From Sphaerisporangium siamense (GTDB lineage Bacteria > Actinomycetota > Actinomycetes > Streptosporangiales > Streptosporangiaceae): 64,000 bases of DNA. The stretch lies in contig NZ_JACHND010000001.1 in the NCBI RefSeq assembly GCF_014205275.1, forward strand, positions 5,208,001 to 5,272,000. The letters run 5' to 3'. Within the stretch, counting starts at the first letter, position 1. Each line of letters starts with the position of its first letter. This document shows, piece after piece, positions 1 to 64,000 of this stretch. Position numbers and translations under genes: made by a program. Under the pieces are notes generated by a model. That model worked only from the letters and a program-made list of their open reading frames with translations, did not search any database and was not told the origin of the DNA.

Positions 1-423
1 GACGTCTTCTGCGCCCCGAACACCCACGGCGAGAGCTTCGGCATCGTCCTGGCCGAGGCCATGGCGGCCGGTGCGACCGTCCTGGCCAGCGACATCCCCG
101 CCTTCCGCCGCGTGCTCGGCGAGGGCCAGGCCGGCGCGCTGTTCACCACGGGCGACGCCGCGTCGCTCGCCCGGGAGGCCGCGGCCCTGCTGGACGACCC
201 CGAGCGCCGCGCCAAGCTGGCGGACGAGGCGCGGGTGGCCGTCCGCAGGTACGACTGGTCCACGGTCGCGCGCGACGTGGTCCGGGTGTACGAGACGGTG
301 ACGGCCGGCGCGGGCGGGGGAGTCGAGGAGGAGCAGCAGGCCCGGGGCGGCCTGCGGCGCCACGCCCGGCACCCGGCGGGGGCCGGCGAGGGCGCGCGCT
401 CGGACCGGCGCGAGGCGCCGTGA
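1..423 (+). CDS. pimA: Phosphatidylinositol mannosyltransferase PimA, C-terminal part
   Basis: The open frame enters from the left edge, so only the last 140 residues are present. They contain the GT4 glycosyltransferase donor-site signature E-x7-E (ESFGIVLAE) followed by AMAAGATVLASDIPAFRRVL and the C-terminal RYDWSTVARDVVRVYETV stretch, which closely matches actinobacterial PimA as I recall it. PimA transfers the first mannose from GDP-mannose to phosphatidylinositol on the cytoplasmic membrane face, starting phosphatidylinositol mannoside synthesis. The last 35 or so residues are a Gly/Ala/Arg-rich tail. Its stop overlaps the next start by 4 bp (GTGA), so the two are probably co-translated. 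Another GT4 enzyme is possible because the N-terminal acceptor domain is not visible. Confidence 0.8.
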   Translation, partial: DVFCAPNTHGESFGIVLAEAMAAGATVLASDIPAFRRVLGEGQAGALFTTGDAASLAREAAALLDDPERRAKLADEARVAVRRYDWSTVARDVVRVYETVTAGAGGGVEEEQQARGGLRRHARHPAGAGEGARSDRREAP

Positions 424-959
424 TCACCCAGTTCCTGATCCTCGGCGTGCTGCTCGTGCTGGCCGCCGTCTACATCTCCTGGCGGGCCGGGCGGCTGGAC
501 CGCCTGCACATCCGCCTGGAGACCGCGCGCGAGGCCCTGGACGCCGCGCTCGTGCGCCGCGCCGCCGTGTGCATGGAGCTGGCCGCCTCGCGTGTGCTGG
601 ACCCCGCGACCAGCCTGGTGCTGGCCGCGGCCACGCACGAGGCCCGCACGGCGGGGCCCGACGAGCGCGAGCACGCCGAGAGCGACCTGTCGCGCACGCT
701 GCGCGCGGTGATGGACCAGGAGCGGTTCCGCGAGCGGCTGGCCGAGACCCCGGCGGGCGCCGAGCTCATGGAGGAGCTCGACACCGCGGTCACCAAGGTC
801 ATCTACTCGCGCCGCTTCTACAACAACGCGGTAGGGGTGACCCGGCAGGCGCAGCGCCGCTGGCTGGCGCGCACGCTCCGCCTGGCCGGGCACACCGAGT
901 ACCCCGCGTTCTTCGAGATCGACGACGCCGAGCCCGAGGCCTTCTCGCAGCAGTCCTGA
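420..959 (+). CDS. Membrane-anchored protein of unknown function, weakly LemA-like
   Basis: This is a 179-residue protein with one N-terminal membrane segment (about residues 3-22) followed by a long, mostly helical, charged cytoplasmic or external region. The motif RRFYNNAVGVTRQAQRR and the following LARTLRLAGHTEYPAFFEID resemble the C-terminal part of LemA-family helical bundles, but the match is by eye only. GTG at 420 overlaps the stop of pimA by four bases, so it is the last gene of the phosphatidylinositol mannoside unit. The position after pimA and before pdxS suggests an envelope-related housekeeping role. Its function is not known. Confidence 0.75.
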   Translation: MITQFLILGVLLVLAAVYISWRAGRLDRLHIRLETAREALDAALVRRAAVCMELAASRVLDPATSLVLAAATHEARTAGPDEREHAESDLSRTLRAVMDQERFRERLAETPAGAELMEELDTAVTKVIYSRRFYNNAVGVTRQAQRRWLARTLRLAGHTEYPAFFEIDDAEPEAFSQQS

Positions 960-1117
960 CCGGGACCGGTCCATTTCCGGCCGCTCTTGGGTGTCTCTTG
1001 ACCCTGGTTCCCGACCTCTCCCCATGAATCGGGAAAAGTTCGGCGGACCAGCGGGAAGCCGTTCCGTCCATCGGTAAGCTCATGGCGTTTTCATGAGAAA
1101 TCGGGAGGAGCCGAACT

Positions 1118-2134
1118 GTGCGGGTAAAACGGGTCATCAGTGTCGCGCTGGCGGGTACCGCCGTGCTGACGCCCGCGGCGGCGTGCTCCTCCTCGGGCGG
1201 CGGCGCGTCGCCCGCGGGCGAGGCCACGCAGCCGGTCGCCTCGCCGTCGTCGTCCCCGGCCCCGCCCCCCGAGCACCCCTTCACCGGCCGGCCGGTGGCC
1301 GGACGCAAGCCGGTGCTCGCCGTGAAGATCGAGAACACCGCGGCGGGCAAGCCGCAGCTCGGCCTGCGCAGTGCCGACCTGGTGTTCGTCGAGCAGGTCG
1401 AGGGCGGCCTCACCCGCCTGATGGCGATCTTCTCCTCCAAGCTGCCCGCCAAGATCGGCCCGGTCCGCAGCGCCCGCATCTCCGACCTGCACCTGCTGCC
1501 GATGTTCGGCAAGCCCGCGCTGGCCTACTCCGGCGTGCAGAGCAAGATGATCCCGCTGGTCCAGGCGGCGTCCCTGTTCGACGTCTCCGACAGCGCGCAG
1601 CCGGGCGCGTACTTCCGCCAGCCCGGGCGGGTCGCCCCCTACAACCTGTTCGCCGACACCAAGAAGCTCCTGGCGGGGGCGCCCAAGGCCAGCAGGGCCC
1701 GCGACATCGGCTTCACGTTCGGCGATGCCCCGGACGGCGGCACGCCTAGAAAGACTTTTACCGTAAAATATCCGGCCGCCCGGTTCACCTTCACCTGGTC
1801 GGAGGACGACAAGCGCTGGCTCGTCGCCCAGGACGGGAAGCGGGACATGGCGGCCGAGGGCGGCCAGCTCGGCGCGCCCACCATCGTGGTGCAGTACGCC
1901 AAGACCACCCGCTCGGAGTTCCACGACTTCACCGGCAGCTACACGCCGCTCATCCAGAGCACCGGCACCGGCAGGGCCGTCGTGCTGCGCGACGGCAAGG
2001 CGTACAAGGCCAAGTGGTCGCGCCCCTCCGAGAAGGAAGGCACGACGTTCACCACCGCGTCCGGCGATCCGCTGCCGTTCAGCCGGGGTCAGGTGTGGAT
2101 CGTGCTGGCCGCGCCCAAGCCCGTCCAGCCCTGA
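1118..2134 (+). CDS. DUF3048 (YerB-type) lipoprotein
   Basis: The 338-residue protein starts at GTG 1118 behind GGGAGGAG. A short n-region (RVKR), a hydrophobic core and AAAC at residues 20-23 form a lipoprotein signal, with Cys23 the likely lipidated residue. A Ser/Pro-rich linker follows. The body has HPFTGRPV, VKIENTAAGKPQLGL, DLVFVEQVEGGLTRLMAIF and KIGPVRSAR, the hallmark run of the DUF3048 N-terminal domain, then the DUF3048 C-terminal domain with the acid/aromatic YTP and FSRGQVWIVL ends. Members are exported cell-surface lipoproteins of unknown function (YerB in Bacillus). It is monocistronic by layout, with 158 bp upstream and 134 bp downstream. Confidence 0.85.
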   Translation: MRVKRVISVALAGTAVLTPAAACSSSGGGASPAGEATQPVASPSSSPAPPPEHPFTGRPVAGRKPVLAVKIENTAAGKPQLGLRSADLVFVEQVEGGLTRLMAIFSSKLPAKIGPVRSARISDLHLLPMFGKPALAYSGVQSKMIPLVQAASLFDVSDSAQPGAYFRQPGRVAPYNLFADTKKLLAGAPKASRARDIGFTFGDAPDGGTPRKTFTVKYPAARFTFTWSEDDKRWLVAQDGKRDMAAEGGQLGAPTIVVQYAKTTRSEFHDFTGSYTPLIQSTGTGRAVVLRDGKAYKAKWSRPSEKEGTTFTTASGDPLPFSRGQVWIVLAAPKPVQP

Positions 2135-2209
2135 TCGAAGCCGTTTTCCCCTGCCGTACGGCTTGTCCAAAGATCGCCGGAACTTGTGACGAACCGGCGC
2201 GTCGAGGCG

Positions 2210-2225
2210 GGCGCTGATCAGCGCC
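2210..2225. promoter_or_regulatory. Perfect 16-bp palindrome upstream of pdxS
   Basis: GGCGCTGATCAGCGCC is a perfect palindrome centred about 51 bp upstream of the pdxS start and touching a -10-like TACCAT at 2226-2231. It could be a dimeric repressor operator or a small RNA hairpin at the 5' end of the transcript. MocR-type PdxR sites are usually direct repeats, so I do not assign a regulator. Confidence 0.4.
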
Positions 2226-2268
2226 TACCATGGACGGGAACCCATTGTCGCCCTCGTGAGGTAAGACC

Positions 2269-3183
2269 GTGTCCAGCAGCACCCCCGAAGTCACCGCCCC
2301 CGCCGCCACCGGCACCGCCCGTGTGAAGCGTGGCATGGCCGAGATGCTCAAGGGTGGCGTCATCATGGACGTCGTCACGCCCGAACAGGCCAAGATCGCC
2401 GAGGATGCCGGCGCGGTCGCCGTGATGGCCCTTGAGCGTGTGCCGGCGGACATCCGCGCCGAAGGCGGCGTGTCGCGCATGAGCGACCCTGACATGATCG
2501 ACGGCATCATCGAGGCCGTGTCGATCCCCGTCATGGCCAAGGCCCGCATCGGCCACTTCGCCGAGGCCCAGGTCCTGCAGGCCATCGGCGTCGACTACGT
2601 CGACGAGTCCGAGGTGCTCACCCCCGCCGACGAGGCCAACCACATCGACAAGTGGGCCTTCACGGTCCCCTTCGTCTGTGGCGCCACCAACCTCGGCGAG
2701 GCCCTGCGCCGCATCGCCGAGGGCGCGGCGATGATCCGCTCCAAGGGCGAGGCCGGCACCGGCAACGTCGTCGAGGCCACCCGCCACATGCGCCAGATCC
2801 GCGGCGACATCAAGCGCCTCGCCGCCCTCGACGAGGCCGAGCTGTACGCCGCCGCCAAGGAACTGCGCGCGCCGTACGAGCTCGTCGCCGAGATCGCCAA
2901 GACCGGCAAGCTGCCCGTCGTCCTGTTCACCGCGGGCGGCATCGCCACCCCCGCGGACGCCGCGATGATGATGCAGCTCGGCGCCGAGGGCGTGTTCGTC
3001 GGCTCGGGCATCTTCAAGTCCGGCGACCCCGCCAAGCGCGCCGCCGCGATCGTCAAGGCCACCACCTTCTACGACGACCCCGACGTCATCGCCAAGGTCT
3101 CCCGCGGCCTCGGCGAGGCCATGGTCGGCATCAACGTCGCCACCCTCCCCGACTCCGACCGCCTGGCCACCCGCGGCTGGTAA
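2269..3183 (+). CDS. pdxS: Pyridoxal 5'-phosphate synthase lyase subunit PdxS
   Basis: PdxS condenses ribose 5-phosphate, glyceraldehyde 3-phosphate and PdxT-supplied ammonia into pyridoxal 5'-phosphate in the cytosol (DXP-independent vitamin B6 route). The 304-residue length is typical. The (beta/alpha)8 barrel shows [40 protein letters not shown], the first Schiff-base lysine in VMAKARIGH (Lys91) and the second in [10 protein letters not shown] (Lys159). GTG 2269 is preceded by GAGGTAAG at good spacing and gives the usual N-terminus. The glutaminase partner pdxT lies 2 kb downstream, separated by an unrelated phosphatase gene instead of being adjacent. Confidence 0.97.
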
Positions 3184-3184
3184 G

Positions 3185-3340
3185 GCTGTGTTCATGGCGC
3201 TGTGTTGATGGCGCTGTGTTGATGGCGCCGCCTCCGGCGTCGCGGCGTGAGGGCGCGCCGGTGCTCTTCGGTCGTCGGGCGCAAGGGATCGTTCCTCACC
3301 CTTGCGCCCTCCTCCCTCAGAGCACCGGCGCGCCCTCACG
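3185..3340. repeat. Dispersed nested inverted-repeat element, copy A
   Basis: Right behind the pdxS stop are three 14-bp tandem units (GCTGTGTTSATGGC at 3185-3198, 3199-3212, 3213-3226). They are followed by a two-level hairpin. The outer arms, 3246-3267 and 3319-3340, are a perfect 22-bp inverted repeat with core GAGGGCGCGCCGGTGCTC. The inner arms, 3277-3287 and 3299-3309, are a perfect 11-bp inverted repeat (GGGCGCAAGGG). The whole block matches the reverse complement of 17013-17150 (copy B). It carries no transposase and resembles a REP/MITE-type non-coding repeat. It may also act as a terminator for pdxS, though no U-tract follows. Confidence 0.8.
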
Positions 3341-3535
3341 CGGGGCGTTCGAGCACGGAGTTCTTCAAGGCGCCGGGTAACGGGTTGCCGGGTCGTTCGC
3401 GGTGAATCGCCTTGGCGCCGGTGCGGCTCGCCCGCGTCTGGAGGACGGGTCGTAGGGCGAGACGGCCATATATATCCCCTCTGACCTGGGCGTCCCTATA
3501 CCCGGTGTTTGCTGGCGATAGCTGATGATCGTCAT

Positions 3536-5035
3536 GTGATCGACAGGCGATCGTTCCTCGTGCTGGGGCTGGCGTCCGGAGTGCCGCCCCTGCGGGTCTC
3601 CTATGCGGACCCGTTCACGCTGGGCGTCGCCTCCGGCGATCCGTCCCCGGACGGGTTCGTCATCTGGACCAGGCTCGCGCCGGCGCCGCTGGCCGAAGAC
3701 GGGTTCGGCGGGATGCCCGCGGCGCCGGTGCCGGTCTACTGGGAGGTCGCCACCGACCCCGCCTGCGCGCAGGTGGTGCGGCGCGGCACCGAGGAGGCCG
3801 TGCGCGAGTGGGCGCACAGCGTGCACGCCGAGGTGGCCGGGCTGGAGCCGGGCCGCGAGTACTGGTACCGCTTCAAGGCGGGCACCTACGTCTCGCCGAT
3901 CGGCCGGGCGCTCACCGCCCCACCTCCCGCCTCGCTGCCGAAGTCGCTCACGCTCGCGGTGGCCTCGTGCGCCAACTACCAGCACGGCCACTTCACCGCC
4001 TACAGCAGGATGGCGGGGGAGCGGCCGGACCTGATACTGCATCTCGGCGACTACATCTACGAGTACGGCAGGGGCGAGATGCCGTGCCCGGGCGGCAACG
4101 TGCGCGAGCACGAGGGCCCCGAGGCCCGCACGCTGACCGGCTACCGCCGCAGGCACGCCCTCTACAAGACCGACGCCGACCTGAGGGCGGCGCACGCCGC
4201 CGCGCCGTGGGTGCCGATCATGGACGACCACGAGGTCCGCAACAACTGGACGAGCCTGCTGCCCGCCGAGCGGCGCGAGGCGGCGTTCCGCGCGTACTAC
4301 GAGCACATGCCGCTGCGCCGCGCGTCCGTCCCGCGCGGGCCGATGATCACGCTGTTCCGGCGCCTGCGCTGGGGGCGGCTCGCCACGATCCACATGCTGG
4401 ACACGCGCCAGTACCGGGACCCGCTGGTCTGCGGCGCGGGCTTCGACACCTGCCCCGAGTCCCGGGAGCCGGGCCGGACGATCACCGGCACGGAGCAGGA
4501 GCGCTGGCTGCTGGAGGGCTTCCGCGAGTCCAGGGCGCTGTGGGACATCATCGGCCAGCAGGTGTTCTTCGGGCAGCGCGACCGGCGCCGCGGCGGCGAG
4601 AAGCTGGTCCGGCAGGACGCCTGGGACGGCTACTCCGCCTCGCGGACCCGGGTGACCCGCGGCTGGCTGGACGCGGGCGTGCGCAACGCCGTCGTGCTGA
4701 CCGGCGACGTGCACTCGCACTGGGCGGGCGACCTGGCGCTGGACTACGACGACGACGCCTCGACCCTGGTCGGCACCGAGCTGGCCGTCACCTCCGTGAC
4801 CAGCGGGGGAGACGGCCGCGACCACGACCGGGCCAGGGACGCGCTGGTGGACGGGAACCCGCACCTGAAGTTCCATCTGCGGCGCCGCGGCTACCTCATG
4901 GTCAAGGTGGAGCCCACCGCGCTGGTCGCCGACTTCAAGGTGCTCTCGTACGTGAGCACGCCCGGCGCCGCGGCGCACATCGCCGCGAGCTTCGCGGTGC
5001 CCGACAAGATCCCCGGGCTGCTGCGCAGGCCCTGA
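3536..5035 (+). CDS. phoD: PhoD-type alkaline phosphatase/phosphodiesterase, Tat-exported
   Basis: This is a secreted metallophosphoesterase of the PhoD family, which releases phosphate from phosphomono- and diesters. From GTG 3536 (chosen because it puts the Tat motif DRRSFL at the extreme N-terminus) it is 499 residues; TTG 3509 is an alternative. After the signal come the PhoD N-terminal beta-domain ([21 protein letters not shown]) and then the metal-binding catalytic domain with [26 protein letters not shown] and [13 protein letters not shown]. The hydrophobic stretch after the twin arginines is short, so export could be inefficient or the true start may differ. It sits between pdxS and pdxT without functional link and just behind repeat copy A. 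No PHO box was evident. Confidence 0.88.
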
Positions 5036-5168
5036 GGCGGCCGGTCGGCGGGCCGGGAAGTCCCGAGCGGTTTGGGGTGTTGTTCCGCTTGGCCCTACGC
5101 TTTTGACGCCTGTCGCCGCACGTCCGACCCGCGCGCGACCGTCGAGCGATGAACGGAAGGAACGACCG

Positions 5169-5768
5169 GTGACCTCTGCCCCGACGATGCCGACGATCGG
5201 CGTGCTCGCCCTCCAGGGCGACGTGCGGGAACACGCCCGATCCCTTGAGGCCGCCGGGGCCAGGGCCGTGGCCGTGCGCCGCCCGGCCGAGCTGGAGGCG
5301 GTGGACGCCCTGATCGTCCCCGGCGGGGAGTCCACGACCATGTGGAAGCTCGCCGACGCCTTCGAGATGCTCGAACCGCTGCGCGCGCGCATCAAGGCCG
5401 GCATGCCGACCTATGGCTCCTGCGCCGGCATGATCATGCTGGCCGACCGGATCGAGGGCGGCATCGAGGGCCAGCAGACGATCGGCGGCATCGACATGGT
5501 CGTGCGCAGGAACGCCTTCGGCCGCCAGATCGATTCTTTTGAGGCATCCTTGGATTTCGCGGGACGCGGCCCGCTGCGCGCCGTCTTCATCCGCGCCCCA
5601 TGGGTCGATTCCGTGGGCCCGGACGTCGAGGTGCTGGGGGTGGCCGAGCCTGGGGATAGGATCGTCGCGGTCCGGCAGGGACCTCTGCTCGCGACGTCCT
5701 TCCACCCCGAGCTGACCGGGGACGCGCGGGTTCATTCGTATTTTGTCGAGATGGTGAGGGAGCTCTAG
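5169..5768 (+). CDS. pdxT: Pyridoxal 5'-phosphate synthase glutaminase subunit PdxT
   Basis: PdxT is the class I glutaminase that hydrolyses glutamine and channels ammonia to PdxS. From GTG 5169 (AAGGAA ribosome binding site at 5155-5160, and the frame then begins just before the conserved [13 protein letters not shown]) it is 199 residues. An earlier in-frame TTG at 5103 would add a non-conserved Arg-rich tail. The triad is visible: nucleophile Cys85 in YGSCAGM, His and Glu in SFHPEL near residue 177, plus the [11 protein letters not shown] oxyanion-hole strand. The yebC start lies 3 bp downstream of its stop, so the pair is a transcription unit. Confidence 0.95.
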
Positions 5769-5771
5769 CCG

Positions 5772-6524
5772 ATGTCCGGCCACTCCAAATGGGCGACGAC
5801 GAAGCACAAGAAGGCCGCGCTGGACGCCAAGCGGGGCAAGCTTTTCGCCAAGCTCATCAAGAACATCGAGGTGGCGGCCCGCACCGGCGGCCCGGACGCG
5901 GACGGTAACCCCACCCTCTACGACGCCATCCAGAAGGCGCGCAAGAGCTCGGTGCCGATCGAGAACATCGAGCGCGCGCGCAAGCGCGGCGGCGGCCTGG
6001 AGGCCGGCGGCGCCGACTGGCAGACCATCATGTACGAGGGGTACGCGCCCGGCGGCGTGGCCGTGCTGATCGAATGCCTCACCGACAACCGCAACCGCGC
6101 GGCGTCGGAGGTCCGCGTGGCCATGACCCGCAACGGCGGTTCCATGGCCGACCCCGGCTCGGTGGCCTACATGTTCAACCGCAAGGGCGTCGTCATCGTC
6201 CCGAAGAGCGGCGGCCTGGGCGAGGACGACGTGCTGACCGCGGTCCTGGACGCCGGGGCCGAGGAGGTCAACGACCTCGGCGAGTCGTTCGAGGTCGTGT
6301 CCGAGGCCGGCGACCTGGTGCCGGTCCGCAAGGCGTTGCAGGAGGCCGGCATCGACTACGACTCGGCCGAGAGCAGCTTCCTGCCCACGCTGAGCGTCCC
6401 CCTGGACGAGGACGGCGCGCGCAAGGTGTTCCGCCTGATCGACGCGCTGGAGGACAGCGACGACGTGCAGAACGTCTACGCCAACTTCGACGTCAGCGAC
6501 GACGTCCTCGCCAAGCTGGACTGA
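5772..6524 (+). CDS. YebC/PmpR-family protein
   Basis: The 250-residue protein begins [25 protein letters not shown], the invariant family N-terminus, and keeps [22 protein letters not shown] in the middle domain and the three-domain length. The family was long annotated as transcriptional regulators. More recent work (established knowledge, recalled) links members to relieving ribosome stalling at proline stretches. Placement behind pdxT and before the SOS-type ruvCAB operon is conserved among actinobacteria. GAGGGAG upstream of ATG 5772 overlaps the end of pdxT. Confidence 0.93.
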
Positions 6525-6561
6525 GTCGGAAATCGGTTCGCCCGGTTAGGTGGGCTTCGCC

Positions 6562-6578
6562 TAGGTTTGTCCGTTGTG
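6562..6578 (+). promoter_or_regulatory. Putative -10 element and leaderless start of the Eis-like gene
   Basis: TAGGTT at 6562-6567 lies eight bases before GTG 6576. There is no Shine-Dalgarno sequence, so a transcript starting at or next to the GTG would be leaderless. This also argues against the TTG at 6567, which overlaps the -10 box. Confidence 0.35.
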
Positions 6579-7760
6579 CAGATCCGTGACCTGACGCCCG
6601 GCGACCTGGACGCCGTGCTGGACAACCGCAAGCGGGCGTTCGGCCCCCTGTCCGCGAGCAGCGTCGCCACATGGCGTTCCCTGGTCGCCCCGGCCCTCCC
6701 CGAGGGCCGCTACCTCGGCGCCTTCGACGGGGGGCGGCTCGTCGCCACCAGCCGGATCAACCACTACGAGCAGTGGTGGCACGGCCGCCCGCTCTCGATG
6801 GGCGGCATCGCGGGCGTCACCGTCGCGCCCGAGGACCGCGGGCGCGGGGTCGGCGGCCTGCTGATGCGGGCCACCATCGAGCGCTGCGCCGAGCTCGGCC
6901 ACGCGGTCTCGGCGCTGTACCCCACCACCACGCCGCTGTACCGCGGCGCGGGCTGGGAGCACGCGGGCGCCCGCCTGCGCGTCACCGTGCCCGCCGAGAG
7001 CCTGCGGGCGCTCGCCCCCCGCGACACCGCCGTCGCGGTGCGGCGCGCCGGGCCCGGCGACGCCGCCGAGATCCGGGCCCTGCTCGGGCGTCTGCACGCC
7101 GCCACCCGGGCCTGCGGCCCCGTGGTCGAGGAGGAGCGGGTGCTGCGCCTCTGGCTGGAGGACGACGACGACTTCGCCTATCTCGCCGCCGACGGGTTCC
7201 TGCTGTACCGCTGGGACGGCGACGGGCTCGACGTGGACAACCTCGTGGCCGGCTCCGAGGCCACGGCGCGCGCCCTGTGGTCGCTGGCCGGCAGCGCCTC
7301 CTCGGTGGCCGCCACGGTGACGGCGACCGTCGAGCCGGACGACCCCATGCTGTGGCTGGCGCGCGACCGCTCCACCGACACCGTCGAACGCACGGGGTGG
7401 ATGCTCCGGATCATCGACCTGCCCGCCGCCGTGGCCGGGCGCGGATACCCGGCCGGGGCCGCGCTGGACGCCGTCGTCGAGGTGAGCGACCCGCGGCGTC
7501 CCGCGAACTCCGGCGCCTGGCGCCTGTCGGTCGCCTCGGGCCGCGGCGAGGCCGTCCGCGTGGGCCCGCTTTCCGGCGGGCCGGGCCGGCCCGGTGCGGA
7601 GGTCACCCGGCTCACCGTCGGCGGCCTGTCGGCCCTGTTCGCGGGCGTCGGGGTGAGCGCCCTGCGCCGCGCCGGGCTGGTGACGGGCGGCACGCCCGCG
7701 ACCGACGACCTGCTCGCCTGCGCCTTCGCCGCCAAGCCCTACATGATCGACTACTTCTGA
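6576..7760 (+). CDS. Eis-family GNAT N-acetyltransferase
   Basis: The 394-residue cytosolic protein has the three-part Eis layout. The N-terminal GNAT fold contains the acetyl-CoA loop VAPEDRGRGVGGLLM (about residues 86-100). A second GNAT-like region follows, with paired acidic and aromatic residues. The SCP2-like C-terminal domain ends YMIDYF, whose terminal carboxylate is part of the Eis active site. Eis enzymes acetylate amines, including aminoglycosides and protein lysines, but the natural substrate here cannot be read from sequence. It stands alone between yebC and ruvC. GTG 6576 is preferred over TTG 6567 because of the leaderless promoter layout. Confidence 0.88.
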   Translation: MQIRDLTPGDLDAVLDNRKRAFGPLSASSVATWRSLVAPALPEGRYLGAFDGGRLVATSRINHYEQWWHGRPLSMGGIAGVTVAPEDRGRGVGGLLMRATIERCAELGHAVSALYPTTTPLYRGAGWEHAGARLRVTVPAESLRALAPRDTAVAVRRAGPGDAAEIRALLGRLHAATRACGPVVEEERVLRLWLEDDDDFAYLAADGFLLYRWDGDGLDVDNLVAGSEATARALWSLAGSASSVAATVTATVEPDDPMLWLARDRSTDTVERTGWMLRIIDLPAAVAGRGYPAGAALDAVVEVSDPRRPANSGAWRLSVASGRGEAVRVGPLSGGPGRPGAEVTRLTVGGLSALFAGVGVSALRRAGLVTGGTPATDDLLACAFAAKPYMIDYF

Positions 7761-7824
7761 CCGCGGCGTGACAGGCCCGGGGCGGCCCGGTGTGTCGGAG
7801 GGTGCGCGGCCGCGGCGGCCGGAG

Positions 7825-7851
7825 TAGAGTTCGGGGCCGAACAGATGTTCG
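7825..7851 (+). promoter_or_regulatory. LexA operator (SOS box) of ruvCAB with overlapping promoter
   Basis: CGAACAGATGTTCG at 7838-7851 is a perfect match to the actinobacterial/Bacillus LexA consensus CGAAC-N4-GTTCG. A -10-like TAGAGT sits at 7825-7830, so the operator would cover the transcription start. That is the usual geometry for repression, 23 bp before the ruvC start. I infer DNA-damage induction of ruvCAB. Confidence 0.85.
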
Positions 7852-7873
7852 GCGTTCTTGGGGAGGCGTGCCG

Positions 7874-8434
7874 GTGCGGCTACCGGAGCTGAGGGTCATG
7901 GGGGTCGATCCCGGCCTCACCCGGTGCGGCCTCGGCGCCGTCGTGGGCCGCGCGGGCGCGCCGCTCACCCTCGTCAAGGTCGGTGTCGCGCGCACCCCCG
8001 CGGGCGACGACATCGGCGCGCGCCTGGCCGCCATCGAGGTCGAGATCGAACGCTGGCTCGACGAGGTCAGGCCCGACGCGGTCGCCGTCGAGCGCGTCTT
8101 CAGCCAGAGCAACCTGCGCACCGTCATGGGCACCGCCCAGGCGTCCGCCGTGGCCATCCTGTGCGCCGCGCGCCGCGGCCTGCCCGTCGCGCTGCACACC
8201 CCTTCCGAGGTCAAGGCCGCCATCACCGGGTACGGCAACGCCGACAAGGCCCAGGTCGGCACCATGGTCACCCGCCTGCTCCGCCTCGACGCCATGCCGA
8301 AACCGGCCGACGCCGCCGACGCGCTCGCGCTCGCCATCTGCCACATCTGGCGCGGCGGAACCCAGAACCGCCTGGCCGCGGCCCTCGCCAAGGCCAGGCC
8401 CGCCGCCGTGCCCGCGAAGGGAACCGCCCCGTGA
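7874..8434 (+). CDS. ruvC: Crossover junction endodeoxyribonuclease RuvC
   Basis: RuvC is the Holliday-junction resolvase, a homodimer that nicks four-way junctions with RuvAB. From GTG 7874 it is 186 residues; GGGGAGG at 7860-7866 lies 7 bp upstream, while GTG 7868 is too close to that site. The acidic active site is intact: Asp in [12 protein letters not shown], Glu in VAVERVF, and the two Asp of [13 protein letters not shown]. The C-terminus is a short Ala/Pro tail. It overlaps ruvA by 4 bp (GTGA) and heads the LexA-controlled ruvCAB operon. Confidence 0.96.
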
Positions 8435-9051
8435 TCGCCTCCGTCTCCGGGCGCGTCGCCGGCCTCGCCCCCGACTCCGCCGTGGTGGAGGTCGGCGGCG
8501 TCGGCGTCCTGGTCCACTGCACCCCGGCGACGCTCGCGTCGCTGCGCGCCGGCGAGGAGGCCAGGCTCGCCACCTCCCTGGTGGTCCGCGAGGACTCCCT
8601 CACGCTCTACGGCTTCGCCACCGACGACGAGCGCACGGTCTTCGAGATGCTCCAGACCGCCTCCGGGGTCGGCCCCAGGCTGGCGCTGGCCATGCTCGCC
8701 GTCCACACGCCGAACGCCCTGCGGGTGGCGGTGGCGAGCGCCGACGTCAAGGCGCTGACCATGGTGCCGGGCATCGGCCAGAAGGGGGCCCAGCGCATCA
8801 TCCTGGAGCTGAAGGACAAGCTCGGCACGCCGGACGAGGCGGTCGACGCCGCGCTCAACGGGCGCGCCCGCAGGCAGGCGTGGCGCGACCAGGTCCACTC
8901 CGGCCTGGTCGGGCTCGGGTACTCCTCCAAGGACGCCGACGAGGCCGTCGCCGTCGTCGCGCCCCAGGCGGACGCCGACGAGGCCGCCGGCCGGGAGCCG
9001 TCGGTCGCCACCCTCCTGAAGGCGGCCCTGCGGGCCCTGAGCGTGCGATAG
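8431..9051 (+). CDS. ruvA: Holliday junction DNA helicase subunit RuvA
   Basis: RuvA binds four-way junctions as a tetramer and loads RuvB. The 206-residue protein has the N-terminal OB fold ([34 protein letters not shown]) with the acidic-pin region. Two helix-hairpin-helix motifs follow ([13 protein letters not shown] and [20 protein letters not shown]). A C-terminal three-helix RuvB-contact domain is joined by a flexible linker. GTG 8431 overlaps the ruvC stop, and ruvB follows after 9 bp. Confidence 0.96.
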
Positions 9052-9060
9052 GGGCCCGCG

Positions 9061-10110
9061 ATGAGCCTGGAGAGAGATCTGGTGTCCCCCGACGCCGAGG
9101 GGGACGAGCGGGCGATCGAGTCCGCGCTGCGCCCCAAGCGGCTGGCCGAGTTCATCGGCCAGACCCGCGTGCGCGAGCAGCTCTCGCTGGTGCTCGAAAG
9201 CGCGCTGCGCCGCGACCGCCCGCCGGACCACGTCCTCATGAGCGGCTCGCCGGGCCTCGGCAAGACCACACTCGCCATGATCATCGCCGCGGAGCTGGGC
9301 ATGCCCCTGCGGCTGACCTCCGGCCCCGCCCTGGAGCGCGCGGGCGACCTCGCCGCCATCCTCTCCACGTTGTCGGAGGGGGAGGTGCTGTTCATCGACG
9401 AGATCCACCGCATGTCCCGGCCCGCCGAGGAGATGCTGTACCTCGCCATGGAGGACTTCCGCGTCGACATCGTGGTCGGCAAGGGCCCCGGCGCCACCGC
9501 CATCCCCTTGGAGATCGCGCCGTTCACCCTGGTCGGCGCCACCACCCGCGCGGGCCTGCTGCCCGCCCCCCTGCGCGACCGGTTCGGCTTCGTGGCCCAC
9601 ATGGACTTCTACGACGTCGAGGAGCTGGAGCAGGTCCTGCGCCGCTCGGCGGGCCTGCTCGCCCTGCGCCTGCCCGAGGAGGCGGCCCACGAGATCGCCC
9701 GCCGCTCGCGCGGCACGCCCCGCATCGCCAACCGCCTGCTGCGGCGGGTCCGCGACTTCGCCGAGGTCCGCACCGACGGCGTGATCACCCGCGACATCGC
9801 CTCGGCCGCGCTCAACCTGTACGAGGTCGACGCCGAGGGGCTCGACCGGCTCGACCGCGCCGTCCTCGGGGCGCTGCTGCGCAAGTTCGGCGGCGGCCCC
9901 GTCGGGCTGTCCACGCTGGCGGTCGCGGTGGGGGAGGAGCCCGAGACCGTCGAGGTCGTCGCCGAACCCTTCCTCGTGCGCCAGGGCCTGCTCGCCCGCA
10001 CGCCCCGGGGGCGGGTCGCCACCGCCGCGGCCTGGTCCCACCTGGGGCTCACCCCGCCGCCGGACGCGTTCGGGGCGCAGGCGGCGCCCACCCTCTTTGA
10101 GGATCCCTGA
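9061..10110 (+). CDS. ruvB: Holliday junction branch migration ATPase RuvB
   Basis: This is the hexameric AAA+ motor of the RuvAB branch-migration complex. The 349 residues carry Walker [11 protein letters not shown], Walker [10 protein letters not shown], sensor 1 VGATTRAG, the arginine finger region LRDRFGF, sensor 2 [13 protein letters not shown] and the C-terminal winged helix ending in [16 protein letters not shown]. The start motif ExDLVSP...[13 protein letters not shown] is typical. It is the third gene of the SOS-regulated operon, and a 359-bp gap separates it from yajC. Confidence 0.97.
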
Positions 10111-10469
10111 CGACGCCGCCCTCACCGGAGCTCCTGACAAGCGTCTTTACACGTGAGGGCGGCCGAAACGCCGCCGTGGCCCCAGGGATGGCCCCTTATC
10201 CGGCGTACACCCTTTTCCGTATGCCATGCCCCCAGAGACGGTCACGGCGGTACGGAAAGTTTCAAAAATGTCGTATCGGCTGGTCACAGATCGGTGACAA
10301 CGGGAACTTTCCTGCTCGCGGGAGCGTGGGTTCGTTGCCGGGCTTTGACAAGCTCGCCTAAACTCCGTGGCTTGGCTGGCTGTGTACGCTGACATGTTCA
10401 GCGTGGCCGTGCTCATCGCCTCAAGACCTCCGGCGCATGCCGGTCAGTTCGTAACCGGAAGGAAGCCCC
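10111..10469. other. Intergenic region between ruvB and yajC
   Basis: These 359 bp are noticeably more AT-rich in the middle than the flanking genes. They contain a small inverted pair GTCAC/GTGAC (10283-10297) and GAAAGTT (10256-10262) / AACTTTC (10305-10311) arms about 42 bp apart. A TTGACA hexamer at 10345-10350 has no well-spaced -10 partner. Short open frames here lack codon bias and ribosome binding sites. It most likely holds the promoter and leader of the yajC-secD-secF operon. I see no gene. Confidence 0.5.
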
Positions 10470-10862
10470 GTGCAGGGCCTTGGATCATTCGTGCCACTGA
10501 TCTTGCTGGTCGTGGTCTTCTACTTCCTGCTCATCCGCCCGCAGCGGAAGCGCCAGCAGGAACAGCTGCAGATGCAGAACAACCTGGCGCCGGGCACCAA
10601 GGTGATGACCACCACCGGCCTGTTCGGCACCGTAACCGCCATCGACGACGACGACGTCGTGATCGAGATAGCCCCGGGCATCGAGACCCGGTGGATCAAG
10701 GCCGCCATCGGCCGCGTGGTCACTCCGGTGGAAGAGCCGGGTGACAATGAAGTCGGTGACGCCGACGGCGTCCCGGAGGTCCGGGACACCGTAGCGGAAG
10801 AGAGGGTGCACGACGCCCCGGAGCGCCGGGGAGACGAGGGCTCGACTAGCGCGAAGTCCTGA
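10470..10862 (+). CDS. yajC: Preprotein translocase accessory subunit YajC
   Basis: The 130-residue protein has one N-terminal transmembrane helix (FVPLILLVVVFYFLLI) followed by the diagnostic RPQRKRQQE and GTKVMTTTGLFGTVTAIDDDDVVIEI, then an acidic disordered tail. YajC associates with SecDF and the SecYEG channel in the membrane. GTG 10470 follows GGAAGGAAG. secD follows after 40 bp, giving the standard yajC-secD-secF operon. Confidence 0.95.
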   Translation: MQGLGSFVPLILLVVVFYFLLIRPQRKRQQEQLQMQNNLAPGTKVMTTTGLFGTVTAIDDDDVVIEIAPGIETRWIKAAIGRVVTPVEEPGDNEVGDADGVPEVRDTVAEERVHDAPERRGDEGSTSAKS

Positions 10863-10902
10863 GTAGGCTCAGCAAACCCCTTGACGAAAGAACTGACCAC
10901 CA

Positions 10903-12687
10903 GTGGCCCCATCGACCAGTAGCCAGAGCAAGCCGGGGCGAGTGCTCCTGGCGCTCCTGGCGCTCATCCTCGCCATGGGCGGGGTGATGCTCCTGCAGAA
11001 GTCGTTCGTGCCGAAGTTCGGGCTCGACCTCGCCGGCGGCACCACGGTGACGCTGTCCCCGGTCACCCAGAGCGGCGCGACCCCTTCCCAGGAGAGCCTC
11101 GACCTGGCCGTCAACATCATCCGTGAACGGGTGAACGGCAGCGGCATCTCCGACGCAGAGGTCGCCAAGGCGGGCGACAACATCGTCATCTCCGTCCCAG
11201 GCGCGGGCCAGGAGGAGGTCGTCAAGCTGGTCGGCACCACGGCCGAGCTGCGCTTCCGTCAAGTCCTCGCGGTCGCGGCGGCGAACGCCACGCCGGGCGC
11301 GCTGCCGACCGCGCCGGCCACCCCCGCCCCCTCGGGCAGCGGGTCGCCGAAGCCGAGCTCCCCGGCCGAGCCGTCGTCCACGGCCAAGCCGGCCCCGAGC
11401 GGCACCCCGGCCGGCCGGGCCCTGTCCTCGGCCCTGACGAACCCCACCCCGGCGCCCTCCGCGTCGGCGACCGGGCAGGGTGACAAGAAGGACGACAACA
11501 AGGGCTCCGGCAAGGACGAGGGCAAGGCGACGCCCGCGCCCAGCGGGTCGGCGGCGCCGTCGGCGCCCCCCACTGAGGATCCCTTCGCCGGCGTCGACCT
11601 GACCGGGGTCGACCCCGCGGTGGCCGAGCAGTTCAAGAAGCTCGACTGCACCAAGAAGGACCGCGGGCAGGGCGTCCAGGACGACGCCGACAAGCAGCTC
11701 GTGGCCTGTAGCGACGACGGCGTGGCCAAGTACATCCTGGACAAGGCCGCCGTCAAGGGCACCGAGGTCGCGGGCGCCAGCTCGGGGGTCGACTCCACCA
11801 CCGGCGAGTGGATCGTCCAGGTCACCTTCAAGAGCGCGGGCGCCGGCCAGTTCGCCAAGATCACCGGCCAGATCACCAGCGCCCCGCAGCCGCGCAACCA
11901 GCTCGCGATGGTGCTGGACGGCGTCGTCATCTCCGCCCCGGTCATCGAGGAGCCGATCCCCGGCGGCCAGGCGCGCATCTCCGGCAGCTTCACCCAGAAG
12001 ACCGCCGACGACCTGGCCAACCAGCTCAAGTACGGCGCCCTGCCGCTGAAGTTCGTGCAGAGCTCCATCGAGGAGGTCTCCTCCACGCTCGGCGCCGACC
12101 AGCTGCGCGGCGGCCTGCTCGCGGGCGCCATCGGCCTCATCCTGGTCGTGCTGTACTCCCTGCTGTACTACCGGGGCCTCGGCCTGGTCGCGGTGGCCAG
12201 CCTCGCGGTGGCGACGATCCTGACCTACCAGGCGGTGGTCCTGCTCGGCCACAACGCCAACTTCCGGCTGTCGCTGCCGCACATCATCGGCCTGATCGTC
12301 TCGATCGGTATCACCGCCGACTCCTTCATCGTCTACTTCGAGCGAATGCGCGACGAGATGAAGGAGGGCAGGCGCTCGCTGCGGGTGGCCGTCGAGGTCG
12401 CCTGGGTGCGCGCCCGGCGCACGATCCTGATCGCCGACGCGGTCATGTTCATCGCCGCCGTGGTGCTCTACTTCCTGGCGGTCGGCGGCGTCGCGGGCTT
12501 CGCCTTCGCGATGGGCCTCACCACCCTCATCGACATCGCCGTCGTGTTCCTCTTCACCAAGCCGTTCGTCGCGCTGCTGGCCAGGCTGTCCTTCTTCGCC
12601 AAGGGCCACAAGCTGTCGGGTCTGGACGCCGAGCGCATGGGCCGCGACACGCCCGTCGCCCGCACGACCGTTTCGCAGGAGGGCTGA
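10903..12687 (+). CDS. secD: Protein translocase subunit SecD, with long low-complexity insert
   Basis: SecD, with SecF, uses the proton motive force to pull proteins through SecYEG. The 594 residues show TM1 (VLLALLALILAMGGVMLL), the FGLDLAGGTTVTL motif, the P1 periplasmic head and a C-terminal block of five TM helices with the SecD/SecF signature (LVVLYSLLYYRGLGLVA; VSIGITADSFIVYFERMRDEM). Residues about 124-224 are an insertion rich in Ala, Pro, Ser, Thr, Gly and Lys, placed in the external region between the two halves of P1. Such linkers are common in high-GC actinobacterial SecD, but this one is long. It overlaps secF by 1 bp (TGATG). Confidence 0.96.
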   Translation: MAPSTSSQSKPGRVLLALLALILAMGGVMLLQKSFVPKFGLDLAGGTTVTLSPVTQSGATPSQESLDLAVNIIRERVNGSGISDAEVAKAGDNIVISVPGAGQEEVVKLVGTTAELRFRQVLAVAAANATPGALPTAPATPAPSGSGSPKPSSPAEPSSTAKPAPSGTPAGRALSSALTNPTPAPSASATGQGDKKDDNKGSGKDEGKATPAPSGSAAPSAPPTEDPFAGVDLTGVDPAVAEQFKKLDCTKKDRGQGVQDDADKQLVACSDDGVAKYILDKAAVKGTEVAGASSGVDSTTGEWIVQVTFKSAGAGQFAKITGQITSAPQPRNQLAMVLDGVVISAPVIEEPIPGGQARISGSFTQKTADDLANQLKYGALPLKFVQSSIEEVSSTLGADQLRGGLLAGAIGLILVVLYSLLYYRGLGLVAVASLAVATILTYQAVVLLGHNANFRLSLPHIIGLIVSIGITADSFIVYFERMRDEMKEGRRSLRVAVEVAWVRARRTILIADAVMFIAAVVLYFLAVGGVAGFAFAMGLTTLIDIAVVFLFTKPFVALLARLSFFAKGHKLSGLDAERMGRDTPVARTTVSQEG

Positions 12688-13769
12688 TGTCGCGCATCGG
12701 TGTGATCGGCCGCCGGCTGTACCGCGGCGAGGTCGACATCGACTTCGTCGGGCGCTACAAGCTGTGGTCCGCGGTGTCCGGCCTGCTGCTGGTGATCTCC
12801 ATCCTCGGCCTGATCGTCCAGGGGCTCAACCTCGGCGTCGAGTTCAAGGGCGGCTCGGTCTTCAGCTTCGACAAGCCGCGCGCCTCCACCATCGAGACCG
12901 TGCGCTCCACGGTCGAGGGGGCCGGAGCCCACCAGGTCTCCGTGCAGGAGGCGGGCAACCGCTGGCGCGTGACCACGCAGAGCCTCTCGGCACCCCAGGT
13001 CACCACCGTCCAGGACGCCATCTCCAAAGAGTTCGGCATCGCCGGCAATCAGGTGAACAAGCAGATCATCGGCCCCACGTGGGGCGGCGAGGTGCTCAGG
13101 AAGGCCGTCATCGGCCTGATCGTCTTCATGATCGCGATCATCCTGTACCTGACGATGGCCTTCGAGTGGAAGATGGCGCTGGCCGCGGTGGTCGCGCTGT
13201 TGCACGACCTCGTCATCACCGCCGGCATCTACGCCTGGTCGGGCTTCGAGGTCACCCCGGCGACCATGCTGGGCTTCCTGACGATCCTCGGTTATTCGCT
13301 GTACGACGCGGTCGTGGTGTTCGACATGATCAAGGAGGTCACGGCCAAGCTCGGCACGACCTCCAAGATGACCTACACCCAGGCGGCGAACAACGCGCTG
13401 AACCACACGCTGATCCGCTCGCTGAACACCAGCCTGGTGGCGATCCTCCCCGTGGCCGCCATCCTGTTCATCGGCACCACGCTGTTCGGCGCGGGCACCC
13501 TGAAGGACCTGTCGCTGGCCCTGTTCGTCGGCATGATCGTCGGCACGTACTCCTCGCTGTGCGTGGCGACGCCGCTGCTGGTCAACCTCAAGGAGCGCGA
13601 GCCGAAGTACATGGCGATCGCCAAGCGGCTCGCCTCCAACAAGGGCGGCTCGGCGCAGGACGCCCCGCCGGCGGGCAAGGGCAAGGAACCCGCCGCGGCG
13701 GCCACCTCCACCGGCCCGGCGGCCTCGCCGAACGGCGCGGTGTCCACGCAGAAGCGCAAGAAACGCTAG
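12687..13769 (+). CDS. secF: Protein translocase subunit SecF
   Basis: The 360-residue partner of SecD begins MSRIGVIGRRLYRGEVDIDFVGRY. It has TM1 followed by LNLGVEFKGGSVFSF (the SecF FxGG motif), a short periplasmic domain and five further TM helices including GYSLYDAVVVFDMIKE and TRSLNTS-like segments (LIRSLNTSLVAILP). The C-terminal tail is basic and Ala/Pro-rich, ending KKR. The start ATG 12687 shares its A with the secD stop. Confidence 0.96.
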   Translation: MSRIGVIGRRLYRGEVDIDFVGRYKLWSAVSGLLLVISILGLIVQGLNLGVEFKGGSVFSFDKPRASTIETVRSTVEGAGAHQVSVQEAGNRWRVTTQSLSAPQVTTVQDAISKEFGIAGNQVNKQIIGPTWGGEVLRKAVIGLIVFMIAIILYLTMAFEWKMALAAVVALLHDLVITAGIYAWSGFEVTPATMLGFLTILGYSLYDAVVVFDMIKEVTAKLGTTSKMTYTQAANNALNHTLIRSLNTSLVAILPVAAILFIGTTLFGAGTLKDLSLALFVGMIVGTYSSLCVATPLLVNLKEREPKYMAIAKRLASNKGGSAQDAPPAGKGKEPAAAATSTGPAASPNGAVSTQKRKKR

Positions 13770-13788
13770 AGAGGGCTCCTCTCTCGTG

Positions 13789-13824
13789 GCGCCCCCGTGA
13801 TGCCCGCCGGCGTCGCGGGGGCGC
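13789..13824. terminator. Putative stem-loop behind secF
   Basis: GCGCCCCCG (13789-13797) and CGGGGGCGC (13816-13824) form a 9-bp perfect stem with an 18-nt loop between secF and apt. The following CTTCGCT is only weakly U-rich, so it may be a terminator or an mRNA-stabilising stem. Confidence 0.4.
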
Positions 13825-13862
13825 TTCGCTGCCCTCAGGCCCGCCCCTCAGGAAGGACTCCG

Positions 13863-14381
13863 ATGAGCGACCTCGCAGAAACGATCCTCGGCCGGATCCG
13901 CGACGTCCCCGACTATCCCAAGCCCGGCGTGGTGTTCAAGGACATCACCCCGCTGCTCGGCGACCACGGCGCGTTCGCCGCCGTCGTGGACGCCCTGGCC
14001 GACGGGCTGGACGTCGACAAGGTCGTCGGGATCGAGGCCCGCGGCTTCATCCTGGCCGCCCCGGTGGCGTACACGGCGGGCGCGGGGTTCGTGCCCATCC
14101 GTAAAAAGGGGAAACTGCCTGCCGCGGCCCACGAGGCGTCCTACGATCTGGAGTACGGCTCCGCCGTCATCGAGGTCCACCGCGACGCCTTCGCCCCTGG
14201 CGACCGCGTGCTGATCGTCGACGACGTGCTCGCCACGGGGGGCACCGCCCGTGCCGCCGTGGAGCTGGTCGGCCGGGCCGGTGCCGAGGTCGTGGCCGTG
14301 TCGGTGCTGATGGAACTCGCCTTCCTCAAGGGCCGTGAGCGTCTGAGCGGCGTCGACGTGCGCACCTTGGTGGTCGTCTGA
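13863..14381 (+). CDS. apt: Adenine phosphoribosyltransferase
   Basis: Apt converts adenine plus PRPP to AMP in purine salvage. From ATG 13863 (AAGGA upstream; an earlier in-frame start at 13797 has no support) it is 172 residues, the normal size. Key motifs are YPKPGVVFKDITPLL, EARGFILAAPVAY, VPIRKKGKLP, and the PRPP-binding loop VLIVDDVLATGGTARA. Its position between secF and relA is conserved in actinobacteria. AMP made here feeds the same nucleotide pool used by the neighbouring Rel. Confidence 0.96.
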   Translation: MSDLAETILGRIRDVPDYPKPGVVFKDITPLLGDHGAFAAVVDALADGLDVDKVVGIEARGFILAAPVAYTAGAGFVPIRKKGKLPAAAHEASYDLEYGSAVIEVHRDAFAPGDRVLIVDDVLATGGTARAAVELVGRAGAEVVAVSVLMELAFLKGRERLSGVDVRTLVVV

Positions 14382-14453
14382 TCCACGGGCCGGGAGGAGG
14401 GCGTCTCCAGCGTGGATACACTGGAGAATCTGGACTCGACGTGAGGAGTCTGA

Positions 14454-16805
14454 GTGCCCCGTGATGTGGCCTTGCCCGAGGTGACCGACACCCCAGCGCC
14501 GGTTTCCGCGCCCGCGGACGAGACGGGTCCAGCCACGCCCGCGGGCACGGAGGACAGACCGGCGCCTGTCGTACGACGCAGGCTGTCCCGGTTCGGGGGG
14601 CAATGGGGTGGAGCAATGAATCCGGTTCTGGAACCGCTGTTCAAGACGGTCCGGGCCACTCATCCCAAGGCCGACCTCCGTCTGATCGAGCGCGCCTACG
14701 ACGTCGCCGCCTACCACCACCGTGATCAGAAACGGAAGAGCGGCGACCCGTACATCACCCACCCGCTGGCCGTCGCCACCATCCTCGCCGAGCTCGGCAC
14801 CGACGACGAGACCCTGTGCGCGGCCCTGCTCCACGACACCGTCGAGGACACCGCCTACGGCCTGGACGAGCTGCGCGGCGACTTCGGCGAGAACATCGCG
14901 CTGCTCGTCGACGGCGTCACCAAGCTGGACAAGGTCAAGTTCGGCGACGCCGCGCAGGCCGAGACCGTGCGCAAGATGGTCGTCGCCATGTCCCGCGACA
15001 TCCGGGTGCTGGTGATCAAGCTCGCCGACCGGCTCCACAACATGCGCACGCTGCGCTACCTGCCGCGTCACAAACAGGAGCAGAAGGCCCGCGAAACGCT
15101 GGAGATCTTCGCGCCGCTGGCCCACCGGCTCGGCATGAACACCATCAAGTGGGAGCTTGAGGATCTGGCGTTCGGCATGTTGTACCCCAAGCGGTACGAC
15201 GAGATCGCCCGTATGGTCTCCGAGCGCGCCCCCCGGCGCGACCTGTTCCTCCAGGAGGTCATCGAGAAGGTCGCCGGCGACCTGCGCGAGGCCAAGATCC
15301 GCGCGACCGTCAAGGGCAGGCCCAAGCACTACTACTCGATCTACCAGAAGATGATCGCGCGCGAGGTGGCGTTCGACGACATCTACGACCTGGTGGGCAT
15401 CCGCGTCCTGGTCGACACCGTCCGCGACTGTTACGCCGCGCTAGGAACGATCCACGCACGGTGGAACCCGGTGCCCGGCCGGTTCAAGGACTACATCGCG
15501 ATGCCCAAGTTCAACATGTACCAGTCGTTGCACACGACGGTGATCGGGCCCGAGGGCAAGCCCGTGGAGCTGCAGATCCGCACCCGCGCGATGCACCACC
15601 GCGCCGAGTACGGCGTCGCGGCCCACTGGAAGTACAAGGAGGAGATGGCGGCCTCCGGCCCGGCGGGGGCCCGCATGAAGTCGGCCGGCGACATGGCCTG
15701 GCTGCGCCAGCTCCTCGACTGGCAGAAGGAGACCAGCGATCCGGGCGAGTTCCTGGAGTCGCTCAGGTTCGACCTGTCGGTGTCGGAGGTCTTCGTCTTC
15801 ACCCCGCGCGGCCAGGTGATCGCGCTGCCCGAGGGCGCCACCCCCGTCGACTTCGCCTACGCCGTCCACACCGAGGTCGGCCACCGATGCATCGGCGCCC
15901 GGGTGAACGGCCGCCTGGTCCCGCTGGAGAGCCGGCTGAGCAACGGCGACACCGTCGAGATCTTCACCTCCAAGTCCCCGGACGCCGGTCCCTCGCGCGA
16001 CTGGCTGAAGTTCGTCAAGAGCGGCAGGGCGCGCAACAAGATTCGCCAGTGGTTCTCCAAGGAGCGCCGCGAGACCGCGATCGAGGCGGGCAAGGAGGCC
16101 ATCGGCAGGGCCATGCGCAAGCAGGGCCTTCCCTTGCAGCGTCTGATGTCCGGAGAGAGCCTCCTGGCGCTCGCCAGGGACCTCCGGTACCCGGACGTCT
16201 CGGCCCTGTACGCGGCGGTCGGAGAGGGCCACACGGCCGCGCAGGCGGTGGTCCAGAAGCTCGTGCAGTCCCTGGGCGGCGTCGACGGCGCCGAGGAGGA
16301 CATCGCCGAGGCCGCCGTCCCCACCAAGCTGCGCGGCCGCCCGCCCCGCAGCGGCACCAACGCGGGCGTGATCGTCGCGGGCGACTCCGACGTCTGGGTG
16401 CGCCTGTCCCGCTGCTGCACCCCCGTCCCCGGCGACGACATCGTCGGCTTCGTCACGCGCGGCCACGGCGTCTCGGTGCACCGCACCAACTGCCCCAACG
16501 TCGAGCAGCTCAGGGCCGAGCCCGACCGCCTGGTCGAGGTCAGCTGGTCGCCCACCGACGACTCGGTGTTCCTGGTGGCCATCCAGGTCGAGGCGCTGGA
16601 CCGCCCCCGCCTGCTCTCCGACGTCACCCGCACGCTCTCCGACCAGCACGTCAACATCCTGTCGGCCTCGGTCACCACCTCCCGCGACCGCACGGCCGTC
16701 AGCAAGTTCACCTTCGAGATGGGCGACCCCAAGCACCTGGGCCACGTCCTGAAGGCCGTACGCAACATCCAGGGCGTCTACGACGTCTACCGCGTGACCA
16801 ACTGA
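14454..16805 (+). CDS. relA: Bifunctional (p)ppGpp synthetase/hydrolase Rel
   Basis: The 783-residue enzyme makes (p)ppGpp from ATP and GTP/GDP on starved ribosomes and degrades it otherwise. Both catalytic halves look intact. The HD hydrolase has YITHPLAVA, the HD pair in LLHDTVEDT and [12 protein letters not shown]. The synthetase has [36 protein letters not shown] and VELQIRT. Then follow the TGS domain ([24 protein letters not shown]), a zinc-finger-like region with [15 protein letters not shown] and HRTNCPN, and a C-terminal ACT domain. GTG 14454 has GAGGAG at 14443-14448. An Ala/Pro-rich N-terminal extension of about 50 residues precedes the conserved core. Confidence 0.96.
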
Positions 16806-16882
16806 CCCCCCGCCCCCTAGGCCGGCTGTCTCCCGCACAGCCACACCCAGAGGCTTCTTGAAGCCCTTCCGAGGGCCGGAAG

Positions 16883-16917
16883 AGAGCACCGAGTCGTGAG
16901 GGCGCGCTCGGTGCCCT
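16883..16917. repeat. Partial additional hairpin related to the dispersed repeat
   Basis: GCACCGAG (16886-16893) and CTCGGTGC (16907-16914) form a perfect 8-bp stem around GTGAGGGCGCG, the same core word found in repeat copies A and B. It lies about 95 bp from copy B in the relA-DUF349 gap and looks like a degenerate half copy. Confidence 0.55.
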
Positions 16918-17012
16918 GAGGCGAGGGGTGGGGACGAAGCTCTCCGAATGAGGACCAGAGTCGATTCAATGATCCTCTTGAGCCAGGCTTCTAGGCAGTG
17001 CCACGGCCCCCC

Positions 17013-17150
17013 CGTGAGGGCGCGCCGGTGCTCTGGAGGAGGAGGGAGGAAGGGGGCGAGGAACGAGCCCCCTTCCGACCGACGACGGAAGAGCACCGGC
17101 TCAAAGGCGCCCTCACGCCGCGCCGCCGGAGGCGGCGCCATAAGCACAGC
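17013..17150. repeat. Dispersed nested inverted-repeat element, copy B
   Basis: The left arm 17013-17034 is identical to the 22-bp left arm of copy A. The inner hairpin is GGAAGGGGGC (17048-17057) with GCCCCCTTCC (17067-17076). The outer right arm (17089-17116) has a short insertion of about six bases and is imperfect. One 14-bp unit (17137-17150, the complement of GCTGTGCTTATGGC) replaces the three units of copy A. The inner stem sequence differs between copies while pairing is kept, so the structure is conserved beyond sequence. Orientation is inverted relative to copy A. It fills most of the 406-bp gap between convergent relA and the DUF349 gene. Confidence 0.8.
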
Positions 17151-17211
17151 ACATCCCGGCCGGTCAGGTCGGCCGGGACGTCCCGTGGTGCCGGGTGAGA
17201 GGCGGGACGTG

Positions 17212-18444
17212 TCAGGAGGAGAATTCGGCGAGCGTGCGCTCGGCCTCTTCCAGCCAGGAGCGCCGGGCGGCGATGGCCTCCTCGGCCTCCTTGACGTCCT
17301 TGTCCTTGCCCGCGGTCCTGGCCTTGCCGAGGCGGCTCTCAAGCTGCTCGATGGAGCGGCGCAGCTGGTCCACGGTGTTCTGGGCGCGGGCGCGCGCCTC
17401 GGGGTTGGACCGCTTCCACTCGGCCTCCTCGGCCTTGCGGACGGCCTCGTCGATGCGGCGCAGCCCGCCTTCGAGCCGGTCCCTCAGTTCCCGCGGCACC
17501 GGCCCGACGGCCTCCCAGCGCTCCAGGACGCCCCGCAGGGCGGCGCGGGCGGCGCGGGCGTCGGTGACCGGCAGGATGCGCTCGGCCTCGGTGAGGATGC
17601 GCTCCTTGGCCTCGGCGTTCTCCCGCAGGGATGCGTCGCGCTCGGCGAACACCTCCGAGCGCGCGTGGAAGAACTGGTCCTGGGCGGCCTTGAACCGGCC
17701 CCACAACTCGTCCTCCGCCTCGCGTGAGGCGCGTCCGGCGGCCTTCCAGCGGCGCATCAGGTCGCGGTAGGCCGAGGCCGTCTCTCCCCAGTCGGTGGAG
17801 GTGGCGAGTTCCTCGGCTTCGGCGACGATGCGCTCCTTGGTGCTGCGCACGGACTCGCGTTGTTCGTCCAGGCCGGCGAAGTAGGACTTGCGCCGCTTGG
17901 CGAAGGCCGTCCTGGCCGCCGACAGACGCTTCCACAGGGCCGCCTCGGTGACCCGGTCGATGCGCTCGGCCGCCTTCCATTCGTCGACGAGCTGGCGCAG
18001 GCGTTCGCCACCGGACTTCCAGTGGGTGGTGTCCTCGGCGATGCGCTCGGCCTCGGCGACGATGCGTTCCTTGACCTCGCGGGACTGGGCCCGCGCCTGG
18101 TCCCGGGCGGCTCGTACCTCTTCGCGGCGCTTGCCGACCAGGTCGGTCAGCGCCTCCAGGCGCGAGGAGAGCGCCGCGAGGTCGCCGACGGCGTGGGCCT
18201 CGGCGATGGAGTCGCGCAGCTTGACGATCGTGGCCTCGGCTTGCGCCGGGGGCAGGTCGGTGCCGCGCACGCGCTGTTCCAGCAGCTCCACCTGGGTCGC
18301 CAGCTCGTCGTACTTGCGATGGAAGTAGGCCAGCGCCTCTTCGGGCTCACCGGCCTGCCAGGACCCGACGGCCCGTTCTCCCTCAGCCGTACGAACGTAG
18401 ACGGTGCCGTCGTCGTCTACCCGGCCCCACGGGTCGGTGCTCAC
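17212..18444 (-). CDS. DUF349 coiled-coil protein
   Basis: The 410-residue cytosolic protein is almost entirely helical and charged, with repeated DUF349 units recognisable by a KERIVAEAE start and a W-K/R-A-G/A-x-R-x-x-E-x-x-L-W-x-R-F/L core (about residues 120-330, at least four units). The N-terminus (STDPWGRVDDDGTVYVRTAEGER) is the usual actinobacterial form. GTG 18444 follows GGAGG with 5-bp spacing, whereas the GTG at 18459 would place that site inside the gene. DUF349 proteins are of unknown function; location next to relA is conserved. It converges on relA across the repeat-filled gap. Confidence 0.88.
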   Translation of the reverse strand: MSTDPWGRVDDDGTVYVRTAEGERAVGSWQAGEPEEALAYFHRKYDELATQVELLEQRVRGTDLPPAQAEATIVKLRDSIAEAHAVGDLAALSSRLEALTDLVGKRREEVRAARDQARAQSREVKERIVAEAERIAEDTTHWKSGGERLRQLVDEWKAAERIDRVTEAALWKRLSAARTAFAKRRKSYFAGLDEQRESVRSTKERIVAEAEELATSTDWGETASAYRDLMRRWKAAGRASREAEDELWGRFKAAQDQFFHARSEVFAERDASLRENAEAKERILTEAERILPVTDARAARAALRGVLERWEAVGPVPRELRDRLEGGLRRIDEAVRKAEEAEWKRSNPEARARAQNTVDQLRRSIEQLESRLGKARTAGKDKDVKEAEEAIAARRSWLEEAERTLAEFSS

Positions 18445-18502
18445 CGTGTCCTCCCGCACTCGAATCAGCCTCCAGGAGGCTATGCGTCCTTGTTGTATTA
18501 CG

Positions 18503-19357
18503 TCAGCTCTTGCCAGAGATTGTCACGTGTTTGATTTCGACCGGGTCCTTGGGAGCACCCGTGCCGTCGCCCATCCCCCCCGGCAGGACGCCCTTCTTGC
18601 TCACATCGTCCAGGATGTCCAGTCCCTTTGTGACGGTACCGAACGGTGTGTAGTTCGGGGGCAGCTGGAGGTCCCCGAAGATGATGAAGAACTGGCTCCC
18701 GTTGGTGCCGGGGCCGCTGTTGGCCATCGCCGCCACGCCGCGCTTGTACTGGGCGCCGGTGAGGTTCTCGTCGGTGAACCGGTAGCCGGGGCCGCCCTGG
18801 CCGTCGGTGGCGCTCTTGCCGTCCGCCTTGGCCAGCGGGTCGCCGCACTGGATCATCGGGAACGACGCCTCGCCCATGCGGTGGCACTTGGACCCGTCGA
18901 AGTACTTCTGCTTGGCCAGGAACGCGAAGGAGTTGGCCGTGCAGGGGGCCTTGTCGGTGGCCAGGTCGATCACGATGTCGCCGTGGTTGGTCTGCAGCGT
19001 CATCGTCTCAAGGGAGGTGTCCGCCTTGGCCGGCGGCATGCCGACGTTCTTGGCCGGCCCTCCGGAGCTGTCGGCGACGTAGTCGCACGTGCCGGTCGCC
19101 GCGTCGTACGGCTTGGGGCTCGGCCCCTCGGAGGGTGGAGCCGACGCGGACGGGGTCGTCGCGGCCTCGGTCTTCGAATCGCCACCTCCGACCAGCGCTA
19201 CGGCCGCGAAGATGCCGCCCACGACGACGAGCACGCCTAGGCTCGTGCCGATGATCGCGACGCGCTTCTGCCGGGCCTGCCGCTCGGCGCGCCGCTGCGT
19301 CTGCCGCTCGTAGTGCTCCCGTGCCAGCTGCTTCTGACGGTCCTTGCCGGTCGTCAC
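18503..19357 (-). CDS. Membrane-anchored cyclophilin-type peptidyl-prolyl isomerase (first copy)
   Basis: This 284-residue protein would isomerise prolyl bonds outside the membrane. It has a basic, Gln/Arg-rich cytoplasmic start (KDRQKQLAREHYERQ), one TM helix (about residues 33-56), a Pro/Ser linker, then the cyclophilin domain. That domain shows TNHGDIVIDLATDKAPCTANSF, the catalytic-Arg segment KCHRMG, GGPGYRFTDENL, GVAAMANSGPGTNGSQFFI and FGTVTKGLDILD. Cys residues in YVADSS-preceding TCDY, APC, KCHR and QCGDP could form a disulfide. GTG 19357 follows GGGAGGG. It is divergent from the metallo-hydrolase gene. A paralogue lies at 23321-24244. Confidence 0.93.
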   Translation of the reverse strand: MTTGKDRQKQLAREHYERQTQRRAERQARQKRVAIIGTSLGVLVVVGGIFAAVALVGGGDSKTEAATTPSASAPPSEGPSPKPYDAATGTCDYVADSSGGPAKNVGMPPAKADTSLETMTLQTNHGDIVIDLATDKAPCTANSFAFLAKQKYFDGSKCHRMGEASFPMIQCGDPLAKADGKSATDGQGGPGYRFTDENLTGAQYKRGVAAMANSGPGTNGSQFFIIFGDLQLPPNYTPFGTVTKGLDILDDVSKKGVLPGGMGDGTGAPKDPVEIKHVTISGKS

Positions 19358-19548
19358 CGCTGTGCCCTCCCGACTGTCCGAGTTGGTCTGTTTGGTCGTC
19401 TGACTGGACGACCGCCACCTTTATGGAGTGGGCGAATCGTATCGGCCCACAGGCAATGGTTCGCAGCCCGGCGACCCGCACCGGTACCCTTCGGTTACAT
19501 TCCCATCCGCTTTCCTTGACGAGATCGATCACACCGAGGTCCGCTTCC

Positions 19549-20232
19549 GTGCTCATCGACGGCTTTCCCGCCGGGTCTTTGCAGGCCAACTGCTACGTCG
19601 CCGCTCCCGCCCCCGGCGAGGAATGCGTGATCGTCGACCCAGGCCAGGACGCCATGGCCGGCGTCGACGCGCTTGTGCGCGAACACCGCCTCAAGCCCGT
19701 CGCGGTGCTCCTGACGCACGGCCATCTCGACCACGTGTGGTCGGTCGCGCCGGTGTGCGGGGCGCGCGACGTCCCGGCCTGGATCCACCCCGAGGACCGC
19801 GAGCTCCTCAGCGACCCGGCCAAGGGCTTCTCGCTCACGCCCGGCCAGGATCTTTTCGGGGGGCTGACGTTCACCGAGCCGGACGACGTGCGCGAGCTTT
19901 CCGACGGTTCGGTGCTGGAGATCGCGGGCATGGCCATCACCGTCGACCACGCGCCCGGGCATACCAGGGGGTCGGTGACGTTCAGGTTCGCGGAGGAGCG
20001 TGTGATGTTCTCCGGAGACCTGCTGTTCGCCGGCTCCATCGGACGCAGCGATCTTCCGGGCGGTGACTACCCGACCATTCTGCGCAGCCTGGGCCGTGTG
20101 TGCCTGACGCTGCCGGACGACACCGCGGTGCTGCCCGGTCACGGACCACAGACGACGATCGGCCGCGAACGCGCCACCAACCCGTACCTCGCCGAGGCGG
20201 CGCCGTTCGCGGGTCCAACCAGGGGACTGTAA
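19549..20232 (+). CDS. Metallo-beta-lactamase-fold hydrolase, glyoxalase II-like
   Basis: From GTG 19549 (GAGG at 19535-19538) the protein is 227 residues and begins [19 protein letters not shown], the usual start of this actinobacterial family. The dinuclear zinc site is complete: [23 protein letters not shown] with its bridging Asp, and [11 protein letters not shown]. This composition fits hydroxyacylglutathione-hydrolase-like enzymes. Since actinomycetes use mycothiol instead of glutathione, the thioester substrate is uncertain. Its stop overlaps the hisS start (TAATG), so it is translationally coupled to two tRNA synthetases, a conserved arrangement. Confidence 0.9.
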
Positions 20233-21487
20233 TGAGCTTTCAGGCGCCCAAGGGCGTACAGGAATACGTTCCGCCGCAGTCGGCGACGTTCCTCGCGGTG
20301 CGCGCGGCCTTCTCGAACGCGGCCGCCAACGCCGGCTACTCCTACATCGAGGTGCCCGTCTTCGAGGACACCCAGCTGTTCGCGCGCGGCGTCGGCGCGT
20401 CCACCGACGTCGTGACCAAAGAGATGTACACCTTCTCGGACAAGGGCGGCCGGTCGATCACGCTGCGGCCCGAGTTCACCGCGGGCGTGATGCGCTCGAC
20501 GCTGGAGCACGGCCTGCACCAGGGCCAGCTTCCGGTCAAGCTCTGGACCACCGGCCCGGCCTTCCGGTACGAGAGCCCGCAGTCCGGCCGCTACCGCCAG
20601 TTCTACCAGTTCAACCTGGAGGCCATCGGCACCGAGGACCCGGCGGTCGACGCCGAGACCATCGCCGTGGCCTGGACGGGCTACCAGGCGCTCGGCCTGA
20701 CCCAGGTCCGGCTGAAGCTGAACACCCTCGGCTGCAAGCAGTGCCGCCCGGCCTACCGCGCCGCCCTGCAGGACTTCCTGCGCGCGCTGGACCTGGACGA
20801 GCCCACCCGGGCGCGCGTCGAGATCAACCCGCTGCGCGTGCTGGACGACAAGCGGCCCGAGGTCAGGGCCCAGGTCGAGAACGCCCCGCTGATCATCGAC
20901 CACCTGTGCGCGTCCTGCAAGGCCCACCACGACCGGGTGCGCTCCCTGCTCGAAGATCTGGGCGTCCCCTGGGAGGACGCGCCCCGCCTGGTGCGCGGGC
21001 TCGACTACTACACCCGCACCACCTACGAGTTCGACCACCCCCTGCTCGGCGCGCAGTCCGGCATCGGCGGCGGGGGACGCTACGACGGCCTCTCCGAGGA
21101 CATCGGCGGCCCGCCGCTGCCCGGCATCGGCTTCGCCGTCGGCGTCGACCGCATCATCCTCGCCGTCGAGGCCGAGAACCTCGCTCAGGAGGCCCCGCCG
21201 CGCGTCGCGGTGTTCGGGGTCCCCCTCGGCGAGGAGGCCGCCAGGCGCCTGTTCAGGCTCGTGCACGAGCTGCGCGCGGCGGGCGTGGCGGCCGACATGG
21301 CCTTCGACGGCAAGGGTCTCAAGGGCGCCATGAAGGGCGCCGACCGTTCGGGGGCCGCCTACGCGGTGATCCTCGGCGACCGTGACATCGCCGCCGGGAC
21401 CGCCCAGGTCAAGCACCTCGCGAGCGGCGACCAGACCGCCGTACCTCTCGCCGAGATCGTCACCACCCTGAAGGAGAGACTGACCAA

Positions 21488-21491
<4 letters not shown>
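20232..21491 (+). CDS. hisS: Histidine-tRNA ligase
   Basis: The 419-residue class II synthetase charges tRNA-His. It shows the N-terminal [13 protein letters not shown], motif 1 region [11 protein letters not shown], motif 2 [23 protein letters not shown] (listed here by its ends FRYESP and NLEAIG), the histidine A motif [13 protein letters not shown], the GGGGRYD loop and motif 3 [12 protein letters not shown], then the C-terminal anticodon-binding domain. ATG 20232 overlaps the preceding stop, and the last bases overlap aspS by 4 bp (ATGA). Confidence 0.97.
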
Positions 21492-23245
<1,754 letters not shown>

Positions 23246-23254
23246 CACCCTCCG

Positions 23255-23304
23255 CGAAAGACCCGGGCCCGGCACGCCTTCGCGTGCCGGGCCCGGGTCT
23301 TTCG
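23255..23304. terminator. Bidirectional terminator between aspS and the second cyclophilin gene
   Basis: A perfect 23-bp stem (23255-23277 with 23282-23304) closes a four-base CTTC loop. The outer ends supply TCTTT on the plus strand and the equivalent TCTTT on the minus strand. It lies exactly between the convergent ends of aspS and the cyclophilin gene, so it can stop transcription from both sides. Confidence 0.9.
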
Positions 23305-23320
23305 CCGTGAAGGTCCGCCG

Positions 23321-24244
23321 TCAGCGGCTGATCCGCAGGTCCTTGATGATGACGGGCAGCTTGGGGGCGTTGGAGCCCTCGCCGCGCACGTCGGCCATGG
23401 GGTCGCCGTTGAAGGGGATGATGCCGCCCTTGGCGATCTTGTCGATGACGTCCATGCCCTTGGTCACCACGCCGAACGGGGTGAAGGCGGCGCCCTGGTC
23501 GCTCAGCTGGGTGTTCTCGTCGGAGAAGCTGAACCAGAACTGGCTGCCGTTGGAGTTGGCGTCCTCGCTGGACTGGGCCATCGCGACCGTGCCCCGGCCG
23601 AGCGGCATGCCGCCCAGGTTCTCGTCCTCGAACAGGTAGCCCGGGCCGCCGGTGCCGTCCTCCGCGGTCTTGCCGTCGCCCTTGGCCAGCGGGTCGCCGC
23701 ACTGCAGCATGCCGAGCCCGACGGTCTCGGGGGTGGCGAGGCGGTGGCACCGCGTGTTGTCGAAGTAGTTCTTCTTGGCGAGGAACTCGAAGGAGTTGAC
23801 CGTGCAGGGCGCCTGCTGGGTGGCGAGCTGGATCACGATCTCACCCTGGTTGGTGTCGATCGTCATCCATTTCGCCTTCAGGTCGGGCTTGGCGGGCGGC
23901 GTGCCGACGCTCTTGGCCGGCGACCCGCTGTCGTCCTTCCGGTAGGTGCACTTCGTGGCCGCCGGCGCGGCGGTCGCGCCGGGAAGCGCGGCCGTGGTCC
24001 CGGCGGAGGGGGAGGCCGAGGCCGAAGCCGATGCCGTGGGGGAGGCTTCGGGGGCGGCCCCGGGATCCTTGTCGTCGCCGCCCATGAGGGTGGTGGCGGC
24101 GATGACGCCGCCCGCGACGAGGACGACGCCCGCGACGGCGCCGATGATCGTGTTCCGCTTGGAGGACGGGCCGCCCTTGCCCCGCTGCTCCTGTCGCTCG
24201 CGGTGCTCCCGTGCCAGCTGGGTCTGGCGATCCACGTCGGTCAC
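23321..24244 (-). CDS. Membrane-anchored cyclophilin-type peptidyl-prolyl isomerase (second copy)
   Basis: This 307-residue paralogue of the 18503-19357 protein shares its plan: a basic start (RQTQLAREHRERQEQ), one TM helix (about residues 32-52), a Ser/Ala/Pro linker and an external cyclophilin domain. Matching segments include TNQGEIVIQLATQQAPCTVNSF, RCHRLATPE, LQCGDPLAKGDGKTAEDG, GGPGYLFEDENLGG, GTVAMAQSS, GSQFWFSF and FGVVTKGMDVIDK. The Arg of the catalytic (F/C)HR segment and the family Gln are retained. GTG 24244 is preceded by AAAGG. The two copies flank the metallo-hydrolase-hisS-aspS operon on the opposite strand. Confidence 0.93.
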   Translation of the reverse strand: MTDVDRQTQLAREHRERQEQRGKGGPSSKRNTIIGAVAGVVLVAGGVIAATTLMGGDDKDPGAAPEASPTASASASASPSAGTTAALPGATAAPAATKCTYRKDDSGSPAKSVGTPPAKPDLKAKWMTIDTNQGEIVIQLATQQAPCTVNSFEFLAKKNYFDNTRCHRLATPETVGLGMLQCGDPLAKGDGKTAEDGTGGPGYLFEDENLGGMPLGRGTVAMAQSSEDANSNGSQFWFSFSDENTQLSDQGAAFTPFGVVTKGMDVIDKIAKGGIIPFNGDPMADVRGEGSNAPKLPVIIKDLRISR

Positions 24245-24549
24245 GGTATGCCTTTCATTTGCCGATAGATGACTTGAGATGCCCGGGAATCGTACCGGCC
24301 TTTACGTTGGGGTCGCATAAAACGCGCAGTTCGCGCGGGTATGAAGATCATTGGTGACCTACCGTACCCCTGGGGCAGATCGTTGCTGAGTGGAAAGTTG
24401 CGATGCTGACTTCTTACGCGGGCTTCACGTCGCCGCGGTAATCATCGGGGTGGCGCGGTCACGGACCGCGGGCCGGGGGACGTTCCCGAGAACCAGGAGC
24501 GGGCCTGATCCGTATTAGGGACGACACGTCACACCACAGGAGCCAAGAC
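24245..24549. other. Divergent intergenic region, no gene seen
   Basis: The 305 bp between the second cyclophilin gene (minus) and the DUF2231 gene (plus) are AT-richer than coding DNA and should hold both promoters. I found no convincing -35/-10 pair and no credible small frame. AGGAG at 24538-24542 is the ribosome binding site of the DUF2231 gene. Confidence 0.5.
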
Positions 24550-25011
24550 ATGTTCGAAGAGGTCCTCGGCCTGCCCGCCCACCCGCTGATCGTGCACACC
24601 GCGGTGATCTTCATTCCGCTGCTCGCGGTCGGCTCGGTGGTCTACGGAGTGGTCCCGCGCTGGCGGCCCGCCCTCGGCTGGGCCGTGGCGGCGCTGGGCG
24701 TGGCCGCCCCCCTGACCGCGTTCGCCGCCCGCCAGAGCGGCGAGGCCTTCCAGGAGCGGCTCTTCTCCGGCGGCGCGCCCGAAGGCGCGATGGCCCAGCG
24801 GATCCAGGAGCACGAGAGCTTCGCCCTGCCCCTGCTGCTGACCTCCATCGGGCTCGGCGCGGTCGCGCTCCTGCTGGTGTACTCCGCCGCCAGGCTCGGC
24901 AAGACCGCCACCACGGTCCTGTCCGTCCTCACCGTCCCGCTCGCCCTGGCCGCCGGGTTCTACGTCCTGCGCGCCGGCCACACCGGCGCCACCGCCGTCT
25001 GGGGCGGCTGA
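24550..25011 (+). CDS. DUF2231 four-helix membrane protein
   Basis: The 153-residue protein begins MFEEVLGLPAHPLIVHTAVIF, the LPAHPLxVH motif that defines DUF2231, and has four predicted membrane helices (about residues 14-34, 41-58, 91-111 and 118-138). The short loop between helices 2 and 3 contains HES, and a conserved His-containing external end follows (RAGHTGATAVWGG). DUF2231 proteins are membrane proteins sometimes associated with haem or redox functions, but the role is unknown. ATG 24550 follows AGGAG. It stands alone before rarA. Confidence 0.85.
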   Translation: MFEEVLGLPAHPLIVHTAVIFIPLLAVGSVVYGVVPRWRPALGWAVAALGVAAPLTAFAARQSGEAFQERLFSGGAPEGAMAQRIQEHESFALPLLLTSIGLGAVALLLVYSAARLGKTATTVLSVLTVPLALAAGFYVLRAGHTGATAVWGG

Positions 25012-25071
25012 CCTCCGAAGCCCCCCGCGGGAAGGCCCCGCCAGGACGGCGTGGGCCTTCGCCGGCGGCGG

Positions 25072-25086
25072 TAGTGTCAACGCGTG
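25072..25086 (+). promoter_or_regulatory. Leaderless promoter of rarA
   Basis: TAGTGT at 25072-25077 is six bases upstream of GTG 25084, so transcription would begin at the start codon. No Shine-Dalgarno sequence precedes that codon, which fits a leaderless mRNA. Confidence 0.5.
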
Positions 25087-26400
25087 GAGAGTTTGTTCGA
25101 CGCGGCGGCCGAGGAGGCGCACAAGAGCCAGGAGCCCCTGGCGGTGCGCATGCGGCCGAAGACGCTCGACGAGGTCATCGGGCAGCGCCACCTTCTCGGG
25201 CCCGGTACGCCCCTGCGCCGGCTCGTCGAGAGCGACGCGCCCATGTCCCTGTTCCTGTGGGGCCCGCCCGGCACGGGCAAGACCACGCTCGCCTACGTCG
25301 TCGCCGGCGTCACCGCCCGGCGCTTCGTCGAGGTCTCCGCGGTGTCCGCCGGCGTCAAGGAGGTCCGCGCGGCCATCGAGCAGGCCAGGGCCGAGCTCGG
25401 CATGAGCGGACGCCAGACCGTCCTGTTCGTCGACGAGGTGCACCGCTTCAACAAGGCCCAGCAGGACGCCCTGCTGCCCGCCGTCGAGAACCGCTGGGTG
25501 ACCTTCATCGGGGCCACCACCGAGAACCCCTTCTTCTCGGTGATCTCCCCGCTCCTGTCGCGCTCCCTGCTGCTGACCCTGGAGTCCCTGTCGGAGGACG
25601 ACGTGCGCGCCGTCCTGGAGCGCGCCGCGCGCGACCCGCGCGGGCTCGGCGGCCGGGTGACCCTGACCGCGCCCGCGCTGGACCATCTCGTGCGGCTGGC
25701 CGGCGGAGACGCGCGCCGCTCGCTCACCTACCTGGAGGCCGCCGCGCTGCTCGTCCCCGACGGCGAGATCACCGTCGAGACCGTCGAGAAGGCCGTCGAC
25801 AAGGCCGCCGTCCGCTACGACAGGCAGGGCGACCAGCACTACGACGTCGTCAGCGCGTTCATCAAGAGCATGCGCGGCTCCGACGCCGACGCCGCGCTCC
25901 ACTACCTCGCCCGCATGATCGAGGCGGGGGAGGACCCGCGGTTCATCGCGCGCCGCGTCATGATCTTCGCCTCCGAGGACGTCGGCATGGCCGACCCGAC
26001 CTGCCTGCAGGTCGCCGTGGCCGCCGCCCAGGCCGTCCAGATGGTGGGCCTGCCCGAGGGACGGCTCAACCTCGCCCAGGCCGTGATCCACTGCGCGCTC
26101 GCGCCCAAGTCCAACGCCGTCATCAAGGCCATCGGCGCCGCCGCCGACGACGTCAGGCGCGGGCTGATCGGCCAGATCCCCGGCCACCTGCGCGACGCCC
26201 ACTACCCCGGCGCCGCCAAGCTCGGGCACGGCAAGGGCTACCAGTACCCCCACGACTTCGAGCACGGGCTGGTCCGCCAGGAGTACGCGCCCGAGCCGAT
26301 CCGCGACCGCCGCTACTACGAGCCCACCCGGCACGGCAGCGAGCAACACTTCGCCGACCGCTGGTCCAAGATCAGGGAGTTCCTCCGCGGCGGCCCGTGA
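25084..26400 (+). CDS. rarA: Replication-associated recombination protein A (RarA/MgsA)
   Basis: This 438-residue AAA+ ATPase acts at stalled replication forks and gaps, interacting with SSB. It has the substrate-lead [21 protein letters not shown], Walker [11 protein letters not shown], Walker [20 protein letters not shown], sensor 1 GATTENPFF, the arginine finger in LLSRSLLL, and the C-terminal tetramerisation domain ([39 protein letters not shown]). The RAKEE-like fork-associated C-terminus ends with the usual [10 protein letters not shown] stretch. GTG 25084 is supported by the leaderless promoter. Confidence 0.96.
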
Positions 26401-26574
26401 TCCGTGCCGTACCAGGGGCACTCCCGGCCGCCCGCCCGTCCACAGGCGGCGTCCGCCGTCCACGGCGGGGCGTGCTGAGCGCGGGCCAGGGCGCCGGGCG
26501 CGATAGGGTCTCCCCATTCCATCGCCCTAGCCGGGCCGCACATCCGCAAGGCGCCTACGAGGGGACGCACCGAC

Positions 26575-26961
26575 ATGCTTACCGCCGGAGAGGTCGCCGG
26601 CCTCATCGTCGCCATGTTCTGGGCGATACTGGTCTGCTTTCTCGCAGTCGTCCTGGTCAGGCTGGCCAAACTGCTGACGCAGACCACCAAGCTGATGGCC
26701 GACCTCAACGACCGGGTCATCCCCCTGCTCGACGACGTCAGCCTCACCGTCGCCGAGGCGAACCGGCAGCTCGTCGCGGTCGAGGCCATCGCGGGCGACA
26801 TGAAGCAGGTCAGCGGCAACATGGTCAAGGTCACCGGAGTCGCCTCCACGTTCTTCGCCAAGCCGCTGATCAAGGCTTCGGCCCTGGCGCACGGCGTGCG
26901 CCGCGCCGTGAGCGCGCGCCGCGCCCCCCGGCCCTCCCTCGAAGGGCGGCGGCGCGCATGA
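26575..26961 (+). CDS. DUF948 membrane protein
   Basis: The 128-residue protein has one N-terminal TM helix (AGLIVAMFWAILVCFLAVVLVRL) followed by a long amphipathic coiled-coil-like helix (LAKLLTQTTKLMADLNDRVIPLLDDVSLTVAEANRQL), the DUF948 pattern, then a basic tail. Members are bitopic membrane proteins of unknown role. GAGGGGA precedes ATG 26575. The stop overlaps the next start by 4 bp (ATGA), and the DUF948-DUF6167-alaS order is conserved in actinobacteria. Confidence 0.85.
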   Translation: MLTAGEVAGLIVAMFWAILVCFLAVVLVRLAKLLTQTTKLMADLNDRVIPLLDDVSLTVAEANRQLVAVEAIAGDMKQVSGNMVKVTGVASTFFAKPLIKASALAHGVRRAVSARRAPRPSLEGRRRA

Positions 26962-27230
26962 TCCGCCGGCTGATCTACCTCGGCCTGGGCGCGTACATCG
27001 GCGTCTGGACGATGCGTAAGCTGCAGGCATTGAAGCCCGAGCACGTCGCGCGCCGCGCCGCCGACGGCGCCCTCGGCCTGGTCGCGGAGGCCAGGCTGTT
27101 CGCCAGGGACGTCCGCGGCCTGGCCGCCGGGCGCGAGGCCGAGCTGCGGGCGCGCTTCGCGCTCGAACCCGCCGGGGACACCCGGCCCACCCAGGAAACC
27201 CACCACAACGACGTAAAGGACGGCCGCTGA
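26958..27230 (+). CDS. DUF6167-type small membrane protein
   Basis: The 90-residue protein begins [25 protein letters not shown], a single short TM helix flanked by basic residues. An Ala/Arg-rich helical region follows ([38 protein letters not shown]) and then a polar tail. It starts inside the stop of the DUF948 gene and ends one base before the alaS start, so all three are co-translated. The function is unknown. The pair may form a membrane complex, by inference from coupling only. Confidence 0.85.
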
Positions 27231-27231
27231 G

Positions 27232-29904
27232 ATGGAGTCGGCAGAGATCGCCCGCCGCTTCCTGCGCTTCTTCGAGGAGCGCGGTCACACCGTCGTGCCC
27301 TCGGCCAGCCTCGTCGCGGAGGATCCCACGCTGCTGCTGGTCAACGCGGGCATGGTCCCCTTCAAGCCCTACTTCCTCGGGCAGAAGAAGCCGCCCTTCC
27401 CGCGCGCGGCCAGCGCCCAGAAGGTCATGCGCACCCTCGACATCGACGAGGTCGGCAAGACCACGCGCCACGCCAGCTTCTTCCAGATGCTCGGCAACTT
27501 CTCCTTCGGCGACTACTTCAAGGAGCAGGCCCTCCCGTACGCCTGGGAGCTGCTGACCAGGCCGGAGTCCGAGGGCGGGTTCGGCTTCGCCCCCGAGCGC
27601 CTGTGGGTCACGGTCTACCACGACGACGACGAGGCCGCCGCCATCTGGCAGCACAAGATCGGCGTCCCCGCCGAGCGCATCCAGCGCCGCGGCATGGCCG
27701 ACAACTTCTGGTCCATGGGCGTCCCCGGCCCGTGCGGCCCCTGCTCCGAGATCTACTACGACCGCGGCCCCGAGTACGGCCGCGACGGCGGGCCCGTCGC
27801 CGACGAGAACCGCTACCTCGAAGTGTGGAACAACGTCTTCATGCAGTTCGAGCGCGGCGCGGGCGGCGGCAAGGACGGCTTCCCGATCCTCGGCGAGCTC
27901 CCCGCCAAGAGCGTCGACACCGGCATGGGCCTCGAACGCATGGCCGCCATCCTGCAGGGCGTCGACAACATCTACGAGATCGACACCACCTACAAGATCC
28001 TCGACAGGGCCGCCGAGCTCACCCGGTCCCGCTACGGCAGGAACGCCCGCGCCGACGTCTCGCTGCGCGTCATCGCCGACCACATGCGCGCCGGCGTCAT
28101 GCTCGTCGGCGACGGCGTCCTGCCCTCCAACGAGGGCCGCGGCTACGTCCTGCGCCGCATGCTGCGCCGCGCCATCCGCAACCTGCGCCTTCTCGGCGCG
28201 GGCGAGGAGCGCTACATGCACGAGCTCACCGCCACCACCATCGAGGTCATGGGCCGGCAGTACCCCGAGCTCAAGGTCGACGCCGCCAACATCCACACCG
28301 TGATCGACGCCGAGGAGGCGTCCTTCCTCGGCACGCTGCGCACCGGCACCGCGATCTTCGACGCCGCCGTCGAGGAGACCAAGCGCAAGGGGCGCTCGGT
28401 CCTCGCCGGCCCGCAGGCCTTCCAGCTCCACGACACCTACGGCTTCCCCATCGACCTCACCCTTGAGATGGCCTCCGAGCAGGGCCTCCAGGTCGACGAA
28501 GAGGGCTTCCGCCGCCTCATGCAGGAGCAGCGCGACCGCGCCAAGGCCGACTCCGCCGCCAAGAAGACCGGCAACGCCGACGTCTCGGTGCTCGGCGCGA
28601 TGCTGGACAAGGCCGGCCGCGTCGACTTCCTCGGCTACGACCTCACCGTCGCCGAGGCCACCGTCGTCGGCGTCCTCGTGGACGGCGCATCGGTGCAGGC
28701 GGCCGGCGCGGGCGCCACCGTCGAGATCGTCCTCGACCGCACCCCCTTCTACGCCGAGGGCGGCGGCCAGCTCGCCGACCAGGGCGTGATCCGGTCCTCG
28801 GGCGCCTCGGTCGAGATCGTCGACGTGCAGTCCCCGTTCGCGGGTCTCGTCGTCCACCGCGGCAAGGTGAGCGAGGGCGAGGTCCGCGTGGGCGAGCCCG
28901 TCCAGGCCGAGGTCGACATCGAGCGCCGCCGCGCCATCTCGCGCAGCCACACCGCGACCCACCTGGTGCACCGCGGCTTCCGCAACGCCCTCGGCGAGAG
29001 CGCCGCCCAGGCCGGCTCGGAGAACTCTCCCGGGCGTTTCCGCTTCGACTTCACCGCGGCCGGGGCCGTCGCGCCCGCCGTGCTGCGCGACGTCGAGGAC
29101 GAGGTCAACGCCATCCTCATCAACGACCTGAAGGTCCACGCCTACCACACCTCGCTCGACGAGGCCCGCGCCATGGGCGCGCTGGCCCTGTTCGGCGAGA
29201 AGTACGGCGACGAGGTCCGCATCGTCGAGGTCGGCGAGTACTCGCGCGAGCTGTGCGGCGGTACGCACGTCGCCAGCTCCGGGCAGCTCGGCCTGATCAA
29301 GGTGCTCGGCGAGTCGTCGATCGGCGCCGGCGTCCGCCGCGTCGAGGCCCTGGTCGGCATCGACGCCTTCCGGTTCCTCGCCCGCGAGAGCGTGCTCGTC
29401 GCCCAGCTCAGCGAGCAGCTCAAGGCCCGCCGTGAAGAGCTGCCCGAGCGCATCGACGGCATCGTCTCCCGCCTGCGCGCCGCCGAGCGCGAACTGGAGA
29501 AGGTCCGCTCGGCCCAGGTGCTGGCCGCGGCGGGCGAGCTCGCCGCCTCCGCCCGCGACGTCAACGGCGTCTCGGTCGTGACGCACCGCGCGCCTGACGG
29601 CACTTCCGCCGATGACCTGCGTAAACTCGCTCTGGAAGTGCGCGGGCGTTTCCCCGGTGACCGCGCCGCGATGATCGTGGTCGCCGGTGTGCCCGCAGAC
29701 CGGCCGGTCGTGGTCGCCGCAGTGAACGATGCGGGACGCACCCGGGGCCTTGCGGCCGGGCGACTGGTCGGCGTCGCCGCCAAGGCACTTGGGGGTGGCG
29801 GTGGCGGTAAAGATGACGTCGCACAGGGCGGCGGAGCCCGTCCGGAGGCGATCGGTGACGCGCTCGACGCCGTCGGCCGCGCGATCCGGGAGACCCTGTC
29901 CTGA
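27232..29904 (+). CDS. alaS: Alanine-tRNA ligase
   Basis: This 890-residue full-length AlaRS has the class II catalytic core ([55 protein letters not shown]). The tRNA-recognition domain follows, then the editing domain with zinc ligands HTATH ([17 protein letters not shown]) and C-x3-H ([11 protein letters not shown]), and the C-Ala oligomerisation/tRNA-elbow domain. Editing removes mischarged Ser and Gly. ATG 27232 lies one base after the preceding stop. It heads the conserved alaS-ruvX-mltG-aroE run. Confidence 0.97.
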
Positions 29905-29998
29905 CCGACCAGGCGAACCCCGTCCGGGCGACCCCGGGAACCCGAACCCCGGCCGGCCCGCGCGCCGGCGTGCGGGCGGGGGACCAGGGGTGTGCCTC

Positions 29999-30496
29999 GT
30001 GAGGCGGGGGGTGCGGCTCGGGGTGGATGTCGGGTCGGTCCGGGTGGGGGTCGCGCGCAGTGACCCGTCCGGGCTGCTCGCCACCCCGGTCGAGACCGTC
30101 CGCCGGGGCCGCGGCGACCTGGACCGCATCGCGGCCATCGCCGCGGAGCACGAGGCGATCGAGGTCGTCGTCGGCCTGCCGACCTCGCTGTCGGGCCGCG
30201 AGAGCCACGCCGCCGCCGCCGCGCGCGAGTTCGCCGTGCGCCTGGCCGCGCGGCTCTCGCCCACGCCGGTGCGCCTGTACGACGAGCGGCTGACCACCGT
30301 GACCGCCCAGCAGGGCCTGCGGGCGAGCGGGGTCAAGGCCAGGAACCAGCGCGCGGTCGTCGACCAGGCGGCGGCCGTCGTACTGCTGCAGGCCGCCCTG
30401 GACGCCGAGCGCGCGAGCGGCGCGCCACCGGGCAGACCCGTCGAGCCGCCGGGGCGCCGCCCCGGCGGAGAATCGAGCGCCGGGCCGATCCAGTGA
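29999..30496 (+). CDS. ruvX: Holliday junction resolvase-like / pre-16S rRNA nuclease RuvX (YqgF)
   Basis: From GTG 29999 (AGGGG at 29986-29990) the protein is 165 residues and begins [22 protein letters not shown], the RNase H-fold first strand with its catalytic Asp. Then come [14 protein letters not shown] and [11 protein letters not shown] with the conserved Glu, and the final Asp in [12 protein letters not shown]. YqgF-family members mature the 16S rRNA 5' end; the older name suggests junction resolution. A Pro-rich C-terminal tail precedes a GTGA overlap with mltG. GTG 29990 and 30011 are alternative starts. Confidence 0.93.
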
Positions 30497-31881
30497 CCCG
30501 CCCGCCCGGCCCACCTCACGGGCCGGAGCAGCACGGGCCGGAGGATCACGGGGCGGAGCGCCACGGGCCGGAGCAGCCGCGCGGCCGATCCGGCCAGGAG
30601 CCCCCCGACGACCCGGTGGGCCCGGCCGCCCCCGACGACCCGGACGGTGTGCGGCGGACGATCAGCCCTGGCGGTCCCGACGAGACGGGTGCTCCGGAGG
30701 ACTCGGGGGATGTCCTTTCCGTGGCCGGGGCGGCCGAAGGACGCACGAGTGGCGGGGAGGGGGCCGTCGAGGGTGAGCCGGAGGGGCTCATCCGGTTCCA
30801 GGACGAGGCCCGGGAAGAGAGCGAAGAGGAGCGGAAGGGGCGGGGGCGGCGGGGGCTGATCGCGCTGGTCGCCGGGGGGAGCGCGGTGCTGGTCGCCGCG
30901 GGGCTCGCCGGGGCGTTCGTCCTGTTCAAGCCGTTCCTCTCACCGGAGGACTTCGACGGCCCCGGCACCGTACCGGTCGTCGTCCGGATAGCGCCGGGCG
31001 CGAGCGCGGGCGAGATCGCCGAGACGCTCGTGCGCGCCGAGGTCGTCGCGAGCGCCAGGTCGTTCGTCGGCGTGGTGGAACGGCGCGGCAAGGAGAACGG
31101 CCTCAGGCCCGGCCACTACCGGATGCGCAAGCGCATGGCCGCCTCGATGGCGCTCGACCTGCTGCTCTCCCCGCAGGCCAGGATCCGCAAGCGCGTCACC
31201 CTGCCGGAGGGCCTGCGCGCCGTCCAGAGCGTCGCCCGTCTCGCCAAGGGTTCGGGCCTGCCCGCCGCCGAGTTCGGCCGGCTGGCCGCCGCGCCCGCCG
31301 GGCTCGGCCTGCCCGCGTACGCCAACGGCGCGGTCGAGGGCTTCCTGTTCCCCGCGACCTACGACGTGGAGCCGTCCACCGGGGCGCGCGATCTGATGCG
31401 GGCGACCGTCCGCCGGTTCAAACGGGCCGCCACCCGCGTGGACCTGGAGGCGGGGGCCGGGCGGCTGAAGCTGACGCCCCGCGAGGTGGTGATCGTCGCC
31501 AGCATCGCGCAGGCCGAGGGGGGCAGGGTCGCCGACTATCCGAAGATCGCGAGAGTCATCTACAATCGGCTGGCCTCCCGAGCCAAGCTGGAGATGGACA
31601 GCACCGTGATGTACGGCCTGGGCAAGCACGGCATCGTGGCCTCACATGCCGAGATCAAGCGTGACACCCCTTACAACACCTACATGCACCCCGGGCTGCC
31701 GCCGGGCCCGATCTGCAACCCCGGCGAGGCGGCACTCCGGGCGGCGCTGAGTCCGGCAAAGGGTGATTGGTACTGGTTCGTCACGGTGGACCCAGAGCGT
31801 AGAATCACGAAATTCACCGACAAAGAGAGCGAGTTCGTGAAGTTCCGAGCAGAGCTAAACAAGCGTCTCGGGCAGCACTGA
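30493..31881 (+). CDS. mltG: Endolytic murein transglycosylase MltG, first tandem copy
   Basis: MltG cleaves nascent peptidoglycan glycan strands at the outer face of the membrane and acts as a chain terminator. The 462-residue protein has an unusual cytoplasmic N-terminus of about 125 residues rich in His, Gly, Pro and Glu, including four tandem HGPEQ-type pentads. One TM helix follows ([24 protein letters not shown]), then a LysM-like domain ([24 protein letters not shown]) and the YceG catalytic domain. The catalytic Glu342 is in [10 protein letters not shown], followed by VIYNRL and [10 protein letters not shown], and [22 protein letters not shown] 30493 overlaps ruvX. A second full mltG follows. 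Confidence 0.93.
30517..30576 (+). repeat. Four 15-bp tandem repeats inside the first mltG
   Basis: Four consecutive 15-bp units of CACGGGCCGGAGCAG type encode [15 protein letters not shown] and HGPEQ near the N-terminus of the first MltG. Copies 1 and 4 are identical and the others differ at a few bases. The array lies in the cytoplasmic disordered tail and could vary in length between strains. Confidence 0.8.
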
Positions 31882-32038
31882 TGCCCGTCGGGACGGTTGC
31901 CACCTCTAGGACAAGTCCGGCGATCTTCGTCGTTCAGTCCTATGGTGGTGGAACGACGACTTGCCTGGTATGCCCCACCAAAATCGGGCGCTTGCGCGAC
32001 GATGGGCAGGTCGGACAGGGAGATTGGCGTGCGCACAT

Positions 32039-33202
32039 ATGAACGATCTCGACCTCGATAGTCTGCTCGGCGCCGAGGACGACGAGGGCCCGCGGCGCAG
32101 GGGCCGCGGCTCACGGGTCAACCGGGCCCGCAGCAGGAGGCGCCAGCGCCGCCAGCGGCGCAAGGGTTTCGTGGCGTTCTTCGTGGCGATGGTCATCATC
32201 GTCGGCGTCCTCGGCGTCGGTGGCTACTACGGCTACCAGTGGGTCCGCGGGATGGCGGTCGCCGAGGACTACGCCGGGCCGGGCGCCGGCGAGGTCGTCA
32301 TCGAGATCAAGGACGGTCAGAGCGCGGGCGACGTGGCGCAGACCCTCGTCGAGCAGGGCGTCGTCGCCAGCGAGCGCGCGTTCGTCAACGCCATCGACGC
32401 GGCCGGCAAGACCGGTTCTCTCCAGCCCGGCCAGTACAAGCTGCGCAAGGGCATGGCCGCCGGCGTCGCCGTCCCGCTTCTCGACCCCAAGCTCAGGCTC
32501 CAGACCACGCTGACGATCCGCGAGGGCCTGCGCCTCTCCCAGATCCTCCAGCAGCTCTCCACCGCCACGGGCAAGCCGGTGTCGGCCTTCCAGAAGGCCG
32601 CGAAGGACGCCGAGTCCCTCGAACTGCCCGCCTACGCCAAGGGCCGCCTCGAAGGGTTCGCCTTCCCCGCGACCTACGAGATCTCCCCGAAGTCCACGCC
32701 CGACGACATCCTCGCGAGCATGGTGGCGCGCTACAACGACGCCGCCGAGCAGGCCGACCTCGTGGCGGGCGCCAAGAAGGTGGGCCGCACGCCGCTGGAG
32801 ATCGTGACGATCGCGAGCATCGTCCAGGCCGAGTCGGGCAACGTGCGCGACATGGGGAAGGTCGCCCGGGTGATCTACAACCGGCTGAACCGCGACCCCG
32901 AGATGAAGCTCCAGATGGACAGCACGGTCATGTACGGCCTCAACAAGTTCGGCATCGCGGCCACGCACGAAGAGCTGAAGAGCAAGTCGCCGTACAACAC
33001 CTACGCGCGCCTCGGCCTGCCTCCCGGCCCCATCGGCAACCCCGGCGACCACGCCATCGAGGCGGCGCTGAACCCGGCCAAGGGGAACTGGCTGTTCTTC
33101 GTCACCACCGACCCCAAGAGGGGCATCACGAAGTTCACCGACTCGGAGACGGAGTTCTTCAAGCTCGCCGAGGAGTTCAACAAGAACCACGGGGTGGGCT
33201 GA
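32039..33202 (+). CDS. mltG: Endolytic murein transglycosylase MltG, second tandem copy
   Basis: From ATG 32039 the protein is 387 residues (upstream in-frame codons back to 31961 give a non-conserved tail). A short acidic then strongly basic N-terminus (RSRRRQRRQRRK) precedes one TM helix (GFVAFFVAMVIIVGVLGVGGYYGY). The LysM-like subdomain and YceG domain follow, with catalytic Glu265 in [34 protein letters not shown] and LPPGPIGNPGDHAIEAALNP. It is clearly homologous along its whole exported part to the first copy but has a different cytoplasmic tail. Its stop overlaps aroE by one base. It sits in the normal mltG slot, so the upstream gene may be the extra one. Confidence 0.93.
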   Translation: MNDLDLDSLLGAEDDEGPRRRGRGSRVNRARSRRRQRRQRRKGFVAFFVAMVIIVGVLGVGGYYGYQWVRGMAVAEDYAGPGAGEVVIEIKDGQSAGDVAQTLVEQGVVASERAFVNAIDAAGKTGSLQPGQYKLRKGMAAGVAVPLLDPKLRLQTTLTIREGLRLSQILQQLSTATGKPVSAFQKAAKDAESLELPAYAKGRLEGFAFPATYEISPKSTPDDILASMVARYNDAAEQADLVAGAKKVGRTPLEIVTIASIVQAESGNVRDMGKVARVIYNRLNRDPEMKLQMDSTVMYGLNKFGIAATHEELKSKSPYNTYARLGLPPGPIGNPGDHAIEAALNPAKGNWLFFVTTDPKRGITKFTDSETEFFKLAEEFNKNHGVG

Positions 33203-34038
33203 TGGAGCGGCGCGCGGCCGTCCTCGGCTCCCCGATCTCCCACTCGCTGTCGCCGGCCCTGCACCGGGGCGCGTACGCCGCGCTCGGGCTGACGGGATGG
33301 CGCTACGACGCGATCGCCTGCGACGAGGCCGGACTGCCCGGCCTGCTCGCGGGCCTCGGGCCGGAGTGGGCCGGGCTGTCGCTGACCATGCCGCTCAAGC
33401 GGGCCGTGCTGCCCCTGCTCGACACCGTGGCGGACCTGGCGGTCGAGGTCGGCGGCGTCAACACCGTCGTGCTGCGCGACGGCGCCCGGCACGGCGAGAA
33501 CACCGACGTGCACGGCATCGTCGCGGCGCTGGCCGAGTCGGGGGTGCGGGCGCCGCGCGGCGCGACCATCCTCGGCGGCGGGGCGACGGCGGCCTCGGCC
33601 CTGGCGGCCCTGCGGGAGCTCGGCCTGCCGGAGGCGACGCTGGTCGTGCGGGACAGGACCGGCGCCCGGGAGACCGAGGAGGCGGCCGAGCGGCTGGGCA
33701 TGCGGGTCACGGTCGAGACGTTCGACAAGCTGGACGCCCTGCTGGACGTGGACCTGGCCGTCTCCACCCTCCCGCCGGGCGCGGCCGACCCCTACGCCGC
33801 GTCGCTCGCGGCGGTGCCCACGCTCTTCGACGTCGTCTACGCCCCTTGGCCGACCCCTGTGGCACGGGCCGTGGCCGGCGCGGGCGGCACGGTCGTGAGC
33901 GGCTTCACCATGCTGGTACACCAGGCCGTACGCCAGGTCGAGCTCTACACGGGCCTGCGCCGAGGGGCGGTGCCCGTGGACCTCGTCAAGGCGGCCGGCG
34001 AAGCCGAGATCGCCAGACGATCGGCTCGAACGGATTGA
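33202..34038 (+). CDS. aroE: Shikimate dehydrogenase
   Basis: AroE reduces 3-dehydroshikimate to shikimate with NADPH in aromatic amino acid synthesis. The 278 residues begin RRAAVLGSPISHSLSPALHRGAYAALGL, the substrate-binding serines. The catalytic Lys is in LSLTMPLKRAVL and the catalytic Asp in HGENTDVHG. The nucleotide-binding loop is LGGGATAASAL, and VSGFTMLVHQAVRQVELYTG closes the fold. ATG 33202 shares its A with the mltG stop. It is the last gene of the alaS-ruvX-mltG-mltG-aroE unit, before a 399-bp gap. Confidence 0.95.
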   Translation: MERRAAVLGSPISHSLSPALHRGAYAALGLTGWRYDAIACDEAGLPGLLAGLGPEWAGLSLTMPLKRAVLPLLDTVADLAVEVGGVNTVVLRDGARHGENTDVHGIVAALAESGVRAPRGATILGGGATAASALAALRELGLPEATLVVRDRTGARETEEAAERLGMRVTVETFDKLDALLDVDLAVSTLPPGAADPYAASLAAVPTLFDVVYAPWPTPVARAVAGAGGTVVSGFTMLVHQAVRQVELYTGLRRGAVPVDLVKAAGEAEIARRSARTD

Positions 34039-34437
34039 GCACGCGAACTCCGCTTCGCTCGATCTCCGTCATGGTCTCTCCGGGTGTGCGCAAGGACACG
34101 CCATCGCCGGGTCGTGCTTCGTATCGGCGAAGCAACGCATCGTGACGGCGGAGGGGGAAGATTCGGCGGACACGCCGTGTTGTGGTAGTGTGACTGCTTG
34201 ATCGGTCCGGCATGAAGGCTGGACGCGCAAGCGGAGGTCTTCCTCCCACCTGATCGGCTGCGAGGTCGATGGGTTCAGGATCACTCCGGAGCTCCTCCGG
34301 GGAACCCGGGGCCGGGCGGCCGATGGGTTCCAGTGGCCCCGCATGCGCGACGTGCGGGGCTTTTCGCTTTCCGGGCGAGGGGCTGCCGTCACGGTCGAGC
34401 ACTCACGCGGACAAATGCCAGGCACCTAGGAGGTCCC
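34039..34437 (+). promoter_or_regulatory. Promoter and structured leader of infC-rpmI-rplT
   Basis: This 399-bp gene-free region has an extended -10 (TGGTAGTGT, hexamer 34186-34191), giving a leader of about 240 nt. Within the leader, CGATGGGTTC appears twice (34267-34276, 34321-34330). A terminator-like hairpin lies at 34336-34370. The segment CGGGGAACCC (34298-34307) can pair with GGGTTCC (34325-34331) plus CCCCG (34337-34341), which would occupy the left arm of that hairpin. This suggests mutually exclusive antiterminator and terminator folds, as known for other ribosomal-protein or IF3 leaders. No tRNA or small gene was seen. Confidence 0.5.
34336..34370 (+). terminator. Attenuator-like terminator in the infC leader
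   Basis: GCCCCGCA (34336-34343) pairs with TGCGGGGC (34353-34360) over a nine-base loop and is followed immediately by TTTTCGCTTT. It sits about 68 bp before the infC start and after the presumed promoter, so it would truncate transcripts before the gene unless prevented. Confidence 0.7.
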
Positions 34438-35064
34438 ATCAGCACTGAGCCCCGCATCAACGAGCGTATTCGCGTGCCCGAGGTCCGTCTCGTGGGGCCG
34501 AACGGCGAGCAGGTCGGCATCGTCTCGATCGGCGACGCCCTGAAGCTGGCCCAGGAATCGGATCTCGACCTGGTCGAGGTCGCGGCCACGGCCCGTCCGC
34601 CCGTGTGCAAGCTCATGGACTACGGCAAGTTCAAGTACGAGTCGGCCATGAAGGCACGCGAGGCGCGCCGCAACCAGGCGCACACGATCATCAAGGAGAT
34701 CAAGCTCCGGCCGAAGATCGATCCGCATGACTACGAGACCAAGAAGGGTCACGTCGTGCGGTTCCTCAAAGCGGGGGACAAGGTCAAGGTCACCATCATG
34801 TTCCGCGGGCGCGAGCAGTCGCGTCCGGAGCTGGGCTTCCGGCTTCTGCAAAGGCTCGCGGAGGACGTCACCGAGCTCGGCTTCGTGGAGTCCCAGCCCA
34901 AGCAGGACGGCCGGAACATGATCATGGTGATCGGGCCGCACAAGAAGAAGGCCGAGGCCAAGGCCGAGCGTGCCGCGGCCCGCACCAAGTCCGACGAGGC
35001 CGGCGAGCACGGCGAGATCGGCGAGCACGGCGAGGCGGACGTGAGCACCCCGGACGTGGCGTAG
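34438..35064 (+). CDS. infC: Translation initiation factor IF-3, probable ATC start codon
   Basis: IF3 prevents premature 30S-50S joining and proofreads the start codon. The conserved N-terminus (S)[25 protein letters not shown] directly follows codon ATC at 34438, which has AGGAGG at 34428-34433. There is no in-frame ATG, GTG or TTG between 34333 and this point, and 34333 lies at the edge of the leader terminator. The 208-residue product has the N-domain, the linker [19 protein letters not shown] and the C-domain ([35 protein letters not shown]). An acidic/His-rich tail [10 protein letters not shown] follows. A non-standard start fits IF3 autoregulation as in E. coli, where infC uses ATT. 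Confidence 0.9.
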
Positions 35065-35217
35065 GCCACGCGGCCGCACCAGTGATGTACCCCGCCTGAC
35101 GATCCGGCGGGATGTGGACACCGAGACCGGGTCAGGGCCTCACCGGGTGAGTCCCCGGATGAGGTACCTTGACCCGGGCCATCGGCACGGACGAACGACG
35201 AGGGAGATACGGCTGTC

Positions 35218-35412
35218 ATGCCGAAGATGAAGACGCACAGCGGTGCGAAGAAGCGGTTCCGGCTCAGCGGTTCCGGCAAGGTCATTCGCCGCCGCGCGAA
35301 CCGTGCCCACTACAACGAGCACAAGCCGTCCACGCGGACGCGCCGTCTCGCGCCTGAGGTCGTCATGTCCGATGCCGACACCAAGAAGATCAAGAAGCTG
35401 CTGGGCAAGTAA
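35218..35412 (+). CDS. rpmI: 50S ribosomal protein bL35
   Basis: The 64-residue, strongly basic protein begins [22 protein letters not shown] and ends KIKKLLGK, full length for bL35. The residues after HSGAKKRF bind 23S rRNA in the large subunit. GAGGGAG precedes ATG 35218. It lies 153 bp after infC and 24 bp before rplT in the universal infC-rpmI-rplT operon. Confidence 0.97.
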
Positions 35413-35436
35413 CCGAACCCCCGGGGAGATAGAACA

Positions 35437-35820
35437 ATGGCACGCGTAAAGCGGGCGCTCAACGCCAAGAAGAAGCGCCGCGTCGTCCTCGAGCGGGCGA
35501 GTGGTTACCGGGGCCAGCGGTCGCGGCTGTACCGCAAGGCCAAGGAGCAGATGCTCCACTCGCTGACCTATGCCTACCGCGACCGCAAGGACAAGAAGGG
35601 CGCTTTCCGGCGCCTGTGGATCCAGCGCATCAACGCCGCCGCGCGCGCGAACGGCATCACCTACAACCGGTTCATCCAGGGCCTGAAGGCCGCCGGTGTC
35701 GAGGTGGACCGCAAGATCCTCGCCGACCTGGCCGTCAACGACGCCCAGGCGTTCGCGGCGCTGGCCGAGGCCGCCAGGAAGGCGCTTCCGGCCGACGTGA
35801 ACGCGCCGGTCGCCGGCTGA
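35437..35820 (+). CDS. rplT: 50S ribosomal protein bL20
   Basis: The 127-residue protein begins [35 protein letters not shown], the long basic N-terminal helix that threads through 23S rRNA. The globular domain carries [25 protein letters not shown] and [28 protein letters not shown]. bL20 is needed for early 50S assembly and in several bacteria represses its own operon; the leader upstream of infC is a candidate target. GGGGAGA precedes ATG 35437. Confidence 0.97.
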
Positions 35821-35933
35821 CGCCCGGCGCACACACGAACTCAGGTGGACGACTCGTTCTCTCGCGGAGCGGGTCGTTCGCCGTTCCGGGGCCCGTACGC
35901 GGCCGCCCCGGCAGGGCCGTCCAGGGGGGCACA

Positions 35934-36746
35934 TTGGCGGAGCCGGAGCTGACCAACATCAAGTCGCCGCGGGTCAAGGCCGCCAGGCGGCTGGCCAAGC
36001 GCGCCTTCCGCGACCGCGACCGCGCGTTCCTGGCCGAGGGCGCGCAGGCCGTCAGGGAGGCGCTGGCGCTGCCCGGCGTCACGGTCGAGCTGTTCGCGAC
36101 CGCGGAGGCGGGGACGCGGCACGCCGACATCGTGGCCGCCGCGCGCCAGGCCGGGGTGCCGGTGTTCGGGGCCAGCGGCGAGGTCATGGCCGAGCTGGCC
36201 CAGACGGTCACGCCGCAGGGCCTGCTTGCCGTCTGCCGGTTCGTGCACGTCCCGCTGGCCGAGGCGGTGCCCGGCGGCGCGTCCCTCGTCGCGGTGCTCG
36301 CGCACGTCCGCGACCCCGGCAACGCGGGCACGGTGCTGCGGACGGCGGACGCCGCCGGCGCGGACGCGGTGGTCTTCACCGACGCCTCGGTGGACCCCTA
36401 CAACGGCAAGTGCGTCCGGGCGAGCGCCGGCAGCCTGTTCCACCTGCCGGTGGTCACCGCGGCCCCGGTGGCGGAGACGGTGCGCCACCTGAAGGACTCG
36501 GGGCTGCGGGTCCTCGCCGCCGACGGCGCGGGCACCCGCACGCTGGACGACGTGGACCTGGCCGGGCCCACGGCGTGGATCTTCGGGAACGAGGCCTGGG
36601 GCCTGCCCGAGGAGGTTCTCAAGCTCGCCGACGAGGTCGTGCGGGTGCCGATCTACGGGCGCGCCGAGAGCCTGAACCTGGCGACGGCGGCCGCCGTCTG
36701 CCTGTACGCCTCGGCCCGGGCCCAGCGGGCCGCCGCGGCGCGCTGA
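35934..36746 (+). CDS. SPOUT-class rRNA 2'-O-methyltransferase (TrmH/SpoU family)
   Basis: The 270-residue protein has an N-terminal substrate-binding domain (NIKSPRVKAARRLAKRAFRDRDRAFLAEGAQAVREAL) and a C-terminal knotted SpoU domain. The three SpoU motifs are present: HVRDPGNAGTVLRTADAAGAD, WIFGNEAWGLPEE and VRVPIYGRAESLNLATAAAVCLY. The specific site (a 23S rRNA guanosine or adenosine ribose; TsnR-like or RlmB-like) cannot be told from sequence. TTG 35934 behind GGGGGG is the first codon that gives the family N-terminus; frames further upstream run into rplT. The location directly behind rplT is conserved and fits a role in ribosome maturation. Confidence 0.9.
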   Translation: MAEPELTNIKSPRVKAARRLAKRAFRDRDRAFLAEGAQAVREALALPGVTVELFATAEAGTRHADIVAAARQAGVPVFGASGEVMAELAQTVTPQGLLAVCRFVHVPLAEAVPGGASLVAVLAHVRDPGNAGTVLRTADAAGADAVVFTDASVDPYNGKCVRASAGSLFHLPVVTAAPVAETVRHLKDSGLRVLAADGAGTRTLDDVDLAGPTAWIFGNEAWGLPEEVLKLADEVVRVPIYGRAESLNLATAAAVCLYASARAQRAAAAR

Positions 36747-36896
36747 GACGGGGCGGCGTGGCCGTGCGCGCCGCGGCGGACGGGGCGCGGCGGCGGGTAG
36801 TCCCATCGGGCATGGCCGGGCGCCCGATGCCCGGCGTAGGGCTGCCGTCGGGCACGGGAAACCCGCTATTGTCGGCCCTGTAGGGGCGAGGAGGCG
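36747..36896. other. Intergenic region with a short inverted repeat before the kinase gene
   Basis: The 150 bp contain CATCGGGC (36810-36817) and GCCCGATG (36828-36835) as a perfect 8-bp inverted pair. TATTGT at 36868-36873 could be a -10 for the downstream kinase. GAGGAGG is its ribosome binding site. Confidence 0.35.
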
Positions 36897-37982
36897 ATGG
36901 TGCGCGGCGGACGGACCCATGGGCAGGAGGCCGATGCCGCATGCCTGATCGACGTCGACGACCTTCCCGACGGGGTCATCGTGGCCGACGCGCGCGGCCG
37001 GGTGGTCGCGTTCAACCACGCCGCCTCCAGCCTGACGGGCGCCGACCGCGAGGCCGTCCTCGGCGGTCACCTGCCCGAGGTGCTGCCCTTTCGGGACAAC
37101 GACGGCCGCGACTGGTGGAAGTGGCTGGACGCCTACGGCGGCCTGCGCATCCGCAGCCGCCAGCCGGAGTGCTCGCTGTACCTGCCGGGCCGCCACGAGC
37201 TGCTGGTCGCGGTCCGTTTCGTGCGCAGCCCCCGCCGCGGCGGCGACGTCGTCCGCGTGGTGATCACCCTGCGCGACGCCGCGGCCCGTGCCCGGCTGGA
37301 GCGCAGCAGGGCCGACCTGGTGTCCACCGTCGCCCACGAGCTGCGGTCCCCGCTGACCAGCGTCAAGGGGTTCACCGCGACGCTGCTGGCCAAGTGGGGC
37401 CGCTTCACCGACGACCAGAAGCGCGTGATGCTGGAGACGGTGAACGCCGACGCCGACCGCGTCACCCGGCTGATCACCGAACTGCTGGACGTCTCGCGCA
37501 TCGAGTCGGGGCGGCTGCAGATCCACCGGCAGGTCGTGGACGTTCCCGCCCGCGCCCGTAAGATCATCGAAGGCCGGGTGGCGGCGGGAGAGCCGGAGGA
37601 TCGCTTCCGGCTCGACGTGCGCGGCGAGCTGCCCGAGATGTGGCTCGACCAGGACAAGATCGACCAGATCCTGGGAAACCTGCTGGAAAACGCGGTGCGC
37701 CACGGACGCGGTACGGTGACGATAGTGGTGGAGCCGGTCGAGTGGGGAGTCGCCGTGTCGGTGCGCGACCAGGGTGAGGGTGTGGCACCCGAGCTGGCCT
37801 CGCGCGTCTTCCGCCAGTTCTGGCGGGGCAACGGGCGGCGCCGGGGCGGCACCGGCCTCGGCCTGTTCATCGTCAAGGGCCTGGTCGAGGCGCACGGCGG
37901 CACGATCACCGTGCAGCGTGCTCCGGGCGGCGGCGCGGAGTTCCGATTTACCATGCCCGCCGGCACTCCCGACTTCGCCTGA
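36897..37982 (+). CDS. Soluble PAS-domain sensor histidine kinase (orphan)
   Basis: The 361-residue kinase has no membrane segment. An N-terminal PAS-like domain (about residues 20-130: DLPDGVIVADARGRVVAFNHAASSLTG) leads through a short coiled coil to the HisKA box with phospho-acceptor His147 in STVAHELRSPLTSVKGF. The HATPase_c domain has N box ILGNLLENAVRHG, G1 VRDQGEGV, and G2 RRGGTGLGLFIVKGLVEAHGG. No response-regulator gene lies nearby, so its partner is elsewhere. Placement between the rRNA methyltransferase and pheS is shared with Streptomyces (recalled), suggesting a conserved intracellular sensing role. ATG 36897 has GAGGAGG. Confidence 0.92.
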   Translation: MVRGGRTHGQEADAACLIDVDDLPDGVIVADARGRVVAFNHAASSLTGADREAVLGGHLPEVLPFRDNDGRDWWKWLDAYGGLRIRSRQPECSLYLPGRHELLVAVRFVRSPRRGGDVVRVVITLRDAAARARLERSRADLVSTVAHELRSPLTSVKGFTATLLAKWGRFTDDQKRVMLETVNADADRVTRLITELLDVSRIESGRLQIHRQVVDVPARARKIIEGRVAAGEPEDRFRLDVRGELPEMWLDQDKIDQILGNLLENAVRHGRGTVTIVVEPVEWGVAVSVRDQGEGVAPELASRVFRQFWRGNGRRRGGTGLGLFIVKGLVEAHGGTITVQRAPGGGAEFRFTMPAGTPDFA

Positions 37983-38022
37983 GGCGTCGCGCGAGTCGGC
38001 CGGCGGGCGGACCGCCGTGATT

Positions 38023-38038
38023 CACCGGCCGGCCGGTG
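38023..38038. repeat. Perfect 16-bp palindrome upstream of pheS
   Basis: CACCGGCCGGCCGGTG is a perfect palindrome 40 bp after the kinase stop. It is followed by a short AT-rich stretch with AGCCCGAAA twice. It may end kinase transcription or be a protein site. A -10-like TAGAAT for pheS lies at 38139-38144. Confidence 0.4.
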
Positions 38039-38164
38039 CCGTGTCCGGGAGCATTAAAAGCCCGAAAAGCCCGAAATAAGCGGTCCACGAGGGCTCCACG
38101 GCCACCGGCGCACGGCCGGTCACCGGCCCTGGACGGACTAGAATCGTGCCCGCTCAAGCCCTGA

Positions 38165-39279
<1,115 letters not shown>

Positions 39280-39280
<1 letters not shown>

Positions 39281-41817
39281 TGAAGTTCCCGCTCTCCTGG
39301 CTGCGGGAGTACGTCGACCTGCCCGCCGTCACCGCCCACGAGGTCGCCGACAGGCTCACCGCGGCCGGCCTCAAGCTGGAGTCGATCGAGTCCGTCGGCT
39401 ACGACATCAAGAACGTCGTCGTCGGCGAGGTGCTCTCGATCGAGGAGCTCACCGGCTTCAAGAAGCCGATCCGCTACTGCTCGGTGGAGGTCGGCGAGGC
39501 CGCGCCCCGCTGGATCATCTGCGGCGCCACCAACTTCGCGGTCGGCGACCGGGTGGTGGTGGCGCTCCCCGGCGCCGTGCTGCCCGGCGGCTTCGAGGTC
39601 GGGTCGCGCAAGACCTACGGCCACGTGTCCGACGGCATGATCTGCTCGGCGCGCGAGCTCGGCGTCGGCGACGACCACGACGGCATCCTGATCCTGCCGT
39701 CCGACAGCCACCTCGGCGCGGACGTGGTCGAGCTGCTCGGCCTGCGCGACGACGTCATCGAGATCGAGGTCACCCCCGACCGGGGGTACGCCCTGTCGAT
39801 CAGGGGCGTGGCGCGCGAGGCCGCCGCGGCGTTCGGCGTGCCCTGGCACGACCCCGCCGACGTGGAGCCCCCGTCCTCCACCGGCGAGTCCCACCCGGCG
39901 TCCATCGCCGACCCCACCGCCTGCGACCGCTTCGTGCTCCGCTCGGTCACCGGGTTCGACCCCGGGGCCGAGACCCCGATGTGGCTGCAGGTCCGCCTGA
40001 TCCGCGCGGGCATGCGCCCGGTGTCGCTCGCCGTGGACGTCACCAACTACGTGATGCTCGAACTCGGCCAGCCGCTGCACGCCTTCGACCGCACCCGGCT
40101 GAGCGGCCCCATCGTGGTGCGCAGGTCCGAGCCGGGCGAGACGCTGGAGACCCTCGACCACGTCGTGCGCGAGCTCCACCCCGAGGACATCCTGATCACC
40201 GACGAGTCCGGCGCGATCTCCATGGCCGGCACGATGGGCGGCCTGGAGACCGAGATCTCCGACGAGTCCACCGACCTGGTGATCGAAGCCGCGCACTTCT
40301 CCGCGGGCGGCGTCGCGCGCATGTCGCGCCGCCACAACCTGGTCAGCGAGGCCTCCCGCCGCTTCGAGCGCGGCGTGGACCGCGAGCTGCCGGTGTACGC
40401 CTCGTGGCGCGCGGTGCAACTGCTGGTCGCGTTCGGCGGCGGCACGGCCGGCGCCGGGGTCACCGACGTCTCGATCGACGTCGAGCCCCCGACGATCACG
40501 ATGGCCGCCGACCACCCCGACCACGTGGCGGGCGTCACCTACGGCCGCGACACGGTGGTGCGCCGCCTGGAGCAGGTCGGCTGCACGGTCGTCGGCGCGC
40601 CCGAGCCCACCGGGCAGGACGGGGGCGAGGCGCTCCCGGCCGACGTCCTGGAGGGCCCGAGCGGCGCGGCGGGCACGCTCACGGTGACGCCGCCGTCCTG
40701 GCGTCCCGACCTGACCGACCCCAACGACCTGGCCGAAGAGGTCATCCGGCTGGAGGGGTACGACAAGCTGCCCTCGGTGCTGCCGGCCGCCCCCGCCGGG
40801 GCGGGCCTCACCGAGGCGCAGCGCCTGCGCCGCCGCGTCGGCCGGGCCCTGGCCGCCGCCGGGTACGTCGAGACCCTGGCCTACCCGTTCATGGGCGCGC
40901 GCGATCTGGACGCCCTGCAGCTCGCGGCCGACGACGCGCGGCGCCGGGCCGTCCGCCTGGCCAACCCGCTCAGCGAGGACGAGCCGCTGCTGCGCACCAC
41001 GCTGCTGCCCGGGCTGCTGAAGACCCTGGTACGCAACGTCGGGCGCGGCTTCGGCGACGTCGCGCTGTTCGAGTCCGGCCTGGTGTACCGGCCCGAGCCG
41101 GAGGCGCCGGAGCACGCCCCGGTGCTCGGCGTGGACCGCCGTCCCACCGACGAGGAACTGGCCACGATCACCGCGGCGCTGCCGCGGCAGCCGCTGCGGC
41201 TGGCCGTCGTGCTGGCCGGCGAGCGCGACCGGTCCGGCTGGTGGGGCGGAGGCCGCCAGGAGTCCTGGGCCGACGCGATCGAGGCCGCGCGGGTCGTCGC
41301 CCGTCAGGCCGGCGTCGAGCTCACCGTCACCGCCGACCGGCACGCGCCGTGGCACCCGGGCCGGTGCGCCGCGCTCCACCTCGGCGACACCCTGGTCGGC
41401 CACGCCGGCGAGCTGCACCCCCGGGTGGTCGAGGCGCTGGGGCTGCCGCCGCGCACCTGCGCGATGGAGCTGGAGCTGACGGTCCTGGAGGAGGCCCTGC
41501 CCGGTCCGGCCCAGGCCGTGCCGGTGTCGGCCTACCCGGTCGCCACGCAGGACGTCGCGCTGGTCGTTCCCGGCGAGACGCGGGTGGCCGACGTCGAGGC
41601 GGCGCTGCGCGAGGGCGCGGGCGAACTGCTGGAGTCGATCCGGCTGTTCGACGTCTACACCGGGGAGCAGGTCGGCGAGGGCAACAAGTCCCTGGCCTAC
41701 ACCCTGCGCTTCCGTGCCCCCGACCGCACGCTCACCGTCGAGGAGACCACCGCGGCGCGTGACGCCGCCGTGGCCCTGGCCGCCGAGCGCACCGGCGCCC
41801 GGCTGCGCGGAGCCTGA
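39280..41817 (+). CDS. pheT: Phenylalanine-tRNA ligase beta subunit
   Basis: The 845-residue beta subunit completes PheRS. It begins [15 protein letters not shown]. It has the EMAP-II-like tRNA-binding domain ([21 protein letters not shown]), B1/B5 domains ([40 protein letters not shown]), the B3/B4 editing domain that removes Tyr, the catalytic-like core, and a C-terminal FDX-ACB domain ([45 protein letters not shown]). ATG 39280 shares its A with the pheS stop. A strong stem-loop follows. Confidence 0.97.
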
Positions 41818-41818
41818 G

Positions 41819-41864
41819 CCGGCGGGGGCGGCGCGGACGGTCTCCGCGCGGCCCCCGCCGCCGG
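41819..41864. terminator. Bidirectional stem-loop between pheT and the acylase gene
   Basis: The segments 41819-41837 and 41843-41864 pair around a five-base loop (CGGTC). The core GGGGCGGCGCGGA/TCCGCGCGGCCCC has one mismatch, flanked by GGCGG/CCGCC. It occupies nearly the whole 48-bp gap between the two convergent genes. There is no U-tract, which is common for high-GC terminators. Confidence 0.7.
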
Positions 41865-41865
41865 G

Positions 41866-44800
41866 TCAGCGCGCGTAGACCTCCATCTCGTACAGCGAGT
41901 AGCCGTAGGACGTGCCCCGGGTGATGCCGCGCATGCGGACATGGCGGGCCGTCACGGGGGCGAAGGTCAGGTTGTCGACGCCGCCGTCGCCGGCGGCCGT
42001 CGCGGCGACCGTGGTCCAGGCCGAGCCGTCGGAGGAGGTCTGGATCTCGTAGGCCGCCCCGTAGGCCGCCTCCCAGCGCAGCACGACCCGGGACACGCTC
42101 TTCGGCGCGCCGAGGTCCACCTGGAGCCACTGGGCGTCGCTCGACGCGCTGGCCCAGCGGGTCGTGGGGTCTCCGTCGACCGCCCGGCTCGCCGGATAGT
42201 AGGGGATGAGCTGCGTGCTTGACGCCCGCGCGGACGCCCCGGCGGCGAGGTTGCCGATCGGGTCGCCCCGGTGGGCGGGGAACGAGACGGCCTGCTGGTA
42301 GGTCGGCCGGTTCTGCCACGAGATGAGGTGCTGCTTGATCCCGCCGAGCGGGGAGTGCCGCACGGCGTCGGCGCACCACTGGTCGCCCGCGGCGCACGCA
42401 TCGTCGGCGGGGTAGGTCGTGGCGGCGGGCTCGGCGAGGGCCGCCGCGAGGCTGTTCAGCAGGACGGCGCGGCAGCCGGCGAGCGTGCCGTCCCCGCAGT
42501 ACCGCCGGGGGAGCGGGCCGGCGACCTGATCGCCGAGCACGGCCCTGAGGTCTTTGCTCACATAGCCCCACCAGCCGTACTGGAACGCCGACCCCTTGTG
42601 GGCCTGCGCCTCGTTGGCGGAAGTGGGCAGGGAGGACACGTCGCCCTGCTGGCGGCCGGACGGCGACTCGTTGACCTGCAGCGCGTCGACCAGCGCCTGG
42701 TACAGCCCGTCGCCGAGGCCGGGCTTGAACTGCGCCCGGACCAGCAGCGGCCACCAGGCGTCGAAGGCGCGGATCGCGTCGGCGTGCGCGTAGGTCCTGC
42801 TGCCGGGTGAGGTCTCCAGCCGCCGGGCCCCGGAGGCGGCCCAGGCCGACAGCTTGGACACCGCCGGCGCGAGGGCCGGGTCGGTGACGGGCGCGCTGGT
42901 GAGCACGCGCAGCAGGTCGGGCAGGACCCTCTTGCCGCGCAGGTCGGTGACGGCGGCGTCCGCCATGATCCGCACGGTGCCCGCGCGGTCGAGCCTGCCC
43001 GCGCCCGCGAGCGCGGCCTTGACCGGGGCGTCCAGCAGGTCCACCCGGTGGACCGGGCCGAAGCTGAAGTTGCCGTCGGCGGCGCCGTAGTCCTTGGCCT
43101 GCTTGTTGTTCCAGCTCACCAGGTAGTCCTGGTTCGCGGTCTGCGGGTGGGCGGCGGGCGGGGTGTAGGACGCGGTGTTGGTGGCGGGATCGAAGCCCGC
43201 CCACTCGTGGGCCGCGTCGGCGGTCATCGGCAGGCCCGCATCGGCGGCGGGCGGGCGGACCGGGGTGTCGCCGGACATGAAGTACGCCGCGTCGGTGGAG
43301 TTCACGAAGAACCAGTTGAACGCGAAGCCGATCTTCGACGCGGAGGCGGTGAAGGCCGCCGCGTCGCCCATCTGGGCGGGGTCGTTGAACATCTGGAACC
43401 CGATGGCCGAGTCGGCCTCGTGCCGGTAGGTGGAGCGCAGGGTGGTGAACGCGGCCGGCTTGCCGCCCACGCTGCCGCGCCAGGTGACCAGGCCGTACTT
43501 GGTGCGCTGGATGACCAGGTCGTAGGACCCGGCCGCGGTGGAGTCGGCGACGGTCGGCTTCCAGGAGTTGGTCTTGCGCAGCGTCTCCATGGGCGTGCAG
43601 ACGCCGCGGTACAGGTAGTGGGAGGTGGCGGCGGTGACCGGGCCGCCGCCGGGCTCGCACAGCTCCAGGGCGTAGGTGTCGGTGATGTCCTGGCCGCTGG
43701 AGGTCGCGCTCCAGGCGTAGTCGGTGCCCCGGCCGAGCAGCACGTACATGTTGAGCCCGGCGAACGCCGCGCCGCGCGCCCGGACGCCGGGCCCGGACAG
43801 CTCCTGCAGCATGAGCAGTTGCGGGGCGAAGTAGCCGGTCTGGGGTCCGAAGACCGCGATGGGGTGGCCGGTAGTGGACTCGGCGGCCGAGACCACGATC
43901 GCGTTGGACATGCCCGGCTCGGAGTTGTCGACGGTGAGGCCGCCGAGCACGCCGGTGCCGCGGGCGGCGGCGGGGACGGGGGCGGTGGCCGAGCCCTTCT
44001 CGTTGAGGGTGATGTCGACAGGCGCGGCGGCGTCGGGGAGCACGACGCCGGTCGCGGCGGGCGCGTCGCCGGAGGGGAAGCTCTGCCCGTTGTGCAGGGT
44101 GAGGGTGGCCTCGGGGTCGTTGCGGGCGCGGAACGCCGCCCACACCTGGTCGCCGGCCGCGGTGCCGTACTTGGCGCGGGCGGCGACGCGGACCAGGGCC
44201 GACCGCATCTCGGCCCCGCCGCCTCCGCCGAAGATCCCGCCGATGACGCCCGAGATCGCCACCACGTCGGCCCGCGTGAAGTGCTGGGGCCCGCCGGCGT
44301 TGGTGATCGCGTCGAGGTGGCCGGTGAGCACGTACTCGCCGGGGCAGTCGCGGGCGGCCATGCAGTGGTCGATGTAGGCGTTGATTCCGGCGACGTACTC
44401 GCCCACGTCGGCGTACAGCCGGGCGCCGCGCGGGCCGGAGTCCCTGAGCCGGGTGATCTGGGCCTCCAGGTCGGCCTCGGTGTAGGGGGAGTTGCGCCAG
44501 ACGCTCTGCTCCAGCTCCCGGTTGCCGGGGGCGCCGCCCGCGAACGGCGTCAGCTCGCCCCGGCCGACGTGCCGCATCAGGTCCATGACCCACAGCCGGT
44601 CCTCGGCGCCCGCGTACCCGGCGCCGAACATCGTGCCCTCGCGGGTCGTGCCGGTGATGTGCGGGACGCCGGTCGCCCTGTCCCTGACGATGGTCACGTC
44701 GGAGCGCGGGCTGACGGTGCTCTCGACCTGGCCCGCGGGCACGCCGAAGGAGGCGTCGCCGAAGAACCGCGAGATCTGGTCCTCGCGGAGCCCGGTGTAG

Positions 44801-45054
44801 CCGGCGATGAGGCCGGCGTACTTGGCGAGCTGGTCGCCCGAGTGCCGCGGCATGGTGCCGAGCGCCTGGTGGGCGAGGATCTCGGCGAGGGTCGCGTCGC
44901 CGTTCTGGCCGGGCGGCAGGATGTCCGCGCACTGGCCGAGGCAGTAGTCGTCGGTGGTGTAGACGGCGGCGGAGGCGGGGACGACGGGGGAGGCCAGCGC
45001 GATGATCGCCAGCGCGGAGGCCGCGGTGATCAACCGCCGGAGACGAGCGTGCAT
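41866..45054 (-). CDS. Secreted penicillin-acylase-family Ntn hydrolase with C-terminal F5/8C (discoidin-like) domain
   Basis: This 1,062-residue exported protein has a Sec signal (MHARLRRLITAASALAIIALA, cleavage near ASA-AVY). ATG 45054 has GGGGG six bases upstream; an ATG at 45072 is less likely. The precursor A-chain region (DVTIVRDRATGVPHITGTTREG, YAGAEDRLWVMDLMR) precedes the self-cleavage site at MSNAIVVSA, where Ser383 would become the N-terminal nucleophile of the B chain. The residue before it is Met where Gly is usual. The C-terminal 140 residues (ARASSTQLIPYYPASRAVDG, TTRWASASSDAQWLQVDLG) are an F5/8C carbohydrate- or surface-binding module. Family substrates are amides such as beta-lactams or acyl-homoserine lactones; specificity here is unknown. 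Confidence 0.9.
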   Translation of the reverse strand: MHARLRRLITAASALAIIALASPVVPASAAVYTTDDYCLGQCADILPPGQNGDATLAEILAHQALGTMPRHSGDQLAKYAGLIAGYTGLREDQISRFFGDASFGVPAGQVESTVSPRSDVTIVRDRATGVPHITGTTREGTMFGAGYAGAEDRLWVMDLMRHVGRGELTPFAGGAPGNRELEQSVWRNSPYTEADLEAQITRLRDSGPRGARLYADVGEYVAGINAYIDHCMAARDCPGEYVLTGHLDAITNAGGPQHFTRADVVAISGVIGGIFGGGGGAEMRSALVRVAARAKYGTAAGDQVWAAFRARNDPEATLTLHNGQSFPSGDAPAATGVVLPDAAAPVDITLNEKGSATAPVPAAARGTGVLGGLTVDNSEPGMSNAIVVSAAESTTGHPIAVFGPQTGYFAPQLLMLQELSGPGVRARGAAFAGLNMYVLLGRGTDYAWSATSSGQDITDTYALELCEPGGGPVTAATSHYLYRGVCTPMETLRKTNSWKPTVADSTAAGSYDLVIQRTKYGLVTWRGSVGGKPAAFTTLRSTYRHEADSAIGFQMFNDPAQMGDAAAFTASASKIGFAFNWFFVNSTDAAYFMSGDTPVRPPAADAGLPMTADAAHEWAGFDPATNTASYTPPAAHPQTANQDYLVSWNNKQAKDYGAADGNFSFGPVHRVDLLDAPVKAALAGAGRLDRAGTVRIMADAAVTDLRGKRVLPDLLRVLTSAPVTDPALAPAVSKLSAWAASGARRLETSPGSRTYAHADAIRAFDAWWPLLVRAQFKPGLGDGLYQALVDALQVNESPSGRQQGDVSSLPTSANEAQAHKGSAFQYGWWGYVSKDLRAVLGDQVAGPLPRRYCGDGTLAGCRAVLLNSLAAALAEPAATTYPADDACAAGDQWCADAVRHSPLGGIKQHLISWQNRPTYQQAVSFPAHRGDPIGNLAAGASARASSTQLIPYYPASRAVDGDPTTRWASASSDAQWLQVDLGAPKSVSRVVLRWEAAYGAAYEIQTSSDGSAWTTVAATAAGDGGVDNLTFAPVTARHVRMRGITRGTSYGYSLYEMEVYAR

Positions 45055-45104
45055 TGAGAACCCCCAAAACATGAGGCGGACTCGAAACCGCTGAGCTTGG
45101 GAGG

Positions 45105-45133
45105 AACATACGCTCGCGCGCGGACGCGATCAA
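45105..45133 (-). promoter_or_regulatory. Sigma-70-type promoter of the acylase gene
   Basis: On the minus strand TTGATC (45128-45133) and TATGTT (45105-45110) are separated by exactly 17 bp. They lie about 50 bp upstream of the acylase start, within the 116-bp gap after the GAP1-related gene, so the acylase can be transcribed separately from the upstream cluster. Confidence 0.65.
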
Positions 45134-45170
45134 TGGGCCGTGTGGAATCACTCCACCGGAGCGGTCAAGG

Positions 45171-46943
45171 TCAGCTCCGCCGGCGGCGCAGGCCGAGCAG
45201 GCGGGTCGCGCCGCGGTCCGCGGGCGGCAGCGGCCCCTGCGGGCCGTCGGGCGGCGGCGCGGGGGACAGGCCGCGCTTGAGCGTCTCCTCGCCGATCTCG
45301 GCCTGGCGCAGCAGGTCGGCGAAGACCCACTCCAGCAGCTCCTGGCGCGCCTCGGGCGCGCACATGCCCGACACCGCCGCCAGCAGCGAGGCCGACGGCG
45401 CGCCCGTCTGCGACAGGAACTCCTTCTCCACGGTCGGGCGGTCGAGCACCGGGCCGTAGGCCGCGGTCAGCAGCGTGTGGAACCGGCGTATCTGGTTCTC
45501 CGGGTCCGCCGGGTGCAGCCGGTGGACCACCGCCGCCAGGTGCCCGCGCCGCCGCAGCGCCTCGCCGATCGGCGCGCGCTCCGCCGGGTCGGCCCCGCGC
45601 GCCGCCAGCTCGCCGCACATCGCGTACACCGACGCCGGGTCCAGCGGCTCGCGCAGCGCGGCCTCGACCAGCGCCTCCGCCGGCAGCGCCGACAGCAGCG
45701 GCGCCGCCTCACCCCGGTCCAGGTACCGGACGAGCCGCAGCACCACGGCCGGCTCGGCCGCGGACATCCGCCGCATGGCCGCCGCGAGCGGCGGCGGCAG
45801 CCAGTGCTCGGCGTTGCCGCGGATCTCCTCGAAGCCCTCCAGCGTGAGCCGCGGCCCGTAGGCGAGCGGCAGCAGCACGTCGTACAGCCGTTCCTCGGTG
45901 GCGGAGTCCAGGGCGCGGGCCGCCACGAAGACGCGGCGGTCGGCGATGATCCGCCGCAGGTCACGGCCGCGGTCGGCGGGCCGGGGGCCGCGGGCCACGG
46001 CGGCGAGCGCGTCGAGGGTCCGGGTCAGCCGCCGGGCGTCCCCCTGGGCGATGCTGTCGGCGCAGGCCCTCAGCAGGTCGGCGGCCGACTCCCGCCGCGC
46101 GGCGCGGGTGGCGTCCAGGTCGGCGATGGAATCGGCCACGCCCGCCAGGTCGGCGGCCTTCATCGGCCGCGGCCGGGTGTCGCGCGCGAACCGCTCCACC
46201 GCCTCGGCCAGGTCGCCGCAGGCGGCGAGCGCCGTCATGTACCGCCGGGCGACCTGCGGCAACCCCTCGGCGTCGGCCTCGCCGGTCCAGGAGACCGCGT
46301 GCGCGCCCGCGGGGGCGTGCCGGGCGAAGGACAGCGCGATGCGGTGGTGCGAGGCGGCGTCGGTCCACGTCGAGGCGGTGAGCCTGCTGCGGAATCCGTA
46401 CGGCAGCAGGCTCGTGACCGCGTCCAGGAACCGCAGCCGGGCCTCCAGCGGCTCGGCCTCGGCGCCCACCACGCAGACCGGGTCGCCGGTGACCAGCAGG
46501 GCCGCGGCCTCCATGGCCTTCGCGCCCGCCGCGTCCGCCGTCGCGCGCGGGTCCAGGGCACTGACCTGGACCTCCAGCGGCCCGTCCGCGGGCAGGGCGC
46601 ACCCGCCGAGCGCCTCGTAGAGACCCGCGTAGGCGGCCGGTCCCTCGGCCAGGCGGGCGAAGGGCACGCAGAAGTACCGGGTCACGGGGATGTTGCGCCC
46701 GAAGGCGTCGCGGTGGTGCGACCACTCCTGGACGGCCATGCCGGTGTAGAGGGCCGAGCCGTCGCTGACCCAGCTCATCGTCACCTGGGGCAGGTCGGCG
46801 GTGAAGCCGGGCGCGTACCGCGCGATGATCGTCGCGTACTCGTCGCGGCTGAACGGGCCCTGGCCGTGCGCGAGGACGGCGTCCTCGTCGCCGGTGCCGG
46901 GCTGCTTGCCCCACAGGGCCCACGCGGCGGTGATCGGTGCCAT
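45171..46943 (-). CDS. GTPase-associated protein 1-related protein, paralogue B (soluble)
   Basis: The 590-residue protein opens with TAAWALWGKQPGTGDEDAVLAHGQGPFSRDEYATII, which aligns with the start of paralogue A (TAEWALFGKDSGAGGDYGIIAG, FSRDEFHDIL). Shared segments include VTRYFCVPF, LLPYGFRSRLTASTWTDAASHHRIALSFA, and a C-terminal helical half. From memory this is the actinobacterial GAP1-N2/GAP1-M architecture found beside TRAFAC GTPases; the Pfam assignment is unverified. It has no membrane segment and ends in a basic tail (LGLRRRRS). ATG 46943 has GAGGAGAG upstream, and the gene starts 21 bp after paralogue A ends. The function is probably as partner or effector of the GTPase encoded two genes upstream. 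Confidence 0.8.
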   Translation of the reverse strand: MAPITAAWALWGKQPGTGDEDAVLAHGQGPFSRDEYATIIARYAPGFTADLPQVTMSWVSDGSALYTGMAVQEWSHHRDAFGRNIPVTRYFCVPFARLAEGPAAYAGLYEALGGCALPADGPLEVQVSALDPRATADAAGAKAMEAAALLVTGDPVCVVGAEAEPLEARLRFLDAVTSLLPYGFRSRLTASTWTDAASHHRIALSFARHAPAGAHAVSWTGEADAEGLPQVARRYMTALAACGDLAEAVERFARDTRPRPMKAADLAGVADSIADLDATRAARRESAADLLRACADSIAQGDARRLTRTLDALAAVARGPRPADRGRDLRRIIADRRVFVAARALDSATEERLYDVLLPLAYGPRLTLEGFEEIRGNAEHWLPPPLAAAMRRMSAAEPAVVLRLVRYLDRGEAAPLLSALPAEALVEAALREPLDPASVYAMCGELAARGADPAERAPIGEALRRRGHLAAVVHRLHPADPENQIRRFHTLLTAAYGPVLDRPTVEKEFLSQTGAPSASLLAAVSGMCAPEARQELLEWVFADLLRQAEIGEETLKRGLSPAPPPDGPQGPLPPADRGATRLLGLRRRRS

Positions 46944-46964
46944 CGCTCTCCTCGTCCGGCGCGC

Positions 46965-48932
46965 TCAGCGGCCGATGACCAGGTACAGGACCGCGAGGGC
47001 GAGGACGGCCCCTGGCACCATGATGACCAGGAAGCGCGCGAGTTCCACCCTGGCGACGCGCCGGTGCTCGTCGGCGGCCGAGGGGAGGACCGGTGGCCCG
47101 CCGTGGCGGCGGCGGGTGCGCAGGAAGGAGCGGGTGGGCGCCGTGTCGGAGATCGGGGCGTCCACCGCGACCGCGGGCCCCGCCGCGCCGGGACCGCCGG
47201 GCTCGGCCCCGGGAGCGGGCCGCCGGAGCAGACCGGCCCGGCCGCGCAGGGCCTGCCACAACGCCCGGGGCCGCGTCCTCCTGGCGCGGGTGCTCGCCGC
47301 CGCGACCAGCAGCATGGCGATGTGGGGCTCCACGGCGCGCGCGGCGATCGCCCCGAGCCGGTCGTCGGCGGGGGACGGGCCGTAGGCGATGTGCAGGAAC
47401 TCGTCCAGCACGTTGGCCTGCGTCTCGGGGTCGCCCGGATACGCCGCCGCGACCGCGGCGGACAGGAACACGTGCTCCTCCAGCACGCGGGCGATCTCGG
47501 CGTTGCCGGTGAGCCGGTCGGCGTGCCTCGTCACCCTGTCGCGGAGGTAGCGGACGACCTCGGGGTCGGACGGCTCGTGCGCGGCGACCGGGATCAGCAG
47601 GGAGATGGCGGTCCGTTCCACCATGTGCGCCAGGGAGCTCTCCGGAGCGCGGACGGCCACCCGCACCTGCACGAGGTCGTCGTCCAGGGGCATGCGCGCC
47701 ATCGCGGCGTACAGGTCGGCGCTCGGCAGGGCCGCCCGGGTGATCGAATCCAGGTCGGCGGAGGTGAGCGCGTGCCCGTATCCCAGGCGCAGGATCAGCT
47801 CGTAGAAGGCGCCGTCCGGGCCCCGGGGGCCGGCCGCGGCGGCGGGCAGCACCCTGGTCTCGATGATCTGGCGATGGCGGGCCCTATCGTGCCGGCTCGG
47901 CTCGCGCGCGTCCGCCAGCGCCTTGAGCCCGGCCGCGGCGAGGCCGAGCTCGCCGTAGTCACGCGTGTTCAGCGCCGCGGCGCACCGATGCAGGAGGTCC
48001 TCGATCGTGGCCGGGTTCTCCGGCACGGCCGGGAGCTCGGGGGGCGCCGGGGGGCCGGGGAGGGCCGGCACGTCCAGGATGTCGCCGGTCGCCGGTACAC
48101 CCTCCAGGACGGCTTCCGCCACGTCGAAGGCGTGCCGGAACCCGACGGGCTTGGTCGCGGCGGCGAGCGCCCTGACGACGGTCACGGGCGGGCGGCGCAC
48201 CAGGGCGTCGTAGTACTCGCGCGTGGTCTGGCTCCACGGCCGGCCCGCCGTCGTGTTCCAGTGCAGCGGGAAGGCGTCCCTCTTGGCGTTCTTGGCGAAC
48301 GAGAGCTTGATCCGGTGCGACGTCGCGCTGTCGGTCCACGTCGAGGCCGTGAGCCGTGTACGCACGCCGTAGGGCAGCAGCGCCGCCACGGTGTCCAGGT
48401 AGCGCAGGCGGTCCAGGACGTGCAGGTTCTCGCCGCCGAGCACGCAGATCTGCTCCTCGGTGAGCAGCAGGGCCGCCGCGGCCTTCGCCGTGTCTCCGGC
48501 CCTGGCCGCGATCGCGGCGAGCTGGGGCTCGTCCAGGACGGGGACCGTGAGCACCACCGGGTCCTCGCCGACGGGGGCGCAGGTCGCGACGGCGGCGTAC
48601 AGCGCCTCGTAGGACACCGGCGTGTCCTGCAGCATGCTGTAGGGCACGCAGTAGTAGCTGGTGAGGGCGACGGGACGGCCCTCGTGGTCGCGCCGGTTCG
48701 ACCAGCCGTGCACGGCCAGCCCGATGTAGGCCCCCTCGTCGTCCACCCTGAGGCAGCTGATCGTCACCTCGGGCGGGCTGACCTGGCCGGGCGACCACCG
48801 GAAGAGGATGTCGTGGAACTCGTCCCGGCTGAACTCGCCCCGGCTGCCGGCGATGATGCCGTAGTCGCCGCCCGCGCCGGAGTCCTTGCCGAACAGGGCC
48901 CACTCGGCGGTGAGCCGCACCACGCCGCTCAC
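46965..48932 (-). CDS. GTPase-associated protein 1-related protein, paralogue A (tail-anchored)
   Basis: The 655-residue protein begins VSGVVRLTAEWALFGKDSG. Its N-terminal domain (residues 1 to about 260) contains EVTISCLRVDDEGAYIGLAVHGWSNRRDH, VALTSYYCVPYSML and LLPYGVRTRLTASTWTDSATSHRIKLSFA, shared with paralogue B. An all-helical middle follows, with repeated Leu/Ala-rich helices. The C-terminal 24 residues are a TM helix (ARFLVIMVPGAVLALAVLYLVIGR) preceded by Arg-rich sequence, so it is probably tail-anchored with the body in the cytosol. GTG 48932 overlaps the GTPase stop by 4 bp, which strongly supports a stoichiometric complex. Confidence 0.8.
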   Translation of the reverse strand: MSGVVRLTAEWALFGKDSGAGGDYGIIAGSRGEFSRDEFHDILFRWSPGQVSPPEVTISCLRVDDEGAYIGLAVHGWSNRRDHEGRPVALTSYYCVPYSMLQDTPVSYEALYAAVATCAPVGEDPVVLTVPVLDEPQLAAIAARAGDTAKAAAALLLTEEQICVLGGENLHVLDRLRYLDTVAALLPYGVRTRLTASTWTDSATSHRIKLSFAKNAKRDAFPLHWNTTAGRPWSQTTREYYDALVRRPPVTVVRALAAATKPVGFRHAFDVAEAVLEGVPATGDILDVPALPGPPAPPELPAVPENPATIEDLLHRCAAALNTRDYGELGLAAAGLKALADAREPSRHDRARHRQIIETRVLPAAAAGPRGPDGAFYELILRLGYGHALTSADLDSITRAALPSADLYAAMARMPLDDDLVQVRVAVRAPESSLAHMVERTAISLLIPVAAHEPSDPEVVRYLRDRVTRHADRLTGNAEIARVLEEHVFLSAAVAAAYPGDPETQANVLDEFLHIAYGPSPADDRLGAIAARAVEPHIAMLLVAAASTRARRTRPRALWQALRGRAGLLRRPAPGAEPGGPGAAGPAVAVDAPISDTAPTRSFLRTRRRHGGPPVLPSAADEHRRVARVELARFLVIMVPGAVLALAVLYLVIGR

Positions 48933-49936
48933 CCCGCCTCCCTGCCCTGACGGTCGGCGGACATCTGTTGCCCGAGCCACAGCATGGGCTCGATCACGTT
49001 GATGGGGTGGGCCGGGCCGCGGATCTTGAACGCGCCGGCGGGCTCGCCGCGGCCGGAGGGGGCGGGGGCGGGCGGCGTGGCGTCGGGCAGCCGGTTCTGG
49101 AAGTCGTCCGGGTCGAACCGTCCCGTGGCCGGGTTCAGGTAGAACCCGATGGAGGAGGTCACGAAGAACCGGATATGGTCCTTCCAGAAATACTTTTTCA
49201 GCGTGGGCACGACCATCTTGGCGTACCCGCTGGAGGAGACGCCGCACAATTCCTGGAACAGCTCCTCGGCGTTGTCGCTGTCGATGTGCGGAAAACCGTA
49301 GGGGTCCTCCGGGTTCGGCGTCAGCAGTCCGTTCTCCTGAGCCGTCATGAAGACGCGCGGCTCGTCGAATTTGGTGACGCAAACTGCTAAATAGTGGGGC
49401 AAAGTATCACCGGCGAATCGGTTCTTCGAGATCATCCGCCCGGCGAGGTCGGTGAGCACGGTGTGCAGGTAGGTGAACGCGTCGCCCTTCCTGTGCTCGC
49501 GCGTCGGGTCGAAAAGGTAGACGATGCCCCGGCTTCTCTCCAGGTTCTCCAGCAGCGGCTCCCTCTCGGCCCCCGAACCGGCGCGGTCGGCGCCGAAGAA
49601 CCCGCCCGGGGCGTCCAGCACCTCCAGCCCGATCCGCTCCGGGCGCGCCCTGCGGAACAGCCCCTTGGGCTGCTTGTCGGGCTGCCTGCTGAAGAACCAC
49701 TTGTAGTGGCGGAGCGTGACGGTCGCGGGCGGGAACCTCTGCTCCTGGAACGACTTGGTCATGTCGGTGAGGAAGTCCCGCGAGTCGGGATCGTCGGTGA
49801 AGATCCGCCACGGGCTCTCGTTGAGGATGAGGGCGATGTTGAGCGCGGCGAGGAAGGTCGTCTTGCCGCAGCCGGGCGCCCCCCAGATCGCGATGTTGTG
49901 CTCCGGCGGGGCGGCGCCGCGTCGCTGGTTGGCCAT
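48929..49936 (-). CDS. TRAFAC-clade GTPase (GAP1-associated, DO-GTPase-like)
   Basis: The 335-residue P-loop protein has G1/Walker A GAPGCGKTTF (residues 19-28), a G3-like LEVLDAPGG (DxxG) and G4 TKFDEP, where TKxD replaces NKxD. SRGIVYLFDPT lies between G3 and G4. About 60 C-terminal residues are Pro-rich, followed by INVIEPMLWLGQQM. It begins MANQRRGAAPPEHNIAIWG; ATG 49936 has GAGG six to seven bases upstream, better than GTG 49948. The pattern fits the double-GTPase/TRAFAC proteins that accompany GAP1-related genes in actinobacterial conflict or signalling systems (recalled, not verified). It overlaps paralogue A by 4 bp. Confidence 0.82.
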   Translation of the reverse strand: MANQRRGAAPPEHNIAIWGAPGCGKTTFLAALNIALILNESPWRIFTDDPDSRDFLTDMTKSFQEQRFPPATVTLRHYKWFFSRQPDKQPKGLFRRARPERIGLEVLDAPGGFFGADRAGSGAEREPLLENLERSRGIVYLFDPTREHRKGDAFTYLHTVLTDLAGRMISKNRFAGDTLPHYLAVCVTKFDEPRVFMTAQENGLLTPNPEDPYGFPHIDSDNAEELFQELCGVSSSGYAKMVVPTLKKYFWKDHIRFFVTSSIGFYLNPATGRFDPDDFQNRLPDATPPAPAPSGRGEPAGAFKIRGPAHPINVIEPMLWLGQQMSADRQGREAG

Positions 49937-49972
49937 GCTGAACCTCACTATGGTGGGCGGCTTGCCGGCGGG

Positions 49973-51394
49973 CTACACCGCGATGAACGGGAAGGGGACG
50001 GGCTGGACCGCCGGCACGGCCAGGCCGAGCCGGGCGCAGACCTCCTCGGCGTCGGCCGTGGCGAGTTCGGCGGGCGCGCCGCCCCCGAGGCGCGACCAGG
50101 CGCGGTGCGCCCGCTCGGCGGGCAGGTCGCAGACGGCGGCGAACGTCATGGCGTGGTCGCGCTCCAGGGCGGCGAGCAGCGACTCCCAGTCGTGCTTGTC
50201 CCCGCACGGGATGATCTCGGAGAGGTCCGTCCTCGGCGGGTGGGGCGGACGGTCCCCGACGGTGAGCAGCGCCGCCGGCGCCCGTCCGGCGGCCTTGACC
50301 AGCCTGCCCGCCTCGACCAGCATGTCCTCGATCCGCGCCGCGTAGGGGTAGCCGCGGGCCATGGCCTCGCGCATGCCCGGCAGCCGCCGTTCCTCCAGCC
50401 TGTGCAGCGCCTCCTGGGCCTCTTCCGGGGAGACCCGCGCGCACTCGGTCCTGGCCGGCTGCTCGGGGTCGCCCCGGTGCACGGCGTGCGAGCCGTAGGT
50501 GATGAGGGACACCCGAAGCCAGTCCTCCGGGCCGTCCGCCAGCATGCCGAGGAACCCGGCGACCCACTGCACGCGCGACAGCACGCGCTCGTAGGGACCG
50601 CTCAGCTGGACCGCGCAGATCAGGTGCGCCGGGTCGGCGAAGCGGTCCAGCCGGGACGGGACCGCGGCCACCAGCTCCTCCCAGGGGACCTCGCACCGCT
50701 CGGCGGCGTCCGGCAGGCCGTGGAAGCGCACCTTCCCGGGGCGTTCCAGCTCGGCGAGCAGCGTGTACGGCCCGGGCGCGAGCTTGGCCGCGTGCGCCGA
50801 GACCAGCCGGGGACGGCGGTGGTCCTCCCACGCCGTGACCGCGAAGACCGTGCCGCGGTCGTCGCTCGGCTCGCACCGCACGGTCAGCTCGACGTGGTCG
50901 CCCGAGCGCGCCTCGCGGCCGAACAGAGGGTGGCCCGCGAAATGGAGCGTTCCCTCCTGCGGGTGCCGCCGGAGCACGACCAGGTCGTACGGCTGGGTGA
51001 GGGGCTCGTCGCTGATGGCCCGGCGCAGCGCGTCCCCGGCGCGCGTGCCCGGTTCGGTGAAGACGCGGGCGCCGGGGCGCGCCGCGCGCAGCACCTCCGT
51101 CGCCTGGGCCACTCGCGGGTCGGCGGGGGAGGCGCACTGGAGGATCATCGTGGTGTCGCCGGGGAGCGGCCGGGGCAGGTCCGCCGCCAGCCGGGCGGCC
51201 GCGACGACGTCCCCGTCGCGCGGCGCGAGCGGCTCGACCAGGCCGCGCGGGGTGCCGGTGCCGTCCCGGTGGACGTCGAAGACGGTGACGCCCCCGGCGG
51301 TGACCTCGAAGACGATGAGATGCCGGGAGCCGGACAGTTCCATGACGGCGGTCGCGAGGGCTGTGCCGAGGATTTCAAGACCTGACGTGGTCAA
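49973..51394 (-). CDS. Uncharacterised protein of the GTPase cluster, possible degenerate vWA fold
   Basis: I do not recognise this 473-residue protein by family. TTG 51394 has GGGGAG six bases upstream. Residues 1-150 alternate beta strands and acidic loops. Residues about 160-260 look like a beta-sandwich (HVELTVRCEPSDDRGTVFAVTA; PGPYTLLAELERPGKVRF). From about residue 265 the order strand (LICAVQLSGPY), helix (ERVLSRVQWVAGFLGMLA), strand (LRVSLITYGSH), helix, strand (PAALLTVGD) resembles a von Willebrand factor A fold. The metal-site motif DxSxS is replaced by QLSGP. vWA-like proteins are frequent partners of GAP1/GTPase systems. It is the first gene of the minus-strand operon. Confidence 0.6.
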   Translation of the reverse strand: MTTSGLEILGTALATAVMELSGSRHLIVFEVTAGGVTVFDVHRDGTGTPRGLVEPLAPRDGDVVAAARLAADLPRPLPGDTTMILQCASPADPRVAQATEVLRAARPGARVFTEPGTRAGDALRRAISDEPLTQPYDLVVLRRHPQEGTLHFAGHPLFGREARSGDHVELTVRCEPSDDRGTVFAVTAWEDHRRPRLVSAHAAKLAPGPYTLLAELERPGKVRFHGLPDAAERCEVPWEELVAAVPSRLDRFADPAHLICAVQLSGPYERVLSRVQWVAGFLGMLADGPEDWLRVSLITYGSHAVHRGDPEQPARTECARVSPEEAQEALHRLEERRLPGMREAMARGYPYAARIEDMLVEAGRLVKAAGRAPAALLTVGDRPPHPPRTDLSEIIPCGDKHDWESLLAALERDHAMTFAAVCDLPAERAHRAWSRLGGGAPAELATADAEEVCARLGLAVPAVQPVPFPFIAV

Positions 51395-51636
51395 ATACTG
51401 CTCCCCTGGGTCTTAGCAACAAAACGACCATAGGTCCCCATATTGGACGTTTGCCCCCGAGTTGGAGCTCCGGCTATGTGTGCGGCCTCTTAACGGCGAC
51501 CACCCATCGCGTGGTCTTCTGATCAAAATATTCCGGCACATGTATAGCTTAAGCCCACTACAAGGTGATGGTGTTGCCCTGTATCCGATTTAAGATGTAG
51601 CCAGCCCCAGTCGCCGCGTGATAGCGGGGAGAATAG
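51395..51636. promoter_or_regulatory. Divergent control region of the GTPase/kinase cluster
   Basis: These 242 bp separate the two divergent operons and are much more AT-rich than the genes (for example ATCAAAATATTCC, ATGTATAGCTTAAG, GATTTAAGATGTAG). There is a small inverted pair ACCAC/GTGGT (51500-51516). No clean -35/-10 pair was found on either strand. GGGGAGA at 51625-51631 is the ribosome binding site of the plus-strand operon. No credible gene is present. Confidence 0.5.
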
Positions 51637-53040
51637 ATGAGAAAGTTCCTAATTGTCCTATCCGGCGCCCGGCCGGAGATCCTCGAACAGTGCCCCACCG
51701 ATCGCGGCAAGTTCGAGGGCATCGGCGGAGCGGTGCTCACCACCGCCGTGCTGGCCACCATCTCCATGTCCTTCGCCCTGGGCAGCGCCCTCGGCCTGAG
51801 CTTCTTCATCGCCGTCCCCGCCGGCATCCTCTGGGGCCTCGCGATCCTGAGCCTCGACCGGTGGCTCGTCGGCTCCATCCCCGCCGAGGGCCGGCGCCGG
51901 TGGCGGCTCGCCGTCCCCCGCGTCCTCATGGCCGTACTGCTCGGCGTGGTCATCTCCACCCCGCTGGTCCTGCAGATCTTCAAGACCGAGATCGACGCGC
52001 AGATCGTCGAGATCAGGCAGGAACGTGCCAACTCCTTCACCACCGAGCGGATGAAGGGCGACGCCGGCAAGGAGCTGCTCCGGCTGCGCGCCGCCGTGGC
52101 CGTGCAGGAGGACATCGTCGCCTCCCGCGGCGAGAAGGCGCAGGACCCGCGCAACGACCCGCGGTTCAAGGCGCTCACCGCCGAGCGCGACGCCCAGCAG
52201 AAGCAGGCCACCAAGCACTACGACCAGCTGCAGTGCCAGCTCTACGGCGGGCAGGGATGCCCCCGCAAGGGCGACGGCGAGCTCGCCCAGGCGAGCAGGG
52301 ACGCCATGAACAAGGCCAAGAAGCGCGTCGAGGAGCTCAACAAGCAGATCGACGCCCGCAAGAAGGAGCTCACCGCCTCCGACAAGCAGGCCCGGGCCAC
52401 GCGGCTGGAGTCGGCCACCGAGCAGCTGAAGGAACTGCGCCCCCAGCTCGCCGCGGCCGAGGAGCAGCAGCGGACGCTGCAGAGGTCCTTCAACGAGGAG
52501 AACGAGAGCCTCAACGGCCTGCTCATCCGGCTGCGGGCCCTCAACGAGGTCTCCGGCAAGGACGTCACCCTCAACGCCGCCCGCACCCTGCTCTTCCTGC
52601 TCTTCCTGCTCATCGAGTGCCTGCCGGTGGCCGTCAAGCTCATGCAGAAGCCGGGCAACTACGAGAAGTTGTTCGAGATGGAGGCCCGCAAGGAGCTGAT
52701 GGAGGCCCGGACGGGAATGCGCCGCGCCACCCGGTCCGCGCCGGACGGAGCGGAAGGGGCGCCGGGCCGCCGCACCACCCGGCAGATCTGGGACGCCGAG
52801 TCCGCGCTCGACCAGCCTCCGCCGGACGCCACCGTCGTGGGCCCGCCCACCGTCCTGGACGAGCCGGTGGAGCACGGGCCCGGCCCGATACCGGAGCCGC
52901 TCAGCATGACCCACGAGTTCGGCGGCATGGAGGACGAGGCCCTGCGCGGCATGGCGGACACGCGGGCGCCGGCCGTCTCCAACGCCGCGCGGCCCGAGCG
53001 CGCCCGCGCCCGCAACCTGTTCCCGGACGACGATGACTGA
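51637..53040 (+). CDS. DUF4407 membrane protein with cytoplasmic/external coiled coil
   Basis: The 467-residue protein begins MRKFLIVLSGARPEILEQCPTDRGKFEGIGG, the DUF4407 start. Three N-terminal membrane helices lie at about residues 32-50, 54-72 and 88-110, then a long coiled coil (about residues 115-300, rich in Glu, Lys, Gln and Arg with two Cys near residues 193 and 200). A fourth TM helix (LLFLLFLLIECLPVAVKLM) and an acidic Pro-rich tail follow. The topology leaves a coiled-coil loop on one side of the membrane, similar to mechanosensor or scaffold proteins. The role is unknown. Its stop overlaps the kinase start by 8 bp, so the two are made together and the tail is a candidate kinase substrate. 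Confidence 0.85.
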   Translation: MRKFLIVLSGARPEILEQCPTDRGKFEGIGGAVLTTAVLATISMSFALGSALGLSFFIAVPAGILWGLAILSLDRWLVGSIPAEGRRRWRLAVPRVLMAVLLGVVISTPLVLQIFKTEIDAQIVEIRQERANSFTTERMKGDAGKELLRLRAAVAVQEDIVASRGEKAQDPRNDPRFKALTAERDAQQKQATKHYDQLQCQLYGGQGCPRKGDGELAQASRDAMNKAKKRVEELNKQIDARKKELTASDKQARATRLESATEQLKELRPQLAAAEEQQRTLQRSFNEENESLNGLLIRLRALNEVSGKDVTLNAARTLLFLLFLLIECLPVAVKLMQKPGNYEKLFEMEARKELMEARTGMRRATRSAPDGAEGAPGRRTTRQIWDAESALDQPPPDATVVGPPTVLDEPVEHGPGPIPEPLSMTHEFGGMEDEALRGMADTRAPAVSNAARPERARARNLFPDDDD

Positions 53041-54691
53041 CCGCCCGGCGCCGCCCGCGTCCGCCCGGCTGCTGAGGAACCGCTACCGGCTCCTCCTGCG
53101 GCTCGGCAGCGGCGGCATGGGCGACGTCTGGCTGGCCGCCGACCAGGTCCTCGGCCGCCAGGTCGCGATCAAGGAACTGGTCGTCGCCGACGACGGCGAG
53201 TCGCTGTCCGTGCGGCGCGAGCGCGCGCTGCGCGAGGCGCGCGCCGCCGCGGGCGTCGAACACCCCAACGTCGTCGAGATCTACGACGTGTTCGAGGAGC
53301 GGGGCCGCCCCTGGATCGTCATGGCCTACGTCAGGGGCCGCTCACTGCGCGCCCTGATGGACGAGGGCAAGGTGGAGGAGCGCGACCTCGCCAAGATCGG
53401 CGTCCGCGTCCTCGGCGCCCTGAACGCGGCGCACCGGGCCGACGTCCTGCACCGCGACGTCAAGCCCGCCAACATCCTGATCAGTGAGGCGGGCCGCGTC
53501 GTCCTGGTGGACTTCGGCATCGCCCACATGTCCGGCCAGAGCACGCTCACCTCCCGCAACGGGTTCATCGGCACCGTGGACTTCATGGCGCCCGAGCGCA
53601 TCAGAGGCCACGCCCTCGGCCCCGCCTCCGACATGTGGTCCCTCGGCGTCACCTTCTACTGGGCCCTTGAGGGGTATTCGCCGTTCGGCCGCGGCGACGC
53701 GCTGCTCACGATGCGCGCCATCCTCGACGAGGACCCGCCGAAGCCGGTGCGCCCCGGCCCCCTGGCCGACGCGGTGGCGCGCCTGCTCGACAAGGACCCT
53801 GGGCGCCGGATGACCGGGCACGAGCTCAACCTGGTCCTGCGCTCGGTCATCGGCGGCGCCGCTCGTTCGCGTCCCAGGCCCGGCGGCCCCGCCGTTCCCC
53901 CCGCGGGGCACGCGGCCGCCCGCCCGTCGTCCCCGCCCCCGAGCACTCCGCCCGCCTCCGGCCCGCCGCCCTCCGGTCCGCCGCCCTCTGGACCTCCCTC
54001 CGCCTCGGAACCCTCGCCTTCCGACCCTCCGTCCGGGCGCCCGGCGGCGCCGTCGCCCGCGCGTCCGGTCACCCCGCCGGTGGCACGGCAGCGGCCGAGC
54101 TCGCCCGCGCCGGCGGCACCCCCTGTCGCCTCCGGGGCCGCCGCCCGCTACGCGGCCATGGCGCCGGAGACCGCGGGCGGGCTGCTGGCCGAGGCCGAGC
54201 CGCGGTTCGCCGCCGGCGTCCTGCTCGCCCTGCCCGGCGCCAAGGCCGCCGCCGTGCTCGGGGCCGTCCCGCCCAAGGCCACCGCCGGCATGCTCACCGC
54301 CATGGCGCACAGCCCCCGCGAGGCCGCCGCAGTGCTGCGGCTGCTGGCGCCCGCCCACGCCGGGCGCGCCGTCGACTACCTGGACAGGTCCGCCGCCGCG
54401 GCTCTGACGGGCCGCCTGCGGCCGGGCGAGGCCGCGCGGATCCTCGCGCACGCCGGCCCCAAGACCGGGGCGGCCGTGCTGGACGCGCTGGCCGTGAACT
54501 CCGTCCTGATCTCGCTGGTCGAGGCGATGGCGGAACGGTCGGCGCGGCGGGCCGGCCGCGTGCTCGCCTACGTGCCGCCCGCCAAGGTCGCCACGCTGCT
54601 GACCTCCCTGCCGGACGAGCTGTCCCGGACGCTGCTCGACGCCCTGGACCCCTCGGCCCGCGAGCGGGTGCGACGCCACCTGGGACGCTAG
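53033..54691 (+). CDS. Ser/Thr protein kinase fused to an MgtE-N/FliG-like helical-repeat domain
   Basis: The 552-residue protein starts with a PknB-type kinase domain (residues 17-280): glycine loop LGSGGMGDVW, catalytic Lys47 (VAIKEL), HRDVKPAN with His140, DFG in LVDFGIAHM and the activation segment to GTVDFMAPE. Residues about 280-375 are a Pro/Ser linker. From about 375 to the end are short repeated helices (YAAMAPETAGGLLAEAEP, VLLALPGAKAAAVLGAVPP, ILAHAGPKTGAAVLDAL, LAYVPPAKVATLLTSLP) resembling the MgtE cytoplasmic N domain or FliG superhelix. Unlike typical PknB it has no TM helix or PASTA repeats. Membrane recruitment probably relies on the co-translated DUF4407 protein. Confidence 0.88.
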   Translation: MTDRPAPPASARLLRNRYRLLLRLGSGGMGDVWLAADQVLGRQVAIKELVVADDGESLSVRRERALREARAAAGVEHPNVVEIYDVFEERGRPWIVMAYVRGRSLRALMDEGKVEERDLAKIGVRVLGALNAAHRADVLHRDVKPANILISEAGRVVLVDFGIAHMSGQSTLTSRNGFIGTVDFMAPERIRGHALGPASDMWSLGVTFYWALEGYSPFGRGDALLTMRAILDEDPPKPVRPGPLADAVARLLDKDPGRRMTGHELNLVLRSVIGGAARSRPRPGGPAVPPAGHAAARPSSPPPSTPPASGPPPSGPPPSGPPSASEPSPSDPPSGRPAAPSPARPVTPPVARQRPSSPAPAAPPVASGAAARYAAMAPETAGGLLAEAEPRFAAGVLLALPGAKAAAVLGAVPPKATAGMLTAMAHSPREAAAVLRLLAPAHAGRAVDYLDRSAAAALTGRLRPGEAARILAHAGPKTGAAVLDALAVNSVLISLVEAMAERSARRAGRVLAYVPPAKVATLLTSLPDELSRTLLDALDPSARERVRRHLGR

Positions 54692-54711
54692 CCGCCTAGG
54701 CCGGGGGCGGG

Positions 54712-54750
54712 TGACAGCCGCCTGACAGTCGCATGACAGCCCCGTCATGA
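54712..54750 (+). promoter_or_regulatory. TGACAG direct repeats phased at 11 bp (putative OmpR-family operator)
   Basis: TGACAG occurs at 54712-54717, 54723-54728 and 54734-54739, exactly 11 bp apart, with an imperfect fourth unit TCATGA at 54745-54750. One-helical-turn spacing of identical half-sites is the signature of OmpR/PhoB-family response-regulator binding. It lies in the 97-bp gap before the extracellular multicopper oxidase operon. Confidence 0.65.
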
Positions 54751-54788
54751 AGCGTGGCCGTCCGGCGGGCCGCTCCGATGATCCGAGC

Positions 54789-57700
54789 ATGAGGAGAGCT
54801 CGAGCAACGCGCCGCCGTGGGCCGGTCCTGTGGGCCGCGATCACCGCCCTGGTCATGGCGATGGCGCCCGTGCTCGGGGTGACGCCGCCCGCCGGGGCCC
54901 AGGCGGGCTCGATCACCATCGAGGCGCGCGACCTCGCCACGGGCGCGGCCCTGCCGGCGTTCCAGTACCTGGTCAACCTGGACAACTCACGCCTGCCGGC
55001 CGACCCCGACCCGGCCCTTCGCACCGGCGTCGCCGCCACCGAGAGCAACAGCCCCATCGTCGCCAAGGGCGACCAGAGCAGGCCCGCCGTCGACCTGCCC
55101 GACGGCCGCTACCTGATCTCGGTCCGGGCCGCCGGCCACAAGATGTGGGGCCGGCACATCACCCTGCCGCGCGACGCGGGGACGGTCCGCGTCGATCTGT
55201 CGGAGGCGAGCGAGGCCCACCCCCTGCCCCTCGGCAAGATCCGCGTCTTCGTCTTCGACGACTCCCGGTGGACCAACGGCGCCCCGGACACCGGCGAGGC
55301 CGGGCTCGCAGGCTTCCAGGTCACCCTGCGGGAGCAGACCGACTCCCAGGTCTCGGTCGACTACCACAACGAGCCGCTGTGCGGCGGCGACTGCCGCACC
55401 TCCTCCGACGGGTTCGTCCAGATCGACGACCTCGGCCCCGCCACCTACTTCATCTACGTGACGCCCCCCGACCACTGCGGCCGCGACGGTTCCGGCACCT
55501 GGACCCAGACCACCACCATCGACGGCGGCGTGGGACTCCAGGCCGGCGTCGAGGAGGGCAGCGACGGCACCGGCGCCCCCGGCGAGGCCCTGTGGGAGCC
55601 GCCGGACCGCCGCACCGGCTACTGGTTCGGCTTCGTCTGCACGGCGACCGACTTCCCCGCGCCCGGCACCGGCTCCATCAGCGGCACCGCCAAGAACTGG
55701 AAGGCGTGGCCGCCCTTCGAGGTGCTGTCCACCGCCGAACCGGTCGAGAACCCGTACGTGGCCCTGACCAGCAGCGCCAACGACACCACCGTCTACGTCG
55801 GCCGCGGCGACGCCGACGGCGGGTTCCGCGTCCCGCGCGTGCCGCCCGGCTCCTACATCCTGTCGATCTGGGACGAGCAGCTCAGCTACATCATCCGCTT
55901 CCTCCCCGTCGACGTCCCCGCCGGGCGCAACGTGGACCTCGGCGACGTGGGCGTGTCCCGCTGGTTCGGCTGGCTGTCCGGCCACGTCTACCAGGACACC
56001 GGCGTCGCCAGGAACGGCGCCGCGCTGCCCGCGGGCAGCAAGGGCAACGGCGTCCGCGACTGCGCCGACCTCGGCGACGAGGACACCTGCGAGCCCGCCG
56101 TCCCGAACACCGACGTCGACCAGCGCTGGCGCGACGGCTCCATCAAGGACGCCACCTTCACCGACGCGCAGGGCCGCTACGAGTACACCAACGCCGAGGG
56201 CGGCCCGCTCGGCAAGTGGTTCATCGGCGAGACCGGCTTCTCCCGCTTCGGCACCACGGGGGCGTCCGTCCACAGCGAGTACGACCGCACCCGCGCCACC
56301 CCCGTGCCGACCGACGCCGGCGGCGGCCTGCTGACCAACCAGCTCGTCATCGAGGGCCACCACAGCGAGGTCGACTGGGGCAAGTACCAGTACGCCGACG
56401 ACGAGCCCGGCCAGATCGTCGGCATCACCTACTTCGCCACCACCCGCAACGAGTTCGACGCCCGCATGCAGGTCCACGAGGACTACGAGCCCGCCATCCC
56501 CGGCGTCACCGTGCGGCTGGAGGGCCCCGGCCCCGACGGCGTGCCCGGCACCGCCGACGACCCCGTGCTCAACGAGTACGTCACCGACCACTGGCGACCC
56601 TCCGAGGACTGCGACGTCCTCGACAAGGACGGCAAGGACATCGGGGTCCAGCTCCACCCGCTGATCGGCCCCAGGTGCGTGGAGGTCCCCGCCACCGGCA
56701 ACGAGACCAAGGACGCGGCCTTCGACGGCGGCTACGCCTTCTCCGACTACTGCCCGCCCGCCACCGGCGGCTTCGGCCACTTCGACGACGAGGGCGACAC
56801 CGTCTGCCGCGACGGCAGCGCGCCCGTCCCGCTCGTGGCCGGCACCTACATCACCCACGCCGTCATGCCGGCCGGCGGGAACGACGACCGGCCGTGCAAC
56901 CCGGCGGGGGAGAAGTACGTCAGCGGCCCCGGCGGCGCCGGCTGCCTGTACCGCCCGGTGCGCGAGGAGGACGTCAACGTCGACCTCGGCGCCCAGTTCA
57001 CCCCGGCCATCCCGCCGCCCGCCTGCGCCGGCGACCCGCACGTCATCGACCAGTCGACGCTGACCCCGCGCAGCCCCTACTACGGCGTCACCCCCAGCCC
57101 CTCCCGGCCGCTGTGCGACAAGCGGCTGGTCGTGCTGCGGAACAAGCAGAACGCCAACGCCGACTTCTTCCTGATGACCGCGTTCAAGAACGGCCCGGAC
57201 GTCGCCGAGCCGGGCCGCATCGTCGGCCTGGTCTCCGACGACATCTACTTCGACCGCGACGCCAAGTCCATCTGGTACGGCGAGCCGCGGCCCATCGGCA
57301 AGATCCCCATCGGGATCCGCGACTACAACCGGCGCCTGATCACCACGGTCACCACCAGCGAGAACGGCGCCTACGAGGCCCTGCTGCCCTCCACCGAGAC
57401 CTACAACTGCCCCATCCCCCAGGGACCGTGCCCGGGCATGTACGTCGTGGTCGTCAACGACCCCGGCGACAAGGCGCACCCGAATCCCACCTTCAACCCC
57501 GACTATCTGACGGCGAGCTTCGCCTGGGACGTGTGGCCCGGCCAGACCGACCAGCTCGACACGCCCCTCGACCCGATCTCCGGCACCGCCTGCGAGCTCC
57601 CCGTCAACACCCCCGAACTGCTCCAGGTGTCCAAGCCGTACGTCACCGCGGGCGATCCGGCCGAGGCCCGCCAGATCACCATCCAGGGCGACTTCTTCGG

Positions 57701-59666
57701 CGCGGCACCCGGCTCGGTCGTGCTCGGCGACCCGGCGACCGTCCAGACCCGCGTGCTGACGGTCGCCAACGGAGGCATCGTGAGCTGGGGCGACCGCAGC
57801 ATCGTGATGCGGGTCCCGGCGACCGGCGTCCTGCCGGCGCAGATCCGGCCGGGGCCGAAACAGCTCACCGTCCGCACCGCGGCGGGCGTCCCCACGCCCA
57901 ACGGCCTCACCCTGCACGTGCGCGGCGACGCGGGCGGCGTCAGCTACCTGCCGCCCGTCGTGAACGTCGCCGGCCCTGACGCCCCGGGCGCGATCCAGAG
58001 CGCCGTCAACGCCGCCGCCGACGGCAGCCTGCTCGTGCTCAGGCCCGGCGTCTACCACGAGAACGTCCTGCTCTGGAAGCCGCTCATCCTGCAGGGGGTC
58101 GGCCCCGGCGGCCTGGTCGGCGCCCGCGAGCAGCAGGAACGCGCCCCCGAGGACCCGAGGTTCGACATCCCCGGCACCGTCATCGACGGGCGTTTCTTCC
58201 ACGACGACAAGCCCACCTGGACCGCCGCGCTGGCCGCGGCCGGCACGCTGGCCGGCGTGGACGCCGACCATCCCGTCCTCGAAGGGGCGGGCATCACGGT
58301 CGCCGCCAAGACCCCCACCGCCTTCCCCGCAGGGATGCGCGCGGCCCGCATCGACGGCCTCGCCATCACCACCGGCCAGGGACAGGGCGCCGGAGGCGTC
58401 CAGCTCCAGGCGTACGCCGCCAACCTGCAGATCACCAACGACGTCCTGGAGAGCGACGGAGGCATCTTCGCCGGCGGCATCGGCATCGGTCAGCCCTACT
58501 ACGACTCCCACAACACCGGCGTGCGGATCGCCCACGACCGCGTCATGGGCAGCGGCGGCCTCACCCGCTCCGGCGGCATCGGCGTCTTCCGCGGCTCCGG
58601 CGGCTACGAGATCGCCGACAACGTCATCTGCGGCAACTTCGGGGTCGAGTACGGCGCCGGCATCTCGCACTGGGGCCTGTCACCCGGCGGCTCCATCCAC
58701 GACAACAAGATCTACTACAACGATTCGGTCGACTCCGGGGCCGGCGTCACCATCGCCCAGGAGGTCCCCCAGCCCCTGCCCGACGGCACCACCCCGCTCG
58801 GCGACGGCTCCGGCGCCGTCGACCTCGACCGCAACGTGATCCAGGCCAACTACTCGGGCGATGACGCCGGCGGCCTCTTCGTCGAGGGCGCGCACACCGC
58901 GCGCGTCAACGTCCGCAACAACATGATCGTCGACAATGGGGCGGCCGACATCGGCGGCGCCGTCCTGCTGGACGACTCCGCCAACGTCGCCCTGGTCGGC
59001 AACACCGTGGCCAACAACGTGTCCACCGCCTCCTGCGAGACCTGCGACACCACGCCGCACGCCGCCGGGCTCGCCGCCGAGGCCAACGACCCGCTCTTCC
59101 AGGCCACCCTGCCCCCGGGCGCGCCCAAGTTCTCCGACCCGGTCGCGCTGTTCGGCAACATCTTCTGGCACAACCAGGCCTACACCCTCAGCCACCCCGG
59201 GCCCGGCGCCACGCTGGTCTCCGAGGGCTACATCGACATGGAGGTGCACGGCACCACCGGCGCGGCCGACACCTTCACGCCCCGCTACTCGCTGCTCGGC
59301 GCCGCGACGATCCGCGGCTCGGACGGGGCCGACCACCCGCTGCCCGGCGGCCAGGGCAACATCGTCGGCCAGGACCCGCGGTTCGTCCTGCCCTACACGC
59401 TGGAACTGGCGGTCGCGGGCTCGCGCCTCGACCCGCAGATGGCCGCGGTCACCATCACCGGGCAGGACCCGCCCGTCGGCCTCGCCGGCGACTACCACCT
59501 CCGGCCGACCTCACCGGCGATCAACAAGGGCCCCACCTACGGCGACTACCCGGCCCCGAGGACCGCGACCAGCGTCCCGGCGCCCGCCGTCGACATCGAC
59601 GGCCAGGCGCGCCCGGCCGGCCCCCTGCCCCTTCCCTTCGATCTCGGCGCGGACGAGGTGCGATGA
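54789..59666 (+). CDS. Giant secreted multidomain protein: CNA-B-like modules, IPT/TIG-like module, right-handed beta-helix
   Basis: From ATG 54789 the protein is 1,625 residues (ATG 54747 would add 14). A basic n-region and hydrophobic helix (GPVLWAAITALVMAMAPVLGV) end at PAGAQA, a Sec signal. Residues about 40-930 are successive beta-sandwich modules of the CNA-B/carboxypeptidase-regulatory type, with repeated GxxxPGSYxL and YEYTNAEG-like ends (RVPRVPPGSYILSIWD; QGRYEYTNAEG) and many Asp-rich, Cys-containing loops. Residues about 940-1045 resemble an IPT/TIG fold (QITIQGDFFGAAPGSVVLG). From about 1060 a pectate-lyase-like beta-helix begins with AIQSAVNAAADGSLLVLRPGVYHENVLL. No sortase signal or TM anchor is seen. 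The multicopper oxidase gene follows after one base. Confidence 0.82.
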   Translation: MRRARATRRRGPVLWAAITALVMAMAPVLGVTPPAGAQAGSITIEARDLATGAALPAFQYLVNLDNSRLPADPDPALRTGVAATESNSPIVAKGDQSRPAVDLPDGRYLISVRAAGHKMWGRHITLPRDAGTVRVDLSEASEAHPLPLGKIRVFVFDDSRWTNGAPDTGEAGLAGFQVTLREQTDSQVSVDYHNEPLCGGDCRTSSDGFVQIDDLGPATYFIYVTPPDHCGRDGSGTWTQTTTIDGGVGLQAGVEEGSDGTGAPGEALWEPPDRRTGYWFGFVCTATDFPAPGTGSISGTAKNWKAWPPFEVLSTAEPVENPYVALTSSANDTTVYVGRGDADGGFRVPRVPPGSYILSIWDEQLSYIIRFLPVDVPAGRNVDLGDVGVSRWFGWLSGHVYQDTGVARNGAALPAGSKGNGVRDCADLGDEDTCEPAVPNTDVDQRWRDGSIKDATFTDAQGRYEYTNAEGGPLGKWFIGETGFSRFGTTGASVHSEYDRTRATPVPTDAGGGLLTNQLVIEGHHSEVDWGKYQYADDEPGQIVGITYFATTRNEFDARMQVHEDYEPAIPGVTVRLEGPGPDGVPGTADDPVLNEYVTDHWRPSEDCDVLDKDGKDIGVQLHPLIGPRCVEVPATGNETKDAAFDGGYAFSDYCPPATGGFGHFDDEGDTVCRDGSAPVPLVAGTYITHAVMPAGGNDDRPCNPAGEKYVSGPGGAGCLYRPVREEDVNVDLGAQFTPAIPPPACAGDPHVIDQSTLTPRSPYYGVTPSPSRPLCDKRLVVLRNKQNANADFFLMTAFKNGPDVAEPGRIVGLVSDDIYFDRDAKSIWYGEPRPIGKIPIGIRDYNRRLITTVTTSENGAYEALLPSTETYNCPIPQGPCPGMYVVVVNDPGDKAHPNPTFNPDYLTASFAWDVWPGQTDQLDTPLDPISGTACELPVNTPELLQVSKPYVTAGDPAEARQITIQGDFFGAAPGSVVLGDPATVQTRVLTVANGGIVSWGDRSIVMRVPATGVLPAQIRPGPKQLTVRTAAGVPTPNGLTLHVRGDAGGVSYLPPVVNVAGPDAPGAIQSAVNAAADGSLLVLRPGVYHENVLLWKPLILQGVGPGGLVGAREQQERAPEDPRFDIPGTVIDGRFFHDDKPTWTAALAAAGTLAGVDADHPVLEGAGITVAAKTPTAFPAGMRAARIDGLAITTGQGQGAGGVQLQAYAANLQITNDVLESDGGIFAGGIGIGQPYYDSHNTGVRIAHDRVMGSGGLTRSGGIGVFRGSGGYEIADNVICGNFGVEYGAGISHWGLSPGGSIHDNKIYYNDSVDSGAGVTIAQEVPQPLPDGTTPLGDGSGAVDLDRNVIQANYSGDDAGGLFVEGAHTARVNVRNNMIVDNGAADIGGAVLLDDSANVALVGNTVANNVSTASCETCDTTPHAAGLAAEANDPLFQATLPPGAPKFSDPVALFGNIFWHNQAYTLSHPGPGATLVSEGYIDMEVHGTTGAADTFTPRYSLLGAATIRGSDGADHPLPGGQGNIVGQDPRFVLPYTLELAVAGSRLDPQMAAVTITGQDPPVGLAGDYHLRPTSPAINKGPTYGDYPAPRTATSVPAPAVDIDGQARPAGPLPLPFDLGADEVR

Positions 59667-59667
59667 C

Positions 59668-60852
59668 ATGAGACGAAGGGACCTTCTCAAGGCGGGGGCC
59701 CTCACGGGCGGCCTGCTCGTCGGAGGGCGGGCCCTCACCGGCACGGCCCAGGCCGCCGGGCAGACCAGGATCTCCCTCGCCGGGACCGACGGCCACATCA
59801 TCCTCCCCGGCCGGGCCCCGCTGTACGTGTTCGGGTTCGTCGCGGTGCCGGCGACCATGTCCGTCAACGACCTGGTCGCCACCTACAAGGGCAAGGCGCG
59901 GCACGTCTCGCCCGTCCTCGACGTCAAACAGGGCGACGACGCCTATATCACCCTCACCAATCTCGGGCTCGTCGGGCGGCCCGACCTCGTCGACTCCCAC
60001 ACCATCCACTGGCACGGCTTCCGCACCCCCACCGCGCTGTTCGACGGCGTGCCCGAGGTGTCGGTCGGCGTGCCGATCCACCGTCAGTTCACCTACTTCT
60101 ACCGCCCGCACGACCCGGGCACGTACATGTACCACTGCCACTTCGAGGACGTCGAACATGTGCAGATGGGCATGACCGGCATCGTCTACGTCCGGCCCGC
60201 CCAGGACGGCGACCCGGCCCCGGACCCGCTGCACCGGACCACCACCTACGCCTACAACGACGGCGACGGCTCCACCGCCTACGACCGGCACTTCGCGATC
60301 CTGCTCAACGAGATCGAGGAGCGGGAGCACGACGCCGACGAGCAGATCCAGGAGTTCATCTTCACCGACTACGACCCCCAGTACTTCACGATGAACGGCC
60401 GGGTCTACCCGCAGACCGTCCTCCCGGCGGGCGACCCCTCGCTGCCCTACCAGCCGGTCTCGTCGCTGATCCAGGCCAACCCCGGCGACCGGGTGCTGCT
60501 GCGGCTCGCCAACCTCGGATACCTGCAGCACGCGATGCAGCTCCCGGGGATCCCGCTGAAGGTCGTCGGCGAGGACGCCACGCTCCGCAGGGCGCCGTAC
60601 GTCACCAACACCCTCTACATCGGCCCCGGCGAGGCGCGCGACGTGCTGTTCACCGCCCCGCCGTTCAACCCCTCCGCGCCGGTCGCCTCCGACGCCCGGG
60701 GACCGTACAACGCCTACCTGTTCAAGAACCGGGACTTCCGGCGCCTGACCAACCGCGGCGCTCCGGGACTCGGCGGCATGGTGACGGAGGTCAGGGTGTA
60801 CCAGGGGTCGCCGCTGCCCGCGCAGACCGTGGTGGGGGAGACCTATGCGTAG
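59668..60852 (+). CDS. Tat-exported multicopper oxidase, copper site in first domain only
   Basis: The 394-residue protein has a Tat signal MRRRDLLKAGALTGGLLVGG. The first cupredoxin domain carries HTIHWHG (residues 111-117) and HCHFEDVEHVQMGM (156-169). Together these supply the type 1 ligands (His111, Cys157, His164, Met169) and two HxH pairs (114/116, 156/158) for a trinuclear centre. Cys157-His164 spacing is seven, against five in classical laccases. The second cupredoxin domain has only LQHAMQ where HPxHxHG would be expected, so it cannot complete the cluster alone. ATG 59668 follows the giant gene by one base, and it overlaps the next gene by 8 bp. Confidence 0.87.
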   Translation: MRRRDLLKAGALTGGLLVGGRALTGTAQAAGQTRISLAGTDGHIILPGRAPLYVFGFVAVPATMSVNDLVATYKGKARHVSPVLDVKQGDDAYITLTNLGLVGRPDLVDSHTIHWHGFRTPTALFDGVPEVSVGVPIHRQFTYFYRPHDPGTYMYHCHFEDVEHVQMGMTGIVYVRPAQDGDPAPDPLHRTTTYAYNDGDGSTAYDRHFAILLNEIEEREHDADEQIQEFIFTDYDPQYFTMNGRVYPQTVLPAGDPSLPYQPVSSLIQANPGDRVLLRLANLGYLQHAMQLPGIPLKVVGEDATLRRAPYVTNTLYIGPGEARDVLFTAPPFNPSAPVASDARGPYNAYLFKNRDFRRLTNRGAPGLGGMVTEVRVYQGSPLPAQTVVGETYA

Positions 60853-62515
60853 GCACCTGCGCGCGGCGGCGGCCGCGGCCGCCGCCCTCCTCGTCGCGTT
60901 CGCGCCCGGCGCCCACGCCCAGGCCCCTGCGCCGCCGCGCCAGGGCCTCGTCTGCGCCGACGGCCCCGACTTCGACCTGACGGCGACCCGCGGCCACACC
61001 GAGACCCCGGACGGCAACAGCGTCCTGATGTGGAGCTACGCCCTCACCGGCGGCGCCTTCCAGAGCCCCGGCCCCGTGCTCTGCGTCGAGCAGGGCGCGA
61101 CGGTCACGGTCCGCCTGCGCAACGAGCTCACCGAACCCGTCTCGATCGTCTTCCCCGGCCAGACCGGGATCCGCGGCAGCGGCAGCCCCGGGCTGCTGGC
61201 CGACGAGGCGCCCCCCGGCGGCCAGGCCACCTACACCTTCACCGCCGCCGAGCCCGGGACCTACGTCTACGAGAGCGGCACCGACCCGGCCAAGCAGGTC
61301 GAGATGGGACTCTACGGCGCGCTCGTCGTCCGCCCGGCCGGGCACCCCGACCACGCCTACGACGCGGCGACCCGGTTCGACCCCCGCCGCGAATACCTGC
61401 TCCTGCTCAGCGACATCGACCCCGACCTGCACCACGCCGTGGAGACCGGCGCCCCCTACGACTTCGGGACGCTGCGCAACCGGTACTTCGCCATCAACGG
61501 GCGCCAGTTCCCCGACACCCTCCAGGACAACGGCGTCTCCTGGCTGCCCGCGCAGCCGTACGGCGCGCTCGTCCGCGTCAAACCGTACGACGCGACCGGC
61601 AACCCGCTGCCCGCGCTGATCCGGATGGCCAACGTCGGCACGCTCAACCACCCCTTCCACCCGCACGGCAACCACATCAAGGAGATCGCCCAGGACGGCA
61701 GGCCGCTGCGGACCCCGGCCGGCGGCGACGCCTCCGGCGACCACTTCGCCGCCACCATCGGCACCGGGCAGACCGAGGACTACCTGTTCTCCTGGACCGA
61801 CCAGGACTCCTGGGACGCCGGGAGCAACCCCCTGCCGTCCTCCGTGGCCGCCCCCGACTACCGCAACCTGGACTTCAAGGACGGCGACACCTGGTCCAGC
61901 GGCGGCGCCTACCTCGGCGCCAAGGGCACCCTGCCCGTGGGCACCGCCTCGCAGAACATCTGCGGCGAGTGGTACTTCCCCTGGCACAGCCACGCGCTCA
62001 ACGAGTTCACCAACTACGACGCGGGCTTCGGCGGCATGGCCACCCTGTTGCGGGTGGACCCGCCCGGCGGGTGCGCGTCCGCCGCGGGCTCCGCCGCCGT
62101 CACGGCCGGCGTCCTCGACTCCGGCAACGCCGCCGCGCTCGCCGCCGCCGACGCCTCCTACTACCGGGTCGCCTCGACCGCCACCGGCACCACCGACTGG
62201 CACGGCGGCTTCGCCGGCGTCCCCGCCGGATCCACCGCCCTCACCGTCACCTACACCGGCCGCGACTCGCTCGCCGGTCTGCCCACAACGCTGTGGATCT
62301 GGAAATGGTCCACCGGCACCTGGACCCAGCTCGGCGCCGCCACCCCCGTCGGCACCACCGACACCACCCTGACCAGAACCGTCCCGGCCCCCGAGTCCCC
62401 CTACATCGGAACAGGGGCCAACGCCGGCAAGGTACGCGTCCGCGTCCTCACCACCGGCGCCGCCCCCTTCACCACGCAGGGCAACCTGCTCAAACTCACC
62501 TACGACGCGCCATGA
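60845..62515 (+). CDS. Exported multicopper-oxidase-like protein lacking the type 1 cysteine
   Basis: The 556-residue protein has a Sec signal ([25 protein letters not shown]). Its first cupredoxin-like domain has lost the ligands: PVSIVFPGQ replaces HWHG and YVYESGT replaces the second motif. Its later domain has HPFHPHGNH (residues 269-277) and WHSHALNEF (His381, Ser382, His383), where Ser stands for the type 1 Cys. Thus it offers two HxH pairs but no type 1 copper site. About 150 C-terminal residues form an extra beta-rich domain (SYYRVASTATGTTDWHGGFAGV). GGGGGAG precedes ATG 60845, which lies inside the end of the preceding oxidase gene, indicating coupled translation and a possible heteromer. 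Confidence 0.85.
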   Translation: MRRHLRAAAAAAAALLVAFAPGAHAQAPAPPRQGLVCADGPDFDLTATRGHTETPDGNSVLMWSYALTGGAFQSPGPVLCVEQGATVTVRLRNELTEPVSIVFPGQTGIRGSGSPGLLADEAPPGGQATYTFTAAEPGTYVYESGTDPAKQVEMGLYGALVVRPAGHPDHAYDAATRFDPRREYLLLLSDIDPDLHHAVETGAPYDFGTLRNRYFAINGRQFPDTLQDNGVSWLPAQPYGALVRVKPYDATGNPLPALIRMANVGTLNHPFHPHGNHIKEIAQDGRPLRTPAGGDASGDHFAATIGTGQTEDYLFSWTDQDSWDAGSNPLPSSVAAPDYRNLDFKDGDTWSSGGAYLGAKGTLPVGTASQNICGEWYFPWHSHALNEFTNYDAGFGGMATLLRVDPPGGCASAAGSAAVTAGVLDSGNAAALAAADASYYRVASTATGTTDWHGGFAGVPAGSTALTVTYTGRDSLAGLPTTLWIWKWSTGTWTQLGAATPVGTTDTTLTRTVPAPESPYIGTGANAGKVRVRVLTTGAAPFTTQGNLLKLTYDAP

Positions 62516-62598
62516 GCCGAATATGCGCGCACCCCATCCCGAAGCGAGCCGCGCTCCCCAAGCCGACCCACGACGCGCTATGAGGCCGAAAATGCGTG
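62502..62598 (+). repeat. Imperfect 28/29-bp direct repeat at the end of the second oxidase gene
   Basis: 62502-62529 and 62570-62598 read ACGACGCGCYATGAG-GCCGAAWATGCGYG with a handful of differences. They begin 68 bp apart, and the first copy spans the stop codon. It looks like a short duplication that lengthened the gap before the next gene. Confidence 0.6.
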
Positions 62599-62717
62599 TT
62601 ACCCGCCCTCGCGCCCGGCGCGCCCGTCAAGGCGCGCCACGCCACGCCCCGACAACGGCAACGCACGCCACCCCGACCCGCGCAGCCCGCCTCGTCTCCG
62701 CTCGGTCGCGACCCACC

Positions 62718-63614
62718 ATGAGGACCGCGACGCGGCGCGCCCTGGTGGCCGTCCTCATCGCGGCGGGCCTGACCGTCCCCGCCTCACCCGCCCAGGCGGC
62801 CGACGTATCGATCGACCTCTGCGCCGCCGCGGGCACCCTCGCGCTCCCCGGCCCCGTCACCGTGAACGTCTGGGGCTTCGCCCGCGCCGGCTCCGGCGGT
62901 TCGTGCGCGGGCGTCACCCCGTCGGTACCCGGCCCGGTCCTCACGGCCGGACAGGGCGACGAGGTCTCGGTCGTCCTGCGCAACACCCTGGACACCCCGG
63001 TCTCCCTGGAGATCCCAGGGGTGCCGTTCCGCCAGGGCGCGGGCGTCACCGCCCCGCCCGGCGGCACGGCCACCGCCACCTTCACCGCGTCCGCGCCCGG
63101 CACCTACCTCTACCAGGGGACAGAGCGGCAGCTCCCGATGGGACTGTACGGCGCGCTCATCGTCCGCCCCACGGTGGCGGGCCGCGCCTACGAGCCGGCC
63201 TCCACCGCCTACGACCGTGAGGCGCCACTGGTGCTGTCCGCCATCGACCCGGCCTTCAACGCCGCGCCGCTGTCCGCCGACCTCTACCGGTACGCGCCCA
63301 AGTTCTGGCTCGTCAACGGCAAGGCGTACCCCGACACCGACCCCGTGCACGGCGTCGCGCCGGGGACCAAGGTGCTGCTGCGCTACCTCAACGCGGGCTT
63401 CGACAACACGACGATGCGGCTGCTCGGCGCCTACGAACGGGTGATCGCCCGAGACGCCCACCCACTCGCCGCCCCCTTCGACGCCACCGCCGAGACCATC
63501 CCGGCCGGCGGCACCGAGGACGCCGTGGTCACGATCCCCGCCTCCGGCACCCGCTTCCCCCTCTACAACCGCCAACTCCACAAGACCATGCTGACCTTCC
63601 TCCAAATCCCGTGA
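62718..63614 (+). CDS. Exported cupredoxin-like protein without copper ligands
   Basis: From ATG 62718 the protein is 298 residues and starts with a clear signal peptide (MRTATRRALVAVLIAAGLTVPASPAQA). The frame is open back to 62523, but that stretch is Arg/Pro-rich and unlike a signal. The body follows the multicopper oxidase plan: GPVLTAGQGDEVSVVLRNTLDTPVSLEIPG, GTYLYQGTERQLPMGLYGALIVRP, a second domain with FWLVNGKAYPDTDPVHGVAPG and LLRYLNAGFDNTTM. HxH and HCH motifs are all missing, so it is probably a structural relative and not an enzyme. Its GTGA end overlaps the next gene. No good Shine-Dalgarno precedes 62718, so the start is uncertain. Confidence 0.78.
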   Translation: MRTATRRALVAVLIAAGLTVPASPAQAADVSIDLCAAAGTLALPGPVTVNVWGFARAGSGGSCAGVTPSVPGPVLTAGQGDEVSVVLRNTLDTPVSLEIPGVPFRQGAGVTAPPGGTATATFTASAPGTYLYQGTERQLPMGLYGALIVRPTVAGRAYEPASTAYDREAPLVLSAIDPAFNAAPLSADLYRYAPKFWLVNGKAYPDTDPVHGVAPGTKVLLRYLNAGFDNTTMRLLGAYERVIARDAHPLAAPFDATAETIPAGGTEDAVVTIPASGTRFPLYNRQLHKTMLTFLQIP

Positions 63615-64000
63615 CCCCGCCACCTCAGGAGAGCGGACCCGCGCCGGACCGGCGGAGGAGCGGGCGCGCATGGCGGCTGGGGCTGCTCGCCCTCGCCCTC
63701 ACCCTGATGGCAGGAGCGACCCCTCTCGGACCCCCACCCGCACCCGCCGTCCCCGCCTCCGCCGACGCCCTTGAGCCTGCCGCCGGTCCCGCCTCCGCCG
63801 ACGGTCTTGAGCGTGCCGCCGCCCCCGCCCTCACCGGCGAGACCTCGCGGCGTCCCCGCGCCCTGGCCGTCGACGCCAGGACCGCCCTGCGGCGTCCTTC
63901 CGTCGCGGCGGACGACCTGCCCGACCGGGCGGGAATTCGGCTCGTACGGGTGTCGGTGAGCGGCGGCGGGGGACTGGTCGACCTGCGCTTCCAGGTGCTC
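63611..64000 (+). CDS. N-terminal part of an exported protein, cut by the window edge
   Basis: The frame starts at GTG 63611 inside the preceding stop (GTGA) and stays open to the end, 130 codons. An Arg-rich n-region is followed by a hydrophobic helix (AWRLGLLALALTLMAGATPLG), a signal peptide or anchor. An Ala/Pro linker then has the duplicated ASADALEPAAGP/ASADGLERAAAP segment. The visible folded part begins GIRLVRVSVSGGGGLVDLRFQVL. I do not recognise the family. Operon position suggests a further component of the extracellular oxidase system. Confidence 0.7.
   Translation, partial: MTPPPQESGPAPDRRRSGRAWRLGLLALALTLMAGATPLGPPPAPAVPASADALEPAAGPASADGLERAAAPALTGETSRRPRALAVDARTALRRPSVAADDLPDRAGIRLVRVSVSGGGGLVDLRFQVL
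63751..63821 (+). repeat. Tandem 35-bp direct repeat in the last gene
   Basis: 63751-63785 and 63787-63821 are near-identical 35-bp units (core CCGCCTCCGCCGACG, then TTGAGC and TGCCGCCG), differing at four or so bases. They encode the duplicated Ala-rich linker of the terminal open reading frame. Confidence 0.75.

What the first reader, a model, noticed from the sequence alone, without database searches (positions are those of the whole stretch)
59668..62515. Split multicopper oxidase: two adjacent genes carry complementary halves of the copper-ligand set
Seen: the first protein has a full type 1 site (His111, Cys157, His164, Met169) and HWH plus HCH pairs in its first domain, but its second domain lacks HxH. 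The second protein lacks ligands in its first domain but has HPFHPHG and HSH, with Ser at the type 1 Cys position. Together they give four HxH pairs, exactly eight histidines, and one type 1 centre. Known: two-domain laccases build the trinuclear cluster between subunits. Inference: the proteins form a heteromeric oxidase with the cluster at the interface. The 8-bp gene overlap fits equal synthesis.
Basis: partly seen in the sequence, partly recalled or inferred. Interest (0 to 1): 0.8.

Follow-up and report, generated by a model that had tools for sequence, protein, structure and literature searches.

The report
Copper oxidase split across three proteins
Three neighbouring genes make three look-alike proteins, of which one carries one half of a copper active site, the second carries the other half and the third carries none, so the working oxidase is probably a three-part ring; the same trio is conserved in three bacterial phyla and looks like a link between simple three-copy copper oxidases and the large one-chain kind such as human ceruloplasmin.

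Summary
P1 (59668-60852) holds a complete type 1 copper site and two HxH pairs in domain 1, none in domain 2. P2 (60845-62515) holds two HxH pairs in domain 2, none in domain 1. P3 (62718-63614) is a third two-domain cupredoxin protein without ligands. All three profiles match type C two-domain multicopper oxidases best (PDB 3g5w, 2zwn); two-domain oxidases are trimers with the trinuclear cluster shared between two chains. The trio recurs in the same order in Actinomycetota, Chloroflexota and Bacillota. Copper ligands are nearly invariant and each family is one clade. A related family keeps all 12 ligands in one chain. One lineage that lost P2 also lost P1's cluster histidines. AlphaFold2 places P1 against P2 confidently (pLDDT 89, pTM 0.87), but no coordinates were returned, so I did not see the histidines converge. 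Best reading: a P1/P2/P3 heterotrimer with one active site at the P1.D1/P2.D2 interface, fed by P1's type 1 copper: a three-gene analogue of six-domain oxidases. Nine searches of an open-licence library found no description. The substrate is unknown.

The parts
54747..59666 (+). Large beta-rich protein (1639 aa: SdrD_B and CarboxypepD_reg above cut-off; Beta_helix, NosD and choice-of-anchor Q below cut-off), conserved upstream neighbour; function unknown
   Evidence: Pfam/NCBIfam; BLASTP hits an adjacent same-strand ORF upstream of P1 in 63 of 80 loci
59668..60852 (+). P1 (394 aa): twin-arginine motif at the N-terminus, domain 1 with the type 1 site and two trinuclear HxH pairs, domain 2 without ligands
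59998..60015 (+). P1 HTIHWH: H111 (type 1), H114 and H116 (trinuclear)
   Evidence: invariant
60133..60174 (+). P1 HCHFEDVEHVQMGM: H156, C157, H158, H164, M169 (two trinuclear His; type 1 Cys, His, Met)
   Evidence: invariant apart from H156 in L044
60845..60852 (+). 8-bp overlap of P1 and P2
60845..62515 (+). P2 (556 aa): hydrophobic leader, domain 1 without ligands, domain 2 with two trinuclear HxH pairs, and about 140 aa of C-terminal extension
61658..61666 (+). P2 H272-P-H274, trinuclear pair
61985..61993 (+). P2 H381-S-H383, trinuclear pair, Ser at the type 1 Cys position
62718..63614 (+).

Best explanation
The three genes encode the three subunits of one multicopper oxidase built like a two-domain (type C) homotrimer, but with three different chains. 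Shown: each chain is a two-domain cupredoxin paralogue of type C enzymes; P1 carries the whole type 1 site and the domain-1 half of a trinuclear cluster, P2 the domain-2 half, P3 nothing; the three genes are kept together in fixed order. Inferred: the ring has D2 of P2 against D1 of P1, where one trinuclear cluster forms; electrons enter at P1's type 1 copper, pass through its Cys-His path to that cluster and reduce O2 to water. P3 closes the ring, and the two other interfaces are dead. The result is a three-gene analogue of one-chain six-domain oxidases, which also have six cupredoxin domains and one trinuclear cluster. By simple leader patterns P1 is mostly a Tat substrate and P2/P3 mostly Sec substrates, so outside Bacillota the site is probably assembled after export. 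The substrate is unknown; the automatic database name 'manganese oxidase' for some members is untested.
For: (1) Ligand partition P1 = domain-1 set, P2 = domain-2 set, P3 = none, against a single-chain related family with all 12 ligands in 12 of 12 aligned rows; complete motifs in 118 of 120 listed hits of that family, the misses being P0259 (456 aa) and P0273 (346 aa). (2) Profile alignments to 3g5w/2zwn put the retained His on the matching HxH/HCH motifs and show which pairs were lost. (3) Fixed order P1-P2-P3: 72 of 83 P1 loci have exactly these two partners next, L072 has P3 broken; ten run out of sequence (7 contig ends, 3 short pieces), and P3 begins in two of these. (4) 9 of 9 whole genomes chosen for holding the trio have only complete trios of it. 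(5) P1, P2 and P3 are each one clade in a quick tree (SH-aLRT 98, 96, 93), with matching main splits in P1 and P2 and largely in P3. (6) In G464 (L159) P2 is gone, and P1 has lost all four cluster His and both type 1 His (Cys and Met remain). (7) AlphaFold2 of P1-P2 of L041: pLDDT 89.1, pTM 0.87, which by the definition of pTM needs a confident relative placement of two bodies that are each about half of the chain. (8) P1.D1-P2.D2 pairs are enriched among the top 200 and 400 covarying P1-P2 pairs beyond a simulated tree null (0 of 60 each), not clearly in the top 50 or 100 (18 and 5 of 60). (9) A gene cluster whose tested members are CopC-CopD proteins lies near 29 of 80 loci, including just past the window end.
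Against: No coordinates were returned, so convergence of the four His pairs was not seen. Foldseek speaks only against the other ring order (4bdv_A, which I recall as four contiguous cupredoxin domains: TM 0.36, rmsd 16.9) and does not itself show the required one; the geometry-based list shows mainly single-subunit matches and no ceruloplasmin among its 50 rows. No control fold of P1-P3 or P2-P3 was run. P3 in the complex rests on conservation only; one MAG locus (L178/G676) has P1-P2 without P3. One MAG (L165/G488) has lost one trinuclear His of P2, and L044 one of P1. The covariation signal is weak (effective number of sequences about 40; simulated columns changed slightly less than the real ones); the log-odds form of the test was reached in 19, 39, 2 and 4 of 60 simulations. 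The Tat model scores 12.1 bits on P1 against a cut-off of 16.7, and the window's own P3 also fits the crude twin-arginine pattern. Stoichiometry, copper content and activity are unmeasured.
Confidence: 0.82

Rival explanations
1. P1 and P2 share the trinuclear cluster, but P3 is not part of the oxidase: the enzyme is a P1/P2 dimer or a 2:1 ring, and P3 is a linked accessory (scaffold or surface) protein.
For: P3 carries no ligand and can bear a long C-terminal extension with an Ig-like match (L029); L178/G676 has P1-P2 without P3; a P1+P2 mixture could also give one complete interface.
Against: P3 is the same two-domain fold family and one clade beside its partners, follows P2 in 26 of the 28 P2-bearing loci (one exception is a contig end) and in every locus with enough sequence, and persists with a degenerate P1 where P2 is gone. 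Known two-domain relatives are trimers (passages of PMC13151041).
Confidence: 0.25
2. There is no shared trinuclear site: P1 is a type 1 copper electron carrier and P2 a separate copper-binding or storage protein, adjacent by history.
For: No biochemical proof of a shared site; P1 alone has a full type 1 site.
Against: All four trinuclear His of P1 and all four of P2 are kept across three phyla although neither half is a cluster alone; the two halves together make exactly one set; P2 loss goes with decay of the P1 ligands in the one case seen; confident P1-P2 model.
Confidence: 0.06
3. A decaying duplicate array: degenerate paralogues of an ordinary homotrimeric enzyme encoded elsewhere.
For: Degenerate loci do occur (L159, L165), and 3 of the 13 P1-bearing genomes also hold a single-chain relative (G466, G485, G487).
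Against: The loss pattern is complementary and fixed, the retained ligands are near invariant, and the three families agree over three phyla.
Confidence: 0.03

Closest known systems
Type C two-domain multicopper oxidases (PDB 3g5w Nitrosomonas europaea blue copper oxidase; 2zwn metagenome laccase)
   Different: There one chain carries all ligands and the trimer is homomeric with three clusters; here the ligands are dealt out over two genes and a third paralogue has none.
Six-domain oxidases: ceruloplasmin, and MnxG of Bacillus (PDB 9bxa)
   Same: Six cupredoxin domains and a single trinuclear cluster at one domain-domain interface.
   Different: Those are one chain; this is three genes. Passages of PMC3600357 place the bacterial cluster between domains 2 and 3 with type 1 copper in domain 2; here the type 1 site is in the first domain of P1. 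Neither is among the 37 PDB sequences matched by the P1 profile at E <= 1e-7; ceruloplasmin does match the P3 profile.
Single-chain relatives found here (e.g. L114/P0242 Pelotomaculum, P0256, P0302; mostly about 460-570 aa, mostly Bacillota where named)
   Same: Domain 1 like P1 and domain 2 ligands like P2; annotated only as multicopper or copper oxidase, some as manganese oxidase.
   Different: All 12 ligands in one polypeptide, so self-sufficient in principle.
Mnx complex (MnxE3F3G) of Bacillus
   Same: A heteromeric multicopper oxidase assembly (passages of PMC5622069).
   Different: MnxG is the multicopper-oxidase chain there; MnxE/F have no known homologues (same passages) and, as far as I recall, do not complete its trinuclear site.
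Heterodimeric fungal laccases (ten papers hold the phrase; search listing only)
   Same: An oxidase with two different subunits.
   Different: As I recall, the large subunit alone carries the copper site and the small one is not a cupredoxin protein; not checked here.

Membership tests
Type C two-domain multicopper oxidase | Two cupredoxin domains per chain | tested here: met
   Each half of the modelled P1-P2 pair matches two-domain copper oxidases or nitrite reductases along its length; the P3 profile aligns over 43-287 of 289 to 3g5w
Type C two-domain multicopper oxidase | Type 1 copper site in the N-terminal domain only | tested here: met
   P1 H111, C157, H164, M169 in domain 1, invariant; no type 1 set in P2 or P3
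Type C two-domain multicopper oxidase | All four HxH pairs in one polypeptide | tested here: not met
   P1 lacks both domain-2 pairs, P2 both domain-1 pairs, P3 all four
Type C two-domain multicopper oxidase | Trimer with the trinuclear cluster between domain 1 and domain 2 of neighbouring chains | tested here: inconclusive
   Confident P1-P2 placement (pTM 0.87) and some P1.D1-P2.D2 covariation, but no coordinates and no trimer model
Six-domain multicopper oxidase (ceruloplasmin/MnxG) | Six cupredoxin domains in one chain | tested here: not met
   Three separate genes in the window; no P1-P2 or P2-P3 fusion among the ORFs of the loci examined
Six-domain multicopper oxidase (ceruloplasmin/MnxG) | One trinuclear cluster per six domains | tested here: inconclusive
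   Ligand count gives exactly one set per P1+P2+P3; the assembly itself was not tested
Type B two-domain laccase (SLAC) | Type 1 site in domain 2 | tested here: not met
   P2 S382 at the Cys position; P1 domain 2 without ligands
Copper nitrite reductase (NirK) | Type 1 plus single type 2 copper, the latter from His of two chains (recalled) | tested here: not met
   P1+P2 keep the full eight-His trinuclear set; NCBIfam Cu_nitrite_red scores 36.4 bits on P1 against a cut-off of 296.3

The most novel reading that the evidence does not exclude
A 1:1:1 heterotrimeric multicopper oxidase in which three diverged paralogues share one active site at one of three interfaces, the type 1 subunit going out by Tat and its partners by Sec. 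It would be an independent, three-gene route to the one-active-site, six-domain plan of ceruloplasmin, and a surviving picture of how two of three clusters can be lost.
Probability: 0.6. Interest if true: 0.85.

Novelty: new variant of a known kind. Interest (0 to 1): 0.75.

Why it matters
[quoted passage not shown] That filter would discard P1, P2 and P3, which may help explain why such an enzyme went unseen. If real, this is a multicopper oxidase whose catalytic cluster is made by two different gene products and probably closed by a ligand-free paralogue. It makes an old idea testable (stated in passages of PMC3600357): that six-domain oxidases arose by triplication of a two-domain unit and lost two of three clusters. 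It also gives an assembly question (how a cluster forms between a Tat-type and a Sec-type chain) and a ready engineering system, since ligands of one site lie on separable chains.

Tried and rejected
Tried without use: the first AlphaFold2 job with 12 paired rows (A2) gave pLDDT 63.6, pTM 0.52, not relied on. Mixed alignments A1 and A5 put rows on the wrong halves (checked), and A4 too, judged from the identities; none was folded. A6 was checked and folded. The three-gene chain A3 (4 rows) was aligned but not folded. Foldseek against viral structures gave nothing that bears on the question. Ceruloplasmin is not listed among the 50 rows; that is no evidence of a different fold.

Rejected: homomeric enzyme (neither chain has a full site); annotation or frame artefact (conserved over three phyla); decayed array (ligands near invariant).

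Rows dropped: the search for related loci kept the best 80 of 156 confirmed stretches, as 79 loci. L087 (minus strand) was not counted among the 83 P1 loci. The tree used 15 of the trio loci plus the window, 12 of 120 single-chain hits and 2 outgroups on long branches, by a quick search without bootstrap. The covariation test used 87 of 98 trios after removing near-identical ones; L159 and L165 were left out beforehand. A first, unsimulated count showed 2.5- to 2.9-fold enrichment of P1.D1-P2.D2 over all inter-protein pairs; the tree null reduced the claim. A6 holds 61 rows out of the larger number of P1/P2 sequences at hand. Some loci repeat places. The neighbour counts cover 80 loci (L006-L085).

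Papers: PMC3600357, PMC5622069, PMC13151041 and PMC3192119 were seen as passages only; all other papers as search listings. Literature searches: (nine of ten allowed; open-licence library only).
Full report
Observation. P1 has H111, C157, H164, M169 and the pairs H114/H116 and H156/H158; P2 has H272/H274 and H381/H383, with Ser382 at the type 1 Cys position. Directly downstream lies a third gene, P3 (62718-63614, 298 aa), also matching Cu-oxidase_3, without any HxH. So the unit has six cupredoxin domains in three genes.

What the proteins are. The best PDB sequence match of the P1, P2 and P3 profiles is the type C two-domain oxidase 3g5w; 2zwn is second for P1 and P3 and third for P2. In those alignments the P1 domain-1 motifs fall on HTIHWHG and HCH of 3g5w, while both of its domain-2 pairs (HAIHTHG, HDH) are replaced in P1. 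In P2 the reverse holds. In P3 all are replaced. In a joint alignment, at 12 ligand columns: single-chain relatives keep 12 of 12 in all 12 rows; P1 keeps the 8 domain-1 columns in 16 of 16 rows and has one His in the 64 domain-2 cells; P2 keeps the four domain-2 His in 16 of 16 and no ligand residue in the other 8 columns; P3 keeps none of the 11 His/Cys columns, with Met once at the axial position.

Conservation of the trio. 79 loci from the genome collection (the best of 156 confirmed stretches), the window's genome and three short pieces from relatives gave 83 P1 loci. In 72 of 83 exactly two related ORFs, P2 and then P3, follow on the same strand; in L072 P3 is broken over two frames; the other ten run out of sequence (seven contig ends, three short pieces), and P3 begins in two of these, L036 and L048. 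Ligand columns: P1 83 of 83 except H156, 82 of 83 (Leu in L044); P2 80, 80, 79 and 79 of 80, the missing cells being gaps; no conserved His or Cys column in 73 P3 rows. In Bacillota, P3 was told from P2 by position, and for five loci by the tree. Nine whole genomes chosen for holding the trio had only complete trios of it, one with three and two with two, besides distant oxidases. Sampled distribution of P1: 3 of 396 genomes of the window's phylum, its own included; 13 of 113 in the class of G453 (a Bacillota genome; one of the 13 degenerate; two more genomes show P2 and P3 ends at a contig start); and 13 of 199 in the class of G459 (a Chloroflexota genome). In further loci taken from those genomes (29 with a P1-type gene, some repeating earlier places), P2 follows in 28 and P3 after it in 26; the exceptions are L159 (below), L178 (P1-P2 without P3 on that contig or elsewhere in the genome) and L186 (contig end). 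L165 has lost one P2 cluster His.

Evolution. P1, P2 and P3 are each one side of a branch (SH-aLRT 98, 96, 93; quick tree, long outgroup branches), and P2 and P3 are sisters. The main splits match: Bacillota against the rest in all three, and the same two subgroups of Chloroflexota and Actinomycetota in P1 and P2; in P3 the rows L026 and L027 sit differently. A separate family, mostly about 460-570 aa and mostly from Bacillota where named, carries all ligands in one chain: 118 of 120 listed hits have all four motifs, the misses being P0259 (456 aa) and P0273 (346 aa). Three genomes (G466, G485, G487) hold both this family and the trio. The simple reading, inferred, is duplication of a self-sufficient ancestor followed by complementary loss, then loss of the rest in P3. 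One natural experiment supports the coupling: in G464 (L159) P1 is followed directly by P3, no P2 is found in the genome (1.8 Mb, perhaps incomplete), and P1 has lost all four cluster His and both type 1 His, keeping Cys and Met.

Covariation. Among 87 distinct trios, P1.D1-P2.D2 pairs make up 1.56 and 1.49 times their share of the top 200 and 400 P1-P2 pairs, against 1.20 (sd 0.14) and 1.18 (sd 0.10) in 60 simulations without coupling along the same tree, with 0 of 60 as high. For the top 50 and 100 the simulations reached the observed value 18 and 5 times; the log-odds form was reached 19, 39, 2 and 4 times of 60. This is weak support.

Surroundings. The protein encoded upstream (54747-59666; SdrD_B, CarboxypepD_reg, weak NosD/beta-helix) finds a similar, adjacent, same-strand ORF upstream of P1 in 63 of 80 loci, Bacillota included; an earlier clustering gave 68 of 80 loci with a member, 61 of them adjacent. 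A cluster of CopC-CopD proteins lies near 29 of 80 loci; two members were tested: L054 (both domains) and the one just beyond the window end in the window's genome (CopC 62.9 bits; CopD 29.8 bits, below its cut-off of 32.1). A simple twin-arginine pattern precedes P1 in 57 of 80 loci, P2 in 2 of 77 and P3 in 5 of 73, the window's P3 among them; a hydrophobic leader precedes most of the other P2 and P3. The curated Tat model scores the window's P1 below its cut-off. P1 of 13 Bacillota loci and P2 of 12 show no leader, so there the trio may be intracellular or on spores (inference).

Mechanism. Inferred: P1's type 1 copper takes electrons from an unknown donor, its Cys157-His156/158 link passes them to a trinuclear cluster made with P2's domain 2, and O2 is reduced there. 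P3 closes the ring. The label 'manganese oxidase' given by one source to some members is an automatic name and was not tested.

Known or new. Two-domain oxidases are trimers with two protomers contributing to the cluster (passages of PMC13151041), and six-domain oxidases carry one cluster in one chain (passages of PMC3600357). A survey removed sequences without four copper regions (passage of PMC3192119). No paper on a split or heterotrimeric multicopper oxidase of this kind was seen in the listings of nine searches of the open-licence library. I therefore rate it a new variant of a known kind.

Noticed in passing
L114, L115, L170-L174; proteins P0242-P0361: A family of mostly 460-570 aa two-domain oxidases, mostly Bacillota where named, with all 12 ligands in one chain; close self-sufficient relatives of the trio.
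   Followed up: partly
L159 (G464) 6066-9058, minus strand: P1 with all cluster His and both type 1 His lost, P2 absent from the genome, P3 retained: a natural co-loss.
   Followed up: yes
window 54747-59666: A 1639-aa beta-rich protein with SdrD_B and weak beta-helix/NosD-like parts is a conserved upstream neighbour of the trio, also in Bacillota; its role (scaffold, surface anchor, metal handling) is unknown.
   Followed up: partly
L006:6500-8347 (just past the window end): CopC-CopD type protein (CopD part below cut-off) downstream of the trio in the window's genome; its cluster lies near 29 of 80 loci.
   Followed up: partly
P3 of many Chloroflexota and Actinomycetota, e.g. L029:12509-15403: P3 can carry a C-terminal extension of 600 aa or more (bacterial Ig-like match in L029), absent from the window's P3.
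   Followed up: no
window 62090-62515: P2 of the window's clade has about 140 aa of C-terminal extension with no Pfam match.
   Followed up: no
G459 (C119, C194, C245), G458, G460: Genomes with three (G459) or two separate complete trios.
   Followed up: no
Bacillota loci such as L068, L073, L081: No leader peptide seen in P1 (13 loci) and P2 (12 loci) of Bacillota, unlike the versions elsewhere.
   Followed up: no
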